Positions 1 to 64,000 of a stretch of 64,000 nt of DNA are shown here, piece after piece. Numbering within the stretch: position 1 is the stretch's first letter; every line of letters starts with the position of its first letter. Origin of the DNA: Phaeobacter porticola (lineage in GTDB: Bacteria; Pseudomonadota; Alphaproteobacteria; Rhodobacterales; Rhodobacteraceae); assembly GCF_001888185.1 (NCBI RefSeq), contig NZ_CP016364.1, positions 744,001 through 808,000 on the forward strand. The letters run 5' to 3'. The notes below the pieces were generated by a model that was not told the origin of the DNA, did not search any database, and saw only the letters and a program-made list of their open reading frames with translations. A program made the position numbers and the translations under genes.

Positions 1-184
1 CGGCCTCATCGCGCACGGGCGTGTAGATGTCGGATTTTGCCGGATCAATTTCCAGAACAAAGCGGACCGTGTCCTCTTCAATATTGAGCGCGCGGACAAT
101 GCCTGCGGCGACGATATCGCTGCCGGACACGGGGTCCTTGATGGTCTTGAGCGCTTCTAGGACGATTTCACGAGTGAGGGCCAC
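1..184 (-). CDS. Mrp/NBP35-family Fe-S carrier ATPase, N-terminal part (truncated by window edge)
   Basis: Only about the first 61 residues are present; the gene continues off the left edge. The visible part is the N-terminal MIP18/DUF59-like domain (start ALTREIVLEALKTIKDP, then GSDIVAAGIVRALNI) that precedes the P-loop ATPase of Mrp/ApbC proteins. The family loads or carries Fe-S clusters in the cytoplasm. A GTG start at 184 is chosen because GGAAGGAG lies at good spacing upstream and the family alignment begins there. The ATPase domain cannot be checked here. Next to a formate dehydrogenase cluster rich in Fe-S proteins, a role in cluster supply is plausible but inferred. Confidence 0.8.
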   Translation of the reverse strand, partial: MALTREIVLEALKTIKDPVSGSDIVAAGIVRALNIEEDTVRFVLEIDPAKSDIYTPVRDEA

Positions 185-313
185 GCCGGGGTTGCTCCTT
201 CCTGTTACCAGCTTGTTTCAAGCTGCCTTGTTTGTGGTTGGTTGCCTTCGGTGGCGTTTGCCCCGGCTGCAACAGTTCTTGACGAAGATGTAGATGGTTT
301 CCTAGCATTTCAT

Positions 314-1096
314 ATGGTCTGGGTATGCACTCTTTTGCGCAAATATGCGGGAATACTGGTCTTGCTGGTATTTGCCGTTTCGATGCAGCCGGTGGCTGCC
401 ATGGCGCAGGGTGATCCGCGCAAGGTCCGGCTGATTGCGCCGCAGACGCTGATCGACACCGGGGTGCTGGGGTTCATGCTGCCCCGATTTTCCCTGAAAA
501 CGCAGGTGCGCGTTGAACTGGTCGATACGGGTGCCACGGCCGAGGTCGCATTGGGATCGACTGGTCAACCGGTCATGGCGGGCCAAGGCGTCGTTTGGCA
601 TCTGGAGCTGATCACCCCGGATCACACAGGGGCGCAGCGGTTTGCGGATTGGCTGACCTCGGAGGTGGGCAGGCGCACGCTTGCAGCCTTTGCCCCCGGT
701 GGCACACAGATGTTTCAAGTGCCGGAACAGGCCGCCGCACAGGTCGAGGTGGTCGCATGGGAGGGGGACGCGGGGCTTGGGTATGATCTGTCCAAAATCC
801 ATTGCGGGCGCTGTCACGCGGTGGATGAGGGCGGACGGATCAACAGCATTGGTTCGACACCGTCGTTTTACGTTCTGCGCAGCCTTGCGGATTGGGAGCA
901 GCGGTTTCAGGCGTTTTATGCCTTGAACCCGCACCCCGCCTTTACCCAGGTTGCTGAGGTCACGCCGCCCTTCGACGAGACGCGCCCCTCGCCGATTGTC
1001 CCGGTGGAGATCACGCTGGACGAGCTGGAGAACATCCTGGCCTATGTGGCCGTACTGAGCCCGGCGGATCTGGGCGCGCCGCTGGAGCACAAATAG
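314..1096 (+). CDS. Periplasmic c-type cytochrome fused to a shortened TupA-like binding domain
   Basis: A signal peptide (hydrophobic stretch AGILVLLVFAVSM, cleavage likely after AMA) is followed by a segment resembling the first lobe of tungstate/molybdate-type binding proteins (LIDTGVLGFMLPRF, then a VELVDTG strand). It continues straight into a segment resembling the end of that fold (AQRFADWLTSEVGRRTL). A heme c site CGRCH follows, with its first Cys at about residue 164. The middle of the binding protein seems to be missing. The ATG at 314 is preferred over the in-frame start at 242 because it puts the signal peptide at the N-terminus. It opens the formate dehydrogenase region, so a periplasmic electron-transfer or metal-related role is inferred. 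Function not recognised. Confidence 0.75.
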   Translation: MVWVCTLLRKYAGILVLLVFAVSMQPVAAMAQGDPRKVRLIAPQTLIDTGVLGFMLPRFSLKTQVRVELVDTGATAEVALGSTGQPVMAGQGVVWHLELITPDHTGAQRFADWLTSEVGRRTLAAFAPGGTQMFQVPEQAAAQVEVVAWEGDAGLGYDLSKIHCGRCHAVDEGGRINSIGSTPSFYVLRSLADWEQRFQAFYALNPHPAFTQVAEVTPPFDETRPSPIVPVEITLDELENILAYVAVLSPADLGAPLEHK

Positions 1097-1125
1097 GGGC
1101 GTCATCGTCTCTTGGTCCGTCGGGC

Positions 1126-3075
1126 TCAATGGTCCTTGCGCTTGCTGAGGTAATCCTCGGTTGTGCGGACCTTGGGGCGATCCGCGCCCGCGAACGGAGA
1201 ATTCTGTTGGTGGAACTGCGCATTGACGCGGCAGTCATCACACATCTGGATCATCCGAGCCGCATCCGGGTTTGCAAACATCGAATGTTTTCCGGCTAGC
1301 TTTTCAGTAATTTTGTCGATGGTTGATTTCACCCCGAACAGTGATCCACATTCGACACAGGCAAAGGGCTCTTCCTCGTGCAGGACCACCTGTGACAACG
1401 CATCCGGGGTGAGGTTCAGGCGCGGCTCATAGGTGATGGCGTCCTCGGGGCAGATCGTGGCGCAGAGACCGCATTGCAGGCAGGCGTCTTCCTGAAACCG
1501 CAGCTGCGGCAGGTCAGGATTGTCACCAAGCGCACCGGATGGGCAGAGCGACACACAGGACAGGCAGAGGGTACATTTGTCCGAGGACACCAGCACCGCG
1601 CCATAGGGCGCGCCTTCGGGCAGTGTCAGCGTTTCCGCAGTAGGTACCAGTGCCTTGGCGGCCTGGCGGGTGATCTGGCGGCGTGTACCCATCGGGCGTT
1701 GTTGTGTTTCGACCTGTGCCTGGGGTGCTGCGACGTCAAACAGGTGATCGCTTAGGGCATCGGGATCGGCCACATCCAACAGATGGACATGCGGTCCCGC
1801 AATGGCCGCAGCGAGGGCGATTTCATGCTCTTGGACGTCGCGCTCGGCGCGTGGTGAGAGGAGAATGGCAACCTCGCCACACCCTGCGGCCAGCGCCGCC
1901 AACGTCTCTGCGTGGCCAAAGCTGTTTAGGGCCTCGACAGTCAGCGGGATCACATCAGCGGGGAGACCACGACCAAAACGGGCGGCCAGCTGGATCATCT
2001 CGCCGCCGTGGTTGTCGACCACCAGCAAGCGAGGTGTGCGGCCCCCGGCGTCAAGATAGGTTTTGGTCAGGGTCTGAATGCGCCGCATCAGCGCATCTGT
2101 CGGCGGCGCATCATAGGTGATGGCCCCCGAGGGGCAGAGCGAGGCGCAAGAGCCGCAGCCGGCACAGATCATCGGATCAATGCTGACATGGTCGCCAGCA
2201 GTGCTGATCGCGCCGGTCGGGCAGATATCCAGGCATCGGGTGCAGCCCGTCTGACCCGCGCGCGAATGGGCGCAGAGCAGGGGCTCGGTCCGCACATAAA
2301 GCGGCTTCTCAAAAATGCCGACCAATTGGCTGGCGGCCATCGTGGCTTCGGCAACAGCAGTGGGAGACTTTGGATCCGCGCGAAGGTAGCCCTCGCGCTT
2401 TTCCGGCGCGGGAAACAATGGGTTTTCGCCGCGCAGGTCGAGGATAATATCGCAGACCGACTGGCCGCCATCACGGGCCGGACCCCACGTCCAGTTGCGA
2501 CCGGTGACATCCAGTTGTTGCAGGGCGTCAATGGTGACGGAAAACTGCCCCAGCGCCCCTTTGGCGCGCCGCAGTTGGCCGGTGATCACGTCATAGGCGC
2601 GGCTGATAGGGGGCTCTTCAGTGCGGTCCAGCAAGACAGTGACGGCCAGCGTTTCCTGCAACCGTTCCGCCGCTGCAAAAGCGACATCAGGGGCACCAAG
2701 GATCAGGCACAGCCCCTCGGAATGGATGTCGATTGTCTTGGCAGACGCAGGAGCAAGCGTTGCCTCGGCAATCAAAGCGGTCATTTTGGGCAGTGTTGAG
2801 GCGGTATCTGCGGTCCATCCAGCTCGATCGCGCAGGTCCACATAGGTAGGAGCGGAGACGTCGATCTCCTCGGTCAGGGCGTCGAAAATCCGGTACTCTT
2901 GTGCGCAGCAAATAATTGCATCCTCTTGTGAGAGGGCGGCGGCAGCCTGTTCAATTTCATCGGTGCAAAGCGCGGAATGGACCTTGGAGCAGGGCAGGCC
3001 AGTGCTGCGATGCAATGCCTCGGAATCGATTGCTTGCGTTCCAGAACAGTCGCATAAAATCAGATGCTTGGGCAT
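1126..3075 (-). CDS. Polyferredoxin-like 4Fe-4S protein of the formate dehydrogenase region
   Basis: The protein has 649 residues and is cytoplasmic, with no signal peptide or membrane segment. It has two ferredoxin modules, each with two CxxCxxxCP sets: CTRCLDICP with CAGCGSCASLCP near the middle, and CTLCLSCVSLCP with CLQCGLCATICP towards the C-terminus. This suggests four [4Fe-4S] clusters. An N-terminal CDCSG and a C-terminal CVECG...CDDC pair look like a further metal site. The ATG at 3075 follows GAGGAAAT; an upstream in-frame extension has no family-like sequence. It is divergent from the FDH operon and usually found next to it in this group. A role in electron transfer or FDH maturation is inferred. 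Confidence 0.8.
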   Translation of the reverse strand: MPKHLILCDCSGTQAIDSEALHRSTGLPCSKVHSALCTDEIEQAAAALSQEDAIICCAQEYRIFDALTEEIDVSAPTYVDLRDRAGWTADTASTLPKMTALIAEATLAPASAKTIDIHSEGLCLILGAPDVAFAAAERLQETLAVTVLLDRTEEPPISRAYDVITGQLRRAKGALGQFSVTIDALQQLDVTGRNWTWGPARDGGQSVCDIILDLRGENPLFPAPEKREGYLRADPKSPTAVAEATMAASQLVGIFEKPLYVRTEPLLCAHSRAGQTGCTRCLDICPTGAISTAGDHVSIDPMICAGCGSCASLCPSGAITYDAPPTDALMRRIQTLTKTYLDAGGRTPRLLVVDNHGGEMIQLAARFGRGLPADVIPLTVEALNSFGHAETLAALAAGCGEVAILLSPRAERDVQEHEIALAAAIAGPHVHLLDVADPDALSDHLFDVAAPQAQVETQQRPMGTRRQITRQAAKALVPTAETLTLPEGAPYGAVLVSSDKCTLCLSCVSLCPSGALGDNPDLPQLRFQEDACLQCGLCATICPEDAITYEPRLNLTPDALSQVVLHEEEPFACVECGSLFGVKSTIDKITEKLAGKHSMFANPDAARMIQMCDDCRVNAQFHQQNSPFAGADRPKVRTTEDYLSKRKDH

Positions 3076-3430
3076 ATTTCCTCGCGTATTTCGTGGCCTG
3101 TGAAAGTGGCGGAAATCCGCCGCGCCAGGGTCTAGACTAGGCATGATTGAGCATGGTCGTAAACCGCTATTCGGAGACAAGAGCCATTCGCCGATCTCTT
3201 CGATAGCCAAGTGATTCGCAACTTTGACGGGGATAGGAGCGTGGTACGTTAAAGCTGAGTAAATCAGTCAAAATAGACTATTCGTCCGGCATGCCCCACA
3301 GGCCCGAAGCGGGCTGGCCATTTTGACCATTGATGATGATTTATCGCGCAATCAGCAAAACTTATCTTTCGGTGTAAGGGCGGCTTGCGGCACTCTTTCG
3401 ATGTAGCGAAATCATCGACAGGGCTTTGGT
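3076..3430. other. Divergent intergenic region of the FDH cluster
   Basis: About 355 bases separate the divergent polyferredoxin and DUF3305 genes and must hold both promoters. I see no convincing gene. The clearest structure is the palindrome at 3255-3267, directly followed by a second inverted repeat, AGTC-N6-GACT. A TTGACG hexamer at 3224-3229 could be a -35 element for the rightward operon, but a matching -10 is weak. No sigma-54 type -24/-12 pair was found. Confidence 0.6.
3255..3267. promoter_or_regulatory. Palindromic operator-like site CTGA-N5-TCAG upstream of FDH operon
   Basis: CTGAGTAAATCAG is a perfect CTGA/TCAG inverted repeat. It shares the pattern CTGA-x-T-x-AATCAG with the site at 62821 upstream of hemP. 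It lies between divergent Fe-S-rich genes, so an iron- or Fe-S-responsive regulator is a reasonable guess. By chance, one CTGA-N5-TCAG is expected per roughly 65 kb, so this is only suggestive. Confidence 0.35.
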
Positions 3431-4006
3431 GTGACCGAAATCGCAGACCGCAATGCAAAGACGGATGTGATGCCGCTGGGTGTCGTGGTGCGGCGCCAGC
3501 CCGGTGTGACGCGTTGGGCGCGCTGGTCGTGGAAGGTGACCTCGGTTCTGCCGGGGGCGGCACCAGCGGATTGGCAGCTGCTGCGTGAAGCGGGTGAGAT
3601 CAGTGAGTTTCACGCCGCCTCATTGCCGCTTGAGTTGCACCGCAGTGAGGCCGAGGCCTATTTGCACGGTCTGACCGCTGAGCCGCCTTGCATCTATGTA
3701 ATCCTGCGCGATGGCGCATCAGAGGAGCGGCCGCTGGATGTGCTCTTGGTGACGGCGTCGCCCTATGAGGCGCAGGACTATGCCGACAACGGCGAGGATC
3801 TTGTTGAAAAAGTGCCCATGCCAGAAGGGTTGATTGCTTGGGTGCGGGATTTCGCACAGCTGCATTTCCATGATGAGCCGTTCAAAAAACGTCGCCGGGA
3901 TCGGGTGAAAACCGATGCGAATGAGGATGGTATCGGGGATCCGCGCATTTCGCAGCTGACCGATGTTTACCGGTCGCCCATGATGAAGAAAGCGCGCCTG
4001 TCATGA
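3431..4006 (+). CDS. DUF3305 domain protein, FDH cluster
   Basis: A 191-residue protein with the DUF3305 layout: an early GVVVRRQPGVTRWARWSWK motif, then a middle HRSEAEAYLHGL/PCIYVILR segment and a basic, asparagine-rich C-terminus (FKKRRRDRVKTDANEDG). It has no signal peptide. The start is GTG at 3431. Its stop overlaps the start of the DUF3306 gene by four bases, indicating translational coupling. DUF3305 and DUF3306 are found together in front of Tat-exported formate dehydrogenases in alphaproteobacteria. Their biochemical function is not established; assistance with FDH assembly is inferred from context. Confidence 0.85.
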   Translation: MTEIADRNAKTDVMPLGVVVRRQPGVTRWARWSWKVTSVLPGAAPADWQLLREAGEISEFHAASLPLELHRSEAEAYLHGLTAEPPCIYVILRDGASEERPLDVLLVTASPYEAQDYADNGEDLVEKVPMPEGLIAWVRDFAQLHFHDEPFKKRRRDRVKTDANEDGIGDPRISQLTDVYRSPMMKKARLS

Positions 4007-4713
4007 GCGGGGGTGATTTCTGGTCCCAACGGCGCACGAAGGTCGCCGCAGAGCAGCAGGCAGAGATCGTCGAGGCTGCGGCCGCTGCGCGCGCAGCGAA
4101 AGAGCAGGCGCTTGAAGAAAAGAGCGACGCTGAACTACTGGAAGAGCTGAACCTGCCGGATCCGGACCAAATGCAGCGGGGCGATGATTTCAGCGTTTTC
4201 CTGAAAGAGACCATTCCGGCGCGCCTCCGCACCCGCGCACTGCGGCGGTTGTGGACCAGCAATCCGGTGCTCGCAAATGTCGATGGCCTTTTGGACTACG
4301 GCGAGGATTTCACCGACAGCGCCATGGTGATCGAGAACCTGCAGACCGCGTATCAGGTGGGCAAGGGCATGACGGCCCATGTTGAAGAGCTGGCGCGCCA
4401 AGCCGAAGAGGCCGCGACCGCCGAGGCCGCGATTGACGAGACTGAGGCCGTCTATGTGCAAGAGGTCGATGGGGCGGTGATTGAGGCGGATCCGGGTGAT
4501 GAGACCGCAGTGGCAGTGTCTACTACGCGCGCGCCAACGACGGCACTGCGCTCCGCCGAGGACGCGGTTGCGGTGGAGCCGCACGATACCGCGCAGGTGT
4601 CAGCTGATGCGGCTGTAGCAGTGGTCGCAGACCTCGAACCCGCGCCAACCGCTACGCGGCGGATGCGCTTTCGTTTTGCAGCCGAAACCCATGGCGACGG
4701 GGCCGTCACATGA
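4003..4713 (+). CDS. DUF3306 domain protein, FDH cluster
   Basis: A 236-residue protein with the DUF3306 core: start GGDFWSQRRTKVAAE, then EELNLPDPDQM and FLKETIPARLRTRALRRLW and GLLDYGEDFTD, ending near residue 110. The remaining C-terminal half is acidic, alanine- and valine-rich and probably disordered. It is cytoplasmic by sequence. ATGA overlaps the DUF3305 stop. Function is unknown; the constant pairing with DUF3305 and FDH suggests a joint maturation role. Confidence 0.85.
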   Translation: MSGGDFWSQRRTKVAAEQQAEIVEAAAAARAAKEQALEEKSDAELLEELNLPDPDQMQRGDDFSVFLKETIPARLRTRALRRLWTSNPVLANVDGLLDYGEDFTDSAMVIENLQTAYQVGKGMTAHVEELARQAEEAATAEAAIDETEAVYVQEVDGAVIEADPGDETAVAVSTTRAPTTALRSAEDAVAVEPHDTAQVSADAAVAVVADLEPAPTATRRMRFRFAAETHGDGAVT

Positions 4714-4816
4714 TGTTGCAGCAACACATCTGCCTTTGCTTCGGCCTGATGCAGGCCGCTGGCAGCAGGGCCCCCAAAGAGATGCCCCAAAGACCACGCG
4801 TGTTGAGGAGACACCT

Positions 4817-5458
4817 ATGACCGCCGAGCAAATCCAGACAGAGACAACCGCCGAACCACTGGCGGCACCGCGCGACGAGGATCGTCTGCGCGCGGATCTC
4901 TATAACTTTCTGGGGCTGATGCTGGCGACCCCGCCGGATGAGATGCTGCTGGCTCAGATGGCGTCGCTGACCGGAGATGACAGCGATCTTGGCACGGCGA
5001 TCAATGCGCTGGCGAAGCTGGCCAGGTTGACCAAACCGGCGGCCGCAGAGCGGGAATTCAACAAGCTGTTCATCGGCCTGGGGCGCGGTGAATTGTTACC
5101 CTATGCCAGCTACTATCTGACAGGTTTCCTGAATGAGAAACCGCTGGCGGCCCTGCGGCAGGACATGGCCGCGCGCGGCATGACGCGGGCGCAGAACGTC
5201 TATGAGCCGGAGGACAACATCGCCTCGCTGATGGAGATGATGGGCGCGCTGATCGCAGGGCGCTTTGGCGCGGTGGCACCACTGAGCGACCAGAAACAGT
5301 TCTTCAACAAACACATCGGTCCTTGGGCCGGTCATTTCTATTCTGATCTTGAGGCGGCCAAGAACTCGGTTCTGTATGCCGCTGTCGGTGCTGTGGGCCG
5401 GGTGTTCATGGAGATCGAAGCCGAAGGATTTCGGATGAGCGCGGAGCAATCCGCCTGA
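4817..5458 (+). CDS. TorD/DmsD-family molecular chaperone for formate dehydrogenase
   Basis: A 213-residue, mainly helical protein of the TorD family: LRADLYNFLGLMLATPPDE at the N-terminus, the FNKLFIGLGRGELLPYASYY segment, and the EPEDNIASLMEMM motif typical of Tat redox chaperones, followed by FFNKHIGPWAGHFYSDL. Such chaperones bind the Tat signal or apo-enzyme of molybdo-enzymes until cofactor insertion is complete. The client here is most likely the FDH alpha subunit two genes downstream. The ATG at 4817 follows TTGAGGAGA; an in-frame start at 4676 would overlap the DUF3306 gene and lacks support. Confidence 0.88.
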   Translation: MTAEQIQTETTAEPLAAPRDEDRLRADLYNFLGLMLATPPDEMLLAQMASLTGDDSDLGTAINALAKLARLTKPAAAEREFNKLFIGLGRGELLPYASYYLTGFLNEKPLAALRQDMAARGMTRAQNVYEPEDNIASLMEMMGALIAGRFGAVAPLSDQKQFFNKHIGPWAGHFYSDLEAAKNSVLYAAVGAVGRVFMEIEAEGFRMSAEQSA

Positions 5459-5461
5459 GCC

Positions 5462-5479
5462 GGGCCGGTGCGCCGGCCC
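5462..5479 (+). other. GC-rich hairpin between TorD-like gene and Tat peptide gene
   Basis: GGGCCGG-TGCG-CCGGCCC forms a perfect 7-bp stem. There is no following T-run, so it is not a standard terminator. It may stabilise or partition the operon mRNA. Confidence 0.4.
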
Positions 5480-5517
5480 ATAACCCCGTGAACCAAACAT
5501 TTGAGGAGGAGGATCAC

Positions 5518-5709
5518 ATGACCAGAAAGACCGAGGAGGCCACCAGCCGCCGCGACTTTCTCAAGCTGGCAGCGACCACAACGCCGATTGCGGCGGTGGC
5601 GGTTGCAACGACCGGCGGCACGGCCGAGGCGGCCGAGCCAGACCTGACATCAGAGGTGATGCAGGACACCGCGCATACCCGCGCCTACTACGACAGCCTC
5701 CGGTTCTGA
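5518..5709 (+). CDS. Small Tat-signal protein of formate dehydrogenase region
   Basis: A 63-residue protein with a twin-arginine motif (SRRDFLKLA at residues 10-18), an alanine-rich hydrophobic segment, and a short mature part ending in TRAYYDSLRF. It matches the size and layout of the small formate-dehydrogenase-region Tat targets found just upstream of FDH alpha genes. The ATG at 5518 follows GAGGAGGATC; the in-frame start at 5488 is less well placed. Exact role is unknown; co-export with FDH alpha or membrane anchoring is inferred. Confidence 0.82.
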   Translation: MTRKTEEATSRRDFLKLAATTTPIAAVAVATTGGTAEAAEPDLTSEVMQDTAHTRAYYDSLRF

Positions 5710-5815
5710 CACACCGGTGATGTATGAACGCCCCCGGCGACTGGTTGCGTGACGCCCGACTGCCAAAGGCCCCCGATAACCCAGCGAACCCGTAAGGGAA
5801 GCAAGGGAGGAACAT

Positions 5816-8791
5816 ATGCTTAGGAAAAAGACCAACGGGGTTGCGCGACGCCCCCAGCGGACCAGTATCCTGTCCAAGGTTGCAGAAAGCTCTGTTGACC
5901 GCCGCGCGTTTCTGCGTGGATCCGGCCTGGCCATTGGTGGCCTTGCCGCGATCAGCGCAACAGGTGGATCAGTCACCCGCGCCAATGCAGCGACAGCAGC
6001 GGCCGGTGCGGTTGAGACCATCAAATCCGTCTGCACCCATTGCTCGGTCGGCTGTACCGTCGTGGCAGAGGTGCAAAACGGTGTCTGGACCGGTCAGGAA
6101 CCCGGTTGGGACAGCCCGTTCAACCTTGGTGCCCATTGTGCCAAAGGGGCCTCTGTGCGCGAGCACGCGCATGGCGAACGCCGTCTGAAGTACCCGATGA
6201 AGAAAGAAGGCGGAGAGTGGAAGCGTATCAGCTGGGAACAGGCGATCAACGAGATCGGCGACGGTATGATGCAGATCCGCGAAGAAAGCGGGCCGGATTC
6301 CGTCTACTGGCTGGGTTCAGCCAAGCACAACAACGAACAAGCCTATCTGTTCCGCAAATTCGCGGCCTATTGGGGCACCAATAACGTCGACCATCAGGCG
6401 CGGATCTGTCACTCGACCACCGTTGCAGGTGTTGCGAATACATGGGGCTACGGCGCCATGACCAACAGCTACAATGACATCCATAACTCCAAGGCCATCT
6501 TCATCATCGGTGGCAACCCGGCAGAGGCGCATCCCGTCTCGCTGTTGCACGTGCTGAAGGCCAAGGAGCAGAACAACGCGCCGCTGATCGTCTGCGATCC
6601 GCGCTTTACCCGCACGGCAGCTCATGCCGACGAATATGTGCGCTTCCGTCCCGGCACCGATGTGGCGCTGGTTTGGGGGATCCTGTGGCATATCTTTGAC
6701 AACAGCTGGGAAGACAAGGAATTCATCCGCACCCGTGTCTGGGGCATGGATCAGATCCGCGAAGAAGTTGCCAAATGGACGCCTGAGGAAGTCGAGCGTG
6801 TGACAGGCACCCCCGGCAGCCAGCTGAAGCGCGTGGCGCGGACGCTGGCCAACAACCGTCCCGGCACCGTGATCTGGTGTATGGGTGGCACCCAGCACAC
6901 CACCGGCAACAACAACACCCGCGCCTATTGCATCCTTCAGCTGGCGCTGGGGAACATGGGCACCTCGGGCGGCGGCACCAATATCTTCCGTGGCCATGAC
7001 AACGTGCAGGGCGCAACCGACCTTGGCGTCCTGAGCCACACTTTGCCCGGCTACTATGGCCTGTCCAAAGGCGCCTGGGCGCATTGGGGCCGTGTCTGGG
7101 GCGAGGATGGTGAGTGGCTGTCGGCGCAGTTTGACTCCGTCAAAGGGGCCGACGGCAAGGATAAATCGCTGCAGAACCTGACCGGTATTCCGGTCAGTCG
7201 CTGGATCGACGGCATCCTTGAAGAGAAGGATAACATGGATCAGCCCAACAATGTGCGGGCCATGGTTCTGTGGGGCCACGCGCCGAACTCTCAGACCCGT
7301 ATGACGGAGATGAAGACGGCGATGGAGAAGCTGGACATGCTGGTCGTGGTTGACCCGTATCCCACCGTCTCTGCCGTGCTGCATGATCGCACCGATGGTG
7401 TTTATCTGCTGCCCGCCTGTACCCAGTTCGAGACCCGCGGCTCGGTTACTGCGTCGAACCGGTCCTTGCAGTGGCGTGACAAGATCGTCGATCCGCTGTT
7501 CGAGAGCCTGCCGGATCATGTGATCATCGCCAAATTCGCGAACAAGTTCGGCTGGGGTGACCGGTTCTTCCGCAATATTGAGATGGAAGACGCCGAAACC
7601 CCGAATGTCGAAAGCATCACGCGCGAATTCAACAAGGGTATGTGGACCATCGGCTACACCGGTCAATCACCGGAGCGGATGAAAACGCATATGGCCAATC
7701 AACACACCTTTGACCGCACAACGTTGCGTGCCATTGGTGGTCCGGCTGACGGGGATTACTACGGTATGCCCTGGCCCTGCTGGGGCACCGCTGAAATGGG
7801 TCATCCGGGGACGCCGAACCTTTATGACATGTCCAAACCAGTGTCTGAGGGCGGTCTGACCTTCCGCGCGCGCTTTGGCGTCGAACGGGATGGCGACAAC
7901 CTTCTGGCCGAGGGTGTCTATTCTGCAGGGTCGGATATTCAGGATGGTTATCCCGAATTCACCTATCAGATGCTGAAGGATCTGGGCTGGCATACCGAAC
8001 TAACCCCAAGTGAGCGGGCGTTCATCGCCAAGGCAGCCGGAGTGGACGGCTTTGCCGACTACACCCATGAAGTTGGGGAACAAAGCATGTCGCCCTTCCC
8101 GTCGGACTATGACGACAAGGTTGCAAAGGTGAACTGGAAGACGGATTTGTCCGGTGGCATCCAGCGGGTTGCGATTGCCCATGAGTGTGCGCCCTTCGGC
8201 AATGCCAAGGCGCGGGCCGTGGTCTGGACCTTCCCGGATCCGGTGCCGATCCACCGCGAGCCGCTTTACACCAACCGCCGGGATCTGGTCGAAGACTACC
8301 CGACATATGAGGACCGTCATTCCTACCGGTTGCCGACCCTCTATGCGTCGATCCAGAAAAACGACGTCTCCAAGGAGTATCCGATCATCCTGACCTCTGG
8401 TCGCCTGGTCGAATATGAAGGCGGCGGCGAAGAGACCCGGTCCAACCCCTGGTTGGCAGAATTGCAGCAAGACATGTTTGTCGAAATGCACCCGCGTGAT
8501 GCCAACAATATCGGCATTCGGGATGGATCTCAGGTCTGGGTCGAAGGCCCGGAGGGCGGCAAAGTCAAAGTCATGGCGATGGTCACAGAGCGGGTCGGAG
8601 AGGGCGTTGCCTTCATGCCGTTCCACTTTGGCGGTCATTACCAAGGCGAGGACTTGCGCGACAAATACCCCGATGGCGCTGACCCCTATGTTCTGGGCGA
8701 GAGCTGCAACGTCGCACAGACCTATGGCTACGACAGCGTGACCCAGATGCAGGAGACCAAATGTACTCTCTGCAAGATCAGCGCAGCATAA
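5816..8791 (+). CDS. fdhA: Formate dehydrogenase alpha (catalytic Mo/W-bisPGD) subunit, periplasmic
   Basis: A 991-residue molybdopterin oxidoreductase oxidising formate to CO2. A Tat motif DRRAFLRG (residues 28-35) directs folded export. The N-terminal [4Fe-4S] site is CTHCSVGC (Cys73, Cys76, Cys80) plus a Cys about 30 residues later (GAHCAKG). The active-site residue is Cys198 in ARICHSTTVAG, where other enzymes have selenocysteine; no in-frame TGA occurs. The C-terminal domain has the GRLVEYEGGGEETRSNPWLAE-type cofactor-binding region. The last residues carry an unusual CTLC pair. RBS GGGAGGAA precedes the ATG. The beta gene starts 12 bases downstream. Whether Mo or W is used cannot be read from the sequence. 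Confidence 0.95.
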   Translation: MLRKKTNGVARRPQRTSILSKVAESSVDRRAFLRGSGLAIGGLAAISATGGSVTRANAATAAAGAVETIKSVCTHCSVGCTVVAEVQNGVWTGQEPGWDSPFNLGAHCAKGASVREHAHGERRLKYPMKKEGGEWKRISWEQAINEIGDGMMQIREESGPDSVYWLGSAKHNNEQAYLFRKFAAYWGTNNVDHQARICHSTTVAGVANTWGYGAMTNSYNDIHNSKAIFIIGGNPAEAHPVSLLHVLKAKEQNNAPLIVCDPRFTRTAAHADEYVRFRPGTDVALVWGILWHIFDNSWEDKEFIRTRVWGMDQIREEVAKWTPEEVERVTGTPGSQLKRVARTLANNRPGTVIWCMGGTQHTTGNNNTRAYCILQLALGNMGTSGGGTNIFRGHDNVQGATDLGVLSHTLPGYYGLSKGAWAHWGRVWGEDGEWLSAQFDSVKGADGKDKSLQNLTGIPVSRWIDGILEEKDNMDQPNNVRAMVLWGHAPNSQTRMTEMKTAMEKLDMLVVVDPYPTVSAVLHDRTDGVYLLPACTQFETRGSVTASNRSLQWRDKIVDPLFESLPDHVIIAKFANKFGWGDRFFRNIEMEDAETPNVESITREFNKGMWTIGYTGQSPERMKTHMANQHTFDRTTLRAIGGPADGDYYGMPWPCWGTAEMGHPGTPNLYDMSKPVSEGGLTFRARFGVERDGDNLLAEGVYSAGSDIQDGYPEFTYQMLKDLGWHTELTPSERAFIAKAAGVDGFADYTHEVGEQSMSPFPSDYDDKVAKVNWKTDLSGGIQRVAIAHECAPFGNAKARAVVWTFPDPVPIHREPLYTNRRDLVEDYPTYEDRHSYRLPTLYASIQKNDVSKEYPIILTSGRLVEYEGGGEETRSNPWLAELQQDMFVEMHPRDANNIGIRDGSQVWVEGPEGGKVKVMAMVTERVGEGVAFMPFHFGGHYQGEDLRDKYPDGADPYVLGESCNVAQTYGYDSVTQMQETKCTLCKISAA

Positions 8792-8803
8792 GGAGAAAGA
8801 GAT

Positions 8804-9397
8804 ATGGCAAGAGCGAAGTTTCTCTGTGACGCCGAACGCTGCATTGAATGCAACGCCTGTGTCACGGCCTGTAAGAACGAGCACGAGGTGCCTTGGGGTA
8901 TCAACCGGCGTCGGGTGGTGACCATCAATGATGGCAAACCCGGCGAGCGGTCGATCTCGGTCGCCTGTATGCATTGCTCGGACGCGCCCTGTATGGCGGT
9001 GTGCCCGGTCGATTGTTTCTATCAGAACGAAGAAGGCGTGGTCCTGCACTCCAAGGATCTTTGCATTGGTTGCGGCTATTGCTTCTACGCGTGCCCCTTT
9101 GGTGCGCCGCAGTATCCGCAGGCCGGCAACTTTGGCAGCCGTGGCAAGATGGACAAATGTACCTTCTGCGCCGGTGGCCCTGAGGAGACGCATTCCAATG
9201 CGGAATTCTCCAAATACGGCCGCAACCGGATTGCCGAGGGCAAGCTGCCCATCTGTGCCGAGATGTGCTCGACCAAGGCGCTGCTGGCGGGTGACGGGGA
9301 TGTGGTTTCCGCTGTCTACCGCGAACGTGTGGTGGCCCGTGGCTTTGGCTCCGGTGCCTGGGGCTGGGGGACAGCCTATGACCAGAAGGGCGGCTGA
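8804..9397 (+). CDS. fdh3B: Formate dehydrogenase FDH3-type beta subunit, 4 x [4Fe-4S]
   Basis: A 197-residue iron-sulfur subunit with four Cys sets: CIECNACVTACKNEHEVPWG, CMHCSDAPCMAVCPVDC, CIGCGYCFYACPFGAPQ, and CTFC followed by CAEMCSTKALL. This is the usual FDH beta arrangement carrying electrons from the alpha-subunit cluster to the membrane cytochrome b. It has no signal peptide, so it probably rides with alpha through the Tat system. RBS AAGGAG precedes the ATG. A strong hairpin follows before the gamma gene. Confidence 0.93.
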   Translation: MARAKFLCDAERCIECNACVTACKNEHEVPWGINRRRVVTINDGKPGERSISVACMHCSDAPCMAVCPVDCFYQNEEGVVLHSKDLCIGCGYCFYACPFGAPQYPQAGNFGSRGKMDKCTFCAGGPEETHSNAEFSKYGRNRIAEGKLPICAEMCSTKALLAGDGDVVSAVYRERVVARGFGSGAWGWGTAYDQKGG

Positions 9398-9420
9398 TCA
9401 CAGTCCTCTTTGACATGATG

Positions 9421-9446
9421 GGATGGCCCGCCCGCGCGGGCCGTCC
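9421..9446 (+). other. Strong hairpin between FDH beta and gamma genes
   Basis: GGATGGCCCGC and GCGGGCCGTCC pair as an 11-bp stem (one G-U) around a CCGC loop, followed by a short pyrimidine-rich run. It could attenuate transcription or protect the upstream mRNA 3' end, giving unequal alpha/beta versus gamma levels. Confidence 0.5.
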
Positions 9447-9493
9447 TGTTTCCTTATTCAGTTTTCAAGACAACCCATGAAGGAGTGTGGCCC

Positions 9494-10738
9494 ATGCTGC
9501 GCATCGCCTTTGCTATTCTGATGCAGCTGACGTTGATGGCTGGGATCGCTGCGGCGCAGAACGCCCCGGATGCCCCTGCGACGAACACTGTGCCGGACCG
9601 CAGTGCCACGGGCGGGGCGCAGACGCTTGAGGATATTCTGGCGCGCCAGCGCGGGGAAAAGATCGACGACAGCTTTCGCAGTGATGACACGGGCGCCGCG
9701 GCCCTGGGGGCCGGGTTGACCGAGCAGCTGGGCACGCTTGGCGGCGCGTCTGATCCTGAGCTGTGGCGCGCGATCCGCTATAATGCAGCTGACCTAAGGG
9801 TCTCGGCCGGGGGCGATGTGGCCACCGTGCTGGTGCAGGATGGTGGCATGCGCTGGCTGACCTTCCGTGAGGGGCCGTTGCGCACCTATGGTGGCTGGCT
9901 GCTGCTGGGCACTATTGCGGCGCTGGCCCTGTTTTATCTGCTGCGCGGTCGCATCCGCATTGACGAGCCCGCAACCGGGCGCAGCGTGACGCGGTTTCAG
10001 TTCATCGAACGCTTTGCCCATTGGATGCTGGCGGGGTCATTTATCTTGCTTGGCCTCACGGGGTTGACCAGCCTGTTTGGTCGTCTGGTGATCGCGCCTT
10101 ATCTCGGCAAGGAGATCAATGCAGGCCTGCTGATCTGGAGCAAATGGGTACATAACAACGTCTCCTGGGCGTTCATGCTGGCGCTGGTCATGGTGTTTGT
10201 CATGTGGGTCGCCCATAATATTCCGAACCGGACTGATCTGGTATGGATCCGTCAAATGGGCGGCATCGTGGGCAAATCACACCCGCCGGCCAAGAAATTC
10301 AACTTCGGCCAGAAACTGATTTTCTGGTCGGTGATCGTGTTTGGCGCCTCTATTTCTCTCTCGGGCCTGTCATTGCTGTTCCCGTTTGAAATCCAGCTCT
10401 TTGCCAAGACTTTTGGTATTTTGAACGATCTGGGGCTGCCGCAGCTTGTGGGCTATGGCACGCTGCCGGTTGAACTGGCGCCGCAGGAGGAAATGCAGTT
10501 GGCGCAGATCTGGCACGCGGTTCTCAGTTTTGTGCTGATGGCGATCATTCTGGCACATATCTACATCGGGTCACTTGGCATGGAAGGTGCATTTGACGCC
10601 ATGGGCAACGGCGATGTCGACGAAGCCTGGGCGCATCAGCACCATTCTCTCTGGTTGGACGAGATGCGTGAAAAGGGCGAAGTCACGCCCGGCGGTGCGG
10701 GCAGCGGTGGCGCCAAGGGCGCAACACCGGCAGAGTGA
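9494..10738 (+). CDS. Formate dehydrogenase gamma subunit, membrane cytochrome b
   Basis: A 414-residue protein with a cleavable-looking signal (FAILMQLTLMAGIAAAQ), a periplasmic N-terminal region of about 120 residues, and a cytochrome b556-type membrane domain. The membrane segments are near LLLGTIAALALFYLL, HWMLAGSFILLGLTG, FMLALVMVFVMWVAH, IFWSVIVFGASISLS and LSFVLMAIILAHIYI. Histidines in these helices are candidate heme b ligands. It passes electrons from formate to the quinone pool. The ATG at 9494 sits properly behind AAGGAG; the GTG at 9485 is too close to it. Confidence 0.9.
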   Translation: MLRIAFAILMQLTLMAGIAAAQNAPDAPATNTVPDRSATGGAQTLEDILARQRGEKIDDSFRSDDTGAAALGAGLTEQLGTLGGASDPELWRAIRYNAADLRVSAGGDVATVLVQDGGMRWLTFREGPLRTYGGWLLLGTIAALALFYLLRGRIRIDEPATGRSVTRFQFIERFAHWMLAGSFILLGLTGLTSLFGRLVIAPYLGKEINAGLLIWSKWVHNNVSWAFMLALVMVFVMWVAHNIPNRTDLVWIRQMGGIVGKSHPPAKKFNFGQKLIFWSVIVFGASISLSGLSLLFPFEIQLFAKTFGILNDLGLPQLVGYGTLPVELAPQEEMQLAQIWHAVLSFVLMAIILAHIYIGSLGMEGAFDAMGNGDVDEAWAHQHHSLWLDEMREKGEVTPGGAGSGGAKGATPAE

Positions 10739-10744
10739 TCGGCG

Positions 10745-12079
10745 GTGGCGCGCCACATGTCAGCACTCGCCGATGTGTCCCGCAAGATTTGCGTAACGTG
10801 CGCTGCGGCAGCGCTGTCGTTGATGGCTGCGGGCGGCCACGCTGATGCAGATGAGTTCACCACATTGAAGGGCCATGGTGGCCCGGTCATGGCGCTGGCG
10901 GTTTCGCCGGAGGGGCAGGTGGCGACGGGCAGTTTCGACAATGCGGTTGGCCTGTGGAACAAACGCGTGCCTCAATGGCTCGAGGCGCATGAAGCGGCAG
11001 TTACTGCGTTGGCTTTTGTCGACGCGGGGCGGCTGGTGACCGGGGGGGATGATTTTGCGCTCTACCTTTGGCAGGGCGATCCTGACAAGGCAGAGCTGCT
11101 GGGCCAGCATCAGGGCAAGATTCGCGGCCTGGCGGTCGCGCCTGACCGCAGATATTTCGCTTCCGCCAGCTGGGATGGTGACATCGGACTCTGGCCGCTG
11201 GAGGGCGGGGATGCACGTCGGATCAAGGTCGGAAGCGGCGTCAATGATGTGGCCATTGGGCCGGATGGGTCAATTTACGCGGCCACCATGAATGGGCAGA
11301 TCCTTGTGTACGAGGGCGCAGATAACGTGCCCCGCCGATTGATCGATCAGGGATTTGGCATCAACCAGCTGGTGCTGGGGCCGGCTGGGGATTGGCTGGC
11401 CTATGGGGCTGTGGATGGTGCCACCCGCATTGTTGACAGTCAGACCGGCGATCCGGTAGCAGATTTTACGCTGGAACGGCGGCCTATTTTGGCGATGGCA
11501 TATCACGAAGGTACAGCACGGCTCGCCGTTGGGGACGGGCAGGGCTATATCATGATGGTAGATACGGAGACCTGGCGCATCAGCGCAGATTTTCGCGCCA
11601 CCCGAGACGGGCCGGTCTGGGCACTGGAGTTTGCACCGGACGGGCAGACGGTCTGGGCTGCGGGATTGGACGATCTGGCCTATGGCTGGCCAGTCGCACT
11701 GATGGGAGAGACAGAGGCGCAGATGGCAGGCAATCGCGGGTTCCTGACGGATCCGGCCACGATGCCCAACGGAGAGCGGCAGTTTATGCGCAAATGTTCG
11801 ATTTGCCACGCGCTTGGCGCGGGAGCCAGCCGCAAGGCGGGACCAAGTCTTTATAATGTCTTTGGCCGACCGGCGGGAACGCTGGCAGGTTACCGCTATT
11901 CAGAGGTCCTTGATGGATCTGATATAATCTGGGGAGAGGCGACGATTGATGCCCTCTTCGATCTGGGCCCGGATCACTATATTCCGGGGTCTAAAATGCC
12001 GATGCAGCGGATTACCGATCCGCAGGACCGGCGCGATTTGATTGCGTTTCTGAAACGCGCAACCAAGGTGGAGAAGTGA
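10745..12079 (+). CDS. Periplasmic WD40 beta-propeller fused to C-terminal cytochrome c
   Basis: A 444-residue protein. After a signal peptide (ICVTCAAAALSLMAAGGHADA) come about seven WD40-like repeats (for example LKGHGGPVMALAVSPEGQ and ASASWDGDIGLWPLEGGD). A class I cytochrome c follows, with heme site CSICH at residues 351-355, the AGPSLYNVFGRPAG segment and the GSKMPMQ ligand methionine. It starts six bases after the gamma stop, so it is probably part of the FDH operon. The start is GTG 10745 or ATG 10757; neither has a clear ribosome site. Function is unknown; an electron acceptor or docking scaffold on the periplasmic face is inferred. Confidence 0.85.
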   Translation: MARHMSALADVSRKICVTCAAAALSLMAAGGHADADEFTTLKGHGGPVMALAVSPEGQVATGSFDNAVGLWNKRVPQWLEAHEAAVTALAFVDAGRLVTGGDDFALYLWQGDPDKAELLGQHQGKIRGLAVAPDRRYFASASWDGDIGLWPLEGGDARRIKVGSGVNDVAIGPDGSIYAATMNGQILVYEGADNVPRRLIDQGFGINQLVLGPAGDWLAYGAVDGATRIVDSQTGDPVADFTLERRPILAMAYHEGTARLAVGDGQGYIMMVDTETWRISADFRATRDGPVWALEFAPDGQTVWAAGLDDLAYGWPVALMGETEAQMAGNRGFLTDPATMPNGERQFMRKCSICHALGAGASRKAGPSLYNVFGRPAGTLAGYRYSEVLDGSDIIWGEATIDALFDLGPDHYIPGSKMPMQRITDPQDRRDLIAFLKRATKVEK

Positions 12080-12083
12080 CCAA

Positions 12084-12209
12084 ATGAAAGCCATGTTGAC
12101 GGGATTTGCCGCCATCATCGTGATTGCCGCCGGTGCGAATTTCGCGCTGGATCAGGCAGGATTTGCCTCGCAAGAGGTGCATTCCGGACCTTCTGTTCGA
12201 CTGGATTGA
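12084..12209 (+). CDS. 41-residue single-span small protein between cytochrome and response regulator
   Basis: This short frame encodes MKAMLTGFAAIIVIAAGANF, then a polar tail of about 21 residues ending in SVRLD. It starts two bases after the WD40-cytochrome stop and its stop overlaps the TTG start codon of the response regulator. The sequence looks like a signal anchor or an exported peptide. Nothing identifies a function. The tight fit between two genes argues that it is translated, either as a small membrane protein or as a coupling leader. Confidence 0.6.
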   Translation: MKAMLTGFAAIIVIAAGANFALDQAGFASQEVHSGPSVRLD

Positions 12210-13567
12210 CTGTGCTGACAACCGCGCCACCGCCCCGCGATGAATATGGGGAAAACCTTGCCGGTGCGTCGATACTGGTGATCGACGACGAACCTGGCAT
12301 GCGCAATTTTATGACCAAAATCCTGACCCCCCGCTGCAAACGGGTGGAGCAGGCGGCCTCGGCTGCGGAGGCGTCGAACATCTTGGATCAGGCGCATTTC
12401 GACCTGATCATCCTCGACAATATCATGCCGGGGAAAACCGGTCTGGAATGGGTGCAGGAACAGCATAAGGTCGGCCTGTTTGCGGACACGGTGCTGGTCA
12501 CCGCCTATGCGGATCTGGAAACGGCCATTCAGGCCCTAAGGGTCGGCGTCGCGGATTTCGTGCTGAAACCGTTTCGCGCCAATCAGATTCTGAATTCCGT
12601 GGCTCGCGCGCTGGATCGCAAACATCTGCGGCGGGAAAACTATCTGCTGAAGCATGCGCTGTCAGCCGAAGGCACGGCAGCACGGGGGCGGCTGTTGGGC
12701 AAATCCCCTGCCATTCAGACCGCGCGCGACATGATCACCCGGCTGGCGCCTCTGCCCACACCAGTTCTGTTCACGGGCGCCAGCGGGACGGGCAAAGAAA
12801 TCGCCGCGCGGACGCTGCATTCGCTGTCGGACCGGGCGGAAAAACCCTTTGTCGCGGTGAATTGCGCCGCCATCGCCCCAGACCGGATTGCGCATGAGCT
12901 GTTCGGGGTGGTCGATGCGCAGGACCGCCGTCAGGACGGGCTGTTTCTCTATGCCGATGGGGGGACGCTGTTCCTGGATGAGGTGGCGCAGATGCCGGAG
13001 CAGGTGCAGGCGGCCCTGTTGCGGGTGCTGGAGGATCAGCGCATCCGCCCGGTTGGTGCCGAACGCGACATCCCGCTGAACCTGCGGTTCCTGTTTGCCA
13101 CCAATGCCGATTTGCAACAGGCGGTGGCCGAAGGACGGTTCCGGGCGGATCTGTACCACCGGATCAACGTTGTGAATATCCAGATGCCGCCGCTGAGTGA
13201 GCGGGTTGAGGATATTGTGGAACTGGCCGCGCTCTTCATGGAGCAGTTTTCCACCACGCTGGCGATGCCCGCGCTTGAACTTGACGCGGATACCCTGCTG
13301 AAATTCAGCCGCTACGATTGGCCCGGCAACGTGCGGGAGTTGCGCAACCTTATCGAACGCTCGGTGATCCTTGGCGCATTCCCTGAGGAATTTGCAGGCA
13401 CCGGTGGGGTGACGGGCAGTGCGGCGATGGATACGCTGGATCTGGTGATGCAACGCCACATCATGCATGTTCTGGACGCCTGCGATGGCAACCGGGCCGA
13501 GGCTGCGCGCAGGCTGGGTGTGTCGCGCAAGACCGTCGATCGCAAATGCGCGGGTTGGGGGCTGTAG
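12206..13567 (+). CDS. NtrC-family response regulator lacking the GAFTGA loop
   Basis: A 453-residue protein with receiver, AAA+ and Fis-type DNA-binding domains. The receiver has an acidic pocket (VIDDEPG) and phospho-acceptor Asp71 in LIILDNIMPG. The AAA+ domain has Walker A GASGTGKE, Walker B GGTLFLDEV and the FRADLYHRINV arginine region. After ELFG the sequence reads VVDAQDRRQDGLF; the GAFTGA sigma-54 contact loop is missing and the segment is about four residues short. The C-terminal HTH is AEAARRLGVSRKTVDRK. Start is TTG 12206 or GTG 12212. It pairs with the convergent kinase downstream and probably controls the FDH genes. Confidence 0.9.
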   Translation: MTVLTTAPPPRDEYGENLAGASILVIDDEPGMRNFMTKILTPRCKRVEQAASAAEASNILDQAHFDLIILDNIMPGKTGLEWVQEQHKVGLFADTVLVTAYADLETAIQALRVGVADFVLKPFRANQILNSVARALDRKHLRRENYLLKHALSAEGTAARGRLLGKSPAIQTARDMITRLAPLPTPVLFTGASGTGKEIAARTLHSLSDRAEKPFVAVNCAAIAPDRIAHELFGVVDAQDRRQDGLFLYADGGTLFLDEVAQMPEQVQAALLRVLEDQRIRPVGAERDIPLNLRFLFATNADLQQAVAEGRFRADLYHRINVVNIQMPPLSERVEDIVELAALFMEQFSTTLAMPALELDADTLLKFSRYDWPGNVRELRNLIERSVILGAFPEEFAGTGGVTGSAAMDTLDLVMQRHIMHVLDACDGNRAEAARRLGVSRKTVDRKCAGWGL

Positions 13568-13579
13568 CCGTGCTGCCCA

Positions 13580-15583
13580 TTACCCGTCTTGTGGGGACAC
13601 CGCCGGCAGCCAGATCGAAAACACCGCGCCGCTGATCTGGCCATCCTGCACCCGGTTGTCGGCAGAGATCATGCCACCGGCCCGCTGGATCAATGTCTGA
13701 CTGATCGACAGGCCCAGACCTGTGCCTTCCCCCAGCTTGGTTGTATAGAACGGATTGAAAACGGACCGCAGATCTTCCTCTGCGATGCCGGAACCGGTGT
13801 CGGCGACCTCCAGACAGGCGCCGGGGATGTCGCCTTGCTGTTGGGCGCGGAGGGTCAGCATCAACCTGCCACTGCCAGTCATGGCCTGCGCGGCATTCAG
13901 GATCAGGTTTATCACCACCTGCTGCAATTCGCCGGGATCAATGCGCACCTGAGGGGTTTCAGAGAATTGCTTGTCCACTGTAATGGCCTGTTTCGTCACC
14001 ACGTGATCCACCAGCACCAGGCAATCCGACACCACCGGTGCCAGGTCGAGGCTTTCTTCAAAGGTGCCAAACTCCGAAGGGCGGGCAAATTGCAGTAACT
14101 TTCCGACGATGGCGGTGATCCGCAGGATCTGGTTGTCTATCAGGCTCAGCTCTGTTTCCACCTCGGCTGTGGCATCCCCCAAGGTCATGCGCATCACATC
14201 GACGTTGCCCTGAATCACCGCGACGGGATTGTTGATCTCATGCGCGACACCAGCAGTGATTTCGCCGATCGAGGCGAGCTTTTCGCTCATCACCAGCTGT
14301 TTGAAGGTGGCTTCCAGCTTATCATTGGCGGCGCGCAGCTCTGCGGTGCGTTGATCAACACGTTCGTTCAGTTCTTCCGCCCAATCGCGCAGTTTCTGAT
14401 CGCGCTCCTGAACCTGGTCCAGCAGGCTGTCCAGATGCGCCGCGACCTGACCGATTTCGTCACGTCGGCCGACATTGCCATTGCGCGCGGCCAGATCTCC
14501 ACGCTCAACCCGGCCCATTGTCTGACTCATCTGTTCCAGGGGCGCAAAGATGCCCTTGGCCAGCCATAGAAACAGTGGCGCCGACAGCAGCAGAACCGAT
14601 AGGAAGGACAGGACAACGGTCCAATAAGCAGACAGCTTGGCCGCGGCAAATGGCGCCTCAAGAAAGCCAACATAAAGCATGCCAACCCGTTTCCCAAAGC
14701 TGTCCGTCAGAGGAAGATAGCCCGAGATATACCAGTCATTCACCACAAAAGCGCGGTCAAGCCAGGTCTGCCCGTCGCCCAGTACCGCGTTGCGGACCGC
14801 CCGCGACACGCGGGTGCCAAGAGCGCGGACGTCCTCGAACAGGCGCACATTGGTTGAAATGCGCGTGTCTTCCAGAAACAGCGTGGCGGTGCCCTTACGG
14901 CTGATGCTGTGGCTGTCACCAAGGTACACAAGCGCATTGATCGTATCGATAAAATCCAGATTGCGGTTCAGCAATCGCCCGGCCACCAACACACCCTCAC
15001 CACCGTTGATCGACACCGGGGCGGCAGAATGGATGACCATGCCGCGATCCTCGGCGGGGCGGGTGGTCGGTACGGCAGCTTCGGTTTCGATCAGCGGTAT
15101 GCGGGCGCGATCGCGCAGATCGGCAGAGATCACGTCCAGATCGGCCGCCGAAAAAATATCGATCTCAGACGCCAGCTGACCCTTTGCAGCACGGTCGACC
15201 ACCGGCCAGCGACGCGCATCGCCGTCGATATTGCGCATCGGCAGATAATACAGGAAATCGAGCTGGAGCGCCTGCCGCCGTTGATCCAGAAACCGCAACT
15301 GATTATGCAGCGGCGCGCGCAGCATATCGGCGAATTGGGCAGATCCGGCAATGGCTGCCAGATCGTCGCCAGTGCCTGCCTTCAACTGGCGCAGGTATTG
15401 GTCAGCGATTTTTAGGTCGCTTTCCACATTGACGATCAGGACATTGTCATAATCCGCATTCCACCGGGCCATCGCCACGACAAGAAGCAGCGGCATCACC
15501 ACGCTGAGCGGTAAAAGCGCAAGCAGAAGGAGGCGAAGCCTGACAGATTTCAAGGCGGCAGTTTCCTCTGGACAAGCTGGCAC
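13580..15583 (-). CDS. Membrane sensor histidine kinase with periplasmic Cache-type domain and HAMP
   Basis: A 667-residue kinase. TM1 is near residues 15-40 (LLLLALLPLSVVMPLLLVV). A periplasmic sensor of about 280 residues has Cache-like features. TM2 (VVLSFLSVLLLSAPLFLWLA) leads to a HAMP domain and a coiled coil. The HisKA motif is GVAHEINNP with His448, and the HATPase domain has the N box (VINLILNAAQA), DTGSGI and GEGTGLGLS. Start is uncertain: GTG 15583 or TTG 15553, the latter behind CAGAGGAAA. It is convergent with the NtrC-type regulator, its likely partner. The ligand is unknown; a link to formate or respiratory state is inferred from position only. Confidence 0.9.
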   Translation of the reverse strand: MPACPEETAALKSVRLRLLLLALLPLSVVMPLLLVVAMARWNADYDNVLIVNVESDLKIADQYLRQLKAGTGDDLAAIAGSAQFADMLRAPLHNQLRFLDQRRQALQLDFLYYLPMRNIDGDARRWPVVDRAAKGQLASEIDIFSAADLDVISADLRDRARIPLIETEAAVPTTRPAEDRGMVIHSAAPVSINGGEGVLVAGRLLNRNLDFIDTINALVYLGDSHSISRKGTATLFLEDTRISTNVRLFEDVRALGTRVSRAVRNAVLGDGQTWLDRAFVVNDWYISGYLPLTDSFGKRVGMLYVGFLEAPFAAAKLSAYWTVVLSFLSVLLLSAPLFLWLAKGIFAPLEQMSQTMGRVERGDLAARNGNVGRRDEIGQVAAHLDSLLDQVQERDQKLRDWAEELNERVDQRTAELRAANDKLEATFKQLVMSEKLASIGEITAGVAHEINNPVAVIQGNVDVMRMTLGDATAEVETELSLIDNQILRITAIVGKLLQFARPSEFGTFEESLDLAPVVSDCLVLVDHVVTKQAITVDKQFSETPQVRIDPGELQQVVINLILNAAQAMTGSGRLMLTLRAQQQGDIPGACLEVADTGSGIAEEDLRSVFNPFYTTKLGEGTGLGLSISQTLIQRAGGMISADNRVQDGQISGAVFSIWLPAVSPQDG

Positions 15584-15671
15584 ATTTGACCCCCGTGCAG
15601 CGCGCGGCGCTGAGGGTCACCCAACTGTCGCATGATGGGGACGGGGCGGGCAAGTCCAGAGCAGGTATCGG

Positions 15672-16403
15672 TCAGGCCGGAATTTCCTTTCCAGCCCAGT
15701 CGAACACCCGCCCACTATCGTCAGGTGAAAGGCCGTCGATGACCTGAGCCAGATACGCCGCGGAGTGCGCCGGTTCGAACAGCGCGCTTTCGGGCACGTT
15801 TTTGGAGAAGGGATCCGAAAGCGGTGTTTGCACTGTACCGGGGTGCAGACCGACGCAGATCATCTTGTCATTGCTGCGAGCCATTTCAATCGCATAGTTG
15901 CGGATCAGCATATTCAGCGCGGCCTTAGAGGCCCGATAGGCGTGCCAGCCGCCCAACCGGTTGTCGCTGATGGACCCAACCCGCGCGGACAGCGCCGCAA
16001 AGATGGCTCGGTCCTTGCGGGGCATCAAGGGTAGCAGATGCTTGGCAACGAGGGCAGGACCAAAGGTGTTGATCTCAAACACCCTCTGAAAGGCGGTGAG
16101 GCTCTGTTGGCGATAGGACTTTTCTGGTTTCAACTCGGCCTCATCCGACAAAATGCCGGTGGCAATGATAACCAGATCAGGGGCGATGTTCCTGCAGCGC
16201 AGGTCGCTGGCAAAAGCCGTCAATTGATCTTCATCGGTTATATCCACCCGCTGGGTGTCCACGTCTGCGCGGGGCGGCAGCGGACTGCGGGCGACGGCTG
16301 TCAGGGTGGTTGGGCTCTGCGCTGCGTAGTAATCAACCAGCGCCGACCCGATACCACCAGAGGCCCCAATGATCACGATATTCTGCGGGTATGGTGCGGT
16401 CAT
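15672..16403 (-). CDS. SDR-family oxidoreductase (last gene of RpoE-linked operon)
   Basis: A 243-residue short-chain dehydrogenase. The cofactor site is IGASGGIGSALV at the N-terminus, and the catalytic Tyr-Lys pair is in YRASKAALNMLIRNYA, preceded by a FAALSARVGS catalytic-Ser strand. It resembles the C-signal/SDR5 type of stand-alone SDRs. The start overlaps the preceding SDR gene by four bases. It closes an eight-gene run starting at 22652. Substrate unknown; oxidised or modified lipids are a context-based guess. Confidence 0.85.
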   Translation of the reverse strand: MTAPYPQNIVIIGASGGIGSALVDYYAAQSPTTLTAVARSPLPPRADVDTQRVDITDEDQLTAFASDLRCRNIAPDLVIIATGILSDEAELKPEKSYRQQSLTAFQRVFEINTFGPALVAKHLLPLMPRKDRAIFAALSARVGSISDNRLGGWHAYRASKAALNMLIRNYAIEMARSNDKMICVGLHPGTVQTPLSDPFSKNVPESALFEPAHSAAYLAQVIDGLSPDDSGRVFDWAGKEIPA

Positions 16404-17131
16404 CTGCCAGCCCCTATCAACCGCAGGAATAATGTCCGCGGCAGGTATTTGCCGATGGTGAAAATCCAGGCAAACGGGGCGGGGAAACTGGTGCTGAAGC
16501 GTCCGCTCTTCATCGCCTTCACACAGGCCTCGGCGGCTTCTTCTGGCGTCTGGATCATCGGCATGTTGAAGTCATTTTTTTCGGTCAGCCGGGTCTTGAT
16601 GAAACCGGGATTGATCACTTGGATCTTGATTGGGGTCTGGAATAGATCCGCCTGGAGATTTTCCGCCATGTGCATAACGGCGGATTTGGATGCGCCATAG
16701 CCTGTGGCGCCTGGAAGACCCGTATGACCAGCGAGGGAGCCGATCAGAACGATGTGCCCGGCGTTGGCGGCCACCATCTGAGGCACGACACGGCCGACCA
16801 CACGAATGGCCCCCATGAAGTTCACATCACAGATCAGCTCAACCTTGTCGGCGTCCCATTCCTGCGCGGGCATCGGGTCGTAGGCGCCTGCGCAGTAGAG
16901 GATGCCATCCACCTTGCCGATTTGGGCAACAGCGGCGCTGATCGCATCACTGTCAGTCACATCCAGCGGGAGGGCGGTGGCGTTTCCCAATTCGCCCGCG
17001 AGGTCCTGCAATCGCTCCTCGCTGCGGGCCGAAAGCACCAGCCGCGCTCCGGCTGCATCCAACTGCTGTGCAATTGCGCGGCCCAGTCCTTCACTTGCGC
17101 CGACGATCCACCAGGTTTGCCCCGCAAACAT
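16400..17131 (-). CDS. SDR-family oxidoreductase
   Basis: A 243-residue short-chain dehydrogenase with TWWIVGASEGLGRAIAQQL as the Rossmann glycine motif, VDGILYCAGAYDP as the NAG-like strand, IGSLAG as the Ser region, and YGASKSAVMHMAE as the catalytic Tyr-Lys. The C-terminal part (RFSTSFPAPFAWIFTIGKY) is hydrophobic and may lie on membrane. The ATG at 17131 follows AAAGGAAAC; an in-frame upstream extension to 17185 would overlap DUF3833. It starts two bases after the DUF3833 stop. A homologous SDR sits in the rpoE-adjacent gene group of Rhodobacter sphaeroides. Confidence 0.87.
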   Translation of the reverse strand: MFAGQTWWIVGASEGLGRAIAQQLDAAGARLVLSARSEERLQDLAGELGNATALPLDVTDSDAISAAVAQIGKVDGILYCAGAYDPMPAQEWDADKVELICDVNFMGAIRVVGRVVPQMVAANAGHIVLIGSLAGHTGLPGATGYGASKSAVMHMAENLQADLFQTPIKIQVINPGFIKTRLTEKNDFNMPMIQTPEEAAEACVKAMKSGRFSTSFPAPFAWIFTIGKYLPRTLFLRLIGAGR

Positions 17132-17132
17132 C

Positions 17133-17681
17133 TCAGTTTCCTTTCGGACGGATGGTGGCGACCAGTTCGGCAACCTTGATGCCAAATTTGCGCATCTCGG
17201 AGCGGTTCATGATGGTGCCGTTTTCCATCAGATACATCCAGTCTGTGACATCCAGCACGTGACCGCCCGCACTCTTTGGCAGACGGATGCTGTAATCCAG
17301 TCGCACCGTGGCGCCGGTCTGCTGGCCATGGGCGGTGCCGATAATATCTTCTGCGGTCGTGGTAAAGGCGCCGTTCTCTCCCATGGTAAGAAACCATTTG
17401 CGCTGCTGGCTGCTGCCTGCGGCATAGGTGAAATCCTCGCTCAGGGTGCCTGTGTGGCCATCCCATTCGCCGTACATATTGGCGACGAACCGCGATACAA
17501 CTCGCCCACGCGGGCCGTAAATCATCCCCTCCGAAATCATCTCGCCGCTCAGATGTTTGCGGATATCAAAGTCAGGGCCGGTATCGGCATAATACTGCGA
17601 CCGCTGGCTGCGAAAGCCAAAGCCGGGCCGCAGCAGCGCCAGCAGCAGCAACAGGATGATGGCTACAAGCAGCAGTTTCAT
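17133..17681 (-). CDS. DUF3833 family lipoprotein-like/secreted protein
   Basis: A 182-residue protein with an N-terminal hydrophobic anchor (LLLVAIILLLLLALL) and the DUF3833 pattern DFDIRKHLSGEMISEGMIYGP, then SEDFTYAAGSSQQRKW and a DWMYLMENGTIMNR segment near the end. The fold is expected to be a lipocalin-like beta barrel. Function is unknown. The ATG at 17681 overlaps the symporter stop by four bases, so it is translationally coupled in the RpoE-linked operon. A role in lipid handling at the cell envelope is inferred. Confidence 0.82.
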   Translation of the reverse strand: MKLLLVAIILLLLLALLRPGFGFRSQRSQYYADTGPDFDIRKHLSGEMISEGMIYGPRGRVVSRFVANMYGEWDGHTGTLSEDFTYAAGSSQQRKWFLTMGENGAFTTTAEDIIGTAHGQQTGATVRLDYSIRLPKSAGGHVLDVTDWMYLMENGTIMNRSEMRKFGIKVAELVATIRPKGN

Positions 17682-18904
17682 GGCGTGGTTACCTTTCTGG
17701 GAAGACGGAGCACCATCGCAATGGCGAGGAGTTTGATACAGCAGGGAATGATGGCGTAGGCCCATGTCAGGGTCATCAGCGCGGCGCTGCTGTTTTGGCC
17801 GCCGGGGGTAAACCCGCTAAGCTGCAAAAGCGGCAGTAGCAGCACCGCAGCGGCAGCGAGCGCCAGTTTGACAGCAAAGGACCAAAGCCCAAAGGCTTGC
17901 CCCGCCTGCAATCCAGCCCGTGCCAGGGCGCGGGAAAACAACACGGGCAGGATCACCATATCGGCGCCAAGGGCGGCGCCGGACCCAATGCAGATTGCGG
18001 CGAACCCAAGGGCGGCACCTGCGGGAAGGAAGGCCGCTGACACAAAAGACAAGATCGCAAGGATCATCGCCGGGAACAGCACGTTACGCGCCCCGTAGCG
18101 GTCCGCCGCCCGTGTCCAGAACGGAACCGACACGCCAGCGGCCAGAAAGAACAGCACCAGAAATGGTCCGGCCAGATCAGGCAAAGCCAGCCGGTCCTCG
18201 ACAAAGAACAAAAACAGTGTGGAGGTCATGGCCACCGGCAGGCTGTTGACCAGCGCCAGCGCCAATAGGCGAAACCCGCCCGCGTCGCGCAGGGCAGAAA
18301 CCGACAGCGGTTGTTCGGGCTGTGGGGCACGACTCCACAGTCCCCGCGTCAGCAACCAGATCGCAATGCACAGACCGGCCAACATCCAGCCAAATGCAGG
18401 ATACCCGCCCTGGCTGGCCCCCAGGGCAAGTAGCGCGCTAGGGGCGAGGGCCGCGATGATAATCCCCGCCAATGTGCCGCCTTCGCGAAATCCGGCCAGG
18501 CGGATCAGCGCTGCGGGACTGCCTGCAAGGGCGGTACTTTGGCCATAAAACAAAACAGTGCCAAGACTGTAGGCGGTGAACAGCAGCACCAGCGCGATCA
18601 CGAACCACGGCAGCACGCCACCGATGGCAGGCTGGTAGCTGTACAGCAGAATAAACCCCGTCGCCATACCCAGCGCCGCCAACGCGGCAAAGGTTGCGCG
18701 CTCCTTCGGCCAACGGTCAGTGATCCAGCCCAGCAACGGATCCTGCACAAAATCAAGCACTCGGATTCCGGCAAGCACGGCCGCAAGGGTTGCCAGGCTC
18801 ATCCCCAGCTCCGCCGTCGCATACCGCGGAAGATGGATGTAGAGCGGCAAACCGGCGGCGGCCAGCATCATCGCAAAAAGGGACACACGGGTGGCTTGCA
18901 TCAT
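17678..18904 (-). CDS. MFS transporter, glycoside-pentoside-hexuronide (GPH) symporter type
   Basis: A 408-residue, 12-helix transporter. The loop between helices 2 and 3 reads QDPLLGWITDRWPKERATF, the D-x-x-x-G-x-x-x-D-R type seen in GPH/MFS_2 cation symporters. Hydrophobic segments run through the whole length. A sodium:galactoside-symporter-like gene occupies the same neighbourhood in R. sphaeroides (RSP_1087-1091 region). The substrate is probably not a sugar given the lipid-related neighbours. It overlaps both flanking genes by four bases. Confidence 0.85.
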   Translation of the reverse strand: MMQATRVSLFAMMLAAAGLPLYIHLPRYATAELGMSLATLAAVLAGIRVLDFVQDPLLGWITDRWPKERATFAALAALGMATGFILLYSYQPAIGGVLPWFVIALVLLFTAYSLGTVLFYGQSTALAGSPAALIRLAGFREGGTLAGIIIAALAPSALLALGASQGGYPAFGWMLAGLCIAIWLLTRGLWSRAPQPEQPLSVSALRDAGGFRLLALALVNSLPVAMTSTLFLFFVEDRLALPDLAGPFLVLFFLAAGVSVPFWTRAADRYGARNVLFPAMILAILSFVSAAFLPAGAALGFAAICIGSGAALGADMVILPVLFSRALARAGLQAGQAFGLWSFAVKLALAAAAVLLLPLLQLSGFTPGGQNSSAALMTLTWAYAIIPCCIKLLAIAMVLRLPRKVTTP

Positions 18905-19464
18905 TCGCCCCGCAAGCGGCTGGACAGGCGCGCGGCACGGCTGTCGGGCGACAGCCAGATATTCAGAAACCGTTTGCGGGCCTGCGGATGGCGCACATCG
19001 CAGGTTTGTCGCCCGTTCAGATACAGCGCAACCTGATCAGGCGCGCGTGCTGTGGCCACAAAACTATCACCCGCCGCGACATCCTGAAAACACCTGTCTA
19101 GCTTGGCGATCAGCTGATCCTGATCGGCGCGTGGTCCTTCGATCCGGGCCAATTCCGAAGCAGTTGCTTTCATCAGTTGCAATTTGCTGAACCCGCGCCG
19201 GTATTTCAGCCGCAGCGCCATCGGTGTCTGCCAGTCAAAGCGGCTTTGTCCTTCTGCATATAGGCTCGCGTCATAGAGCGGCAGACCGAACCAGCGGAAT
19301 GTGACCTCACCCAGTTTGGTTGGAGCATTCAGGCCGATGTTGGCCCGTGCGGGCACTGCAGCAATGGCAAGCAGCAGACCAAGGCTGAGCAGCAGCATCT
19401 TGGCCGCGGGAGCCGGGCCACGTGGGGCGGCGATCCTAGGCTGCTGTGGGCGCGAGTCACGCAT
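18901..19464 (-). CDS. Chalcone isomerase-like secreted protein
   Basis: A 187-residue protein with a signal peptide (LLLSLGLLLAIAAVPARA) and the bacterial chalcone-isomerase-like core: LGEVTFRWFGLPLYDASLY, LRLKYRRGFSKLQLMKATASE and a C-terminal FLNIWLSPDSRAARL. Bacterial members rarely act on flavonoids, and the fold also occurs in fatty-acid-binding proteins. The ATG at 19464 overlaps the methyltransferase end by eight bases; the longer frame to 19506 would put residues before the signal peptide. Binding or isomerising modified fatty acids in the periplasm is inferred. Confidence 0.8.
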   Translation of the reverse strand: MRDSRPQQPRIAAPRGPAPAAKMLLLSLGLLLAIAAVPARANIGLNAPTKLGEVTFRWFGLPLYDASLYAEGQSRFDWQTPMALRLKYRRGFSKLQLMKATASELARIEGPRADQDQLIAKLDRCFQDVAAGDSFVATARAPDQVALYLNGRQTCDVRHPQARKRFLNIWLSPDSRAARLSSRLRGE

Positions 19465-20614
19465 GGACCAGCTCCACCTGAACCACATCCGTCTGACCCA
19501 CCTCAAAGGAGGCGGCGCAGGTCTCTAGATAGTAGCGCCAGTTGCGCAGGAAGGCGTCACCATAGCCCATCGCTTTGATCTTGGGAGTCATTGTTACCAT
19601 GCGCGCAGCCCATTCCCGGCAGGTGCGGGCATAATCCTGACCAAAGGCAAAGTTCTGCGCCACCTTCAGCCCGGCAGTACGGGCTTGATGGGAAATCACC
19701 GCGTCGGACAACAGCATCCCACCGGGGAATGTATACTGGCGAATGTAGTCAGAGGATTGCCGGTAGATATCAAAATAGCTGTCCTGCACTGTGATCGCCT
19801 GCACCACGGCCCGGCCATCTTCGGACAGGCGGTCCTTTAGCGTGGAAAAATAGCTGGGCCAGTAGCGTTCGCCCACCGCTTCGACCATTTCGATAGAAAC
19901 GATATTGTCAAACTTGCCATCCGATTTGCGGTAATCGCACAGTTTGATGTCTGCGCGCCCGTCAAGCCGGGCATCAGCATAGCCGAACTGGCTGGGCGAG
20001 ATGGTCAGCCCGGTGACATGGCGGCCCTGTTCAGAGGCGCGTTCGGCAAATCCTCCCCAGCCGCAGCCAACCTCCAACACACGCTCCCCCGCTGTAAGGC
20101 GGCTCAGCACACGGTCGTATTTTCGCGTCTGCGCGCGCGCCAGATCATTGTCGCCGGGGGCAAAAAGCGCTGAGGAATAAGTCATGCTCTCATCCAGCCA
20201 TAGCTGGTAGAATTCATTGCCGACATCATAATGTGCCTTAATGTTGCGCGACGCCCCACGGATCGAATTGGCGCGCAGCATCCGGTCCACAACCCGATAT
20301 TTCAGGCTGGCCCAGAAACTGGGGTAGGCGTAGTCGGTCAGATGGTCGAGGTTCAACAGTGCGACCTTGATCATGTTTTCAATGCTTGGGGTGTCCCACA
20401 GCCCGGCAACATAGGCCTCGCCCAATCCGATATCGCCACGGGCCGCCATCGCGGTGATGGCGCTCCAGTCGTGCAGCATGATCTCGGCCTGCGGCGCGCC
20501 CGAGCCAAAATCATGGATGCCGCCCTCTGGCGTGTGCAGGCGCAGGCTGCCCTTGCGAATGCGGGTGCAGCTGTCGAGAAAATCGTGCTTCACACGTTTG
20601 GTAAGGAAAATCAT
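19457..20614 (-). CDS. Cyclopropane-fatty-acid synthase family SAM methyltransferase
   Basis: A 385-residue protein with the SAM site VLEVGCGWGGFAERASEQG and the CFA-type substrate region: AHYDVGNEFYQLWLDESMTYS earlier in the chain, and SIEMVEAVGERYWPSYF in the catalytic core. The family transfers a methylene or methyl group to double bonds of phospholipid acyl chains at the inner membrane. In R. sphaeroides, SAM-dependent acyl methylation and rpoE-adjacent flavoenzyme genes are tied to furan fatty-acid formation and the singlet-oxygen response. Which product is made here cannot be told from sequence. Confidence 0.9.
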   Translation of the reverse strand: MIFLTKRVKHDFLDSCTRIRKGSLRLHTPEGGIHDFGSGAPQAEIMLHDWSAITAMAARGDIGLGEAYVAGLWDTPSIENMIKVALLNLDHLTDYAYPSFWASLKYRVVDRMLRANSIRGASRNIKAHYDVGNEFYQLWLDESMTYSSALFAPGDNDLARAQTRKYDRVLSRLTAGERVLEVGCGWGGFAERASEQGRHVTGLTISPSQFGYADARLDGRADIKLCDYRKSDGKFDNIVSIEMVEAVGERYWPSYFSTLKDRLSEDGRAVVQAITVQDSYFDIYRQSSDYIRQYTFPGGMLLSDAVISHQARTAGLKVAQNFAFGQDYARTCREWAARMVTMTPKIKAMGYGDAFLRNWRYYLETCAASFEVGQTDVVQVELVHA

Positions 20615-21366
20615 CAGCTGACCTCATGTTTCGGTGGGGTAGGGCGAGGGCGATAGATGGCGCCCTTGATTTTAAGTTTCAGCGCCTGCCAATAGATCAG
20701 CGCGACGGTGCGCATCGTGCCGGCAGGGCGGCGCAGACTGGCCTTCAGCAGAGAGGCGTTGCGCAGCGGCTTGCGGGGGCCGGTCAGTGTGGCAACCACG
20801 CCCTCGTCACCGTTGCGGTGATCAATACGGATCGCAATCTTGCGCGGACCAATGTCAAAGTTGAACCAATAGTCCCCGGCGACTTGTTGAAAGGGCGAGA
20901 CGTGAAATACCTTCTGCGCCAACAGCTTGTCAGAGGGCGCAATGGCGGTGAAATCGGGCTTGTGGCAAAGATAGCTGTGGCGGTCGCCAAATGTATTGCT
21001 GACCTCTGCAATGACCGCGTGCAGCACGCTGCCCCGAAAGGCGAGCCAGAAGCTGACCGGATTAAAAACATGGCCAAGGTAGCTGGGCTGCGTCAGCAGG
21101 CGGATACTGATGCCATCCATGCTCAACCCGGCTTTGGCCAGAACATTTTCGGCCCAGGGCAGGCCGATGCCCTGACGCGGTGCACCGCCGTGGTTATGGT
21201 CGTGGACCGCGGCCAGATTGAACCGGTTGCGTGAGAACAGCACCGGCCCGTGACTGGCGCGCGGGTCAATCAGCACATAATCAACGCCGTAGCGAAAGCT
21301 GTTAGAGATCGCGCCATGCCGGGCATGGGTTGTCTGACCGGCGATATGATCGGGCCATTGGCTCAT
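20614..21366 (-). CDS. DUF1365 domain protein
   Basis: A 250-residue protein with the DUF1365 signature: an N-terminal ARHGAISNSFRYGVDYVLIDP segment, then LLTQPSYLGHVFNPVSFWLAF, VIAEVSNTFGDRHSYLC and KVFHVSPFQQVAGDYWF. Its biochemical role is not established. It almost always sits between a flavin amine-oxidase-like gene and a CFA-type methyltransferase, as here, which points to a shared lipid-modifying path. It shares one base with the downstream gene and overlaps the upstream one by four. Confidence 0.9.
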   Translation of the reverse strand: MSQWPDHIAGQTTHARHGAISNSFRYGVDYVLIDPRASHGPVLFSRNRFNLAAVHDHNHGGAPRQGIGLPWAENVLAKAGLSMDGISIRLLTQPSYLGHVFNPVSFWLAFRGSVLHAVIAEVSNTFGDRHSYLCHKPDFTAIAPSDKLLAQKVFHVSPFQQVAGDYWFNFDIGPRKIAIRIDHRNGDEGVVATLTGPRKPLRNASLLKASLRRPAGTMRTVALIYWQALKLKIKGAIYRPRPTPPKHEVS

Positions 21367-22652
21367 GCAGGGATCCTTTCGCGGGCTTCAATGCCCCGTG
21401 CAACCCGAACGGCGCTCGCAAACCCGTCTTCATGGAATCCATGGCGCAGATAGGCCCCGGCGAACCAAGTGTTGTTCTGACCCTGAATATCGCCAATCCG
21501 CGACTGCGCGCGCAGCGCTGCGGTGTCGAATACCGGGTGGCGAAAGGTCTTCTGATCATAGATCAAATCAGATTTCACAGGCTTCACAGGGTTCAGCGAA
21601 ACAAACAGCGGGTCACGCTCATCAATGTTTTGCAGCCGGTTCATCCAGTAGGTGACACCGATTGTCGTGCGGTCATCTTGTTTGTCGGCTTTGTAAACCC
21701 AAGACGACCAGCAGGCGCGCCGCTGTGGCATCTGTGCGGTGTCATGATGCAGGATCATTTCATTGTCCTGATAGCGCATGGCGCCAAGGGTCGCCTGTTC
21801 ATCCTTCGTGGGCTGGGCCAGCAATCGGAGGCTGTCATCCGAATGGCAGGCCATAACCACCTGATCAAACGCCTCCTGTGTGCCATCGGGCAGGTGTATG
21901 CGCACGCCGTCGGGGGTGCGCTGAACGTTACGTACAGGCGTGCCGGGCCGCAGCTGGCATCCCATCTGCTCCAGCCGAGCGGTCAGGCGGCGTACATATT
22001 CGATACTGCCGCCCTTGACTGTCCACCACTGATGTTGGCCGGACGCGCTAAGCAGGGCGTGGTTGCGAAAGAACCGCACCAGGGATTGCGCGGGGAACCC
22101 ACGGATTTCATCCGGCGGGGTGGACCAGATCGCCCCGCAGATCGGCATCAGATAATAACGTTGAAACCAATCACCCAACTTCAGATCATTCACCAGCTCG
22201 CCAATGGTGACACTGTCGCTGGTGGCCACCTGTTCAGCCCTGGCGTTAAAGCGCAGAATGTCGCGAACCATGCGATAAAAGGCGGGCCTCGTGATGTTGC
22301 GGCGCTGTCCGACCAGCGCCCCAAAATCCCGCAACCCGTATTCCACGCGTCCATCACCAATACTGGCACCAAAGCTCATGTCGCTTTTGACAACGGGCAC
22401 GTCCAGATCGCGAAACATTGACGTCAGATGCGGGTAATTCACGTAGTTGAAGACAATAAAGCCAGTATCGACCGGCTGATCGCCATTGCGCCCCGCGATC
22501 ACCGTCCGGGCATGCCCACCAAGCCGTGGCGCGGCCTCATACAGCGTCACATTATGCGTCTTGGCCAAGAGCCACGCGGTTGCCAGTCCTGAGATGCCGC
22601 CGCCAACAATGGCGATACGCTGACGGGCGGATGATAATGCGTCAAAGGACAT
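21363..22652 (-). CDS. FAD-dependent amine-oxidase-like oxidoreductase, first gene of RpoE operon
   Basis: A 429-residue flavoprotein with a Rossmann FAD site IAVVGGGISGLATAWLLAKT, then EAAPRLGGHARTV, and a C-terminal GAYLRHGFHEDGF FAD-closing segment. It belongs to the NAD(P)-binding amine oxidase/desaturase-like group usually paired with DUF1365 and CFA genes. A lipid desaturation or oxidation step is the likely role. GGAGACAGC lies just upstream of the ATG, and an RpoE-type promoter lies about 25 bases upstream, so this gene heads the operon. Confidence 0.9.
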   Translation of the reverse strand: MSFDALSSARQRIAIVGGGISGLATAWLLAKTHNVTLYEAAPRLGGHARTVIAGRNGDQPVDTGFIVFNYVNYPHLTSMFRDLDVPVVKSDMSFGASIGDGRVEYGLRDFGALVGQRRNITRPAFYRMVRDILRFNARAEQVATSDSVTIGELVNDLKLGDWFQRYYLMPICGAIWSTPPDEIRGFPAQSLVRFFRNHALLSASGQHQWWTVKGGSIEYVRRLTARLEQMGCQLRPGTPVRNVQRTPDGVRIHLPDGTQEAFDQVVMACHSDDSLRLLAQPTKDEQATLGAMRYQDNEMILHHDTAQMPQRRACWSSWVYKADKQDDRTTIGVTYWMNRLQNIDERDPLFVSLNPVKPVKSDLIYDQKTFRHPVFDTAALRAQSRIGDIQGQNNTWFAGAYLRHGFHEDGFASAVRVARGIEARERIPA

Positions 22653-22676
22653 GCTGTCTCCATCTGTGATTTCAAC

Positions 22677-22706
22677 TTGTTACGCGCGCTGAGCCTGTGC
22701 GGATCA
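22677..22706 (-). promoter_or_regulatory. RpoE-type promoter for the flavin oxidoreductase operon
   Basis: On the minus strand TGATCC (22706-22701) is followed after exactly 18 bases by TAACAA (22682-22677). This matches the TGATCC-N18-TAA pattern known for R. sphaeroides RpoE (sigma-E). The predicted start of transcription leaves a leader of only about 20 bases before the ATG at 22652. Confidence 0.75.
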
Positions 22707-22766
22707 AAAACATCTTCGCCAATTTTTGCTGCCTCGAAGAAAAGCAAAAAAAATTTGCACGCAGAG

Positions 22767-22796
22767 TGATCCGAAACTGCAAAGCACTCGTAATCC
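22767..22796 (+). promoter_or_regulatory. RpoE-type autoregulatory promoter of rpoE-chrR
   Basis: TGATCC at 22767-22772, an 18-base spacer, and TAATCC at 22791-22796 match the RpoE consensus. Transcription would begin near 22803, after the candidate ATG codons at 22726 and 22801. This supports the downstream GTG at 22894 as the rpoE start. Confidence 0.75.
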
Positions 22797-22893
22797 GTAC
22801 ATGTTGACCATGCTGAGCGATCCTTCTCTTGCAGCTCCTGCGCCGCCCGCTACGGTGTGCGGTGACACAAGTGTTTTGCGCGAAAGGAAAAAA

Positions 22894-23451
22894 GTGGAAC
22901 GGGAGAGCCTGTCTGAGCAGACCGTTTGGATGCTTGCCGTGCGCGATGACCGGTGCAGAGTTGCGTTCGGTCGCCTGTTTGACCATTTTGCTCCGCGCCT
23001 GAAGGGGGTCATCTGCCGGTCCGGTATGCCGCCGAACCAGGCAGAGGATGTGGTTCAGGACGTCATGCTGACGGTTTGGCGCAAGGCGGCGATGTTTGAT
23101 CCTGAACGGGCGCAGGTTTCGGCCTGGATCTACCAGATCGCCCGCAACAGGCAGATTGACGTGATCCGCAAGGAGCGTCGTCCAGTACCGGAAGAGCTGA
23201 AGCTGCCGGAAGAGACACAGGAAGATGCAGCACAGGTTTTGGCGCTGGATCAAGAGACACAAAAGCTGCGCGCCGCATTGGATCGGTTGAAACCGGCACA
23301 GCGCGAGATGGTTGAAAAGGCCTATCTGGGCGAGCTGACACATGCGGATATCCATAAGCAGACCGGATTGCCGCTGGGTACGATAAAATCCCGCATCCGT
23401 CTCGGGCTTGAGCGGTTGCGTCACGAGTTGAAAGAACAAGGACTAACATGA
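22894..23451 (+). CDS. rpoE: ECF sigma factor RpoE (singlet-oxygen/photooxidative stress)
   Basis: A 185-residue ECF sigma factor. Region 2 includes FGRLFDHFAPRLKGVICR and AEDVVQDVMLTVWRKA, with the core contact WIYQIARNRQIDVIRKERR. Region 4 has AYLGELTHADIHKQTGLPLGTIKSRIRLGLERLR. The adjacent ChrR-type anti-sigma identifies it as the RpoE-ChrR class rather than the heat-shock sigma-E class. The GTG at 22894 is preferred: GAAAGGA lies six bases upstream and the likely transcription start is near 22803. Longer in-frame N-termini add unrelated residues. Coupled to chrR by an ATGA overlap. Confidence 0.92.
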   Translation: MERESLSEQTVWMLAVRDDRCRVAFGRLFDHFAPRLKGVICRSGMPPNQAEDVVQDVMLTVWRKAAMFDPERAQVSAWIYQIARNRQIDVIRKERRPVPEELKLPEETQEDAAQVLALDQETQKLRAALDRLKPAQREMVEKAYLGELTHADIHKQTGLPLGTIKSRIRLGLERLRHELKEQGLT

Positions 23452-24083
23452 CCGGCGCACGCCATCATATCCCTGACCCGCTGTTGGTTGCCTATGCCTC
23501 TGGCAATCTGCCTCACGCGTATTCGCTGGTTGTCGCGACACATTTGTCGATGTGCGATGCCTGTCGTGTGCGGCTGAACGCGCATCAGGCCGTCGGCGGT
23601 TCGGTGCTGGAAAGCTGTGGGACGCAGGACCTGTCGGGTGATCTGCGGCAGCGGGTGTTTGACCAGTTGGATGATCCTTTCGAAGAGCAGCCTCAGTTCC
23701 AGCGTTCCGGCGTTTTCCCAGCTCCGGTGATGGAGGCGCTGGGCGGTTTGCCACCAAAATGGAAATCGCTTGGCCTGGGTGTGCGTCAATCTATCCTCAG
23801 CCATGACCAGGGCAGCAGCGTCAGGCTGCTGTATATCCCTGCGGGGCAGGCGGTGCCGGATCATGGCCACAACGGGTTAGAGCTGACACTGGTGCTACAG
23901 GGGGCGTTTCGCGATGAAACGGGCCGCTACGGTGTTGGCGATCTGGAAGTCGCGAATGATGATCTGGAGCATACGCCGATTGCAGAGGATGGCGAGACCT
24001 GCATCTGTCTGGCGGCAACAGATGCTGCGTTGCGGTTCCGGTCGCTGGTGCCGCGGCTGCTACAGCCCATTTTCCGCATCTGA
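23448..24083 (+). CDS. chrR: ChrR-type zinc anti-sigma factor with C-terminal cupin
   Basis: A 211-residue protein in two domains. The N-terminal anti-sigma domain holds the zinc ligands corresponding to those of R. sphaeroides ChrR: a His at residue 6 or 7, His32, Cys36 and Cys39 (ATHLSMCDACR). The C-terminal cupin carries a second metal site with His139 and His141 (PDHGHNG), a following Glu (LELTLVLQG) and a later His. The cupin domain is needed for release of RpoE on singlet oxygen in the known system. It overlaps rpoE by four bases and is followed by a strong terminator. Confidence 0.93.
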   Translation: MTGARHHIPDPLLVAYASGNLPHAYSLVVATHLSMCDACRVRLNAHQAVGGSVLESCGTQDLSGDLRQRVFDQLDDPFEEQPQFQRSGVFPAPVMEALGGLPPKWKSLGLGVRQSILSHDQGSSVRLLYIPAGQAVPDHGHNGLELTLVLQGAFRDETGRYGVGDLEVANDDLEHTPIAEDGETCICLAATDAALRFRSLVPRLLQPIFRI

Positions 24084-24108
24084 TCCGCAGTCATGCGGGG
24101 TTCACGAA

Positions 24109-24134
24109 AAAGGGCTGCCCGCGGGCAGCCCTTT
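24109..24134. terminator. Bidirectional terminator between chrR and gap
   Basis: AAAGGGCTGCCC and GGGCAGCCCTTT form a perfect 12-bp stem around a two-base loop. A-runs and T-runs on either side make it usable for chrR (rightward) and for gap (leftward). Confidence 0.85.
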
Positions 24135-24157
24135 GCAATTGTGCTGATGTCTGACGC

Positions 24158-25165
24158 CTAACCGTTCATTACCTTGCCCATATGGCGACCGGTATCGATC
24201 ATCCGGTTGGAGAAGCCCCATTCATTGTCATACCAGCTGACCACGCGCACCAGACCTTCGGCGGTGACCGCTGTCTGTGGTGCCGCAAAGCACGAGGAAT
24301 GCGGGTCATGGTTGAAATCAACAGAAACCAGCGGATCGGTCTCATAGGACAGGATCCCGGCCAGATCGCCTTCGGCTGCGGCTTTCATCGCGGCGTTGAT
24401 GCTGTCGACGGTGGCCGGGTTCTCTGGAATGAAGCTGAGATCCACAACCGATACATTGGGTGTCGGCACACGGATCGCCGAGCCTTCAAGACGCCCTTTC
24501 AGATGCGGCAGCACCTCGGAAATGGCACGAGCAGCCCCTGTTGACGTTGGGATCATCGACAAGGCCGCAGCGCGCGCGCGATACAGATCCTTATGGCTGG
24601 TATCATGCGTTGGCTGGTCGCCGGTATAGGCATGGATCGTGGTCATATAGCCGGTTTTGATACCAAATGTATCATCCAGCACCTTGGCCACGGGTGCCAG
24701 ACAGTTGGTTGTACAGGACGCATTGGAGACAATCACATCATCCACGGTCAGCGCGCTATGGTTGACGCCAAAGACCACGGTGCGGTCCACATCTTTGCCG
24801 GGTGCCGAAATCAGCACGCGTTTGGAACCATTTTTCAGATGTTTCGCAGCGGTATCGCGGCTGGTGAACAGGCCGGTGCATTCATAGGCAATATCCACAT
24901 CCTGCCAGGGCAGCTCTTCCGGGTTGCGGATCGCGGTCAGGCGGATGCTGTGGGTGCCCACATGCATGGTGCCGCCGTCGACTTTGACCGGCGCGCGCAA
25001 ACGACCGTGCACACTGTCATATTTCAGCAGATGCGCCAGGGTTTCGGCGGGCGACAGATCATTGATAGCGACGACCGAGATGTCATCGGTATTGCTTTCC
25101 AGAAGGGCGCGCAGCACGCCACGGCCAATTCGTCCAAATCCATTGATCGCAATTTTCAGGGTCAT
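24158..25165 (-). CDS. gap: Glyceraldehyde-3-phosphate dehydrogenase, type I
   Basis: A 335-residue enzyme of glycolysis/gluconeogenesis that converts glyceraldehyde 3-phosphate to 1,3-bisphosphoglycerate with NAD(P). It has the cofactor site IAINGFGRIGRGVLRALLE, the catalytic Cys in SNASCTTNCLAP, the HAYTGDQ His strand, and the C-terminal WYDNEWGFSNRM signature. The ATG at 25165 gives the standard N-terminus; an in-frame frame open to 25258 has no family sequence. It is monocistronic, with a terminator after it. Confidence 0.96.
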   Translation of the reverse strand: MTLKIAINGFGRIGRGVLRALLESNTDDISVVAINDLSPAETLAHLLKYDSVHGRLRAPVKVDGGTMHVGTHSIRLTAIRNPEELPWQDVDIAYECTGLFTSRDTAAKHLKNGSKRVLISAPGKDVDRTVVFGVNHSALTVDDVIVSNASCTTNCLAPVAKVLDDTFGIKTGYMTTIHAYTGDQPTHDTSHKDLYRARAAALSMIPTSTGAARAISEVLPHLKGRLEGSAIRVPTPNVSVVDLSFIPENPATVDSINAAMKAAAEGDLAGILSYETDPLVSVDFNHDPHSSCFAAPQTAVTAEGLVRVVSWYDNEWGFSNRMIDTGRHMGKVMNG

Positions 25166-25478
25166 AGGTGCAACTCCGGCTGGTGATGTGGGTTCAGCCC
25201 TCTGCGGGGTATCCCGGTGGTCTGACAATTGTCGCATCGTTATCGCTAACAGTGGCAAAAATCAAGCCCGTTCCCGGTATGCCTTAGGGGGATGAACCAC
25301 CCATATTATAGCGCGGGCGAACGGGTTCCGGCCCCGAACAGGCAAAGGGCCGCTTGCCAATGTGTGGCAAGGCGGCAGCGCAGCTATGATTGCAACGGCG
25401 GGGCTGCCAGGATGGCCCGCGCATAGGGAACCTGTGGGCGAGCGACGGGCGATCTTATTCCCTAGAGGACAGGCTGAT
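25166..25478. other. Intergenic region upstream of gap, with inverted repeats
   Basis: About 313 bases with no supported gene. It should hold the gap promoter and the 3' end region downstream of no other rightward gene. Two structures stand out: CCCGTTC near 25266 pairs with GAACGGG near 25319, and GCCGC-TTGCCA near 25350 pairs with TGGCAA-GGCGGC near 25365 around a five-base loop. Neither has a good T-run. Confidence 0.5.
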
Positions 25479-26390
25479 TTAGCGCTCGCCGTCTCCGTCA
25501 GGAGCAAGTCTGCGCACGTATTTTTCGCCGGTATGTCGCTGTAGGAACTCCCGCGCGGTCGGCATATGGCCAACACTTCGGAGGTTCTGAAGGTTGCGAT
25601 AATGGATTGTATAGATATCGCGATCTTCGGGCAGGGGTTCGCCTTTCAGCTTGCCGCCCAGAATGTAGTGCTGTTCTTCCGGTAGGATGTTCCAGTCCAG
25701 CCCGGCACGCCGGATCGCAGCGGGGAGCGTCATCTGATCCAGATAGGGACGCCGCTTGTCCAGACTCTCAACACGGTCAATAATCTGCGCGGTGTCGTAC
25801 CAGACATCGGGGAACCGGCCCTTGCCGCTGACGTCCTGTTCTGGAAATGCCACCAGCCCCGCACTGAAATAGGGAACAACTTTCCCCTTGCTGCGGCGCA
25901 TCAATTCATAGCGTTCTGGTGGAATCTCTATGTTGAGCGCGCCATAGATCACATCCCAGATGGACTGATCGCCCCACAGCATCGACGCTGCCATCGAGCA
26001 AGAGACCATACCCGGTTTGAGGATGTTCGCGGGGGTATTTTCACGCAGACACAAGACATCTGAGTCCACGAACATCGAGTAGGCACTGTCGCGTTTTTCC
26101 AAAGCGGCCAGGATCTTGTTGCCATGGGGGTAGGCGGGGTCAAACCGATCATCGGTGCGAAAGGTTCGGACCTCGGCACCCATCATCTCATGCGCGCGCA
26201 GCACCCCCGGATGCAGCTCGTCATAACGGTGCTCGGGGCAATACCCCACTGCTTTGACGCTGGCCGGAAAGCAGGATCTGATCGAGGCCAGAAGCGAGCA
26301 GGCCAGGATCTGATAGTCCGGCGGCTCGACAATATAGAAGATGGTCAGATCGCTGGTTTCTTCCATGGCTTCTGGGCCCGACTGCATCAT
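25479..26390 (-). CDS. Glycosyltransferase, GT8-like fold (DSD motif)
   Basis: A 303-residue soluble protein. An early LTIFYIVEPPDYQILACSLL strand is typical of GT-A nucleotide binding, and MFVDSDVLCL holds the DxD metal site. The later LDQMTLPAAIRRAGL and LPEEQHYILGG segments recur in GT8-like and capsular-type transferases. It overlaps the next upstream transferase by four bases, so the pair is co-translated. The donor sugar and acceptor are unknown. The exact start (Met1, Met2 or Met9 of this frame) is uncertain. Confidence 0.75.
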   Translation of the reverse strand: MMQSGPEAMEETSDLTIFYIVEPPDYQILACSLLASIRSCFPASVKAVGYCPEHRYDELHPGVLRAHEMMGAEVRTFRTDDRFDPAYPHGNKILAALEKRDSAYSMFVDSDVLCLRENTPANILKPGMVSCSMAASMLWGDQSIWDVIYGALNIEIPPERYELMRRSKGKVVPYFSAGLVAFPEQDVSGKGRFPDVWYDTAQIIDRVESLDKRRPYLDQMTLPAAIRRAGLDWNILPEEQHYILGGKLKGEPLPEDRDIYTIHYRNLQNLRSVGHMPTAREFLQRHTGEKYVRRLAPDGDGER

Positions 26391-27196
26391 TTGAGAGCCA
26401 GGCTCGGATCAATACCAACCTGACGGCACATGCGGTCCGCGTAAGAGCCTTCCATAGGTACATTCTTGCGCCACCAGGGCTTGGTGCCATTGGTGTATAG
26501 ATGAACCGATAGGGTGTTTTCGGTAAAATGCCCTTCAACCCGCCCATGTGGATCATAGAAAACATCGTTCAGCTGGAACGGTACCGGATACAGGCAGTCC
26601 GGGCTGAGCGCCTTATCGTAGTCGCCGGTCTGCTGGGCAAAATAGGTAAAGGCCTGGGGGCCAAAGGCCGTGCGCTCGGCCTTGTAAATTCGCACCGGAT
26701 GGGGGTCTGAGGAAAACTTCTCCAGCTTGCGCCGCTGGTTCTTGTTGAACCACGGCGGGGCCTCGGGGAGGTTTTCGTAGTAGTCCAGCAGCATGTCGAT
26801 CAATTCACCCTGCGGCGGGATATAGACAACACCACAATTCAGCGCGCCCCGAAACCCGTGCCCGGCGTAGATGTTCTGCATCTCATCGGGGAAGGGTTTG
26901 TGACAGAAGGCATCGCAATCAATCCAGATCGCATCGGTTTTCTTGATCATCTTGTAGCGAAAGACATTCGATAGAAAGGACGCGCTGGTCTGGTCAACGA
27001 TGGACATGTCGATGTCCATAATCTCTGAGGCGGGCCGGATTTCGACCCCATCCGGCGCGTTCTGCACGTCATCGGTACAATAGAGAATGGTCGGATGCCC
27101 GGCCAGCAAATGCGATTTCAGGCAGAGCTGATTTAGGTAATGCAGCGACTCCCCGATCCACAGCGACGCTACGGGCCGCCGGTTAAGCTCTGTCAT
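26387..27196 (-). CDS. Glycosyltransferase-like protein with DCD motif
   Basis: A 269-residue protein starting with ELNRRPVASLWIGESLHYL, in which LWIGESLHYLNQLCLKSHL is a typical GT-A opening strand and helix. IWIDCDAFCHKPF is the DxD metal site. ALNCGVVYIPPQGELIDM resembles the acceptor-side strand of GT32/GT44-like transferases. ATG 27196 follows GGAG. Its partner is the downstream overlapping transferase. A role in surface glycan synthesis is inferred; no sugar transporter or polymerase lies nearby. Confidence 0.72.
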   Translation of the reverse strand: MTELNRRPVASLWIGESLHYLNQLCLKSHLLAGHPTILYCTDDVQNAPDGVEIRPASEIMDIDMSIVDQTSASFLSNVFRYKMIKKTDAIWIDCDAFCHKPFPDEMQNIYAGHGFRGALNCGVVYIPPQGELIDMLLDYYENLPEAPPWFNKNQRRKLEKFSSDPHPVRIYKAERTAFGPQAFTYFAQQTGDYDKALSPDCLYPVPFQLNDVFYDPHGRVEGHFTENTLSVHLYTNGTKPWWRKNVPMEGSYADRMCRQVGIDPSLALK

Positions 27197-27433
27197 GAAA
27201 ATCTCCGCTCTTTGCCGTCGCATATTATTCTGCGTTCTCTCTGGCTTTCTGCCACGTCGCAGGGTCGTATTGCAATCTTCTGTTCCGGGCCGGTGGACGC
27301 AATCGCACTACGCAGGCGCAATGGCACCATGCAGACCTGTGTCCCAGTGCAATCGGCAGCCCTGGTGACGCGTTTTTTGCTGTCCCTGTGGGCGGGCCTA
27401 TGGCAGGTTTGACAGGACAAAAATGATGGGCCG

Positions 27434-29410
27434 ATGGCCTGCGGGCAGAACAAATCTGATATGGCGAAACGACACCAGGATGAACAGCGCGACTGCGTGG
27501 TCTCCGATATTTTCGGAACGGTTGATTTTGCACTGACGCAGCATATCAGCCCGCATGGCCGTGTCACGGCCGTGTCGATGATGAAAGACGAAGGCCCTTT
27601 TGTGCTGGAATGGGTCGCCCATCATCTGGCCATCGGCTTCACCGATTTGCTTGTTTATACCAATGACTGCTCTGACGGTACGGATGACATGTTGATCCGG
27701 CTAGAGAAACTGGGCCTGGCGCATCACCGGCGCAATGACATCCCCGACGGGATGCGACCGCAGCCCTCGGCCCTGAAATACGCGCAGAAGGATCCACTGG
27801 TCAGGGCCAGCGATTGGGTGCTGGTGTTTGATGCCGATGAATTCTTGTGCATTCGCCACGGCGATGGGTCACTGGACGACATGATTGCCGCCGCCAAGGA
27901 TGTGGAGGCCAATGGTATCGTGATCACCTGGCGGACCTTTGGCTCGGGCGGGGTGCATCACTGGTCGCGTGACCTGGTGACCGAACAATATCTCTATGCG
28001 GCGCCGGCGATGTGGAACAAGGGCTGGGGCGTAAAAACCCTGTTTCAGTTCGACCCCGAGTATTGGGTGCTGGGTATCCATCGTCCCAAGATCAAGAATA
28101 AACACCTTAAGACCGGTTTCCCGGACAGTGTGAACTGGCTCAATGGCTCTGGACAGCCGATGGAGGACTACTTCAAGTATCGCGGCTGGCGGTCGATTGT
28201 GCGCACGGTCGGGTATGACTGGGCCCAGATGAACCACTATGCGGTCAAATCCATCGACAGCTACGCGATCCGCAAATTTCGCGGCAATGTGAACAATAAG
28301 AAAGACAAGTATAACGCCGATTACTGGGCATTGCAGGATCGCAATGAGGTGTTTGACGATGCCATTCTGCGCCATCGCGCCCGACGTGACGAGATCCTCG
28401 CCCAGCTGTTGCAGGATCCGGTGTTACACCAGCTGCACCATAACGCCATCGACCGAGCCGAGGCGCGGCTGGCCGAGTTCAAGGACAGCCCCGCCTATGA
28501 CGAGCTGGTCACGGGGCTAAAGACAGCATCAGACGTTCCGATCACCCAGGTGGTGGCCACACCGCCAAAGCCACGGGATCCAGCCCAGATCGCAGCCCTG
28601 ATGTCCGATGTCGAAGCACAGCGCAACACCCGCCCGAAATCGGAACGCCGCCACAAGGCGCATGTCGATTGGGGAACCGCGAGCGATATCTATGTCAATG
28701 AGACGATCAATCTGGACAATGACATCGCGGTCGAGCTGTTCCCCAATCGCGGGCTAAAGATCCCTGCAGACCCACGTGTTTTCAGACCGTCGGCGTTGCA
28801 GTTGATTGCGGATGGCAAATTCGAACGCAATTCAGCGCGCCGTATTCCGAAACTGCTGCAACCGGGGATGTCCTATCTGGAAGTCGGGGCCGGGGCAGGT
28901 GTCTTGCCTGCGATCATCGCAACAGAGCATCCGACCGTTACTGTGACAGCGCAGGAAGACAACCCGGGCCTCGCCCAGATGGCTGCGCGGATCTGGCAGG
29001 CGAATGGATTGAAACCCGGACCAAGGCTTCGCTTGGCGACAGACCCGCTGTTCGACGGATCGGATGGGGCGCAGGCTGCGCGTCGGTTGCGGTGGTTCAT
29101 GGATGAGGTGGCCTGTGACGTTCTGGTTCTGAACGACCCACGTGTTGATGAACCCATGCTGACCGCGGCGCTTGATGCTCAGGATGAAACTGCAGCCCAA
29201 GGGCCAAACGCGCGTCCGCTGGCGATCGTGTTGGGTGCACGCGCCCTGGCGGGTGCGATGGATGAGCCCCGCGCCCTCAGGGCTCTGGCCAAAATGGGCT
29301 ACCACCCACCCGCAGACAATCCTCTGGCCTCGGCTCTCCTGCTGATGCTACAGGCACCGGCGGCCCCCGGACCTCAGCCGCCGCCGGACGCCGGTGACAG
29401 CACGCAATAG
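27434..29410 (+). CDS. Bifunctional GT2-type glycosyltransferase with C-terminal methyltransferase-like domain
   Basis: A 658-residue soluble protein. Residues about 40-330 form a GT2/GT92-like domain: VSMMKDEGPFVLEWVAHHL, the YTNDCSDGTDDML nucleotide-binding turn and VLVFDADEFLCI as the DxD site. Near residues 480-495 LEVGAGAGVLPAIIATEHP is a SAM-binding glycine motif, so the C-terminal third is probably an FkbM-like methyltransferase, but its active site is unclear. The tail is proline-rich. Start is ATG 27434 or ATG 27461. It is divergent from the two preceding transferases. Confidence 0.75.
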   Translation: MACGQNKSDMAKRHQDEQRDCVVSDIFGTVDFALTQHISPHGRVTAVSMMKDEGPFVLEWVAHHLAIGFTDLLVYTNDCSDGTDDMLIRLEKLGLAHHRRNDIPDGMRPQPSALKYAQKDPLVRASDWVLVFDADEFLCIRHGDGSLDDMIAAAKDVEANGIVITWRTFGSGGVHHWSRDLVTEQYLYAAPAMWNKGWGVKTLFQFDPEYWVLGIHRPKIKNKHLKTGFPDSVNWLNGSGQPMEDYFKYRGWRSIVRTVGYDWAQMNHYAVKSIDSYAIRKFRGNVNNKKDKYNADYWALQDRNEVFDDAILRHRARRDEILAQLLQDPVLHQLHHNAIDRAEARLAEFKDSPAYDELVTGLKTASDVPITQVVATPPKPRDPAQIAALMSDVEAQRNTRPKSERRHKAHVDWGTASDIYVNETINLDNDIAVELFPNRGLKIPADPRVFRPSALQLIADGKFERNSARRIPKLLQPGMSYLEVGAGAGVLPAIIATEHPTVTVTAQEDNPGLAQMAARIWQANGLKPGPRLRLATDPLFDGSDGAQAARRLRWFMDEVACDVLVLNDPRVDEPMLTAALDAQDETAAQGPNARPLAIVLGARALAGAMDEPRALRALAKMGYHPPADNPLASALLLMLQAPAAPGPQPPPDAGDSTQ

Positions 29411-29514
29411 GGGTGGGGCGATACTCGCGGCAGGCCTGAGATCACCAGTCACGGCCTCGGGCCGACCGCATCAAACATAATAAGTGCGACACAATGGGCA
29501 GGGAAATCGGACGG

Positions 29515-30204
29515 ATGACAGAAAAGAAAATCGGACCATATAAACGCGCGCTGAAAGAGGCTGAAGAAAGAGCCAATGCAACGCGGGTCGAACAGGCCGG
29601 AATCGTGACACATCAGTACCCCGACTATGAGACCTACCGTGAGGTCCAAGTGGCCGGTAACAAAGCAAAGCTACGGATGCAGTTTGTCAAGGAAAGCCAC
29701 ATTCAAGCGCTCAGCACCTATCTTGGCGGAATATTTGATATCATTGATTTTGGTCTGTGCCACGGCACCCGACGCGGGCTTGAGCAGGCCTGGTTCAAGA
29801 CACATCTGCCCGGATCGCCGACCGTCGTGGGGACAGAGATTTCTGACACCGCTGAGGAATTTCCCGATACGGTCCAATGGGATTTTCATGACGAAAACCC
29901 GGATTGGCAGGGCACGGCCGACTTTGTCTATTCCAACAGCTGGGATCACGCCTTCGACCCTGAGAAGGCGTTTGGGAATTGGGCCAAGTCCCTGAAACCC
30001 GGCGGTGTCATTCTGCTGGATTACACCAAGGGACAATCAAGAGACGCGGCAAATGCGCTGGATCCTTTTGGCGCAGATATCGAGGCCTTGGAGGATATGC
30101 TAAGCCGCAGCCTAAAGCCGCATGGTGCCTTGCGTGAAACTCTGGACTGGCGCAAAACCAACAAGGAATATCGCAGCCGCGTGGTCGTCTGGCAGAAAGC
30201 CTGA
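29515..30204 (+). CDS. SAM-dependent methyltransferase-like protein
   Basis: A protein of about 229 residues with an N-terminal helix-rich part (KKIGPYKRALKEAEERANA), FDIIDFGLCHGTRRGLEQAW as the degenerate SAM glycine motif, VVGTEISDTAEEF as the acidic strand, and FVYSNSWDHAFDPEKAF followed by LKPGGVILLDYTKGQS, which is the class I methyltransferase pattern. The start is ATG 29515, behind AGGGAAAT, or ATG 29494. It follows the GT2 gene with an 80-odd base gap and probably acts on a sugar or sugar nucleotide; substrate not known. Confidence 0.7.
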   Translation: MTEKKIGPYKRALKEAEERANATRVEQAGIVTHQYPDYETYREVQVAGNKAKLRMQFVKESHIQALSTYLGGIFDIIDFGLCHGTRRGLEQAWFKTHLPGSPTVVGTEISDTAEEFPDTVQWDFHDENPDWQGTADFVYSNSWDHAFDPEKAFGNWAKSLKPGGVILLDYTKGQSRDAANALDPFGADIEALEDMLSRSLKPHGALRETLDWRKTNKEYRSRVVVWQKA

Positions 30205-30237
30205 AGTACAGGCGACCAGAGGGCTGGTAGATCTCCC

Positions 30238-31119
30238 TTACTTGGTCGCAGCGTTGATCTGCCGTAGTTGCCTGCGCGCAAAACCATGTCCATGCTCTCG
30301 GTGCAAAGCCTTGCAGGCGCGATGGGCAAGCGGGCCGTTCCCCCGGGCGAGGGCCGCCGCAAGAAACGGTTTTGCCCAGGCCTTATTGGCGCGTTTGTTG
30401 CGCAGCAGACGGAAAAAATCGGCATCAACCCGGCCTGAACCGGGATAGGTCGTCATCAGATGATCAAGCGCCCCTGCCTTGGCCAGGACGCGGATCAGCG
30501 TGTGCCCTGCATAGGGAATAGGCACCTGGGTCAGACCCGGCGTTTGCAGGCGCTGTGCGTGTAGCCAATCTTCGCGCACCTGGGGGTCATAGAAAACATG
30601 CCCGCCGGAAATGCGCCCGACATAGTGCGCCGCGTCCAGATAATCCGGGGTCTGCCAGTCGAATTTGCGGTACGGATAGGGGTAGCGCCGTTCAAACGGC
30701 GCGATCTCGCGGTTCAGGGTCGATTGCGGGCTAAAGGCCAGCACCCGTGCACCGGGCACCAGACCTGCAAAACACAGTGCTGCGAACCCCCCCATGGATG
30801 TCCCGGTAAAAACGATGTTCTGAAACCGCTTAAAGAAACCCTGCGCCTGCAGCTCGGCTATCTGGTCCGGGGCTTCAGCGCTGCGATACCAATCCTTGTG
30901 ATGGGATTGCACGCCCAGCACGCTATAGTTCGACTCGGTTGCCCGGCTCTGCATCCAGACAGGCCAAGGTCGTTCCGTGGGGCGTTCATTGATGGATGCG
31001 AGATTGTCAAAGGTGACCAGCAACGTGTCCGATTTCAGACGTGCAACCAGATCACAGTCTTTTCCCGCGACCCAGAAATCGCCGCCTGTCACCGCCTGTG
31101 AGACGCTTGTCGTTTGCAT
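30238..31119 (-). CDS. Alpha/beta-hydrolase-like protein of glycan cluster
   Basis: A 293-residue protein. IVFTGTSMGGFAALCFAGL is a hydrolase nucleophile elbow (GxSxGG, Ser in GTSMGG). A later Asp and the IPYAGHTLIRVLAKAG His complete a plausible triad. The C-terminus carries basic tetratricopeptide-like helices (AWAKPFLAAALARGNGPLAHRACKAL). ATG 31119 is preferred over an upstream TTG. It lies between a methyltransferase and a transferase gene. An acyl-ester or glycan-ester hydrolase role is inferred. Confidence 0.65.
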   Translation of the reverse strand: MQTTSVSQAVTGGDFWVAGKDCDLVARLKSDTLLVTFDNLASINERPTERPWPVWMQSRATESNYSVLGVQSHHKDWYRSAEAPDQIAELQAQGFFKRFQNIVFTGTSMGGFAALCFAGLVPGARVLAFSPQSTLNREIAPFERRYPYPYRKFDWQTPDYLDAAHYVGRISGGHVFYDPQVREDWLHAQRLQTPGLTQVPIPYAGHTLIRVLAKAGALDHLMTTYPGSGRVDADFFRLLRNKRANKAWAKPFLAAALARGNGPLAHRACKALHREHGHGFARRQLRQINAATK

Positions 31120-31367
31120 CAATGCTGTCACTACATCTGCCCTGCTGGCGCGGATCAACGGTTTTGTCCTGGTTCGTCCGGTGCTGTCCGCGTCGCACCG
31201 TATCGGTGCGTTGATAAATTTTGTAACCCACTTCGCTAGGGGCGATCAATGCTCACCATAATCGGGCAGCGCCCTGTCGCGGTCCTATTGCAGGCAGACG
31301 ACGGCCACCAAATTGACAGTGTTTAAGCCGAACTGATAGTGTGAATTCAAAATGTTAGGGCAGCAGT

Positions 31368-32216
31368 ATGCAGGTGTTTGGGTATATCCGGTTTTCCTAT
31401 CTGGGCCGCAGTGACGCGCGGCTGTCACGGGTGCCTGGTGCCACGCAGGCGGAGTACTTTCAGCGCCTCTTTGACCCTTTGCGCATGGAAACCCGGTTTC
31501 ATTTCTTTGAAAAGATCTGCCTGCCGTCAATCAAGGCGCAATCGGATCAGGAGTTCACAATTTTAGTCATGGCGTCGCAGGACATGCCACAGCCCTACAA
31601 GACTCGGCTGGCGGCGGCTGTTGCAGACATCCCGCAGATCCGCCTGTGCTATAGCGATGTGCCTAATATCCTGCATGCGTTCCGTCCTATCGTCAAAGAG
31701 CTGACAGAGGGGATGGTGGAGAATTCGATCCATTTCAGAATGGATGATGATGATGCCATCGGGGCCGGGTTGATTGGCGATTTGCGCCGGATGGCGCAAC
31801 ATGCCGAACCGGGTACGCTGTTGTCATTGCCACGCGGGTTTCATCTGTTTGCGCATCAGGGCCGCCCATATCTGCTGCCCAAGATCGAAGCCTTTATCGC
31901 GATCGGCTTTGCCTTCGTGAATGCCCCGGACAATATCCGCAACCCCTATGCCAGCGCGCATCAAAAGGCTTTTCACCGGGTGCCGTCAATGATGGAGCCG
32001 CGCCCGCATTCCTATATTCATGTCGCACATTCAGCGGCCGATACGCGCGATATGCACGCCAAGCGGGTCGCGCGGCTGCTCAAGAACGTACCGGATTATG
32101 ACACCGCAGCGTTTCAGGATCAGCTTCGGGCGGATTTTGCAGCAGCTTTTCCGCACAGCTCACTGGAGGAGGTTTTTTCGACAATCCAGTCGGTGCCCGA
32201 TGCAATTTCGCAATAG
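31368..32216 (+). CDS. Putative rhamnosyltransferase-type glycosyltransferase
   Basis: A 282-residue protein matching the putative rhamnosyltransferase family by its opening QVFGYIRFSYLGRSD, the FFEKICLPSIKAQSDQEF segment, FRMDDDDAIGAGLI as the acidic metal site and the conserved SLPRGFHLF strand. It is soluble. RBS GGGCAGCAG is weak. It stands alone, convergent with the RTX gene and divergent from the hydrolase. The donor sugar is predicted by family name only and has not been shown here. Confidence 0.75.
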   Translation: MQVFGYIRFSYLGRSDARLSRVPGATQAEYFQRLFDPLRMETRFHFFEKICLPSIKAQSDQEFTILVMASQDMPQPYKTRLAAAVADIPQIRLCYSDVPNILHAFRPIVKELTEGMVENSIHFRMDDDDAIGAGLIGDLRRMAQHAEPGTLLSLPRGFHLFAHQGRPYLLPKIEAFIAIGFAFVNAPDNIRNPYASAHQKAFHRVPSMMEPRPHSYIHVAHSAADTRDMHAKRVARLLKNVPDYDTAAFQDQLRADFAAAFPHSSLEEVFSTIQSVPDAISQ

Positions 32217-32414
32217 GCGACATTGGGGCATTTCTGTCACCTGACATCGGCTTTTGCGACCGTGCCTGCCCCTTTGATGCCGCCCTTTGGCGCATTTTAA
32301 GCGCGACTTGCGACCGCCAACAACGGTGCTCGCTTTTTTGGGTCGCGGCTGGGGACGGGCGTATTGCCGCCATTGGTCAGCAGGCCCGATCTTGGTGTCG
32401 TGCCGGGGCTGCGA

Positions 32415-34352
32415 TCAGAAGATCAGCTCCGGCATGTTCTCTTCGTCATCATCGGCAAATAGTTCGTCTTCCTCAACGGGCTGGGTGAACAGCAGGGACA
32501 CCAGATCGTCGGCAGCCAGGGTCGCAAACGGCGGTTCCGCAGCGTCCGGGGCCTGCTCTGCCTCGGGATCAGATGCGTCGTCCTCTGTCGTCTCGGCATC
32601 TGGTTCCAAAGTTGGCGCTTCGTCGTCGGCGACCTCTGCATCCGAAGGATCGGGTTCCTGCGGCGCCTCCACTGAATCCTGGTCATCAGCGTCAGTTTCA
32701 TCGCGCTGGCTAAGGCTGGCCTCGGCGAGCCTGTCCATTGCGGGCGCGTGTTCCACGCCCTCACCGGACGCCGCCCCGCCATCACCGTCCTCACCGTCAT
32801 TACTTTCGCCGCTGCCGTCGCCCTCGCGCCAGGTCTCGCCATCCTCGGTGACCACCAGCTCCAAATACTCACGGCTGGCTTCGACGCCTTCAGCATCGGT
32901 GCCGACCACGGTCATCTGATAAACATTGTCACGGTCCAGATCCCATACGTCATCCACGGAAGGGTCGTACCAGTCCTGATAGGTGACTGCGCCGGTCTCT
33001 GTATCGACCTGGAACAGTGCCGCATCATCGCCTTCGAGGGTGAACAGCAGGCCAGAGCCTTCGCCGCCACCACCGCCAGCTTCACCACCACCACCGCCTT
33101 CGTTCAGCCCGATCGCGCCGTCGTCGTCGATATCCGCGTCAAACTGTTCCTCGACCGCCTGCACATCCTCCAACAGGACCGGGGTGCTGATCAGGCCATC
33201 CGCGCCAACATCGCTATAGCTGTAGCTGCCATCGGCACTGTTTTCCCATAGCACGATAAACCCGGTTTCGCTGCTTTCCGCATGGATCGCGGCCAGATCA
33301 GGAAGGCTATCAGGCCCGACACTGCCGTTTGTGTCCTGCAAACTGGTCTGCTGGTCGCCAGACTCCAGAATATAGCTCGTGCCATCGGCAGAGATCAGCA
33401 AACGCACATCGCCGCTGGTTTCAACAACAGAGGGCTGCGCCGCGCTGGTCCAACCGCCGGATTCGAGGATGTCGTCATAAGAGACAGAGATATCTCCGAA
33501 ATCGAGAAACTCGATATCGGATTCGACGATATCAATGCCTTCGCCTGTGACGGTCAGTGCCCCATTGGTCACCGAGACAGTGTAATCCAGCGCATTCAGG
33601 TTGAAGAGCGCGTAATCCGTGCCGTCCCCGCCCTGCAATAAATCATTGCCAAGGCCGCCATTCAGCGCATCATTCCCAGCACCGCCACTCAGGCTGTCAT
33701 CGCCGGCGCCACCGCTGATCAGATCGTCGTGATCTTGCCCCAGCAGGGTGTCATTGCCGTCACCGCCGTTCATCAGATCATTGCCGGTGCCGCCTTCGCC
33801 ATAGAACGAAGAGCCAGCTGTGCTGCCGTCAAGAAAGTCATCACCGGCATCAAGGAAAATCCGGTCGGAATCCTCAGGAATCCCGATGAACACCAGATCA
33901 TCCCCATCGCCGCCGTGGATTTCGTCATTGCCCTGGCTGCCCGCCAGCGTGTCGTTGCCCGCGCCTCCCCAGATCGTATCGGTGCCGATGCTGCCAATCA
34001 GCTCGTCATCACCGTCGCGGCCATAGATCAGATCATTGCCGTCACGACCGAACACATGGTCATTGCCCGCACCTGAGTCGATGACGTCATCGCCATACAG
34101 CCCTTCAATCTCATCATCGCCATCGCCACCATTAAGCGTGTCATTGCCATAGCCGCCGCGCAGCGTATCGGCACCATCGCCGCCATCCAGCACGTCATTT
34201 CCGCCATCGCCTTGCAGGGAATCATTGCCAAGGCCACCCAGCAACGTGTCATGGCCAGCGCCGCCGACCAGCATGTTGTTGGCCTCGTTGCCCGTCAGCA
34301 GATCATCACCGGGCCCGCCGGTTAGGATTATATCATCTGGTCCGATTGGCAT
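32415..34352 (-). CDS. RTX-type calcium-binding protein with N-terminal nonapeptide repeats
   Basis: A 645-residue acidic protein. Residues about 10-260 hold many GGxGxDxLx nonapeptides (for example [15 protein letters not shown]), expected to fold as calcium-loaded beta rolls. A cadherin-like segment ([20 protein letters not shown]) lies near residues 435-505, followed by an Asp/Glu-rich tail ending in [14 protein letters not shown]. There is no signal peptide, which fits type I secretion, but no secretion genes are nearby. Most RTX proteins carry the repeats near the C-terminus, so the N-terminal placement is unusual. Confidence 0.88.
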
Positions 34353-34549
34353 TTGGCACCCCCATGCGTTTGATGCTCAAAGGTCTTATTTTGATGAAAA
34401 TGTGACAAGCAGTTATTGTGAATTTTCACCAAAAGCCATCATAGCGCGCCATGATGCTTAACGGGTGCTTAGGTGAAATTAACAGTGTCTGAACTGTGCG
34501 GGTATTGTTGCGTATATGCGCATGAAAGATCCAGTTGGTTATCCGCGAA

Positions 34550-35314
34550 TCAACGCCGCAGCAGATAGATATCCATGATCCAACCGTGATCGGCGCGGGC
34601 TTTGGCGCGGGTTTCGATGATCTGATCGGTGACCTCGTCCAGCGGGCCCGAGATCGAAATCTCGTTCTCCATCCCGGCATAGGCAGTCCACCAGATTTCA
34701 ACGCCATCAGCCTCAAGCGACTGGAACGAACAGGCCCCGTCCAGCATCACAACCAGCGTCTCGGTCCCCTCCGGCCAGCCCGCATCGCGCAGCTGCCGCC
34801 CGGTGGTGATGGTGAAGGGGCCGTTGATGGTATTGATCGGGATCGCATGCGCCGCCGTCAGCGCCTGAATGGAGGTAATGCCGGGAATGACGCGCAGGGC
34901 AATCTCGGTCCGCGTCTTCAGCCGGTCTGCAATCCGCATCGTGCTGTCATAAAGCGAGGGATCTCCCCAGACCAGAAATCCAACCGCGCCGCCCTCGGGC
35001 AGGTGGGTGGTGATGGTCTGCCACCAGATCTCGGCAATGGCGTCATGCCAGTCGTCGACACGCTGTCGGTAATCCTGTGTCGCCTCATCCCGCACCGGCA
35101 AGTCGAATTCCACGATACGGGGGGCTTCACCGGTCTGGCCATGACCCCGGATCGCCTCAGCACAGATTGCTTGACGCAGCCCGGCCAGATCGTCCTTACC
35201 GGTCCCTTTGTTGGGGATCAGGATCAGATCCTGCGCGTTCAGTGCCTCAACAGCCTGCAGGGTCAGATGCTGCGGGTTGCCGGTGCCGATACCGATCAGG
35301 GTGAGGTCAATCAT
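34550..35314 (-). CDS. cobF: Precorrin-6A synthase (deacetylating), CobF
   Basis: A 254-residue SAM-dependent C1 methyltransferase of the aerobic cobalamin path that methylates C-1 of precorrin-5 and releases acetate to give precorrin-6A. It starts DLTLIGIGTGNPQHLTLQA, the tetrapyrrole-methylase P-loop-like strand, and has VGFLVWGDPSLYDSTM and VIPGITSIQALTAAHAIP. CobF is specific to the aerobic route. It follows cbiM but is separated from it by a terminator at 35331-35360. Confidence 0.93.
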   Translation of the reverse strand: MIDLTLIGIGTGNPQHLTLQAVEALNAQDLILIPNKGTGKDDLAGLRQAICAEAIRGHGQTGEAPRIVEFDLPVRDEATQDYRQRVDDWHDAIAEIWWQTITTHLPEGGAVGFLVWGDPSLYDSTMRIADRLKTRTEIALRVIPGITSIQALTAAHAIPINTINGPFTITTGRQLRDAGWPEGTETLVVMLDGACSFQSLEADGVEIWWTAYAGMENEISISGPLDEVTDQIIETRAKARADHGWIMDIYLLRR

Positions 35315-35330
35315 CGCGGGGCCTTTCAGA

Positions 35331-35360
35331 CAAAAACACGGCCCCGAAGGCGGGGCCGTG
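35331..35360 (-). terminator. Rho-independent terminator between cbiM and cobF
   Basis: On the minus strand CACGGCCCCG and CGGGGCCGTG form a perfect 10-bp stem with a CCTT loop, followed by TTTTTG. It should stop most transcripts leaving cbiM, so cobF needs read-through or its own promoter. Confidence 0.85.
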
Positions 35361-35383
35361 CCGGTTCATTCATGTGCCAAGGA

Positions 35384-36061
35384 TCAGGCGTTGTTGTAAA
35401 GGCGCGGTGTCACCAGCGCGCTGCCGTTGAGGCCACGCATCGCCTTGGCACCAGCCAGAACCGCCAGATCGGCAATTGGCTCGATCAGGACCACCAGCGT
35501 ATAGGCGCCGCCAAAGGTGAGCACGGAGGTCACGGTCTCGCCGCCAAACCCCTGGCCGTAAAAGGCCCAGAACGCCACCCAGGCCACCACGCCGCCCTGA
35601 TAGGCAGTGCTCAGCGCCAGCGCCTGACTGTATTTCAGATCGATATAGGCGGTGCCCGGTGCAATAATGCGGCTGGCCAGCGCCTGGAGCGCGAACAGCG
35701 GCACCAGCAGCGTGGTCAGGTTGATGAAATACATCGGCAGATCAAACGGCGCAAAGAACACACCCTGAATCAGCAGACCCGCCGCCAGACCAAAGGCCGC
35801 AGGTGCAGATCCAAGGATCAAAAACAGGGTCGAGCCGAGAATGAAATGCACCTCGGACACGCCAACGGGGAAATGCGGCAGCACCTCAAAGAACAGGAAC
35901 ACGCCAACAGTCGCGACCAGTGCGCGCAGCGCGTAGGAGGCGATATTGGTCTTTTTCAGATCCGCAAAGGTTTCCTTGGCGGTATAAGTCGCAGCGCCAG
36001 CGGCGGTGGCATAAGACAAGCCGATTTTGGTGGCATCAACGATGCCTGGTTCGATATGCAT
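35384..36061 (-). CDS. CbiM-type cobalt ECF transporter permease (solitary)
   Basis: A 225-residue integral membrane protein. It starts MHIEPGIVD, keeping the N-terminal Met-His that forms the metal site in CbiM proteins. Several hydrophobic helices follow (FLFFEVLPHFPVGVSEVHF, ILGSTLFLILGSAPAAFGL, FINLTTLLVPLFALQAL, YQGGVVAWVAFWAFYGQG), including the conserved SEVHF/GxxPAAxG segments. No CbiN, CbiQ or CbiO gene is adjacent. It is directly downstream of a B12 riboswitch, supporting cobalt uptake for cobalamin synthesis. Confidence 0.85.
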   Translation of the reverse strand: MHIEPGIVDATKIGLSYATAAGAATYTAKETFADLKKTNIASYALRALVATVGVFLFFEVLPHFPVGVSEVHFILGSTLFLILGSAPAAFGLAAGLLIQGVFFAPFDLPMYFINLTTLLVPLFALQALASRIIAPGTAYIDLKYSQALALSTAYQGGVVAWVAFWAFYGQGFGGETVTSVLTFGGAYTLVVLIEPIADLAVLAGAKAMRGLNGSALVTPRLYNNA

Positions 36062-36104
36062 AACTGTCTCCTCTCCGTCTCACCCGACGGGATGTTGTTG
36101 TTGC

Positions 36105-36292
36105 ATGGCCGGTCTCCTGACTCGCGGGTCGCTGCTTGCTTTCCCCCTTCCCAGCCAGTTGGCCAGTGGGTGTTGGAAAGCTGCTCGCCGCTCACAGTCG
36201 CGGGGGCGGTTGAGGCTTCGGTGCCGCGATTGGGTCCACCGTTCCTCATTCCCGTTTCAGTCCTGACGCTTCGCGCCGTTGGAACACCATAT
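36105..36292 (-). promoter_or_regulatory. Cobalamin (AdoCbl) riboswitch upstream of cbiM
   Basis: On the minus strand the conserved blocks appear in order: AACGGGAAT, GGTG, CCCCCGCGACTGTGAGCGG, the B12-box region with GCCACTGG-like pairing to GGGAAGG, and a closing AGTCAGGAGACCGGCC. The leader ends about 45 bases before the CbiM start. It is expected to repress cbiM when adenosylcobalamin is plentiful. The region 36293-36493 beyond it up to cobA shows no gene and should hold the promoter. Confidence 0.9.
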
Positions 36293-36493
36293 GCCGCCTA
36301 TGTGGCCCCTGTGCCCCGACTCGGTCAAGTTCGAATCCGGCCCCGGAGAAGGCGATTGCGACGCGTCCTTGGGTCAGCTGTCGCGAACACGGAAAAATAG
36401 AAATATCCCACCCGCGAAACACGGATAGGATGTGACTTCTCAGAGCGGGGTGACCTATGGTCTGGGTGTAGGGACCGCGCGGTGACCGGCTGG

Positions 36494-37258
36494 TTAGCCG
36501 TCGTCCTTTGCGCTGACCCCGGCGTGGGCGGGATCCGCCGGTTGATCGGCAAGCGGGCCGTAGAGGATCAGCACCGGCGCCGTGGTCTCCATCGCGCGCA
36601 GCACCTCCGGCAGCTCGCCGACTGTATGGCAATGCAGCTCCTGCTCCGGCGTCGAGACCCCCAGTGCAATCAGCGCATGAGTCTGCGGGGGCAGCCCCGC
36701 CTCCAGCAGCTTTTCCGCCAGTGAGGCAAAGGTCCGCTTGCCCATATAGACGACGGTGGTCGCATCCGGGTCCGCCAGCGCGGCGAGGTTCAGCTGATCA
36801 GGCAGCCCGCCGGTGACGTCATGACCGGTGATGAACTGCAACCGCCGCGCCGTCAGCCGCCGGGTCAGCGGGATGTTCGCCGCCGCCGCCGCCGCTGAGG
36901 CCGCTGTGACGCCGGGCACGATCTCGAACCCGATGCCGGCCTGCCGCAGCGCGGTGATCTCTTCCTCCAACCGGCCAAAGACACCGGAATCGCCGGATTT
37001 CAGCCGCACCACATGCAGGCCACTCTGGGCGTAATCCACCAGCAGCTGGCTCACATGGTCCTGCTTGGGCGAGGGGCGACCCGCCCGTTTGCCGACGCCC
37101 ACCAGATCGGCATCCGCGCGGGCATGGGTCAAGATCGGGCCGGAGGACAGATCGTCAAACAGCACCGCATCCGCCGCTTCCAGCCGTTTGACGGCCTTGA
37201 CGGTCAGCAGTTCCGGATCGCCGGGACCAGAGGAGACAAAGCTGACAAAGCCGCTCAT
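36494..37258 (-). CDS. cobA: Uroporphyrinogen-III C-methyltransferase, CobA
   Basis: A 254-residue SUMT that methylates uroporphyrinogen III at C-2 and C-7 to precorrin-2. Motifs: FVSSGPGDPELLTVKAVKRL, ADAVLFDDLSS, VVRLKSGDSGVFGRLEEE, VPGVTAASAAAAAANIPLT and VVYMGKRTFASLAEKLL. It is not fused to CysG-type domains. It overlaps cobB by four bases and is the last gene of the long riboswitch-led operon. A final proline/alanine tail is poorly conserved. Confidence 0.95.
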   Translation of the reverse strand: MSGFVSFVSSGPGDPELLTVKAVKRLEAADAVLFDDLSSGPILTHARADADLVGVGKRAGRPSPKQDHVSQLLVDYAQSGLHVVRLKSGDSGVFGRLEEEITALRQAGIGFEIVPGVTAASAAAAAANIPLTRRLTARRLQFITGHDVTGGLPDQLNLAALADPDATTVVYMGKRTFASLAEKLLEAGLPPQTHALIALGVSTPEQELHCHTVGELPEVLRAMETTAPVLILYGPLADQPADPAHAGVSAKDDG

Positions 37259-38574
37259 GCCTGCTCTCCGGTGATCAGGTGGAAGAAGGTGCCGGTGACA
37301 TGGCCTTTGATTGATCCGGTTTCCGGCACCGGGTTGCCGTCCGCGTCCATGACATTGGCCAGTGGCGCATCGGGTTCGTCCAGAATGGTCGAATAGTGGA
37401 ATTCGTGCCCGCGCAGGGCGGTGCCTGCCGCAAAGCCCGGCATTCCGGCCTGAAGCACAGCCCGGCGATAGCCAAGGTGGAATTTGCGCTTCTCATAGGA
37501 GGTCACAAGACCCAGAAGGCCGGCCATCTGGTGCCGGTTGCCTTCCTTGTCGATCAGCGCTTCGCCGAGCGCCATGTAACCACCGCATTCGCCATGAACC
37601 GGTTTGGTCTCGGCGTGTTTGCGCAGCCCCGCGCGGAAAGTCTCCGCCGCCGCGAGGGTGCCGCCATGCAGTTCCGGATAGCCGCCGGGCAGCCAGACCA
37701 GATCGGCGTCCGCCGCAGGTGCTTCATCCGCCAGCGGCGAGAATGGCAGGATCTCTGCCCCCGCCGCGCGCCAGCCGGTCAGCAGATGCGGGTACGTAAA
37801 GGAAAACGCCGCATCCCGCGCCAGCGCAATTCGCTGCGCCGGGGGCAGAGGCAGTTTTGCCGCCGCCGGAGCAGCACCTGCGAGGGCCGCCGACTTGATC
37901 GCCTCCAGATCGACATTCTCGCGCAGGAACGCCGCATAGCCTGCAATCGCCGCTTCCAGATCGGGATGTTCCACCGCCTGAATGAGGCCCAGATGCCGCT
38001 CCGGCAGCGCCAGATCGCCACGCCGGGGCAGGGATCCCAGTACCTTGATACCGGCCTTCTCCATCCCCAGTCGCGTCAGCCGTTCATGCCGCGGGCTTGC
38101 CACCCGGTTCAGGATCACGCCGGCAAAAGGCAGGTCAGGATCGTAATTCTTGAACCCCAGCGCTGTGGCCGCTGCCGATTGCGCCTGTCCGCCCACATCC
38201 ACCACCAGCACCACCGGCCAGCCCATCCGCTTGGCCGTCTCGGCAGAGGAGCCAAAGCCCGACTGCCCGCGCGTGGCCACACCGTCATACAGCCCCATCG
38301 AGCCTTCACCGATGCAGATTTCCGCACCCGCCGCCTGACCCGTGACCGCATCCAGCAGGCCCGCGTCCATCGCCCAGGTGTCGAGGTTGAAACTGGGCCT
38401 GCCCGCCGCCGCAAGGTGAAAGGCCGGGTCGATGTAATCCGGCCCGCTCTTGTAGGGTTGCACCACCAGCCCGTCCTCTGCCAACGCCCGCAGAAGGCCC
38501 AGCATCACCGTGGTCTTGCCGGTGCCGGAGGAGGGCGCCGAAATCATCAGTCCGGGAGGGTTCATATCTGTCAT
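37255..38574 (-). CDS. cobB: Cobyrinate a,c-diamide synthase (hydrogenobyrinic acid), CobB
   Basis: A 439-residue ATP-dependent amidotransferase that amidates the a and c side chains of hydrogenobyrinic acid. The N-terminal P-loop is LMISAPSSGTGKTTVMLGLL, the YKSGPDYIDPAFH site follows, and the C-terminal class I glutaminase-like domain has the Cys in VHGECGGYMALGEAL. The ATG at 38574 gives the expected N-terminus; in-frame Met codons further up (38598, 38586) overlap the cobM end. It overlaps cobA by four bases. Confidence 0.93.
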   Translation of the reverse strand: MTDMNPPGLMISAPSSGTGKTTVMLGLLRALAEDGLVVQPYKSGPDYIDPAFHLAAAGRPSFNLDTWAMDAGLLDAVTGQAAGAEICIGEGSMGLYDGVATRGQSGFGSSAETAKRMGWPVVLVVDVGGQAQSAAATALGFKNYDPDLPFAGVILNRVASPRHERLTRLGMEKAGIKVLGSLPRRGDLALPERHLGLIQAVEHPDLEAAIAGYAAFLRENVDLEAIKSAALAGAAPAAAKLPLPPAQRIALARDAAFSFTYPHLLTGWRAAGAEILPFSPLADEAPAADADLVWLPGGYPELHGGTLAAAETFRAGLRKHAETKPVHGECGGYMALGEALIDKEGNRHQMAGLLGLVTSYEKRKFHLGYRRAVLQAGMPGFAAGTALRGHEFHYSTILDEPDAPLANVMDADGNPVPETGSIKGHVTGTFFHLITGEQA

Positions 38575-38590
38575 TGGATTAGCCATTCTA

Positions 38591-39385
38591 TCAATCATCC
38601 CCGTGGCTCCAGCTCGACCATGGGCTGTCCGCGTTTTGCGGGCGATAGCGGCGGTCGTAGTCTGTGGCGTAAAGGCAGCTTTCGTCAAAGCCTTCGCCTT
38701 TCAGTACCGGCCCGACAAGGATCAGCGCGGTGCGCGAAATTTTTTCGTCCAGCGATGCCTTCAGCGTCTCAAGGGTGGCGCGGATGATCTGCTGATCCGG
38801 CCAGCTGGCGCGATAGACCACCGCCACCGGGCAATCAGCCCCGTAATGCGGCGTCAGGCTGTCCACCACATGATCCAGATTGCCGATCGACAGGTGAATG
38901 GCCAGCGTGGTGCCGGTTTTGGCAAAATTCGCCAGCGACTCGCCTTCGGGCATCGAGGACGCGCGGCCCGGCGTGCGCGTCAGCACCACCGACTGACCAA
39001 GGCCGGGCAGTGTCAGCTCGGTTCCCAGCGCCGCAGCGGCGGCAGCAAAGGACGGCACGCCGGGGGTGACGCTGACCGGAATGCCCTCGGCCTTCAACCG
39101 CCGGATCTGCTCACCCATTGCGGACCACACCGACAGATCGCCGGAATGCAGCCGCGCCACGTCCTGACCTGCCGCATGGGCGGCCTTGATTTCACCCACG
39201 ATGGCGTCCAGATCCATCGCCGCCGTGTTCACCACCTTGGCGTCCGCGGGGCAGTGGCTCAGGATCTCCTCCGGCACCAGCGACCCCGCATAAAGGCACA
39301 CCGGGCAGGCGGCGAGGATATCGCGCCCGCGTAAGGTAAGAAGGTCGGCAGCGCCCGGTCCGGCGCCAATGAAGTGAACGGTCAT
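38591..39385 (-). CDS. cobM: Precorrin-4 C11-methyltransferase, CobM
   Basis: A 264-residue SAM-dependent tetrapyrrole methylase: [75 protein letters not shown] and [16 protein letters not shown]. It methylates C-11 of precorrin-4 to form precorrin-5. It is coupled to cobE by a four-base overlap. The C-terminus ([13 protein letters not shown]) is characteristic of the family. Confidence 0.94.
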
Positions 39386-39759
39386 GGCTCAAGTCTTTCT
39401 GCTATGGCCGCGGTGGCAAGCCCATCCGCGGTGACAACTCTTGGGGCCAAGAGACGCGCCCGCGCCCCCGGTGCCCCATGGCGCGCGCCCGCCAGCGCCG
39501 CGGCTTCCGCCAGCGAGCCGGTGCCAAACCGCGCCTTGATCCGGGGTGAGCAGGTCAAGGTCTGCTCCCCGGCAATATCCTGTTCCCGCAAGGCAATCAG
39601 CGGCAGGCCGATGCTGCGCGCAAAGTCCTGCATGGCGGGCGTTGCGGCCTTTTCCGCAATAGACGCCAGCGCGTCCACCCGCTCACCAGTCAGCGCCAAA
39701 GCCGCCTGTAAATCCGCCGCCGCGGCGCTCTCACGAAATCCAATCCCCGCCACTTTCAT
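39382..39759 (-). CDS. cobE: CobE/CbiG C-terminal-like cobalamin biosynthesis protein
   Basis: A 125-residue protein matching the C-terminal domain of CbiG, found alone as CobE in aerobic producers: [36 protein letters not shown] and the [14 protein letters not shown] segment. Its exact step is not fully established; CobE is a candidate carrier or helper in the aerobic path. The ATG at 39759 overlaps the cobL stop. The frame extends further to 39774 but without homologous residues. Confidence 0.85.
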
Positions 39760-40952
39760 CGCGTGACGCTCCACTGAATGACAGGCCGCGCCCGTCGCCA
39801 GTCGCGCATAGACCCCAGCGGGCCTGCCTCGGCGATTTCAGCTTTTAACAACTGCCCGCCGCGCGCGGCATGGGCTTGCATCAGCAGGGTCTCGGTTTCC
39901 AGTGTGACACCATTGGCCACCAGCCGCGTGCCCTCGGGCAGGATGTCCCACAGATAGTCCAGCAAAGCCTGCGACCCGCCGCCGCCAATGAATACGCAGT
40001 CGGGCAGGGGCTGGCCGTCCAGCACATCCGGTGCCTTGCCCAGAACCGCACGCATCCGGTGGTCCAGTCCAAACGCCGCCGCATTGGTACGGATATTCTC
40101 CAGCCGGCTCTCGCGCGGCTCAAATGTGATCGCCCGCGCTCCACGCGCAGCCAGACACCATTCCACGGAAACAGACCCGGACCCGCCGCCGATATCCCAC
40201 AACAGCTCTCCCGCACGCGGCGCCAGTGCCGACAGCGTCAGCGCCCGGATGGGCCGCTTGGTGATCTGCCCGTCGCTGGCGAAATGCGCCTTCGCCAGCC
40301 CCGACGCCTGCGGCAGCCCGGGCCGCATGGCCTCGATGGCCATAAGGACCGGAGCCCCCCCTGGCGGCAGGTCCCAAGCTTCGGCAGTGGCATGGAACAG
40401 CCTTTCCTTGGGGCCGCCAAGCCGCTCCATCACATGCAGCCGCGCATCCGGCTGGCCATTCGCAACCAGCCAGGCCGCCAATTCCGCAGGCGCCGCCCCA
40501 TCCCGCAAGGTGCAGATCACCCGCACGCCCCGGCCCAGCAGCGGCAGCAGCCGCGCGTAAGGCGCCGCATGCAGCCCCAGGCACAGCACTTCTTCCAGCT
40601 TCCAGCCCAACCGGTTTGACGCCAGCGCAAAACAGGATGGCGCCGGGTGCGACACCCACTCACCCGCCTCCAGATCCCGCATCAGCGAGCCACCAGCGCC
40701 ATGCCAGAACGGATCGCCCGAGGCCAGAACGGCGACGCGCTGCCCGCGCGCCGCCAGCACTGGCTCGATGGAAAACGGCACCGGCCAGGGCTGGCCTTTG
40801 GCGCCGGCGCCGGCCAATTCCAGATGCCGCGGGCCGCCTATGATCACTTCGGCTTCCGCAAGCGCCTTCCGGCTTGCATCGCCCAAGCCTTCCAGTCCAT
40901 TTTCGCCCAGACCGATGATCGTAAGCCACTGTCTCAAAGGGCCATCAGACAT
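39756..40952 (-). CDS. cobL: Precorrin-6Y C5,15-methyltransferase (decarboxylating), CobL
   Basis: A 398-residue two-domain enzyme that methylates C-5 and C-15 of precorrin-6B and decarboxylates the C-12 acetate. The N-terminal tetrapyrrole methylase begins LTIIGLGENGLEGLGDASR and has ASGDPFWHGAGGSLMR. The C-terminal class I methyltransferase has LLWDIGGGSGSVSVEWCLAARG. AGAAGGA lies eight bases before the ATG at 40952, and that ATG overlaps the cobK start codon on the other strand. Confidence 0.93.
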   Translation of the reverse strand: MSDGPLRQWLTIIGLGENGLEGLGDASRKALAEAEVIIGGPRHLELAGAGAKGQPWPVPFSIEPVLAARGQRVAVLASGDPFWHGAGGSLMRDLEAGEWVSHPAPSCFALASNRLGWKLEEVLCLGLHAAPYARLLPLLGRGVRVICTLRDGAAPAELAAWLVANGQPDARLHVMERLGGPKERLFHATAEAWDLPPGGAPVLMAIEAMRPGLPQASGLAKAHFASDGQITKRPIRALTLSALAPRAGELLWDIGGGSGSVSVEWCLAARGARAITFEPRESRLENIRTNAAAFGLDHRMRAVLGKAPDVLDGQPLPDCVFIGGGGSQALLDYLWDILPEGTRLVANGVTLETETLLMQAHAARGGQLLKAEIAEAGPLGSMRDWRRARPVIQWSVTR

Positions 40953-41691
40953 GACACGCATCCTTCTTCTGGGCGGTACCACCGAGGCCTCGACGCTCGC
41001 GAAAACCTTGGCTGAGGCGGGCGCGGATGCGGTGTTTTCCTACGCGGGCCGCACCGCCAAGCCCGTCAGCCAGCCCCTGCCCACGCGCATCGGCGGCTTC
41101 GGCGGTGTGGAGGGGCTTTCGGAATATCTGAAGGCCGAAAGCATCACTCATGTGGTCGACGCCACCCATCCGTTTGCCGCGCAGATGAGCACCAATGCGG
41201 TTCACGCCTGCGAAGCGACGGATGTGAAGCTTTGCGCCTTCGAACGCCCGGCCTGGCAAGCGGGGGAGGGCGACGCTTGGGTTCACGCCGGGACTATTGA
41301 TGAAGCCGTTAACGCTTTGCCCGACGCCGCGGCACGGGTGTTTCTGGCCATTGGCAAGCAGAACCTGACCCAATTTGCCGCCAAGCCCCAGCACCACTAC
41401 CTGCTTCGGCTGGTGGACGAACCAGACGCGCCCCTGCCGCTGCCGCGCACCACGGTCGAAACCGCCCGCGGCCCGTTTGACGTTCAGGGCGACACCGCGC
41501 TGATGCAGCGCCATGGCATCACGCATATCGTCGCCAAGAACGCTGGCGGCGCGGGCGCCGCAGCCAAACTCATAGCCGCGCGCGACCTCGCGCTGCCGGT
41601 CATCTTGATCGGCAGGCCGCAGGTGCCTGCAAGACCCATCAAGGGCAGCGTGGCAGAGGTGATGGCCTGGCTGTCGCATTCTCCGGTTTAA
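40951..41691 (+). CDS. cobK: Cobalt-precorrin-6A/precorrin-6A reductase, CobK (inverted in operon)
   Basis: A 246-residue NADPH-dependent reductase of precorrin-6A to 6B. It starts TRILLLGGTTEASTLAKTL and has VVDATHPFAAQMSTNAV and HIVAKNAGGAGAAAKLIAAR, as in CobK/CbiJ. It is the only plus-strand gene between cobJ and cobL, all others running leftward. AAAGGG precedes the ATG. Its stop shares bases with the cobJ stop. It must have its own promoter inside cobL on the antisense strand, or use an upstream rightward transcript. Confidence 0.93.
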   Translation: MTRILLLGGTTEASTLAKTLAEAGADAVFSYAGRTAKPVSQPLPTRIGGFGGVEGLSEYLKAESITHVVDATHPFAAQMSTNAVHACEATDVKLCAFERPAWQAGEGDAWVHAGTIDEAVNALPDAAARVFLAIGKQNLTQFAAKPQHHYLLRLVDEPDAPLPLPRTTVETARGPFDVQGDTALMQRHGITHIVAKNAGGAGAAAKLIAARDLALPVILIGRPQVPARPIKGSVAEVMAWLSHSPV

Positions 41692-42452
41692 CCCTCCGCC
41701 GCGTAGCGGGGGGTATAGACATAGTTGCCAACCCGGCGGGTGTCGCGGTTGCCGACAATCACCACCGTGCGCATGTCAGCCATCTCCGGCGTTGCGTCCT
41801 TCAGCGGCACGGTCAGCAGTTCCTGCCCCGGTTTGGTCACGTCACGGGCAAAGGTGATGAGGGTATCCGCGCCGCAAGCCTCCCGCAGGATTTCCAAAGC
41901 GCGGGCAAACTGATGCGGCCGCGACTTGGAGCGCGGATTGTAAAACGCCATCGCCAGTCCGGCCTCGCCAACCAGTTGCAGGCGTTTTTCGATCAGGCTC
42001 CAGGGCTTCAGATTGTCGCTCAGGTTGATGGCCGCGAAATCATGCCCCAACGGCGCGCCGATGGCAGCCGCAGCCGCCAGCATCGCGGTAATACCGGGCA
42101 GCACGCGGATCTCCAGATCCAGCCACTCCGGTTTGCTTTCCGCATTATTCTCCAGCGCTTCAAACACCGCAGAGGCCATGGCAAATACGCCGGGATCACC
42201 GGAGGACACCACCACAACGCGCTTGCCCTCGGCGGCCATTTCCAGCGCATGGGTGGCGCGGTCGACCTCGACCCGGTTGTCTGTGGCGTGCAGGGTCAGG
42301 CCCTCGCGCGGCGCGATACGCTTCACATAAGGGATATAGCCAACGATATCCGTGGCCTCCCCAATGGCGTCGCGCACTTCCTGCGTCACCAGCGCCTCGT
42401 TTCCGGGGCCGAGGCCGGCAATCACCACCCAGCCGTTTTGCGATAGTTTCAT
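41688..42452 (-). CDS. cobJ: Precorrin-3B C17-methyltransferase, CobJ
   Basis: A 254-residue SAM-dependent methylase that catalyses C-17 methylation and ring contraction. Motifs: VVIAGLGPGNEALVTQEVRD, DIVGYIPYVKRI, VVVVSSGDPGVFAMASAVFE, VLPGITAMLAAAAAIGAPLGHDF and MAFYNPRSKSRPHQFARAL. The usual CobJ C-terminus with VGNRDTRRVGNYVYTPR is present. It overlaps cobI by four bases upstream and meets cobK tail-to-tail downstream. Confidence 0.95.
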   Translation of the reverse strand: MKLSQNGWVVIAGLGPGNEALVTQEVRDAIGEATDIVGYIPYVKRIAPREGLTLHATDNRVEVDRATHALEMAAEGKRVVVVSSGDPGVFAMASAVFEALENNAESKPEWLDLEIRVLPGITAMLAAAAAIGAPLGHDFAAINLSDNLKPWSLIEKRLQLVGEAGLAMAFYNPRSKSRPHQFARALEILREACGADTLITFARDVTKPGQELLTVPLKDATPEMADMRTVVIVGNRDTRRVGNYVYTPRYAAEG

Positions 42453-43165
42453 GGCCGGCGCCCCTGTCCGTGAACCAAGACGATAGAGAAGTAAGGCACC
42501 TCGCCCTCAACATCTGACAGCTTCTGCACGGTCTGGCCGGGCATGGTGCCGCGTTCGACAAGCCAGGCGTCCTCCGCGCGGCCCGCGCGTTCCAGTGCGC
42601 GGCGCAGTTTGGGCAGGTTGCGGCCGATTTTCATCACCACCAGCGCGTCGGTCTCGGACGCGCGTTTGGCCAGTTCATCCTCGCTGAGAGTGGCCATCGC
42701 CACGGTCAGAACATCATCGCCCCAGGTGATCGGCTGGCCAGAGGCAGTCCAGCAACCAGACATGCCGGTGATGCCGGGAATGATCTCCTGCGCGGCCCGG
42801 CCCTGAAGCCGGGTGTAGAGATGCATGTAAGAGCCATAGAGGAACGGGTCCCCCTCACAGAGCACCACGACGTCCTCACCTTTGGCAATCTCGGCCAATG
42901 TGTCGGCCCAGCGGTCATAGAACTCCGCCAGCACCCGGTTGTACTCGGGGTCGGAGAAATGAATCTCGGTCGTCACCGGGTATTCCATCGCGTGCTCGAT
43001 GACGCCGTCTGCCAGCATCCCGTCGACAATCGCGCGGGCCTGCCCCTTGCGGCCGGCCTTGCGGAAATAGGCGATGTGGCGCGCGCCGGAAATCATCCGG
43101 TGCGAGCGCACGCTCATCAGGTCGGGATCGCCGGGGCCAAGCCCCGCGCAGATGACTGTACCCAT
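42449..43165 (-). CDS. cobI: Precorrin-2 C20-methyltransferase, CobI
   Basis: A 238-residue SAM-dependent methylase acting on precorrin-2 to give precorrin-3A. Motifs: VICAGLGPGDPDLMSVRSHR, VVVLCEGDPFLYGSYMHLYTRL, IIPGITGMSGCWTASGQPITWGD and VVMKIGRNLPKLRRAL. It is separated from cobH by three bases and overlaps cobJ. Confidence 0.95.
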   Translation of the reverse strand: MGTVICAGLGPGDPDLMSVRSHRMISGARHIAYFRKAGRKGQARAIVDGMLADGVIEHAMEYPVTTEIHFSDPEYNRVLAEFYDRWADTLAEIAKGEDVVVLCEGDPFLYGSYMHLYTRLQGRAAQEIIPGITGMSGCWTASGQPITWGDDVLTVAMATLSEDELAKRASETDALVVMKIGRNLPKLRRALERAGRAEDAWLVERGTMPGQTVQKLSDVEGEVPYFSIVLVHGQGRRP

Positions 43166-43168
43166 TTG

Positions 43169-43798
43169 CTATTCTTTCCAGCTTGCAAGCGCGTTGACCG
43201 CCGCCACGGTGATGGCAGAGCCACCCAAACGCCCTTTGACGATCATCGAGGGCACTGGCAGATCTTCCATCAGCGCGTCCTTGGATTCCATCGCACCGAC
43301 AAAACCGACGGGGCAGCCGATGATCGCGGCGGGGCGGGGGCAATCGGGATCTTTCAGCATGTTCAACAGGTGAAACAGCGCTGTTGGCGCATTGCCGATG
43401 GCCACGACCGCACCTTCCAGTTTCGGGCGCCACAGCTCCAGCGCGGCAGCGGAGCGGGTATTGGACATGTCCTTGGCCATATCCGGCACTTTCGGGTCGC
43501 GCAGGGTGCAGATCACCTCGTTATCCGCAGCCAGGCGCGGGCGGGTGATGCCCTCGCTGACCATATACGCATCGCAGAGGATCGGCGCGCCCTTGGCAAG
43601 GGCTGCGCGGGCGGTCTCAGCCATGCCGTCGGAAAACCGTACATGCTCTTCCAGCCCCACCATGCCGGCGGCGTGGATCATGCGCACGACGACGCTTTCC
43701 TCGTCCTTGTTAAAGCGCGCCAGATCGGCCTCGCGGCGGATGGTGGCAAAGCTTTCGGCATAGATCGCGGCGCCGTTGGTTTCATAGGTGTGGAGCAT
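43169..43798 (-). CDS. cobH: Precorrin-8X methylmutase, CobH
   Basis: A 209-residue enzyme that moves the C-11 methyl group to C-12 to form hydrogenobyrinic acid. The His-bearing MIHAAGMVGLEEHVRFSD motif includes the catalytic histidine of CobH/CbiC proteins, and PILCDAYMVSEGITR and IGCPVGFVGAMESKDAL are also conserved. The ATG lies one base before the end of cobG. Confidence 0.95.
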   Translation of the reverse strand: MLHTYETNGAAIYAESFATIRREADLARFNKDEESVVVRMIHAAGMVGLEEHVRFSDGMAETARAALAKGAPILCDAYMVSEGITRPRLAADNEVICTLRDPKVPDMAKDMSNTRSAAALELWRPKLEGAVVAIGNAPTALFHLLNMLKDPDCPRPAAIIGCPVGFVGAMESKDALMEDLPVPSMIVKGRLGGSAITVAAVNALASWKE

Positions 43799-43799
43799 G

Positions 43800-44978
43800 T
43801 CAGCTGCCCTCTGTCATAAGGTCTGGAGCGGCGCGCAATGCATCGGCGCTCAGGGAGGTGTTTAGCGGGTGATCCGCGGCAGTGCCATTGCGGATCAGGT
43901 CAAATTGGTCGTCACCGGTGGCTGTCAGCACCAGATCGGCGGGGCGGGGATGGGCGCAGCCCTTGGTGCAGCCGGAAATATGCAGGTGTTGACCAGCAGG
44001 GACCGCAGCGGCCAGATCGCGAGCCAGTTCGCGCGTGACCGCGCGCGCCTGCGGGCAGCCGGGGGCGCCGGTGCAGGCGCTCACACGCAGGCGGGGATCC
44101 GTGGCGTCCAGGATCAGGCCGGGCAGGGGCGGCAGGCTGTCGATGCCTTCCACCAGCAGCATCCGCCAGGGGGTCAGCCGCAGCGCGCCGTGATCGGCAA
44201 GTTTGGCCAGCGTGCGGGCAGGCATCTGGCCGAATTCCAACGCCACCAACAGGCCAAAGGGGGTCGCGCCCGGCTGCTGTGGTGCAAGCCGCGGTGCGCC
44301 GGGGGCGGCTGCGACATGCACTGCGGGTGGTGTGCGGCGCGTCATCAGCTGGTGCATTCTGCCACGTCCCTCCGACGCGCCGCCCTGATCGAGAAACCAG
44401 CGGGCCAGGGCGAGCGCCTCGCCAGCGGCGGCTTCTGCCGTTACTGGTAGGCCGGTGTCTGCCCCATCGGCCCGCAGGAGCAGCCCGTCCGGGCCGCGCT
44501 CAATACGGATATCGGCAGCGGTGTCTGTCAGGACCGGAGCCGCGCCGCAATCCACCGCGAAGCCGAATTTTCCGGGCAACTTCAGATCTGTCGCCTCTGT
44601 CAGCGCGGCCGCCAGATCCAGTGCAATCAGGTGGCTTACGTCCCCCGCCTGCCAGAAGGGCGTCAGAGTGATATTGCGCCGCGCCTCCGCGCCTGCGTCC
44701 TCATCCAGCAGACCAAGATCGCGCAGCCCGGCGATCAGTCCCGCGTGGGCCTCTTCGCGGATGCCGCGCAGCTGCAGGTTGGCGCGGGCGGAAATATCGA
44801 CAAGGCCAGACCCATAACGCTGCGACAGCTCGGCCAGACCGCGCGTCTGTTCAGCCGTGAGCCGTCCCAAAGGTGCGCGCACCCGCACCACCAGCCCGTC
44901 ACCCGACATCATCGGGCGCAGCGCACCGGGGCACCAGCCATAGACTTTGGGCGGTGGAGAGGCGGCTTGGTCAGTCAC
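43800..44978 (-). CDS. cobG: Precorrin-3B synthase, CobG
   Basis: A 392-residue oxygen-dependent enzyme converting precorrin-3A to precorrin-3B. It is built like sulfite/nitrite reductases, with an N-terminal half-domain (WCPGALRPMMSGDGLVVRVRAP) and a [4Fe-4S] site formed by CTGAPGCPQA and HISGCTKGCAHP. Its presence marks the aerobic cobalamin path. It overlaps cobN by four bases. Possible alternative CobZ is not seen here. Confidence 0.93.
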   Translation of the reverse strand: MTDQAASPPPKVYGWCPGALRPMMSGDGLVVRVRAPLGRLTAEQTRGLAELSQRYGSGLVDISARANLQLRGIREEAHAGLIAGLRDLGLLDEDAGAEARRNITLTPFWQAGDVSHLIALDLAAALTEATDLKLPGKFGFAVDCGAAPVLTDTAADIRIERGPDGLLLRADGADTGLPVTAEAAAGEALALARWFLDQGGASEGRGRMHQLMTRRTPPAVHVAAAPGAPRLAPQQPGATPFGLLVALEFGQMPARTLAKLADHGALRLTPWRMLLVEGIDSLPPLPGLILDATDPRLRVSACTGAPGCPQARAVTRELARDLAAAVPAGQHLHISGCTKGCAHPRPADLVLTATGDDQFDLIRNGTAADHPLNTSLSADALRAAPDLMTEGS

Positions 44979-47900
44979 ACCGCGCCCTCCAGCTCGGCCA
45001 TGATCGAGTTGCGTCGCGTGCTCCAGAGACCGGCGTCAAACAGCGCGCGAAAGCGGTCGCGCATGGCCTGAAGCGCGTCGGGGTTTTCGCCGCTCATGAA
45101 CTCAACCAGATCCTCGCGGCCCAAAGTGGCCTCGAAATAGAGATCAAACAGATGCGGCTGTACCACCTGCGCCAGATGCGCAAAGGCCGCCATGTGATCC
45201 AGCGTCGCCGCGATTTCCGCCGCGCCGCGAAAACCGTGGTTCATCATCGAGGTGGCCCAGTCCGGATTGGCGGCACGGGCACGGGTGACGCGGGCGATTT
45301 CCTCACCCAAGCTGCGCGCCTGCGGTTTGTCAGGGCGGGTAGCATCCATGTGGTAAAGTGCCGGTGCCTTTTGGCCGATGCGCGCCATCGCGGCGGCAAA
45401 CCCGGCCTCATGTGCCGCATAATCCGAGGCCACCAGCAGGTCGGTTTCCGGCAGATCCTGCAGGTGCACAAAGCTATCCGTGGTTTGCAGCCGGGCCTCC
45501 AGCGCCTCGCGGGCATCGTGGATATCGCCCTTGGCATCAATTGCATGGGATGAGGCATTGAGCCAGGCCTCGCCCGCTGCTGCGCGGGCCTCGTCGGTGT
45601 AGTCATCCAGATGCGGGTTCATCGACAGGCCATACTGGCCCGGTTTCGGACCAAAGACGCGGGGCGTCTCGATCAGATAGGGATTGTCTGCGGCGCTCTC
45701 TTCCCGTGCCGCCAGTGCGGCGGCGGCGGTCTCGAACATCTGGGCAAGGCCGGGGAAGACATCGCGGAACAGACCTGAAACCCGCAGGGTGACATCAATG
45801 CGCGGGCGGTTCAGCATTGAGAGCGGCAGCACTTCGAAACCGGAGACGCGCTCGGAGCCTTCGTCCCATTTGGGCGCCAACCCGGCAAGATGCAGCGCCA
45901 TGGCAAATTCCTCGCCTGCGGTGCGCATGGTGGCAGAGCCCCAGAGATCAATTACCAAGCCCTTGGGCCAGTCACCGTGGTCCTGAAGGTGGCGGCGCAG
46001 CAGCTCTTCCGCCAGCTTGACCCCTTGCGCCTGCGCCGCCCGCGAGGGCACCGCGCGGGGATCCGTGGTAAAGAGGTTGCGCCCGGTCGGGATCACATCC
46101 GCGCGGCCGCGAAAAGGCGATCCAGAGGGGCCGGGGGCGACCATTTGACCATTGAGGGCCGCGATCAGACCGGCGCGTTCGTCCGCCCCACATTGGCCGG
46201 TGCCAAAGATATGCAACCCCTCGCCATATTGGCTTTCCTTGATGTCGCAGACAAAGGCATCGATGCGGGTGATCGCTTCGGCGGCGCAGCTGTTTGGGGT
46301 GAGGCCAAGATCAGCCTCCACGCCTGTGCCTTGCGCCTCGGTTCGGATGCTGTCGATCAGCCGGTCGCGGCGGGCGGGGTCCAGACCGTCGGCGGTGGAA
46401 TATTCATCCAGCAGGCTTTCCAGCCGCGCCATGCCATCCGGCAGATTGGTCTGGGCCAGTGGCGGTGGCAGATGGCCAAGTGTAACCGCGCCAATGCGGC
46501 GCTTGGCCTGTGCGGCCTCGCCCGGATCATTGACGATAAAAGGATAGGCAACCGGCAACGGGCCGGTCAGCACCTCGGGCCAGCAGGCAGCCGAAAGTGC
46601 GACGGATTTGCCCGGCAGCCATTCCAGCGTGCCATGGGCGCCGATGTGGACGATGGCATCAGATTGGCTGCGCAGCCACATGTAAAACGCCACATAGGCA
46701 TGGCGCGGGGTACGGTCGAGATCGTGGTAATCATCGACGCGGGTTTTCACCTCGCCGCGCTCCGGTTGCAGTGCGATCAGCGCCTTTCCCGCGCGCAACG
46801 CTTTGAAATGAAACGCCCCATCGCGGCAGTCTGGGTCTTCCTCCGGCTGGCCCCAAGCCGCAGTCAGGGTGTTCTGTAGATCCTGTGGCAGAGTGGCAAG
46901 GGCGGTTTTGTAGTCCTGCAACGGCAGGCTCAGCCTTTCCTCCATCAGGCGCAGGCCGGTGTTCTCCTGCGGTTCGACCACATAGCCCTGATCCCATAGC
47001 TCGCGCAGGATTTCATCGCAGGAGGCCAGCGCATCCAGTCCCACCGCATGGGCCAGATTGTGATCGCGCCCCGGATAGGTCGACAGCACCAGCGCCAGAC
47101 GTTTGTCATGATTGGGCAGCTGCGCCAGCCGCAGCCAGCCCTCGATCCGGTCCACTGCGGCCTTTACCCGGTCCATGTCGGCGCGATGGGCAAAACGGGA
47201 ATATTGCAGGTCCGGGTCTTTCTTGCCTGGCGCTTTAAAACTGACCAGCCCTGCGAAAATGCGGCCATCCACCTCGGGCAGCACCACATGCATCGCCAGA
47301 TCGGCTGGTGACAGACCCCGGTCGGCCTCGGCCCAGTCCTTGCGCCGCGCGGTCGAGAGCGCCACCTGAAACACCGGGCAGCCGGTGGTGGAGAGCGGCG
47401 AGGCGCTGCCGTCGCTGCCCTGCGCGGAAAATGCCGTGGCGTTGATGATCGCAGCCGGGGCCAGATCGGGCAGGGCGCTGCGCAGCCAGTCGGCAGCTTC
47501 CGGCGCCTTCAGGCTGGCGGCAAAGACGCCATAGGCGGCATAGCCCCGTCCGCGCAGCTCGCCGATCAGCGCATCGACAGGCCCGGTGTCGGCGGCCGTC
47601 AGATAGGAGCGGTAAAAACTGACCAGAACCAGCGGTTTGTCCTGTTCTGGCAGCTCTGCCAAGACGCCGCGATTCGGGTCGTAACAGCCATATTGCGGCA
47701 CGGATTTCAGCCCCGTCACCGGACCGGCATAGAGCCCCGCCGCCAGCGACAGCTGCGCCAATGCGGCCTGCGCGGCCACGGCCCCGCCGCTATCGCAGAG
47801 ATGTTGCAGACGGCGGAGGGTTGAAACCGGCAGGGTCGACAGCTCATCCAGACGCGGATCTTCGCGTCCGTCAGCGGGCAGGATCGCCAGCGCGATGCCT

Positions 47901-48220
47901 TTGCGGCGGGCCAGATCCTGCAAGGTGGCAAGCCCGTAGGACCAGTAGCTTTCGCCGCCGATAAGACGCACAAGGACGCCCTTGGCGCCCTCCAGTGTCT
48001 GTTCGGCGTAGACGTCCACCGACAGGGGGTGTTTCAGCGCCACCAGATTGGCGAGCCTCAGCGAGGGCAGCCGGTCCTTGCCGCGATGCCAGCCTGCCGC
48101 AAAGGCCCCGAGATCGCTGTCAGAAAACGACAGCACCACAAGATCCGCAGGCGTCTGCCCCAGATCCTGTGGTGTATCACTCTCATCAAGGCCGTGGCTT
48201 TCGCGGAAGACGACATGCAT
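44975..48220 (-). CDS. cobN: Cobaltochelatase large subunit, CobN
   Basis: A 1081-residue ATP-dependent cobaltochelatase subunit that, with CobS and CobT (not in this window), inserts Co(II) into hydrogenobyrinate a,c-diamide. It has the CobN/BchH layout: a long N-terminal region, a central HIGAHGTLEWLPGKSVALS motif, and GNRxxLHIFG-like and DLWGSATMRTAGEEFAMAL segments. It is shorter than the roughly 1275-residue Pseudomonas denitrificans protein. The ORF is intact from ATG 48220 with no frameshift seen. Confidence 0.92.
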   Translation of the reverse strand: MHVVFRESHGLDESDTPQDLGQTPADLVVLSFSDSDLGAFAAGWHRGKDRLPSLRLANLVALKHPLSVDVYAEQTLEGAKGVLVRLIGGESYWSYGLATLQDLARRKGIALAILPADGREDPRLDELSTLPVSTLRRLQHLCDSGGAVAAQAALAQLSLAAGLYAGPVTGLKSVPQYGCYDPNRGVLAELPEQDKPLVLVSFYRSYLTAADTGPVDALIGELRGRGYAAYGVFAASLKAPEAADWLRSALPDLAPAAIINATAFSAQGSDGSASPLSTTGCPVFQVALSTARRKDWAEADRGLSPADLAMHVVLPEVDGRIFAGLVSFKAPGKKDPDLQYSRFAHRADMDRVKAAVDRIEGWLRLAQLPNHDKRLALVLSTYPGRDHNLAHAVGLDALASCDEILRELWDQGYVVEPQENTGLRLMEERLSLPLQDYKTALATLPQDLQNTLTAAWGQPEEDPDCRDGAFHFKALRAGKALIALQPERGEVKTRVDDYHDLDRTPRHAYVAFYMWLRSQSDAIVHIGAHGTLEWLPGKSVALSAACWPEVLTGPLPVAYPFIVNDPGEAAQAKRRIGAVTLGHLPPPLAQTNLPDGMARLESLLDEYSTADGLDPARRDRLIDSIRTEAQGTGVEADLGLTPNSCAAEAITRIDAFVCDIKESQYGEGLHIFGTGQCGADERAGLIAALNGQMVAPGPSGSPFRGRADVIPTGRNLFTTDPRAVPSRAAQAQGVKLAEELLRRHLQDHGDWPKGLVIDLWGSATMRTAGEEFAMALHLAGLAPKWDEGSERVSGFEVLPLSMLNRPRIDVTLRVSGLFRDVFPGLAQMFETAAAALAAREESAADNPYLIETPRVFGPKPGQYGLSMNPHLDDYTDEARAAAGEAWLNASSHAIDAKGDIHDAREALEARLQTTDSFVHLQDLPETDLLVASDYAAHEAGFAAAMARIGQKAPALYHMDATRPDKPQARSLGEEIARVTRARAANPDWATSMMNHGFRGAAEIAATLDHMAAFAHLAQVVQPHLFDLYFEATLGREDLVEFMSGENPDALQAMRDRFRALFDAGLWSTRRNSIMAELEGAV

Positions 48221-48329
48221 GGGTCAGGCCTTTACATTCTGGCAGGCGGTGGGCGCTCTCAGGGTCGGGCGCAGCCCGGCCTGCGACCGGGCGATGTCAT
48301 TAGAAACAAGACGCCAGACCAGCATAGCT

Positions 48330-49409
48330 TCAGGCCCCCAGCTCGGCGCGGATCGCCTCGGCGTCGATATTGTCATGCTCGGCGATGATCACGAGAACGG
48401 TCTTGCGCGCCTGTGCGCCCCAGGGCTGGTCATATTGCGCGCGCAGGCGTTCCCCCACGGCCTGAACGAGCATACGCATCGGTTTTCCTTCCACCGCAAC
48501 ATAGCCTTTGACGCGCAGGATATTACGCTCGCGGGCGAGTTTCACGATGGCATCCTGCAACACTTGCGGATCGGAGACTTCGCCCATTTCGACCACGATT
48601 GTATCAAAATCGTCATGGCTGTGGTCATGATCATGATGGTGGTGATCGTCGCCATGGTCATCGTCGTGGTGGTGATGATGCTCGTGGTGCGAGGGGCGCG
48701 CATCCAGATCGTCTTCGGCGGCGGCCTCAAGCCCCAGAATGACACGCGGGTCGATCACGCCTTCGGACATCGACAGGATCGGCAGTTTGCGCGGTGCTTC
48801 GGCCTCGATCATGGTGCGGGCCTTGTCCAGACCCTCCTCACCGGCGAGATCGGCCTTGGACAACAGGATGATATCGGCGCAGGAGATCTGATCCTTGAAC
48901 AGCTCCGACAGCGGGGTTTCATGGTCGATGCCTTCGTCGGCCTCGCGCTGGGCCTGCACCGCCTCCAGATCGGTGGCGAACTGACCTTTGGCGACCGCTT
49001 CGGCATCGGCCAGCGCAACCACGCCATCCACGGTGATGCGCGACCGGATCGCGGGCCATTCAAACGCCTTCAGAAGCGGTTTCGGCAGCGCCAGACCAGA
49101 GGTTTCGATCACGATGTGATCGGGTTTTTCCGGCAGGTTCATCAGCTGTTCGATGGTGGGGATGAAATCATCGGCCACGGTGCAGCAGATACAGCCATTG
49201 GCCAGTTCCATGATGTTCTCTGCCGGGCAGTTTTCATCGGCGCAGGATTTGAGGATTTCGCCGTCCACACCCGCGGTGCCAAACTCATTGACCACGACGG
49301 CCAGACGCTTGCCCTGCGGGTTCTGCATCAGGTGGCGGATCAGGGTGGTTTTGCCCGCACCAAGGAAGCCGGTGATAACGGTGACGGGGATTTTATTCAG
49401 GTCGCTCAT
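48330..49409 (-). CDS. cobW: CobW-type COG0523 G3E GTPase metallochaperone
   Basis: A 359-residue GTPase: P-loop VITGFLGAGKTTLIRHLM, the ELANGCICCTVADDF CxCC metal site, and a GTP-binding SKADL. A His/Asp-rich loop spans about residues 236-266, a likely metal reservoir. CobW_C follows. In cobalamin operons CobW is thought to deliver Co(II) to the CobN chelatase. The ATG at 49409 gives the family N-terminus; a longer frame to 49544 has none. About 110 bases separate it from cobN. Confidence 0.93.
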   Translation of the reverse strand: MSDLNKIPVTVITGFLGAGKTTLIRHLMQNPQGKRLAVVVNEFGTAGVDGEILKSCADENCPAENIMELANGCICCTVADDFIPTIEQLMNLPEKPDHIVIETSGLALPKPLLKAFEWPAIRSRITVDGVVALADAEAVAKGQFATDLEAVQAQREADEGIDHETPLSELFKDQISCADIILLSKADLAGEEGLDKARTMIEAEAPRKLPILSMSEGVIDPRVILGLEAAAEDDLDARPSHHEHHHHHDDDHGDDHHHHDHDHSHDDFDTIVVEMGEVSDPQVLQDAIVKLARERNILRVKGYVAVEGKPMRMLVQAVGERLRAQYDQPWGAQARKTVLVIIAEHDNIDAEAIRAELGA

Positions 49410-49413
49410 GGGG

Positions 49414-49815
49414 TCAATCCTTGGACAACGATGGAGGAGTGGAAGGCGCCGCCACAGGTGCGGGCGGAATGCGGGCGATGGATTGCTTGCGGAACACCAC
49501 GGGGCGTTCGCGCCAGGGCACCAGACCATCCGTGGTGGCGGCATAGGCGGCAGCGCCGGTCAGGATGTCGGGCACATGTTCGTCGGGATCAAGATCGCCG
49601 TAGATGTAGCTCCAGCGGGCGTCGCCGCCGCTCAGCACCATGGAGCAGCCACGGGTGCAGGCCGACAGGCATTCGACACCGCGCACCGCAACGCCCTCCG
49701 GCAGATCGGCGTCTTGCAGGGCGGCCAGCATGCGGGCGCCGGGGCGCGGGGCCTCCGGGTCGGTCACCTCGCCGCGACGGCAGGTGGTGCAGATCGTCAG
49801 TGTTACCTCGGCCAT
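49414..49815 (-). CDS. DUF1636 thioredoxin-like [2Fe-2S]-type protein
   Basis: A 133-residue protein with an N-terminal CTTCRRGE and a downstream VECLSACTRGCSMVL, the four-plus cysteine set of DUF1636, which resembles thioredoxin-fold [2Fe-2S] ferredoxins. It heads the cob operon directly below the riboswitch, four bases before cobW. A redox or metal-delivery role in corrin-ring synthesis is inferred. The C-terminal tail is proline-rich and not conserved. Confidence 0.83.
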   Translation of the reverse strand: MAEVTLTICTTCRRGEVTDPEAPRPGARMLAALQDADLPEGVAVRGVECLSACTRGCSMVLSGGDARWSYIYGDLDPDEHVPDILTGAAAYAATTDGLVPWRERPVVFRKQSIARIPPAPVAAPSTPPSLSKD

Positions 49816-49929
49816 GAGCGCCCTTCACTTGGTTCCAGCGAGGGGGCTGCGAGCCAGCGGGGGCGCGAAGATCGCGCAGGTATCCCAGCCAGTCGCGGAA
49901 CACCCCGTCCGCCCGTTGCGTTTCTTTTG

Positions 49930-50115
49930 TTGGCAGGTCTCCCGGCTTGCGGATGCCAAGGCTTGGGGCCTTGACGGTCATCCTGCCTTCCCGAGTTTCC
50001 TCAGTGGCATCGGAGACCTCTCCGGTCACGGTCGCGGGGGCGGCTGTGCTTGGCCGGACCCTGATGGCCCAACTGTCACATTCCCTCTTCGCCTGCCAAA
50101 TGGCAGGAACCAACA
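49930..50115 (-). promoter_or_regulatory. Cobalamin (AdoCbl) riboswitch leading the cob operon
   Basis: On the minus strand the leader shows GTTGGTTCCTGCC, GAGGGAAT, CAGCCGCCCCCGCGACCGT, GATGCCACTG, and the terminal CAAGCCGGGAGACCTGCC. These are the conserved blocks of the AdoCbl riboswitch. It ends about 115 bases before the DUF1636 start and should control the whole DUF1636-to-cobA run. The spacer 50116-50179 also holds the divergent cobO promoter. Confidence 0.9.
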
Positions 50116-50179
50116 AAACCCCCTTGCGCCATTGCCCCTGTCTTTGTCAAGACATGGGCGAACCAGTAGGAGAGCCCCC

Positions 50180-50815
50180 ATGAGCGATACGCCCGAGACC
50201 GACATTTCCGAAGCAGAAGCGGCACGCCATGCGGCGAAGATGGCCAAGAAGAAGGCCGCCCGCGACCGCATGATGCAAAACAAGGACGGCGAGAAAGGAC
50301 TGATCATCGTCCACACCGGCCCGGGCAAGGGCAAATCCAGCTCTGGTTTCGGCATGATCATGCGCTGCATTGCCCATAAAATGCCCTCAGCTGTGGTGCA
50401 GTTCATCAAGGGCGCCTGGCAGACCGGCGAACGGACGCTGATCGAAGAAAACTTCAGCGATTTGTGCCAGTTTTACGCAATGGGCGAAGGCTTTACCTGG
50501 GAGACCCAGGACAAGGCCCGCGATATTGCCGCCGCGCAAAAGGGCTGGGAAAAGGCCAAGGAGATGATCCGCGACGAGCGCAACACTATGGTGCTCTTGG
50601 ATGAGATCAACATTGCCCTGCGTTATGACTATATCGACATTGCAGATGTGGTGGAGTTTCTGGAAACCGAAAAGCCGCCGATGACCCATGTGGTGCTGAC
50701 TGGCCGCAATGCCAAGGAAGAGTTGATCGAGATCGCCGATCTGGTCACCGAAATGGGCCAGATCAAACACCCTTTCCGCGACGGCATCAAAGCCCAGAAG
50801 GGCGTGGAGTTCTGA
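50180..50815 (+). CDS. cobO: Cob(I)yrinic acid a,c-diamide adenosyltransferase, CobO
   Basis: A 211-residue enzyme transferring the 5'-deoxyadenosyl group from ATP to Co(I) corrinoid. It has a lysine/alanine-rich N-terminus, the ATP site IVHTGPGKGKSSSGFGMIM, the VVQFIKGAW strand and LLDEINIALRYDYI. The ATG at 50180 follows AGGAGAGC. It is divergent from the cob operon across the riboswitch region. A terminator-like hairpin follows. Confidence 0.95.
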   Translation: MSDTPETDISEAEAARHAAKMAKKKAARDRMMQNKDGEKGLIIVHTGPGKGKSSSGFGMIMRCIAHKMPSAVVQFIKGAWQTGERTLIEENFSDLCQFYAMGEGFTWETQDKARDIAAAQKGWEKAKEMIRDERNTMVLLDEINIALRYDYIDIADVVEFLETEKPPMTHVVLTGRNAKEELIEIADLVTEMGQIKHPFRDGIKAQKGVEF

Positions 50816-50820
50816 TCATT

Positions 50821-50875
50821 TGAGGTGATCAAAAAGAATGCTGGAAAGCCCCTGCAGGTTGCTGCGGAGGCTTTT
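50821..50875 (+). repeat. 55-base direct repeat copy A (terminator-like), after cobO
   Basis: This copy and the 55-base copy at 52292-52346 are identical at 42 of 55 positions by my count. Both end in a GC stem with a CTTTT tail. In copy A the stem from 50845 pairs AAAGCC...TGCAG with CTGC...GGCTTT and acts as the likely cobO terminator. Confidence 0.7.
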
Positions 50876-51049
50876 CGCCAAGTTTCTTTGGCGGCGCCTG
50901 TGGGCAGCGGCGCTTGGCCAAAAGCGTGCCAGAGCGATGCCCTCTGAACCATGCCCTGGGGATGTTCGTGGCAATTGTCAGGATTTTCTTCCGCGTATTT
51001 ACGGGAGTGTAACGCGATAGGTATAGGCCCGTTACCTACACAAGTAGGG

Positions 51050-52294
51050 ATGGGAAAGCATTTGACGTTCATGGACAGCCGGATCGAAGCGCGTCCGCTT
51101 AGGGGAGAGGCTCCCTTTGCGCTAAATGAAGTATTCTACTCCAGAACGGATAGCCGCGGGGTTATTCAGATTGGTAACGAGATCTTCCGACGGGTGTCAG
51201 ACTTTGCATGGGATGATCTTATCGGTGCCCCACATAAGATCATTCGCCACGAAGACATGCCACGGGGGGTGTTCCAGCTGTTCTGGGAGATCCTCGGCAA
51301 CGGCGACTTCTTCGGCGGATACATAAAAAACAAGTCCCGCGATGGGTTGTATTACTGGGTTTTTGCCGTCGTTGTGCCTTGCGAAGATGGGTTTCTTTCG
51401 GCGCGGATCAAACCGACAAGCAAGCTGTTTGACAAGGTCGCGCAGGGCTATGCGGATTTGCTGAAAGAGGAGCAGGAGGGCGGGCTTAGCCCTGAGGAAA
51501 GCCGCGATAGACTGCTGGCCTGGTGTGTTGATCTGGGGTTCGAGAACTACGAACAGTTCGCGGCCAATGCGCTGGCAGATGAGCTGATGGCCCGCGATCA
51601 GGGGCTGGAGCAGGCGCCGGACCTTTCGATTGAAAGGCTGCGGACCATGCTTGCAAACTCGGATGTGCTGGCAGAAGAAACCCGTGGTCTGATCGACGAC
51701 TTTGCGGCGATGCGCACCATTCCCCATAACCTGCGGGTTCTAGCGTCCCGGATTGAACCGTCGGGTGGCCCGGTTACCGTGCTTTCGCAGAACTACGGGT
51801 CCATTTCGCAGGAGATGTCGAACTGGTTTGCTACGCATGTTCTGGGAAAGGACAGCAATTTCTCCAAGATCAAGGGGCAGGTGAGTCAGAGCCTGTTCGT
51901 CGCAGGCGTAGTGCGTATTTTTGCTGAGTGTAACAAGCAGCTTCAGCGTGAGAATCATGCCGTTCTGGACGAGGAAGGCCGTGCACATGAACAATCGCTG
52001 TTGCGGGCGTTGGCCGTGGTGCAGGAAGAACATGCCCGAACACAGTTGTCGGATGTGAACCGCGAGGCAGAGCGCATTACCAAAATTTGCGAAACCATGC
52101 AGCGCCAGCTGTTGGGGCTGAGTTCGACGCGGGTGTTGTGTAAAATCGAAAGCGCGCGGCTTCCCGAGGATGGTCACTCGCTCTCTGACATCATCGACCA
52201 GCTGGGACGTTTCCAGCAGCGTATCTCGCAGCGGCTTCAGCACATTAGCAATCTTTGTTCCAACGATCCCAAGCCCGCAGATCAGCCATCCTGA
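51050..52294 (+). CDS. PAS-domain sensory protein without output domain
   Basis: About 414 residues. The N-terminal PAS domain resembles that of aerotaxis receptors: SRTDSRGVIQIGNEIFRRVS, IRHEDMPRGVFQLFW and KNKSRDGLYYWVFAVVVP. The rest is helical with long coiled coils (LLRALAVVQEEHARTQLSDVN). There is no membrane segment and no chemoreceptor signalling hairpin, kinase or GGDEF domain. The start is uncertain: ATG 51050, TTG 51062 or ATG 51071. Function unknown; a cytoplasmic redox or oxygen sensor is inferred. Confidence 0.75.
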   Translation: MGKHLTFMDSRIEARPLRGEAPFALNEVFYSRTDSRGVIQIGNEIFRRVSDFAWDDLIGAPHKIIRHEDMPRGVFQLFWEILGNGDFFGGYIKNKSRDGLYYWVFAVVVPCEDGFLSARIKPTSKLFDKVAQGYADLLKEEQEGGLSPEESRDRLLAWCVDLGFENYEQFAANALADELMARDQGLEQAPDLSIERLRTMLANSDVLAEETRGLIDDFAAMRTIPHNLRVLASRIEPSGGPVTVLSQNYGSISQEMSNWFATHVLGKDSNFSKIKGQVSQSLFVAGVVRIFAECNKQLQRENHAVLDEEGRAHEQSLLRALAVVQEEHARTQLSDVNREAERITKICETMQRQLLGLSSTRVLCKIESARLPEDGHSLSDIIDQLGRFQQRISQRLQHISNLCSNDPKPADQPS

Positions 52295-52346
52295 GGTAAT
52301 CAGAAAGAACGGCGGAAAGCCCCCGCAAGGATTTGCAGGGGCTTTT
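52292..52346 (+). repeat. 55-base direct repeat copy B, with Rho-independent terminator
   Basis: This copy begins at the stop codon of the PAS gene. Its second half, 52316-52346, is a good terminator: AAAGCCCC-GCAA pairs with TTGC-GGGGCTTT, followed by T residues. Similarity to copy A extends upstream of the stem into TGAGGTxATCAxAAAGAA. Confidence 0.75.
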
Positions 52347-52444
52347 ATCATGAGGGGAGTGGATGGAAAAAATCTCTCCTTCCCAGAATTGACTGGATGA
52401 ACGATGCGCGCAATCATGCACTTTTTGGTTGTATGGATTGTATT

Positions 52445-53803
52445 ATGTCAGAAGAACTCCCAGAATTTCTCACACAAGGGGAACAGGCTCGTTTATTTCC
52501 CGTGCTTTCAACAACATCGAAAGAGGGGCGAACGACTTCGATTGTTTTGGCTTGTTTGGCAAAGGTGGATGAATTCGGAGCAAGTCTGCTTGCGAGCCTT
52601 GGGCAGCGAGTTGGCGTTCGATCTAAGATTGAAACCTACACTGAAGTCGTCTGTACAAATCGCGCGTCGGATCAAAAGGATAGACCTGACGGCTTGATTG
52701 TCATGCGAACAGGGAGCCGTGAGTGGCGCGCCTTGGTTGAAGCCAAAGTGGGATCAAACAATCTTGATGCTGACCAGATCGAAAAATATCGACAATTGGC
52801 CAAAGATAATGAGATCGACTGTGTGATTTCCATATCAAATCAATTTGCAACAACCCCTTCCACGCATCCGGTATCCGAAGTCAACAAAAGCCGATCTAAG
52901 ATTCCGGTCTATCATTGGTCATGGATGCACATTCTTACCGAAGTGGATCTTTTACTGAGCCGCAATTCCGTATCAGATATGGATCAGCGCGTGCTTTTAA
53001 ATGAGTTGAGGCGCTTTCTGACTCATGAAAGTGCAGGCGTGAAGGGGTTTGATCGTATGCCCAAGGAGTGGGGCGAGCTAAATAAGCTCGTATCCAGTGG
53101 GGGTATCATAACTGCAAAATCGGCAGATGCTCATGCGGTTATCACGGCATGGCATCAGGAAACACGCGACTTGTCTTTGATCCTTAGTCGGATGACGGAA
53201 GCCTATGTCGCGGAACGGTTGCCAAGGAAATATCTGTCAGATGGGGCGCTGCGTTTCAAAGATGAGCTGAACTTCTTAAGAGAAAATCGCCAGCTACATG
53301 CAGAACTGGATGTCCCAGATGCCGCAGCACCAATCAAAGTTGTAGTAGATATTAGTCGACGAAGCGTTGATGTCGGGATGGTTTTGCGTGCGCCAGAAGA
53401 CAAGGTTTCGACTAGGGCGCGGGTCAATTGGATCTTGCGGCAGGTTAAGGCGGACAAGCAAGAAGACTTGTACCTGAGGCTTATGTGGCCAGGGAAATCG
53501 GAGCCTACTCAACATCTGGTTTCTGATTTAAAAGAAAATTCTGATGCAGCAGCTAAAGGGAAAGATCAGCTTTCCCCACATAGCTTCTTTATATTTAGGT
53601 CCAAGCAGCTCGGAGCACGTTTCGCGCAGCAGGCAAATTTCATCATCGACTTAGAAGAAATGGTTCCGGCCTACTATCGTGATGTAGGAGCAAATTTGTC
53701 AGCGTGGCAGAAGAGAGCACCAAGGATCAAAGAGGATCGATCAACCGCGGAAGATGTGACTACGGAGGCGATTTCTGAGGACGCCCAGAACTATGATGTC
53801 TAG
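52445..53803 (+). CDS. Low-GC accessory protein with PD-(D/E)XK nuclease-like domain
   Basis: A 452-residue protein not recognised as a named family. Near residues 80-120 it has PDGLIV (D82), ALVEAKV (E99, K101) and DADQIEKYRQLA (Q111), the D...ExK plus helix-Q pattern of PD-(D/E)XK nucleases. The rest is mixed alpha/beta with no membrane segment. Three sampled 60-base rows hold 25, 30 and 23 G/C, against 42 in a row from neighbouring glpD, so recent transfer is likely. It stands alone behind a terminator. ATG 52445 is chosen; ATG 52397 is possible. A defence or DNA-processing role is inferred. Confidence 0.7.
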   Translation: MSEELPEFLTQGEQARLFPVLSTTSKEGRTTSIVLACLAKVDEFGASLLASLGQRVGVRSKIETYTEVVCTNRASDQKDRPDGLIVMRTGSREWRALVEAKVGSNNLDADQIEKYRQLAKDNEIDCVISISNQFATTPSTHPVSEVNKSRSKIPVYHWSWMHILTEVDLLLSRNSVSDMDQRVLLNELRRFLTHESAGVKGFDRMPKEWGELNKLVSSGGIITAKSADAHAVITAWHQETRDLSLILSRMTEAYVAERLPRKYLSDGALRFKDELNFLRENRQLHAELDVPDAAAPIKVVVDISRRSVDVGMVLRAPEDKVSTRARVNWILRQVKADKQEDLYLRLMWPGKSEPTQHLVSDLKENSDAAAKGKDQLSPHSFFIFRSKQLGARFAQQANFIIDLEEMVPAYYRDVGANLSAWQKRAPRIKEDRSTAEDVTTEAISEDAQNYDV

Positions 53804-53937
53804 CCACCTCAGACAACGTCAGCCTTTCTGACCAAATGTTTTGCGTGCGAAACAATCAGGCAGGGGGGCTGATACTTTTTGTGGGCGTTGCGCGGGGTGC
53901 GGGCGCATAGGGGTTGGATGTGTTGCAGGCGGGTTAA

Positions 53938-53966
53938 GGCGCCGGGGCCTGAAATGGCCCGGCACC
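53938..53966 (-). terminator. Terminator-like hairpin after glpD
   Basis: On the minus strand GGTGCCGGGCC pairs with GGCCCCGGCGCC, with one bulge and an ATTTCA loop. Only two T residues follow, so the termination strength is doubtful. Confidence 0.5.
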
Positions 53967-53987
53967 CACCCGTCCCAGAGACCGCAC

Positions 53988-55577
53988 TCAGGCGGCCAGA
54001 TCTGCGGCCTTGCTGCGGATGTACGTGTCGACCGCCGCGCGCTCTTCCTCGCTCAGACGCAGGGCCAGTTTGGTGCGGCGCAGCAGGTAATCCTCGCCGG
54101 TGCGGACCCATTCGTGGGCGATGGTCCAGTCAAGTTCACGGGCGGTGATGGTGGCGCCGAAGTCCTGGCCGAGATCGGCGGCTGTGGTGGCTTGGCCCAG
54201 CACGTCCCAGGCCTCTGTCCCATAGGCGCGGATCAGGCGACGGGTCGCGTAAGGGCTGAGGAACGGATAGTCCTGCGCCAGTTTCGCGGTCAGTTTTGCC
54301 ACGTCTCCGACCGGGAAATCACCGCCGGGCAGGGCAACGCCTGCGGTCCAGTCGGCGGGCAGATCGGGGAACACGGTTGCGATCTTCTCCAGCGCGGCCT
54401 CGGCCAGTTTGCGATAGGTGGTGATCTTGCCGCCAAAGACATTCAGCAGCGGCGCGGCGCTGTCGTTCAGGGTCAGCACATATTCGCGGGTGGCGGCGGT
54501 GGCAGAGCTGGCGCCATCGTCATAAAGCGGGCGCACGCCGGAATAGGTCCAGACGATATCGTCACGGCTGAGCGGATTGGCGAAATACTGCGAGGCGAAA
54601 TTGATCAGGTAATCCTGTTCCTCGGGCGTGCAGGTCGGGGCGGTCTGCGGGTCGGGGTGGTCGGCGTCAGTGGTGCCGATCAGCGTGTAGTCTTCCTCAT
54701 AGGGGATGGCGAAGATGATGCGCCCGTCGGTGCCCTGAAAGAAGTAGCAGCGCCCGTGATCATAGAGTTTCGGGACCACGATATGGCTGCCGCGCACAAG
54801 ACGGACGCTTTCGCGGCTGTTCTGGCCCAGCTTCTGACGCAGCACATCTGCCACCCAGGGACCGCCGGCATTCACCAGCATCTTGGCACGGCGCTGCGAG
54901 GTTTCGCCCGTGGTGATGTCTTCAAGGTCAATCACCCAGTGGTCCGCGTTGCGGGTGGCGCCGGTCACTTTGGTGCGGGTCATGATTTCGGCGCCGCGGG
55001 CCTCGGCGTCGCGGGCATTCAGCACCACCAGCCGTGCGTCTTCGATCCAGCAGTCGGAATATTCAAAAGCGGTCTTGAACTTCGGATCCAGCGGGCGGCC
55101 GGCGGGATCGCTGGCGAGATCCAGTTTGGAGGTGCCGGGAAGGATGCCGCGTTTGCCGAGGCTGTCGTACATGAACAGGCCAAGACGGATCAGCCAAGCC
55201 GGACGCCGACCCTTCATCCACGGCATGATGGTGGTCAGCAGTTTTGACGTCGGCGTGGTGTTGTCAAAGCGCATGTCCTTATGAAACGGCAGCACAAAGC
55301 GCATTGGCCAGGAGATATGCGGCATCGCTTTCAACAGCACCTCGCGTTCGATCAGCGCCTCACGCACCAGCCGGAATTCGAAGTATTCAAGATAGCGCAA
55401 TCCGCCGTGAAACAGCTTGGTCGAGGCGGAGGAGGTGGCGGAGGCAAGATCGTTCATCTCAGCCAGCGCCACGGACAGGCCCCGCCCTGCGGCGTCGCGG
55501 GCGATGCCGCAACCATTGATGCCGCCGCCGATGATGAAAAGATCGGTGATTTGGTCTTGAGCGTTTGTGTTAGACAT
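53988..55577 (-). CDS. glpD: Glycerol-3-phosphate dehydrogenase, aerobic FAD-type (GlpD)
   Basis: A 529-residue membrane-peripheral flavoenzyme that oxidises sn-glycerol 3-phosphate to DHAP and feeds the quinone pool. FAD site: LFIIGGGINGCGIARDAAGR. Also present are ATSSASTKLFHGGLRYLEYF, GVRPLYDD and the DAO C-terminal domain ending AAVDTYIRSKAADLAA. The ATG at 55577 overlaps the end of glpR by eight bases, so the two are translationally coupled. The same frame stays open upstream through glpR but in a nonsense reading. Confidence 0.94.
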   Translation of the reverse strand: MSNTNAQDQITDLFIIGGGINGCGIARDAAGRGLSVALAEMNDLASATSSASTKLFHGGLRYLEYFEFRLVREALIEREVLLKAMPHISWPMRFVLPFHKDMRFDNTTPTSKLLTTIMPWMKGRRPAWLIRLGLFMYDSLGKRGILPGTSKLDLASDPAGRPLDPKFKTAFEYSDCWIEDARLVVLNARDAEARGAEIMTRTKVTGATRNADHWVIDLEDITTGETSQRRAKMLVNAGGPWVADVLRQKLGQNSRESVRLVRGSHIVVPKLYDHGRCYFFQGTDGRIIFAIPYEEDYTLIGTTDADHPDPQTAPTCTPEEQDYLINFASQYFANPLSRDDIVWTYSGVRPLYDDGASSATAATREYVLTLNDSAAPLLNVFGGKITTYRKLAEAALEKIATVFPDLPADWTAGVALPGGDFPVGDVAKLTAKLAQDYPFLSPYATRRLIRAYGTEAWDVLGQATTAADLGQDFGATITARELDWTIAHEWVRTGEDYLLRRTKLALRLSEEERAAVDTYIRSKAADLAA

Positions 55578-56355
55578 TTTCGCTACTTTCGTTTTCGCCA
55601 ACCCAGAGGATTTGCGTGCCTGCGGCCTTTGCCGCGCGGGAAAATTCAGCGGGGACGGGGCGGTCGGTGACCACCACGTCGAGATCGGAGATATCGCAGA
55701 TGCGGACCGGGGCGGTGCGCTCGAACTTGCTGCCGTCGCAGACAAGCACGCGCTTGCGGGCGTTTTTGAGGATGGCGCGGGCGACGGAGACTTCACGCGC
55801 ATCATGGTCAAGAATGGCGCCGTCTGCGTCCATGGCCGAGGCGCCGATGACAGCGATATCAACCTTGTAACGGGCAATGAATTCCAGCGCGTCCTCGCCG
55901 ACGATGGCGCCGTCGCTTTGCCGGATGGCCCCGCCGACAAGTACCAGTTCCTTGCTCTCATCCTCCATCATCATATTGATAATATTGATATTGTTAGACA
56001 GAACAGTGAGGCCGCGATGGCCTGAAAGGGCGCGGGCGACCTGTTCGGTGGAGGTGCCGATATTGAGCGTGATGGCGCAGTTGTCAGGGATCAGATCAGC
56101 GGCGAGCGCGGCCATGGCGCGTTTGCCGCGGGCATTCAGCTTGCGCCGTTCGGCATAGTCGCGGCTGGCGCCACTGCTGCTGCGCACCGCACCACCATGC
56201 ACGCGGGAGAGCGCGCCACGGGCAGCCAGATCGCGCAGGTCGGTGCGGATGGTTTGCAGCGAGACGCCAAAGCGCTGCGCGAGATCCTCGACCTCGACCC
56301 GGTCCTGTCGGGTCAGCAGGTCCAGAATGGCGGCCTGTCTGTCGCTTGCGTCCAT
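55570..56355 (-). CDS. glpR: DeoR-family regulator GlpR
   Basis: A 261-residue repressor. The N-terminal DeoR winged helix has RQAAILDLLTRQDRVEVEDL and VSLQTIRTDLRDLAARGAL. The effector domain has INIGTSTEQVARAL and DADGAILDHDAREVSVARAI, as in GlpR proteins that bind glycerol 3-phosphate. It heads the glpR-glpD operon. It probably represses its own operon, but no operator was identified in the 94 bases upstream. Confidence 0.9.
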   Translation of the reverse strand: MDASDRQAAILDLLTRQDRVEVEDLAQRFGVSLQTIRTDLRDLAARGALSRVHGGAVRSSSGASRDYAERRKLNARGKRAMAALAADLIPDNCAITLNIGTSTEQVARALSGHRGLTVLSNNINIINMMMEDESKELVLVGGAIRQSDGAIVGEDALEFIARYKVDIAVIGASAMDADGAILDHDAREVSVARAILKNARKRVLVCDGSKFERTAPVRICDISDLDVVVTDRPVPAEFSRAAKAAGTQILWVGENESSENV

Positions 56356-56449
56356 GGGAGATCCTTTCGCAGGCCTATCTAGGCCTCTGGTTGCGAGAAG
56401 TCACGGATTATTTTCGTTTCGCTTTCGTTTCGCTTTTTTGACTGGCTGA

Positions 56450-57556
56450 TCAGGCGATCGGAATCAGATGGTTGTCCCAGGCGAGATCTGTGCGGGCCCG
56501 GATGTGCGACGGACGATCAGCTTGGCTGGTGCTCAGCTGTGCCAGCAGCCCCTGACCGGTGGTGACAACAAAGCCATCCGCGTCACTGGCCAGCCCGCAG
56601 ACATCCGTGAGGCGAAGTTCCCGCAGCAGCGCGCCGGTGGTGCAATCGGCGATCTGCACCACACCACCGCGCGGGGAGGTGACGGCGATCTGTGTTCCAT
56701 CGCAGGAAAAGGCGACGGAGCCGCCATAGCCGTTGAGGTTGCGCAGGCGGGGGTCATCCTCGGCCATCAGGCGGGGGGCAGAGCCGGGATTGTGCAGACC
56801 GATGATCGGCAGGTCCGCGCCCGCGTCGCCCTGCCACTGCATTGCAAAACCAACAGTCCCTGTGGCGCTGATGGCAAGGTGGCGGATCGAGTTCAGGCGC
56901 ATATCGGCGTTCAGGATCAGCTGATCCTGCAGGGTGCCCTCAAGGCTGAGGTAGCTGAGGTTGGGTTGCATGGTGGCGAGGTTCAGCTTTGCGCGGCCGC
57001 TGTCGGGGTGGGTCTGAATGCCGCCGTTGGCCACCACCAGATTGTGCTGGCCGTCAGGGCTGGTGCGCAGCTTGATATCATGCGGGCCAATGCCGCCGGA
57101 GGCATGATCGCCAATCCGGCGGTAGCCGTCGCTGGCGTCCCAGATGCCGATGCGGCCGTCGCCGCTTTCAAAGGCGTTTTCGGTGGTGAAGAGAGACCTG
57201 CCGTCCGGGGAGAATACGCCATGGCCATAGAAGTGATGTCCGGGTGGCGGGGTGAGCCGGGCCAGGGCCGCACCGGTGCGGCAGTCGATCACATCCGCGA
57301 ACTGTCCGGGGCGGCGGGCAAAGGCGACCGCCTCCGGGCGGGTCGGGTGCGCGGTTGCGGCATGGCCCCGGGCGGGCAGGGCGTGGCGGAACAGGATGGC
57401 GCCGGTGCGGTCCAGACCCGCGAGGAGGAAGCTGCCATCGGGGGATTTACCCGCCGAGAGATAGGCAGGGTGGCCAAGGTCGGCCCAGCTGGCCTGCGGC
57501 GCCATGCCTGCGGCCAGAAGACCGGCAAGAAACCCGCGACGGGAGGGGCCTGCCAT
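56450..57556 (-). CDS. DUF1513 family Tat-exported beta-propeller-like protein
   Basis: A 368-residue protein with a Tat signal (SRRGFLAGLLAAGMA). The mature part is DUF1513: repeated YLSAGKSPDGSFLLAGLD, GHGVFSPDGRSLFTTENAF, NLVVANGGIQTHPDSGR and FSCDGTQIAVTSPRGG blades. This is usually the last gene of imelysin/DUF1111 groups thought to respond to iron. The ATG at 57556 is preferred because it gives the Tat signal. It lies four bases after the imelysin-like gene. Biochemical role unknown. Confidence 0.86.
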   Translation of the reverse strand: MAGPSRRGFLAGLLAAGMAPQASWADLGHPAYLSAGKSPDGSFLLAGLDRTGAILFRHALPARGHAATAHPTRPEAVAFARRPGQFADVIDCRTGAALARLTPPPGHHFYGHGVFSPDGRSLFTTENAFESGDGRIGIWDASDGYRRIGDHASGGIGPHDIKLRTSPDGQHNLVVANGGIQTHPDSGRAKLNLATMQPNLSYLSLEGTLQDQLILNADMRLNSIRHLAISATGTVGFAMQWQGDAGADLPIIGLHNPGSAPRLMAEDDPRLRNLNGYGGSVAFSCDGTQIAVTSPRGGVVQIADCTTGALLRELRLTDVCGLASDADGFVVTTGQGLLAQLSTSQADRPSHIRARTDLAWDNHLIPIA

Positions 57557-57560
57557 GGGG

Positions 57561-58679
57561 TCAATCCCCGTCGAGGGAGTTGAACCCTGCGGTGACGCCG
57601 AGTTTCGGGCCAAGCCGGGTGGTGATCAGGCTGCGCAGGTCGTTGACGTCCTGCTGCACGGCTTCGATGCGGAAGCGGCGGGCGGGGTCGGCCACCCCGG
57701 CGAGGGAGGGATCGTCCAGCGCGCTGGCGCGGGTCAGCGCCTTGGCAAAGCCTGCATGGATATCCTGCATCAGCGCGGGGTCGCCTGCGGCGAGGGCAAG
57801 GGCGAGCGGTTCCATCGCGGTGAGGGTCAGCACGATGTGGCGCTGACTGCGGGCGGAACGGCGGGCCTCGGCGCGGTTGGGGCGGGGGGCGTCGAACTGG
57901 CCCAGCGGACGGCCCAGCCGCATATCGATCAGCACCTGAAACCCGGTGGTCAGGGTTTTGAACAGCTCCTGCCGGATCTCCGCCTCCGACTGGTAGCGGT
58001 TGCCCGGTCCGGGGCTGACCAGTGTCACGGCATAACTGTTGTGCCAATCATCGCGGATCGTGGCGGTCGTGCGGGCGATGTCGGCGCTGATGGCCGCAAC
58101 CAGGGTGCAGCGCTGGTCTGCGGTGCCTTCGGATTGGATCGCCGCATCAAAGAGGAGATATTCCAATGCGTAGAAGCCGCGCAGTGCAACCGACTGGCTG
58201 GCGAAGGCATCTTCATCGGTGAGGGTGTCGCGGGTGGCCTCGGTGAGGGCGCGGCGCAGGGTGCCGGGGATCTTGTTGCGGCTGTCCGGCCAAAAGGCGA
58301 GGGCAAAGGCGCGGTTGTCGGTCTCGGTGGGGCCAAACCGCAGGTGGCTGGCAGCGATCCAGGCGTCAAAGGCGCGGGCAAAAGCGTCGCGCAGGGCTGG
58401 ATCATCCGGGGTGCAATGGCTGGCGGCGACCTCGGCCAGGGTGGCGCTGGTCTGCGCTAGCCTGTCAAAGCCGGGGAGAATGTGGTGGGTGAGGATCCAG
58501 TCCAATTGATGTGCCGGGGCCAGGGTCTGGGGCGGTGTATTGGGCACGCTGACAGCTGTGGTGTCGGTCCGCGCGGGGGCCGCCTGCGGGAGCAGGGTGG
58601 CGCAGACCATAGCGGTCGCAACCGTCAGGGCGACAACACGCGACAGGCGCGTGCGGGACAGGGAAAGGGGGTTCGGCAT
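57561..58679 (-). CDS. Imelysin-family protein (second, divergent copy)
   Basis: A 372-residue exported protein with signal VVALTVATAMVCATLLPQ. The imelysin core is present: HLRFGPTETDNRAFALAFWP, and LRGFYALEYLLFD in place of the usual GYHAIEFLLWG motif, so the His is changed to Tyr. DRLAQTSATLAEVAASHC lies nearby. The family is linked to iron uptake. The ATG shares its first base with the stop codon region of the DUF1111 gene. The changed motif suggests altered metal or ligand binding. Confidence 0.82.
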   Translation of the reverse strand: MPNPLSLSRTRLSRVVALTVATAMVCATLLPQAAPARTDTTAVSVPNTPPQTLAPAHQLDWILTHHILPGFDRLAQTSATLAEVAASHCTPDDPALRDAFARAFDAWIAASHLRFGPTETDNRAFALAFWPDSRNKIPGTLRRALTEATRDTLTDEDAFASQSVALRGFYALEYLLFDAAIQSEGTADQRCTLVAAISADIARTTATIRDDWHNSYAVTLVSPGPGNRYQSEAEIRQELFKTLTTGFQVLIDMRLGRPLGQFDAPRPNRAEARRSARSQRHIVLTLTAMEPLALALAAGDPALMQDIHAGFAKALTRASALDDPSLAGVADPARRFRIEAVQQDVNDLRSLITTRLGPKLGVTAGFNSLDGD

Positions 58680-60319
58680 CAGAGCGACTCCAGAAAGCGG
58701 ATCAGATCGGCGCGGTCTTCGGGCGCAAGGCCCACCACGGTGTCTCGGGCGGATTGGGCTTCGCCGCCATGCCAGAGGATCGCCTCCAGCAGGGTGCGGG
58801 CGCGGCCATCATGCAGGAAACCTGCGCGTGGGTTCACTTGCTGCACCAGCCCGATCCCCCAGAGCGGCGCGGTGCGCCATTCGCGCCCGGTGGCGCGGGC
58901 TTCGGGGCGGTGGTCAGCAAGGCCGTCGCCCATGTCGTGCAGCAAGAGGTCGCTATAGGGCCAGACCAGCTGGAAGCTCTGCGCGGGTTGCGCCTCCAGC
59001 CGGTTGGTGACGAATTTTGGCGTATGACAGCTGGTGCAGCCTGCGCTGTAGAATTGCGCCTTGCCGCGCAGGACGGCGGGGTCGTCCGGGGTGCGGCGGG
59101 CAGGCACGCCGAGGTTGCGGCTGTAGAAGGTGACCAGATCCATATTGGGCTGGTCAATCTCGGTCTCGCGAATGTCATTGCCGCCGTGCGGGGCGCTCTG
59201 GCAGGCGGTTTGTGCGGTGGTGCAATCGCCTGCATGGACCGGAAACAGCGGCGTGGAGATGCCGATATCGCCGGAAAACGCGGCGGCGGATTGTTCATGC
59301 ACCGTGGGCTGCCCGGCCTTGTAGCCAAAGCGGCCCAGCATGATCCGGTTGTGTTCCGCTGACCAGACCAGATTGGCGCGCCCGGAGATGCCGTCGCCGT
59401 TGCTGTCATCCGCATCCGCGCCTGCCAGAAGGTCTGCGGCGGGGATCGCCTCCAACAGGCCGAGGCCAATCATGCTGGGGGCGACGCGCGGCGACAGCAT
59501 GGCGTCCTTGTGCAGCGGGCCATAACCGAGGGTATTGGCGCTGTAGTCGGGGCGGTGCAGGGTGGCGGTCTCGCCACCTGCGAGTGCGATGATCTCTTCG
59601 CTGTAGGTGACGCCAAGGCGGTATTCGGGCGCGATACCGGGGGCGGAGAAATCCTGCATCTGGCCGCCATAGGTTGGCTCGGGTGCGGTGCCGATGTAGT
59701 CGGTGATTGCCTGCATCTGGTCCGGCACCGGGCCGGGGATGGAGACGCGCAGAAACATCGTGGTGGAGACATAATCCGGGCCATCCGGCACATGGCCGCG
59801 CCCGTCCTTCAGGTGGCAGCGCTGGCAGGAGCGCGCATTATAGAGCGGCCCCAGCCCATCAGAGGCGAGGGTGGAGGCGGGCGAGAACACCCAGATCTTC
59901 TTGAACAGCCCATTGCCGAGTTTGAATTCCAGCTCTTCCTCAAAGCTGAGGTTGGCGCTGTGCTGCGAAAACGCCTCGTCATCGGTGCGGGCGCGCACGG
60001 TGGCCGCACCTGCGGGCAGGGCCTCATAAGGTTCGGGCTGGTCGAACTGCGTTGTTGGGCGGGTGACGGCGCGAATGCGGGTCTGTTCCTGCGCGGTGCG
60101 GGGAAGGGTGGCGAGATGCGGATCGCCGATCGTGGCATAGGGAGGCGCAGTCTGCGCGCGGTCTGTATCGCCCTCTGGCGCGTCCCCTGCCAGGGTTTCC
60201 GACAGCGCAGTGGTTTGCGTGTCGGCCAGAGTGGGAAGCGGTGCGATCAGCGCGAGGAGGCTGAGGCCCATCAACAGCTGGGACAAATGCGGGCGGTGGG
60301 GCGACGGGGAAACGCGCAT
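58679..60319 (-). CDS. Di-heme DUF1111 (thiol oxidoreductase-like) protein
   Basis: A 546-residue exported protein of the di-heme oxidoreductase DUF1111 family. A signal peptide (LLMGLSLLALIAPLPTLA) is followed by heme sites SCQRCHLKDGRGH and GCTSCHTPKF, with the GLGLLEAIPAADLLAGADADD segment between. It lies between two imelysin-type genes. Electron transfer in periplasmic iron handling is inferred. ATG 60319 is preferred; an in-frame start further up at 60391 or beyond includes the 9-base tandem repeat and would push the signal inwards. Confidence 0.85.
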   Translation of the reverse strand: MRVSPSPHRPHLSQLLMGLSLLALIAPLPTLADTQTTALSETLAGDAPEGDTDRAQTAPPYATIGDPHLATLPRTAQEQTRIRAVTRPTTQFDQPEPYEALPAGAATVRARTDDEAFSQHSANLSFEEELEFKLGNGLFKKIWVFSPASTLASDGLGPLYNARSCQRCHLKDGRGHVPDGPDYVSTTMFLRVSIPGPVPDQMQAITDYIGTAPEPTYGGQMQDFSAPGIAPEYRLGVTYSEEIIALAGGETATLHRPDYSANTLGYGPLHKDAMLSPRVAPSMIGLGLLEAIPAADLLAGADADDSNGDGISGRANLVWSAEHNRIMLGRFGYKAGQPTVHEQSAAAFSGDIGISTPLFPVHAGDCTTAQTACQSAPHGGNDIRETEIDQPNMDLVTFYSRNLGVPARRTPDDPAVLRGKAQFYSAGCTSCHTPKFVTNRLEAQPAQSFQLVWPYSDLLLHDMGDGLADHRPEARATGREWRTAPLWGIGLVQQVNPRAGFLHDGRARTLLEAILWHGGEAQSARDTVVGLAPEDRADLIRFLESL

Positions 60320-60413
60320 GCGGGCGGGATCACTTCTATTGGCGGGGCGCGGGGCCTCCTGACCTTGGATAGGAGGATCCGGAGCTGGCATCAACTCTTG
60401 CAGGGTGGACAAT

Positions 60414-60449
60414 TTGTCCGGGTTGTCCGGGTTGTCCGGGTTGTTCGGG
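60414..60449. repeat. Four tandem 9-base repeats
   Basis: TTGTCCGGG occurs three times followed by TTGTTCGGG, a perfect 9-base period. It lies in the 235 bases between the imelysin and DUF1111 genes. If read in the DUF1111 frame it would encode an Asn-Pro-Asp repeat, so copy change would keep frame. Confidence 0.85.
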
Positions 60450-60489
60450 CGAATTGGTGCTGCAAACGGGCCGGGCCAAAACGCCAAGA

Positions 60490-60518
60490 GCAGGGGCCAC
60501 GCGATGCGCCGCCCCTGC
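60490..60518. other. Hairpin GCAGGGGC...GCCCCTGC between imelysin and DUF1111 genes
   Basis: GCAGGGGC and GCCCCTGC pair over a 13-base loop downstream of the imelysin stop on the minus strand, with no good T-run. It may reduce read-through into the DUF1111 gene or stabilise the upstream mRNA. Confidence 0.45.
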
Positions 60519-60553
60519 CGTATCTTTGCTGCCGTGGCAGCCCTTGGCCCGTC

Positions 60554-61822
60554 TTACTGGAAAACGGCCGTTGGGTTGTCGAGCGAGTCGGAGCCTTCGA
60601 TGGCGACGCCATCCAGATCCAGCGCTGTCACCACGCGTTCGATGGAACGGGTCTGATCGACCAGACCGTTGACGCCGCCCATGACCAGTGCTTCGCCTGC
60701 TTCATTGCCCTGTTCCAGCATCTGGTCGTAGGAGAAACCTGCCTCGGCTGCGGTTTTGATCTGACCCAGCGCGCGCATGGTGGTCGAGAGCTTGCTGCGC
60801 ATCTCGCCGTCCAGTGCCGGATCGATCTCTTGCACCAGATCGGAGAGCGACGCGCCGGAAACCATGCTGCCGTCGGTGCGGATATATTCGCCCAGATAGA
60901 CGTTCTGCACGCCCAGACCATCGTAGTAATGGCTGTTGTGGGTGTTGTCGGAGAAGCAATCATGCTCTTCTTCGGGGTCGTTCAGCATCAGGCCAAGGCG
61001 CATGCGTTCGCCGGCGGTTTCCCCGTAAGAGAGCGAGCCCATGCCGGTCAGCATGGCGGTGATGCCTGCGTTTTCATCCGACAAAAGCGTGCCGCGGGCT
61101 TCGCCTTCGGTGCCCCATTGTGCGGCCATCCACTCCAGATCGGAGAGCAGCAGATCGGTTGCCGCCTTCAGGTATTCGCCGCGGCGATCGCAGTTGCCGT
61201 TGGTGCAATCCTCGCCTGCGGCATAGTCGGTCCAGGCGCGGCTGCCGGCGCCGTGGTCGGTGCCGTTCAGATCCTGACCCCAGAGCAGGAATTCGATGGC
61301 GTGATAGCCGGTTGCGACATTCGCCTCGACGCCGTCGGCCTCATGCAGGGTGCTTTCCAGCAGCGCAGGCGTGATGGCGCTGGCGTCGATGGATTTGCCG
61401 GACAGCTCAAAGCTGGGGTTGGCGACGATATTCAGCGCTGCAAGGGTGTTTTCATCTGTCGGTCCGCCATAGCTGGCATCGACATAATCAATCAGGCCCT
61501 CGTCCAGCGGCCATGCGTTCACTTTGCCTTCCCAATCATCGACGATGGCGTTGCCAAAGCGGAACACCTCGGACTGCTGATAGGGCACGCGGGCCGCGAG
61601 CCAGGCCTTACGGGCGGCTTCCAGTGCCTCGGCCGAAGGTTCGGCGATCAGCGCGTCAACAGCTGTTTGCAGGGTTTTTGCCGTTTCAAGGCTGTCCTGA
61701 TATTTGGCGTGCGCAATGTTTGCGTAGGTGGTCAGCACCTCAGCCTTGTCTGCCGCAAAAGCGGGAGCCGCAACTGTGGCGAGCGCTGCAACAGCGGTAC
61801 CTGCGAGAAAATGCGATGTCAT
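60554..61822 (-). CDS. Imelysin-family periplasmic protein (IrpA-like)
   Basis: A 422-residue exported protein with signal FLAGTAVAALATVAAPAFA. The imelysin motif is intact: GYHAIEFLLWGQD, with the family Glu-His pair. Other conserved blocks are RKAWLAARVPYQQSEVFRFG, WPLDEGLIDYVD and GMGSLSYGETAGERMRLGL. Imelysin proteins are induced by low iron in several bacteria and are called IrpA. The gene starts 81 bases after the Cys-rich gene and heads the imelysin/DUF1111/imelysin/DUF1513 set. Its direct substrate is not established. Confidence 0.88.
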   Translation of the reverse strand: MTSHFLAGTAVAALATVAAPAFAADKAEVLTTYANIAHAKYQDSLETAKTLQTAVDALIAEPSAEALEAARKAWLAARVPYQQSEVFRFGNAIVDDWEGKVNAWPLDEGLIDYVDASYGGPTDENTLAALNIVANPSFELSGKSIDASAITPALLESTLHEADGVEANVATGYHAIEFLLWGQDLNGTDHGAGSRAWTDYAAGEDCTNGNCDRRGEYLKAATDLLLSDLEWMAAQWGTEGEARGTLLSDENAGITAMLTGMGSLSYGETAGERMRLGLMLNDPEEEHDCFSDNTHNSHYYDGLGVQNVYLGEYIRTDGSMVSGASLSDLVQEIDPALDGEMRSKLSTTMRALGQIKTAAEAGFSYDQMLEQGNEAGEALVMGGVNGLVDQTRSIERVVTALDLDGVAIEGSDSLDNPTAVFQ

Positions 61823-61903
61823 TTGTTCGGTCCTTAAGGTTTAGTCGAGATGTAATGTTGTGAACGGATGGCGGGGATCTGCGGCTATCAGTCTGCGCGC
61901 CTG

Positions 61904-62410
61904 TCAGTGAAGGGTGGCCGACAGTGGTTGCAGCTGCGTCGAATGGGCGGCGGGGCTGGCCTGCTGAGCGCTGAGCTGATCGAGGACCATGCCGATTCTG
62001 GCGGCCAGAATCGCGGCCCGCTGGGCCTGGCGGGGCTGAACAATGAGTGAGGCCAAAAGACTGGCGTCTTCGTATTCACCGCGCGCGGCAGCGGCGACCA
62101 GATTGGCAAAGCAGTTTTCATCGGCCCCAAGACAGGTGCAGGTCATCCCGTGGCGCACCAGCGGGCGGCGGCCCTCGGTGACGCAGAAATTGCACAGGCG
62201 GCCAAAGTTTTCATAAGCTTGACGGCCGATGACCGGGCCAAGCGATGTCTGCAATTCATGTAGCAGAGCGATGCGTGTCTCGTCACCGCCGAACCAATGG
62301 CGCAGGTGGCGTACGACATTGGCTTCTAGGGCGGGCAATTCTGTCAGCAGGCCAACAGTGGCCCCGCCCCGTGGTGCCGAAGATGCGGCTGTTGAGCGGT
62401 CGGCAATCAT
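61904..62410 (-). CDS. Cys-rich hypothetical protein coupled to hemP
   Basis: A 168-residue soluble protein. The central region has RLCNFCVTEGRRPLVRHGM and then TCTCLGADENCFANLV, giving a CxxC...CxC...C cluster that could bind Fe-S or zinc. The ends are alanine- and glutamine-rich. The ATG overlaps the hemP stop (ATGA), so the genes are co-translated. I do not recognise the family. Partnership with HemP suggests a role in heme or iron handling or its sensing. Confidence 0.7.
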   Translation of the reverse strand: MIADRSTAASSAPRGGATVGLLTELPALEANVVRHLRHWFGGDETRIALLHELQTSLGPVIGRQAYENFGRLCNFCVTEGRRPLVRHGMTCTCLGADENCFANLVAAAARGEYEDASLLASLIVQPRQAQRAAILAARIGMVLDQLSAQQASPAAHSTQLQPLSATLH

Positions 62411-62583
62411 TTTGTCAAAATCAACTTTCCGGCGCGAGTGATGCGCAGGCTGTAGATCTGGCCATTCAGCAAAATGCGGGCCTGGGTGCCGCCCCGTGCC
62501 AGTTCTTCGGCATGGTAGGTCGGGAACACTTCGGTGGCAGCGGCGCTGGTGGTCGTGGCGTGGTCAAAATTCATCTGGTTCAT
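62407..62583 (-). CDS. hemP: Hemin uptake protein HemP
   Basis: A 58-residue protein ending in the HemP motif: ARILLNGQIYSLRITRAGKL then ILTK. HemP proteins are small and commonly lie beside hemin-uptake or iron-regulated genes. The ATG at 62583 sits just after GGTGA; the next Met at 62574 is also possible. It heads the iron cluster and lies directly behind operator-like palindromes at 62821-62860. Confidence 0.88.
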   Translation of the reverse strand: MNQMNFDHATTTSAAATEVFPTYHAEELARGGTQARILLNGQIYSLRITRAGKLILTK

Positions 62584-62588
62584 CAGGG

Positions 62589-62747
62589 TCACCCGTTTCT
62601 GTTGTCCGACCGGTCCAGATACCACTCCAGGCAAAACCCATGATCTCCGCGTGGCAGGCCGTCGGCCAGAAGCCGTCTTTGGCAACAGCTATCGCCGCAA
62701 GGAAACGCCCAGCGACGTAGAAAGGAGATGGGATTGAAGAGCGACAT
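62589..62747 (-). CDS. Possible 52-residue leader ORF before hemP
   Basis: A frame starting SLFNPISFLRRWAFPCGDSC ends five bases before the hemP ATG. It is arginine- and cysteine-containing and resembles no family I know. It has only a weak ribosome site (GAGATCG). The tight spacing to hemP could mean translational coupling, but it may be a chance frame. Confidence 0.3.
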   Translation of the reverse strand: MSLFNPISFLRRWAFPCGDSCCQRRLLADGLPRGDHGFCLEWYLDRSDNRNG

Positions 62748-62820
62748 GAGGCGATCTCGATTGGTTGCAGTAGCTGGCTGCCTGCGCAATCACAGGTTGG
62801 CTGAACTGCGCTAAACCTGA

Positions 62821-62833
62821 CTGAATTAATCAG
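62821..62833. promoter_or_regulatory. Operator-like palindrome 1 upstream of hemP
   Basis: CTGAATTAATCAG is a CTGA-N5-TCAG inverted repeat. Its centre is 25 bases from that of the next palindrome. Its core resembles the site at 3255 upstream of the FDH cluster. A TTGACG -35-like hexamer on the minus strand (62842-62837) lies between the two boxes. Confidence 0.5.
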
Positions 62834-62843
62834 AATCGTCAAC

Positions 62844-62860
62844 CTGACTTTTTTAGTCAG
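62844..62860. promoter_or_regulatory. Operator-like palindrome 2 upstream of hemP
   Basis: CTGACT-TTTTT-AGTCAG is a perfect 6-5-6 inverted repeat just upstream of a possible promoter for hemP. An iron-responsive regulator (RirA, Irr, Fur/Mur or IscR) is a likely ligand, but I cannot say which. Confidence 0.5.
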
Positions 62861-62948
62861 ATTAAAGTTTTTGTGGATTGCCTGCGGGTTTTTGTCAGAG
62901 CGCAGAGGTGGCTACCCTATTGTTGGGCGCGCGGTCTGGCTCAGAACG

Positions 62949-62975
62949 AAAAAGGCCGCTCCGGGCGGAGCGGCC
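62949..62975 (-). terminator. Terminator of metG
   Basis: On the minus strand GGCCGCTCC pairs with GGAGCGGCC around a four-base loop and is followed by TTTTT. It closes the metG transcript about 20 bases beyond the stop codon. Confidence 0.88.
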
Positions 62976-62996
62976 ATGGTCTGAAAGTGGGAGAGA

Positions 62997-64000
62997 TCAG
63001 TCGCGGGTGCCGGAGAAGCGCTCCTGCCATTCCTCGCGCTGCTCGTCGGTGATCTTGGCAAAGAGCACCTCCGGCACGGTGAAGGCATGACCTGCGGGCA
63101 GCGCGGAGAGGGCGGCGGCCACATCGTCGGGCCAGCTGCGATCCTCGGTCCGGAGGGCGGCCAGCAGACGCTCGGTCGCATCAGGGATGAAGGGGGCCGA
63201 CAGCACAGCATAGAGCCGGATCAGGTTCAGCCCCAGACGCACCTGAGCGGCGGCCTGATCGGGGTCGGTTTTGAAGACGGACCATGGCGCCACGGATTGC
63301 AGGTATTCATTGCCCGCAACCCAGATCGCCCGCAGCTCCTGCGCGGATTTGCGCACGTCCATGGCGGCCATGTGGCCCTCATAGGCGGTGACGCGGGTGC
63401 TGATCTCATCAATCAGCGCCTGCTCGGCCTCGCCGTAGTCATTGCCCGCAGGAACCGCCTCGCCGTATTTGGAGCGGCAGAATTTGGTGATGCGGCTGAC
63501 GAAGTTGCCCAGCACGTCCGCCAGATCCTTGTTCACCGATTGCTGGAAATTCTCCCAGGTGAATTCGGAATCGCTGCTTTCGGGGGCGTGGGACAGGAGC
63601 CACCAGCGCCAGTAATCAGCGGGCAGGATTTCCAGCGCCTGATCCATGAACACGCCGCGCCCCTGCGAGGTGGAGAACTGGCCGCCATCGTAGTTCAGGT
63701 AGTTGAAGGATTTGAGGTGGTCGACCATCTTCCACGGCTCGCCGGAACCAAGGATGGTGGCCGGGAACGACAGGGTGTGGAAGGGGACGTTGTCCTTGCC
63801 CATGAACTGAACATATTTCACATCATCGGCGCCTTTATCTGTGCGCCACCAGCGCTGCCAGTCGGCGTCGGATTTGCCGTTGGCGTCGGCCCATTCGCGT
63901 GAGGCAGCGATATATTCGATGGGGGCGTCGAACCAGACGTAGAAAACCTTGCCCTCCATACCGGGCCAGTCCTGATCGCCCTTCTTGACCGGCACACCCC
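62997..64000 (-). CDS. metG: Methionyl-tRNA synthetase, C-terminal part (cut by right edge)
   Basis: About 334 residues of the C-terminal part of a class I methionyl-tRNA synthetase. It has [53 protein letters not shown] (the KMSKS-region equivalent, here FSTSQGRG), [17 protein letters not shown] and the helical anticodon-binding domain. It charges tRNA-Met in the cytoplasm. The start lies beyond 64000. The terminal QERFSGTRD stop at 62997 is intact. Confidence 0.93.

Follow-up and report, generated by a model that had tools for sequence, protein, structure and literature searches.

We propose that a gene of Phaeobacter porticola, found in the 64,000-nucleotide stretch of DNA analysed here (the window), belongs to a family of stand-alone, horizontally mobile nucleases that most likely serve as protection from phages or other foreign DNA, either for the cell or for a prophage or satellite residing in it. 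This is the reading we favour, with some reserve. The solitary spread of the gene, together with its phage, satellite-like island and defence-neighbour settings, points to a probable one-gene phage defence; the cutting of DNA and the role in defence we infer.

A preliminary description, made from the letters of the window, had called the gene a candidate single-gene defence element with a PD-(D/E)XK nuclease core. Its interpretation is largely right, and the term “single-gene defence element” is one that we likewise infer from context. Two additions to that reading are a chaperone-like predicted fold in the C-terminal part and a TerD domain in the actinobacterial relatives.

Gene structure and predicted domains

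The features of the locus are collected in Table 1. An alternative in-frame start at 52397 would extend the protein to 468 residues, and the relatives at 87-88% identity share the MSEELPEF start of the 452-residue version. The gene has 48.2% GC and 47.1% GC3, where the mean values are 61.2% (sd 3.9) and 69.6% (sd 6.0), respectively; its GC is the lowest among the 49 greedily called window ORFs of at least 150 aa that form this reference, the gene itself included. The low G+C reported earlier from three sampled rows (25, 30 and 23 of 60, with 42 of 60 in neighbouring glpD) was recounted as 25, 29 and 23, with 41 of 60 in glpD. The gene had also been placed between a terminator and glpD: glpD is indeed downstream, on the other strand, and the terminator is plausible from the inverted repeat at 52316-52345, which is not among the + strand terminators of a consensus scan that listed other weak sites.

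Table 1. Features of the nuclease-family locus, in window coordinates; residue counts refer to family members that cover the column.
Feature	Coordinates	Strand	Basis
Left neighbour, PAS-domain protein	50951..52294	+	Pfam match (PF08447)
Segment absent at the syntenic place in genus-mate G075, which has 130 bp of other sequence there	52297..53812		blastn
Inverted repeat, 13-nt arms, ends CTTTT; terminator-like, upstream of the gene, within the inserted segment	52316..52345	+	
CDS, nuclease-family protein, 452 aa + stop	52445..53803	+	open reading frame; start backed by N-terminus of relatives
Predicted PD-(D/E)XK (restriction-endonuclease-like) domain, N-terminal, residues about 26-172, alpha-beta-beta-beta-alpha-beta order	52520..52960	+	
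D82 codon, predicted catalytic Asp of PD motif	52688..52690	+	59/59
E99-A-K101 codons, (D/E)XK motif	52739..52747	+	E99 59/59; K101 58/59
Q111-xxx-Y115 codons, QxxxY motif	52775..52789	+	Q111 59/59; Y115 58/60
C-terminal domain, residues about 202-422, DUF1054/YbjN/type III-chaperone-like predicted fold	53048..53710	+	
Right neighbour, presumably glpD-type glycerol-3-phosphate dehydrogenase	53988..55577	-	preliminary description and sequence recognition, without a Pfam run

The N-terminal part very probably has a PD-(D/E)XK nuclease fold. The AlphaFold prediction, which rests on shallow alignments (9 and 13 rows), has the alpha-beta-beta-beta-alpha-beta core of the restriction endonuclease (REase) fold, and both this predicted core and the conserved D...(D/E)XK catalytic residues are those of the PD-(D/E)XK superfamily. 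Structure comparison, which the preliminary description had envisaged as a check, returned a REase-fold model rather than a fold lacking the nuclease core. The four residues assigned to that core, D82, E99, K101 and Q111, were correctly placed: each is kept in 58 or 59 of 59 covering relatives. The count was made on sequences that reach 300 aa, 62 out of 67 members and fragments, and three of the 62 do not cover the D82-Q111 columns. All four are invariant in a 26-row alignment, and the sole K101R belongs to L103, a copy running to the contig end. E67 is retained in 57 of 59 and E27 in 57 of 58 covering members, and Q111/Y115 form what we take to be the RecB/Cas4-type motif. From fold and residues, the protein is predicted to be a DNA nuclease, probably metal-dependent. 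Purifying selection is strong in the one measurable pair, L002-L035 (dN/dS 0.035); the window copy and L035 differ at pN 0.078 and pS 0.78. Whichever relative the window copy is compared with, synonymous sites prove saturated, and a ratio is obtainable only for L002-L035.

The C-terminal part, described earlier as having no recognised domain, indeed has none by sequence, and it is the predicted fold that is recognisable. The window protein found no match in Pfam (up to E 1, including TerD PF02342, YbjN and DUF1054), NCBIfam, the 5027 models of PADLOC (up to E 10, HMMER filters on; 0 families) or PDB sequences; one PHROG at E 0.37 was treated as chance, and a profile search gave unrelated weak matches only among PDB sequences. 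In structure comparison, chaperone-like folds (DUF1054, YbjN and type III chaperones) top the lists for the C-part model, although such lists exclude nothing (2a8e is, we assume, a DUF1054 structure, and 3mqz is one by its title). N-part and C-part profiles match the identical 22 of 385 genomes of the class, and the C-terminal domain always accompanies the nuclease domain in the sampled genomes. Mean pairwise identity is 39.5% in the C-part versus 47.2% in the N-part, and of the 1596 pairs that 57 sequences form, 1441 are more alike in the N-part. The lower conservation of the C-part might fit a sensor domain, with other causes possible.

Distribution, mobility and phage-related settings

Relatives occur sporadically: among sampled genomes, carriers number 20 of 295 for the same bacterial family, 22 of 385 for the class and 11 of 398 for the phylum, and in the genus they number 5 of 7; these samples include the window's own genome, partly overlap, were searched with a single sequence (20/295 and 5/7) or a profile (22/385 and 11/398), and are not strictly comparable. 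A search of genome contigs gave nine loci, and 11 plasmid records (Streptomyces 6, Rhodococcus 5) carry relatives at 27-33% identity. Three IMG/VR contigs also carry relatives, one of them at 87% identity. Phage records contained no relative, and scans of viral contigs matched only the query itself for L036 and nothing for L010. The family is widely scattered, through Pseudomonadota and actinobacterial plasmids.

Horizontal mobility of the gene is close to certain. At the window locus, the single-gene insertion suggested by the preliminary description finds support in the empty site of G075: this genome aligns by blastn with window positions 48001-52296 at 87.8% and 53813-56481 at 88.6%. The DNA of the adjoining PAS gene is matched in G075, but the corresponding interval gives no match to it in any of the five remaining genus-mates. 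No target-site duplication was seen at the insertion edges. Two complementary 7-mers, CTGAGGT (52291-52297) and ACCTCAG (53806-53812), coincide exactly with the borders of the insertion, probably by chance.

The btuR-glpD interval (window 50815-53988) is a variable gene slot across the seven genus genomes. Its contents are a PAS gene with the family gene; a PAS gene alone; a glyoxalase-like pair with an HxlR-like regulator (small genes named by eye, in G675, G676 and G678); an SDR-like gene (also by eye, in G677); or the family gene with other DNA, the copy in G679 being 80% identical. The glpD-type gene is present in 7 of 7 at no less than 85% identity. Copies in G075, G675 and G676 lie elsewhere and are 61-62% identical, despite glpD genes 94, 98 and 98% identical to the window's, whereas a viral contig holds an 87% copy; identity thus contradicts kinship, which supports mobility. 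A second roseobacter place lacks the gene in G000, G677, G678 and G679 and holds about 1-1.9 kb of other DNA there, so it does not qualify as a clean empty site.

The GC of the family gene is below that of its flanks in 45 of 48 loci, and in 28 of the 48 no ORF of 200 aa or more is lower in GC (eight of 56 loci were dropped: seven near-duplicates or actinobacterial copies and one with too little flank). Sporadic presence, the empty site and this deficit are not the uniform vertical inheritance with normal GC that had been named as the opposing outcome. Broken copies occur in at least 8 of the 52 carrier genomes pooled from the family, class, phylum and genus searches: IS3-type insertions disrupt those of G123 and G452, internal stops or splits those of G066, G167, G277 and G402, and G240 and G833 retain short matches only. 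Not counted as broken are the partial copies of G417, G794 and G920, possibly contig-edge effects, and that of G592, where a stop is reported in the C-part match and another search reads the copy without one.

A few relatives reside among phage genes. On the IMG/VR contig L035, the family gene is followed by two small genes and a terminase large subunit (PF03354, E 4.5e-29), and the MAG contig L002 has upstream genes in common with L035; these two are the closest relatives (87-88%). In L010, its neighbours are a GTA/phage-tail gene (PF13547, E 2.5e-66) on one side and a DUF2793 gene on the other. This arrangement belongs to a Rickettsiales MAG (L010 and L087), in which the family gene is on the opposite strand and the tail gene is of GTA type (GTA_TIM, Rcc01698_C).

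Of the 12 tRNA genes in 50 loci, five share the strand of the family gene and precede it by no more than 400 bp; the stretches within this distance make up 4.7% of the bases (p 1.4e-4, for a 400-bp limit chosen after the data were seen). Two of these, L007 and L070, have the order tRNA-Ser, family gene, P4/CP4-type integrase and an exact 14-nt copy of the tRNA 3' end; the integrases match integrase chains (phmmer, E 8e-19 and 2e-22), are 72% identical to each other, and are accompanied in L007 by a small excisionase-like gene recognised by eye. The other three tRNA-adjacent loci show no tRNA-end repeat, and no relatives of the two integrases were found in other loci of the neighbour set. The tRNA-Ser islands (L007:9741-14998 and L070:3367-10779) span roughly 5 and 7 kb and are possibly roseobacter phage satellites; in both, no sizeable gene comes between the tRNA and the family gene. 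A P4/CP4-type integrase with a tRNA att repeat was not seen at the window copy, although the silence of the integrase-motif scan there means little, as it missed even the L007 and L070 integrases.

These settings leave a substantial, if smaller, likelihood that the gene serves superinfection exclusion by a prophage or satellite, with the element as beneficiary and chromosomal copies as stranded cargo, an explanation that overlaps ours and differs in who benefits. The 87-88% relatives on the terminase-bearing viral contig and on the MAG contig sharing its upstream genes fit this, as do the two integrase-bearing islands and the description, in part of PMC9122126, of phages and P4-like satellites as hotspots of antiviral genes. 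However, an unsystematic survey recognised phage genes or integrases of this type in few loci, and the IMG/VR contigs found with relatives number only three.

Defence neighbours and the TerD-fused branch

No neighbour cluster occurs in more than 5 of 54 loci, which leads us to reject a conserved operon and suggests that the family gene acts alone. Cluster c1, considered as a transposase, looks by eye like ABC-transporter ATPases, and cluster c9 is gyrB/parE. Among the first 25 of 87 and 25 of 114 other neighbour families, most are metabolic or housekeeping.

The survey of genome contexts that the preliminary description had proposed does find defence genes beside some copies, defined as within two genes of at least 120 aa. 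In L009, ZorA (2.5e-147) of a Zorya system abuts the family gene, the ZorB match being taken as the gene after ZorA, which alone was scanned singly; L005 has a PDC-S37 helicase (E 0), L004 a CBASS-type phospholipase effector (4.6e-149) and L093 an SNF2 helicase (7.7e-51). The near set also includes a mads_3 match, and one UzuA and one PD-T7-4 match not assigned to loci. An RTasSbcB match beside L093 was left uncounted because the protein resembles an ordinary SbcB exonuclease by eye. Matches reaching E 1e-45, a threshold chosen after the data were seen, number about 7 among 174 near genes (52 loci), if each matched family is a different gene, versus 0 among 113 distant genes (42 loci), where the best is PDC-S07 at 3.7e-42 (Fisher p 0.03; 0.07 with genes above 1000 aa removed). 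These counts come from the best 25 of 39 and 25 of 50 matched families for near genes and the best 25 of 35 for distant ones, with neighbour genes called greedily as longest ORFs, some of them spurious, and with 21 of 195 neighbours left out of the scan, for the most part because they duplicate one another in synteny or are ORFs that are truncated or very long.

The actinobacterial plasmid relatives form a branch with an added domain. Ten of the 11 are annotated “TerD family protein” and one is unannotated; PF02342 (TerD) is N-terminal in 3 of 3 copies scanned (E 1e-49 to 2e-43), giving the architecture TerD-nuclease-C-domain, and the aligned proteobacterial relatives have no such extension. 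Four plasmid contexts (pLP337, pRZP3, pR8L1 and one Streptomyces plasmid) were read for defence genes. On the Rhodococcus plasmids pLP337 and pRZP3, CD-NTase-like, ThiF/Cap2-like, JAB and DUF6602 genes lie near the TerD-fused copy, three to six genes away on the former and immediately downstream on the latter. The CD-NTase-like protein of pLP337 matches 9sa4 (phmmer, E 7e-13), and that of pRZP3 is similar by eye; the Cap2-like protein of pLP337 matches 7tsq (E 7e-6), with better matches to other E1-like enzymes. AbiE and SIR2 (pLP337) and RES (pRZP3 and pR8L1) are also close by, and three Streptomyces plasmid contexts have no defence system annotated.

At L138:9285-13136 and L136:5294-9151, the CD-NTase-like, Cap2-like, JAB and DUF6602 genes stand in a row that is type II CBASS-like, with DUF6602 at the effector position. 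Directly upstream of the TerD-fused copy on two Rhodococcus plasmids (L136:2905-5243 and L137:3680-6018) are two conserved hypothetical genes of 366 and 413 aa, possible operon partners there. The 366-aa protein has a glycine-rich hydrophobic stretch, and one conserved Rhodococcus neighbour searched against PDB by sequence found no match.

The fusion also bears on another explanation, in our judgement unlikely, that the gene is a horizontally spread stress or DNA-repair nuclease which processes damaged or broken host DNA, with the TerD fusion as a sign of chemical-stress response. PD-(D/E)XK enzymes with a QxxxY motif include repair exonucleases, the actinobacterial fusions are annotated “response to stress”, and the neighbour families listed are mostly housekeeping. 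In addition, DR1245, a protein with the YbjN fold, has as its partner DdrB, an SSB-like repair protein (PMC3575483). It would nevertheless be unusual for a repair gene to occur in just 3-7% of the genomes sampled, to be broken in 8 or more of 52 carriers, to travel on a terminase-bearing viral contig and satellite-like islands, and to adjoin Zorya and CBASS-like genes.

Proposed mechanism and relation to known systems

Under the defence reading that we favour, the C-terminal chaperone-like domain would restrain or recruit the nuclease and release it on meeting an infection-specific protein, and in the actinobacterial branch the N-terminal TerD would contribute a further signal, by sensing or by tethering. 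Folds of this kind bind polypeptide in known cases. In predicted antiviral systems where REases also occur, peptide binding has been proposed for chaperone-like domains of such a fold (PMC9503650), and contacts with other proteins are the presumed mode of action of the YbjN-family protein AmyR (PMC5398634). That the C-terminal domain of the window protein acts as a sensor is a tentative conjecture. Equally tentative is the full proposal: the proteins would make up a novel immune family, each working singly, whose type III-chaperone-like (YbjN/DUF1054-fold) domain would directly sense a phage polypeptide and switch on the PD-(D/E)XK nuclease of the same chain, with the long-enigmatic Ter domain as a second trigger in the actinobacterial branch.

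The window gene is flanked by the PAS and glpD-type genes, with no adjoining methyltransferase as in type II restriction-modification, and the family has no recurrent partner; classical restriction-modification is therefore unlikely to provide discrimination between self and non-self. The discrimination must then lie in activation or in the sensing of either modified bases or DNA ends, and we prefer activation. A type IV-like, modification-dependent restriction enzyme, whose C-part would read modified phage bases while the N-part cuts, is rather improbable: chaperone-like folds come first in the structure lists for the C-part, even if these exclude nothing, and no PADLOC model matches the window protein. 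A toxin-like selfish gene with no defence role would also be mobile, sporadic and disrupted in some genomes, yet it is very improbable given that no neighbour recurs as an antitoxin (5 of 54 loci at most) and that purifying selection is strong in the measurable pair L002-L035.

Among known systems, Shedu (SduA) is already a single-gene PD-(D/E)XK defence. Shedu carries another domain N-terminally, whereas in the window protein the nuclease is N-terminal and the second domain has a different predicted fold; Shedu models are present in PADLOC-DB, where the window protein has no match. The Ter stress system and its TerD-domain proteins, reportedly treated by Anantharaman, Iyer and Aravind in 2012, are represented in the three scanned actinobacterial fusions, whereas the window protein has no TerD. 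DUF1054 and YbjN/AmyR proteins may share the predicted fold of the C-part, though no sequence profile matches. PaqCI, AspBHI, MspJI and FokI have no detectable sequence similarity to the window protein, whose C-part matched other folds. A related pairing is that of the predicted T3SS/YbjN “TY-chaperone” antiviral systems, which likewise combine a chaperone-like fold with a REase-fold nuclease in a conflict setting (PMC9503650); as described, those two come from different genes, with an ADP-ribosylglycohydrolase at the centre of the neighbourhood, whereas the window family is one protein with no recurrent neighbour. In a literature search on TerD-nuclease and chaperone-nuclease defence proteins, judged mostly from titles and abstract openings, none of these describes the family. 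Neither the databases nor the literature entries searched here show this family, the pairing of its two domains or the branch with a fused TerD; the kind is known from Shedu.

If the defence reading is true, this would be a widely scattered one-gene defence family unmatched by any 2023 PADLOC model, encoded by a gene that is small and seems partner-free. Ter genes have been linked to phage inhibition (in part of PMC8123226), and the TerD fusion would offer a concrete handle on that link.
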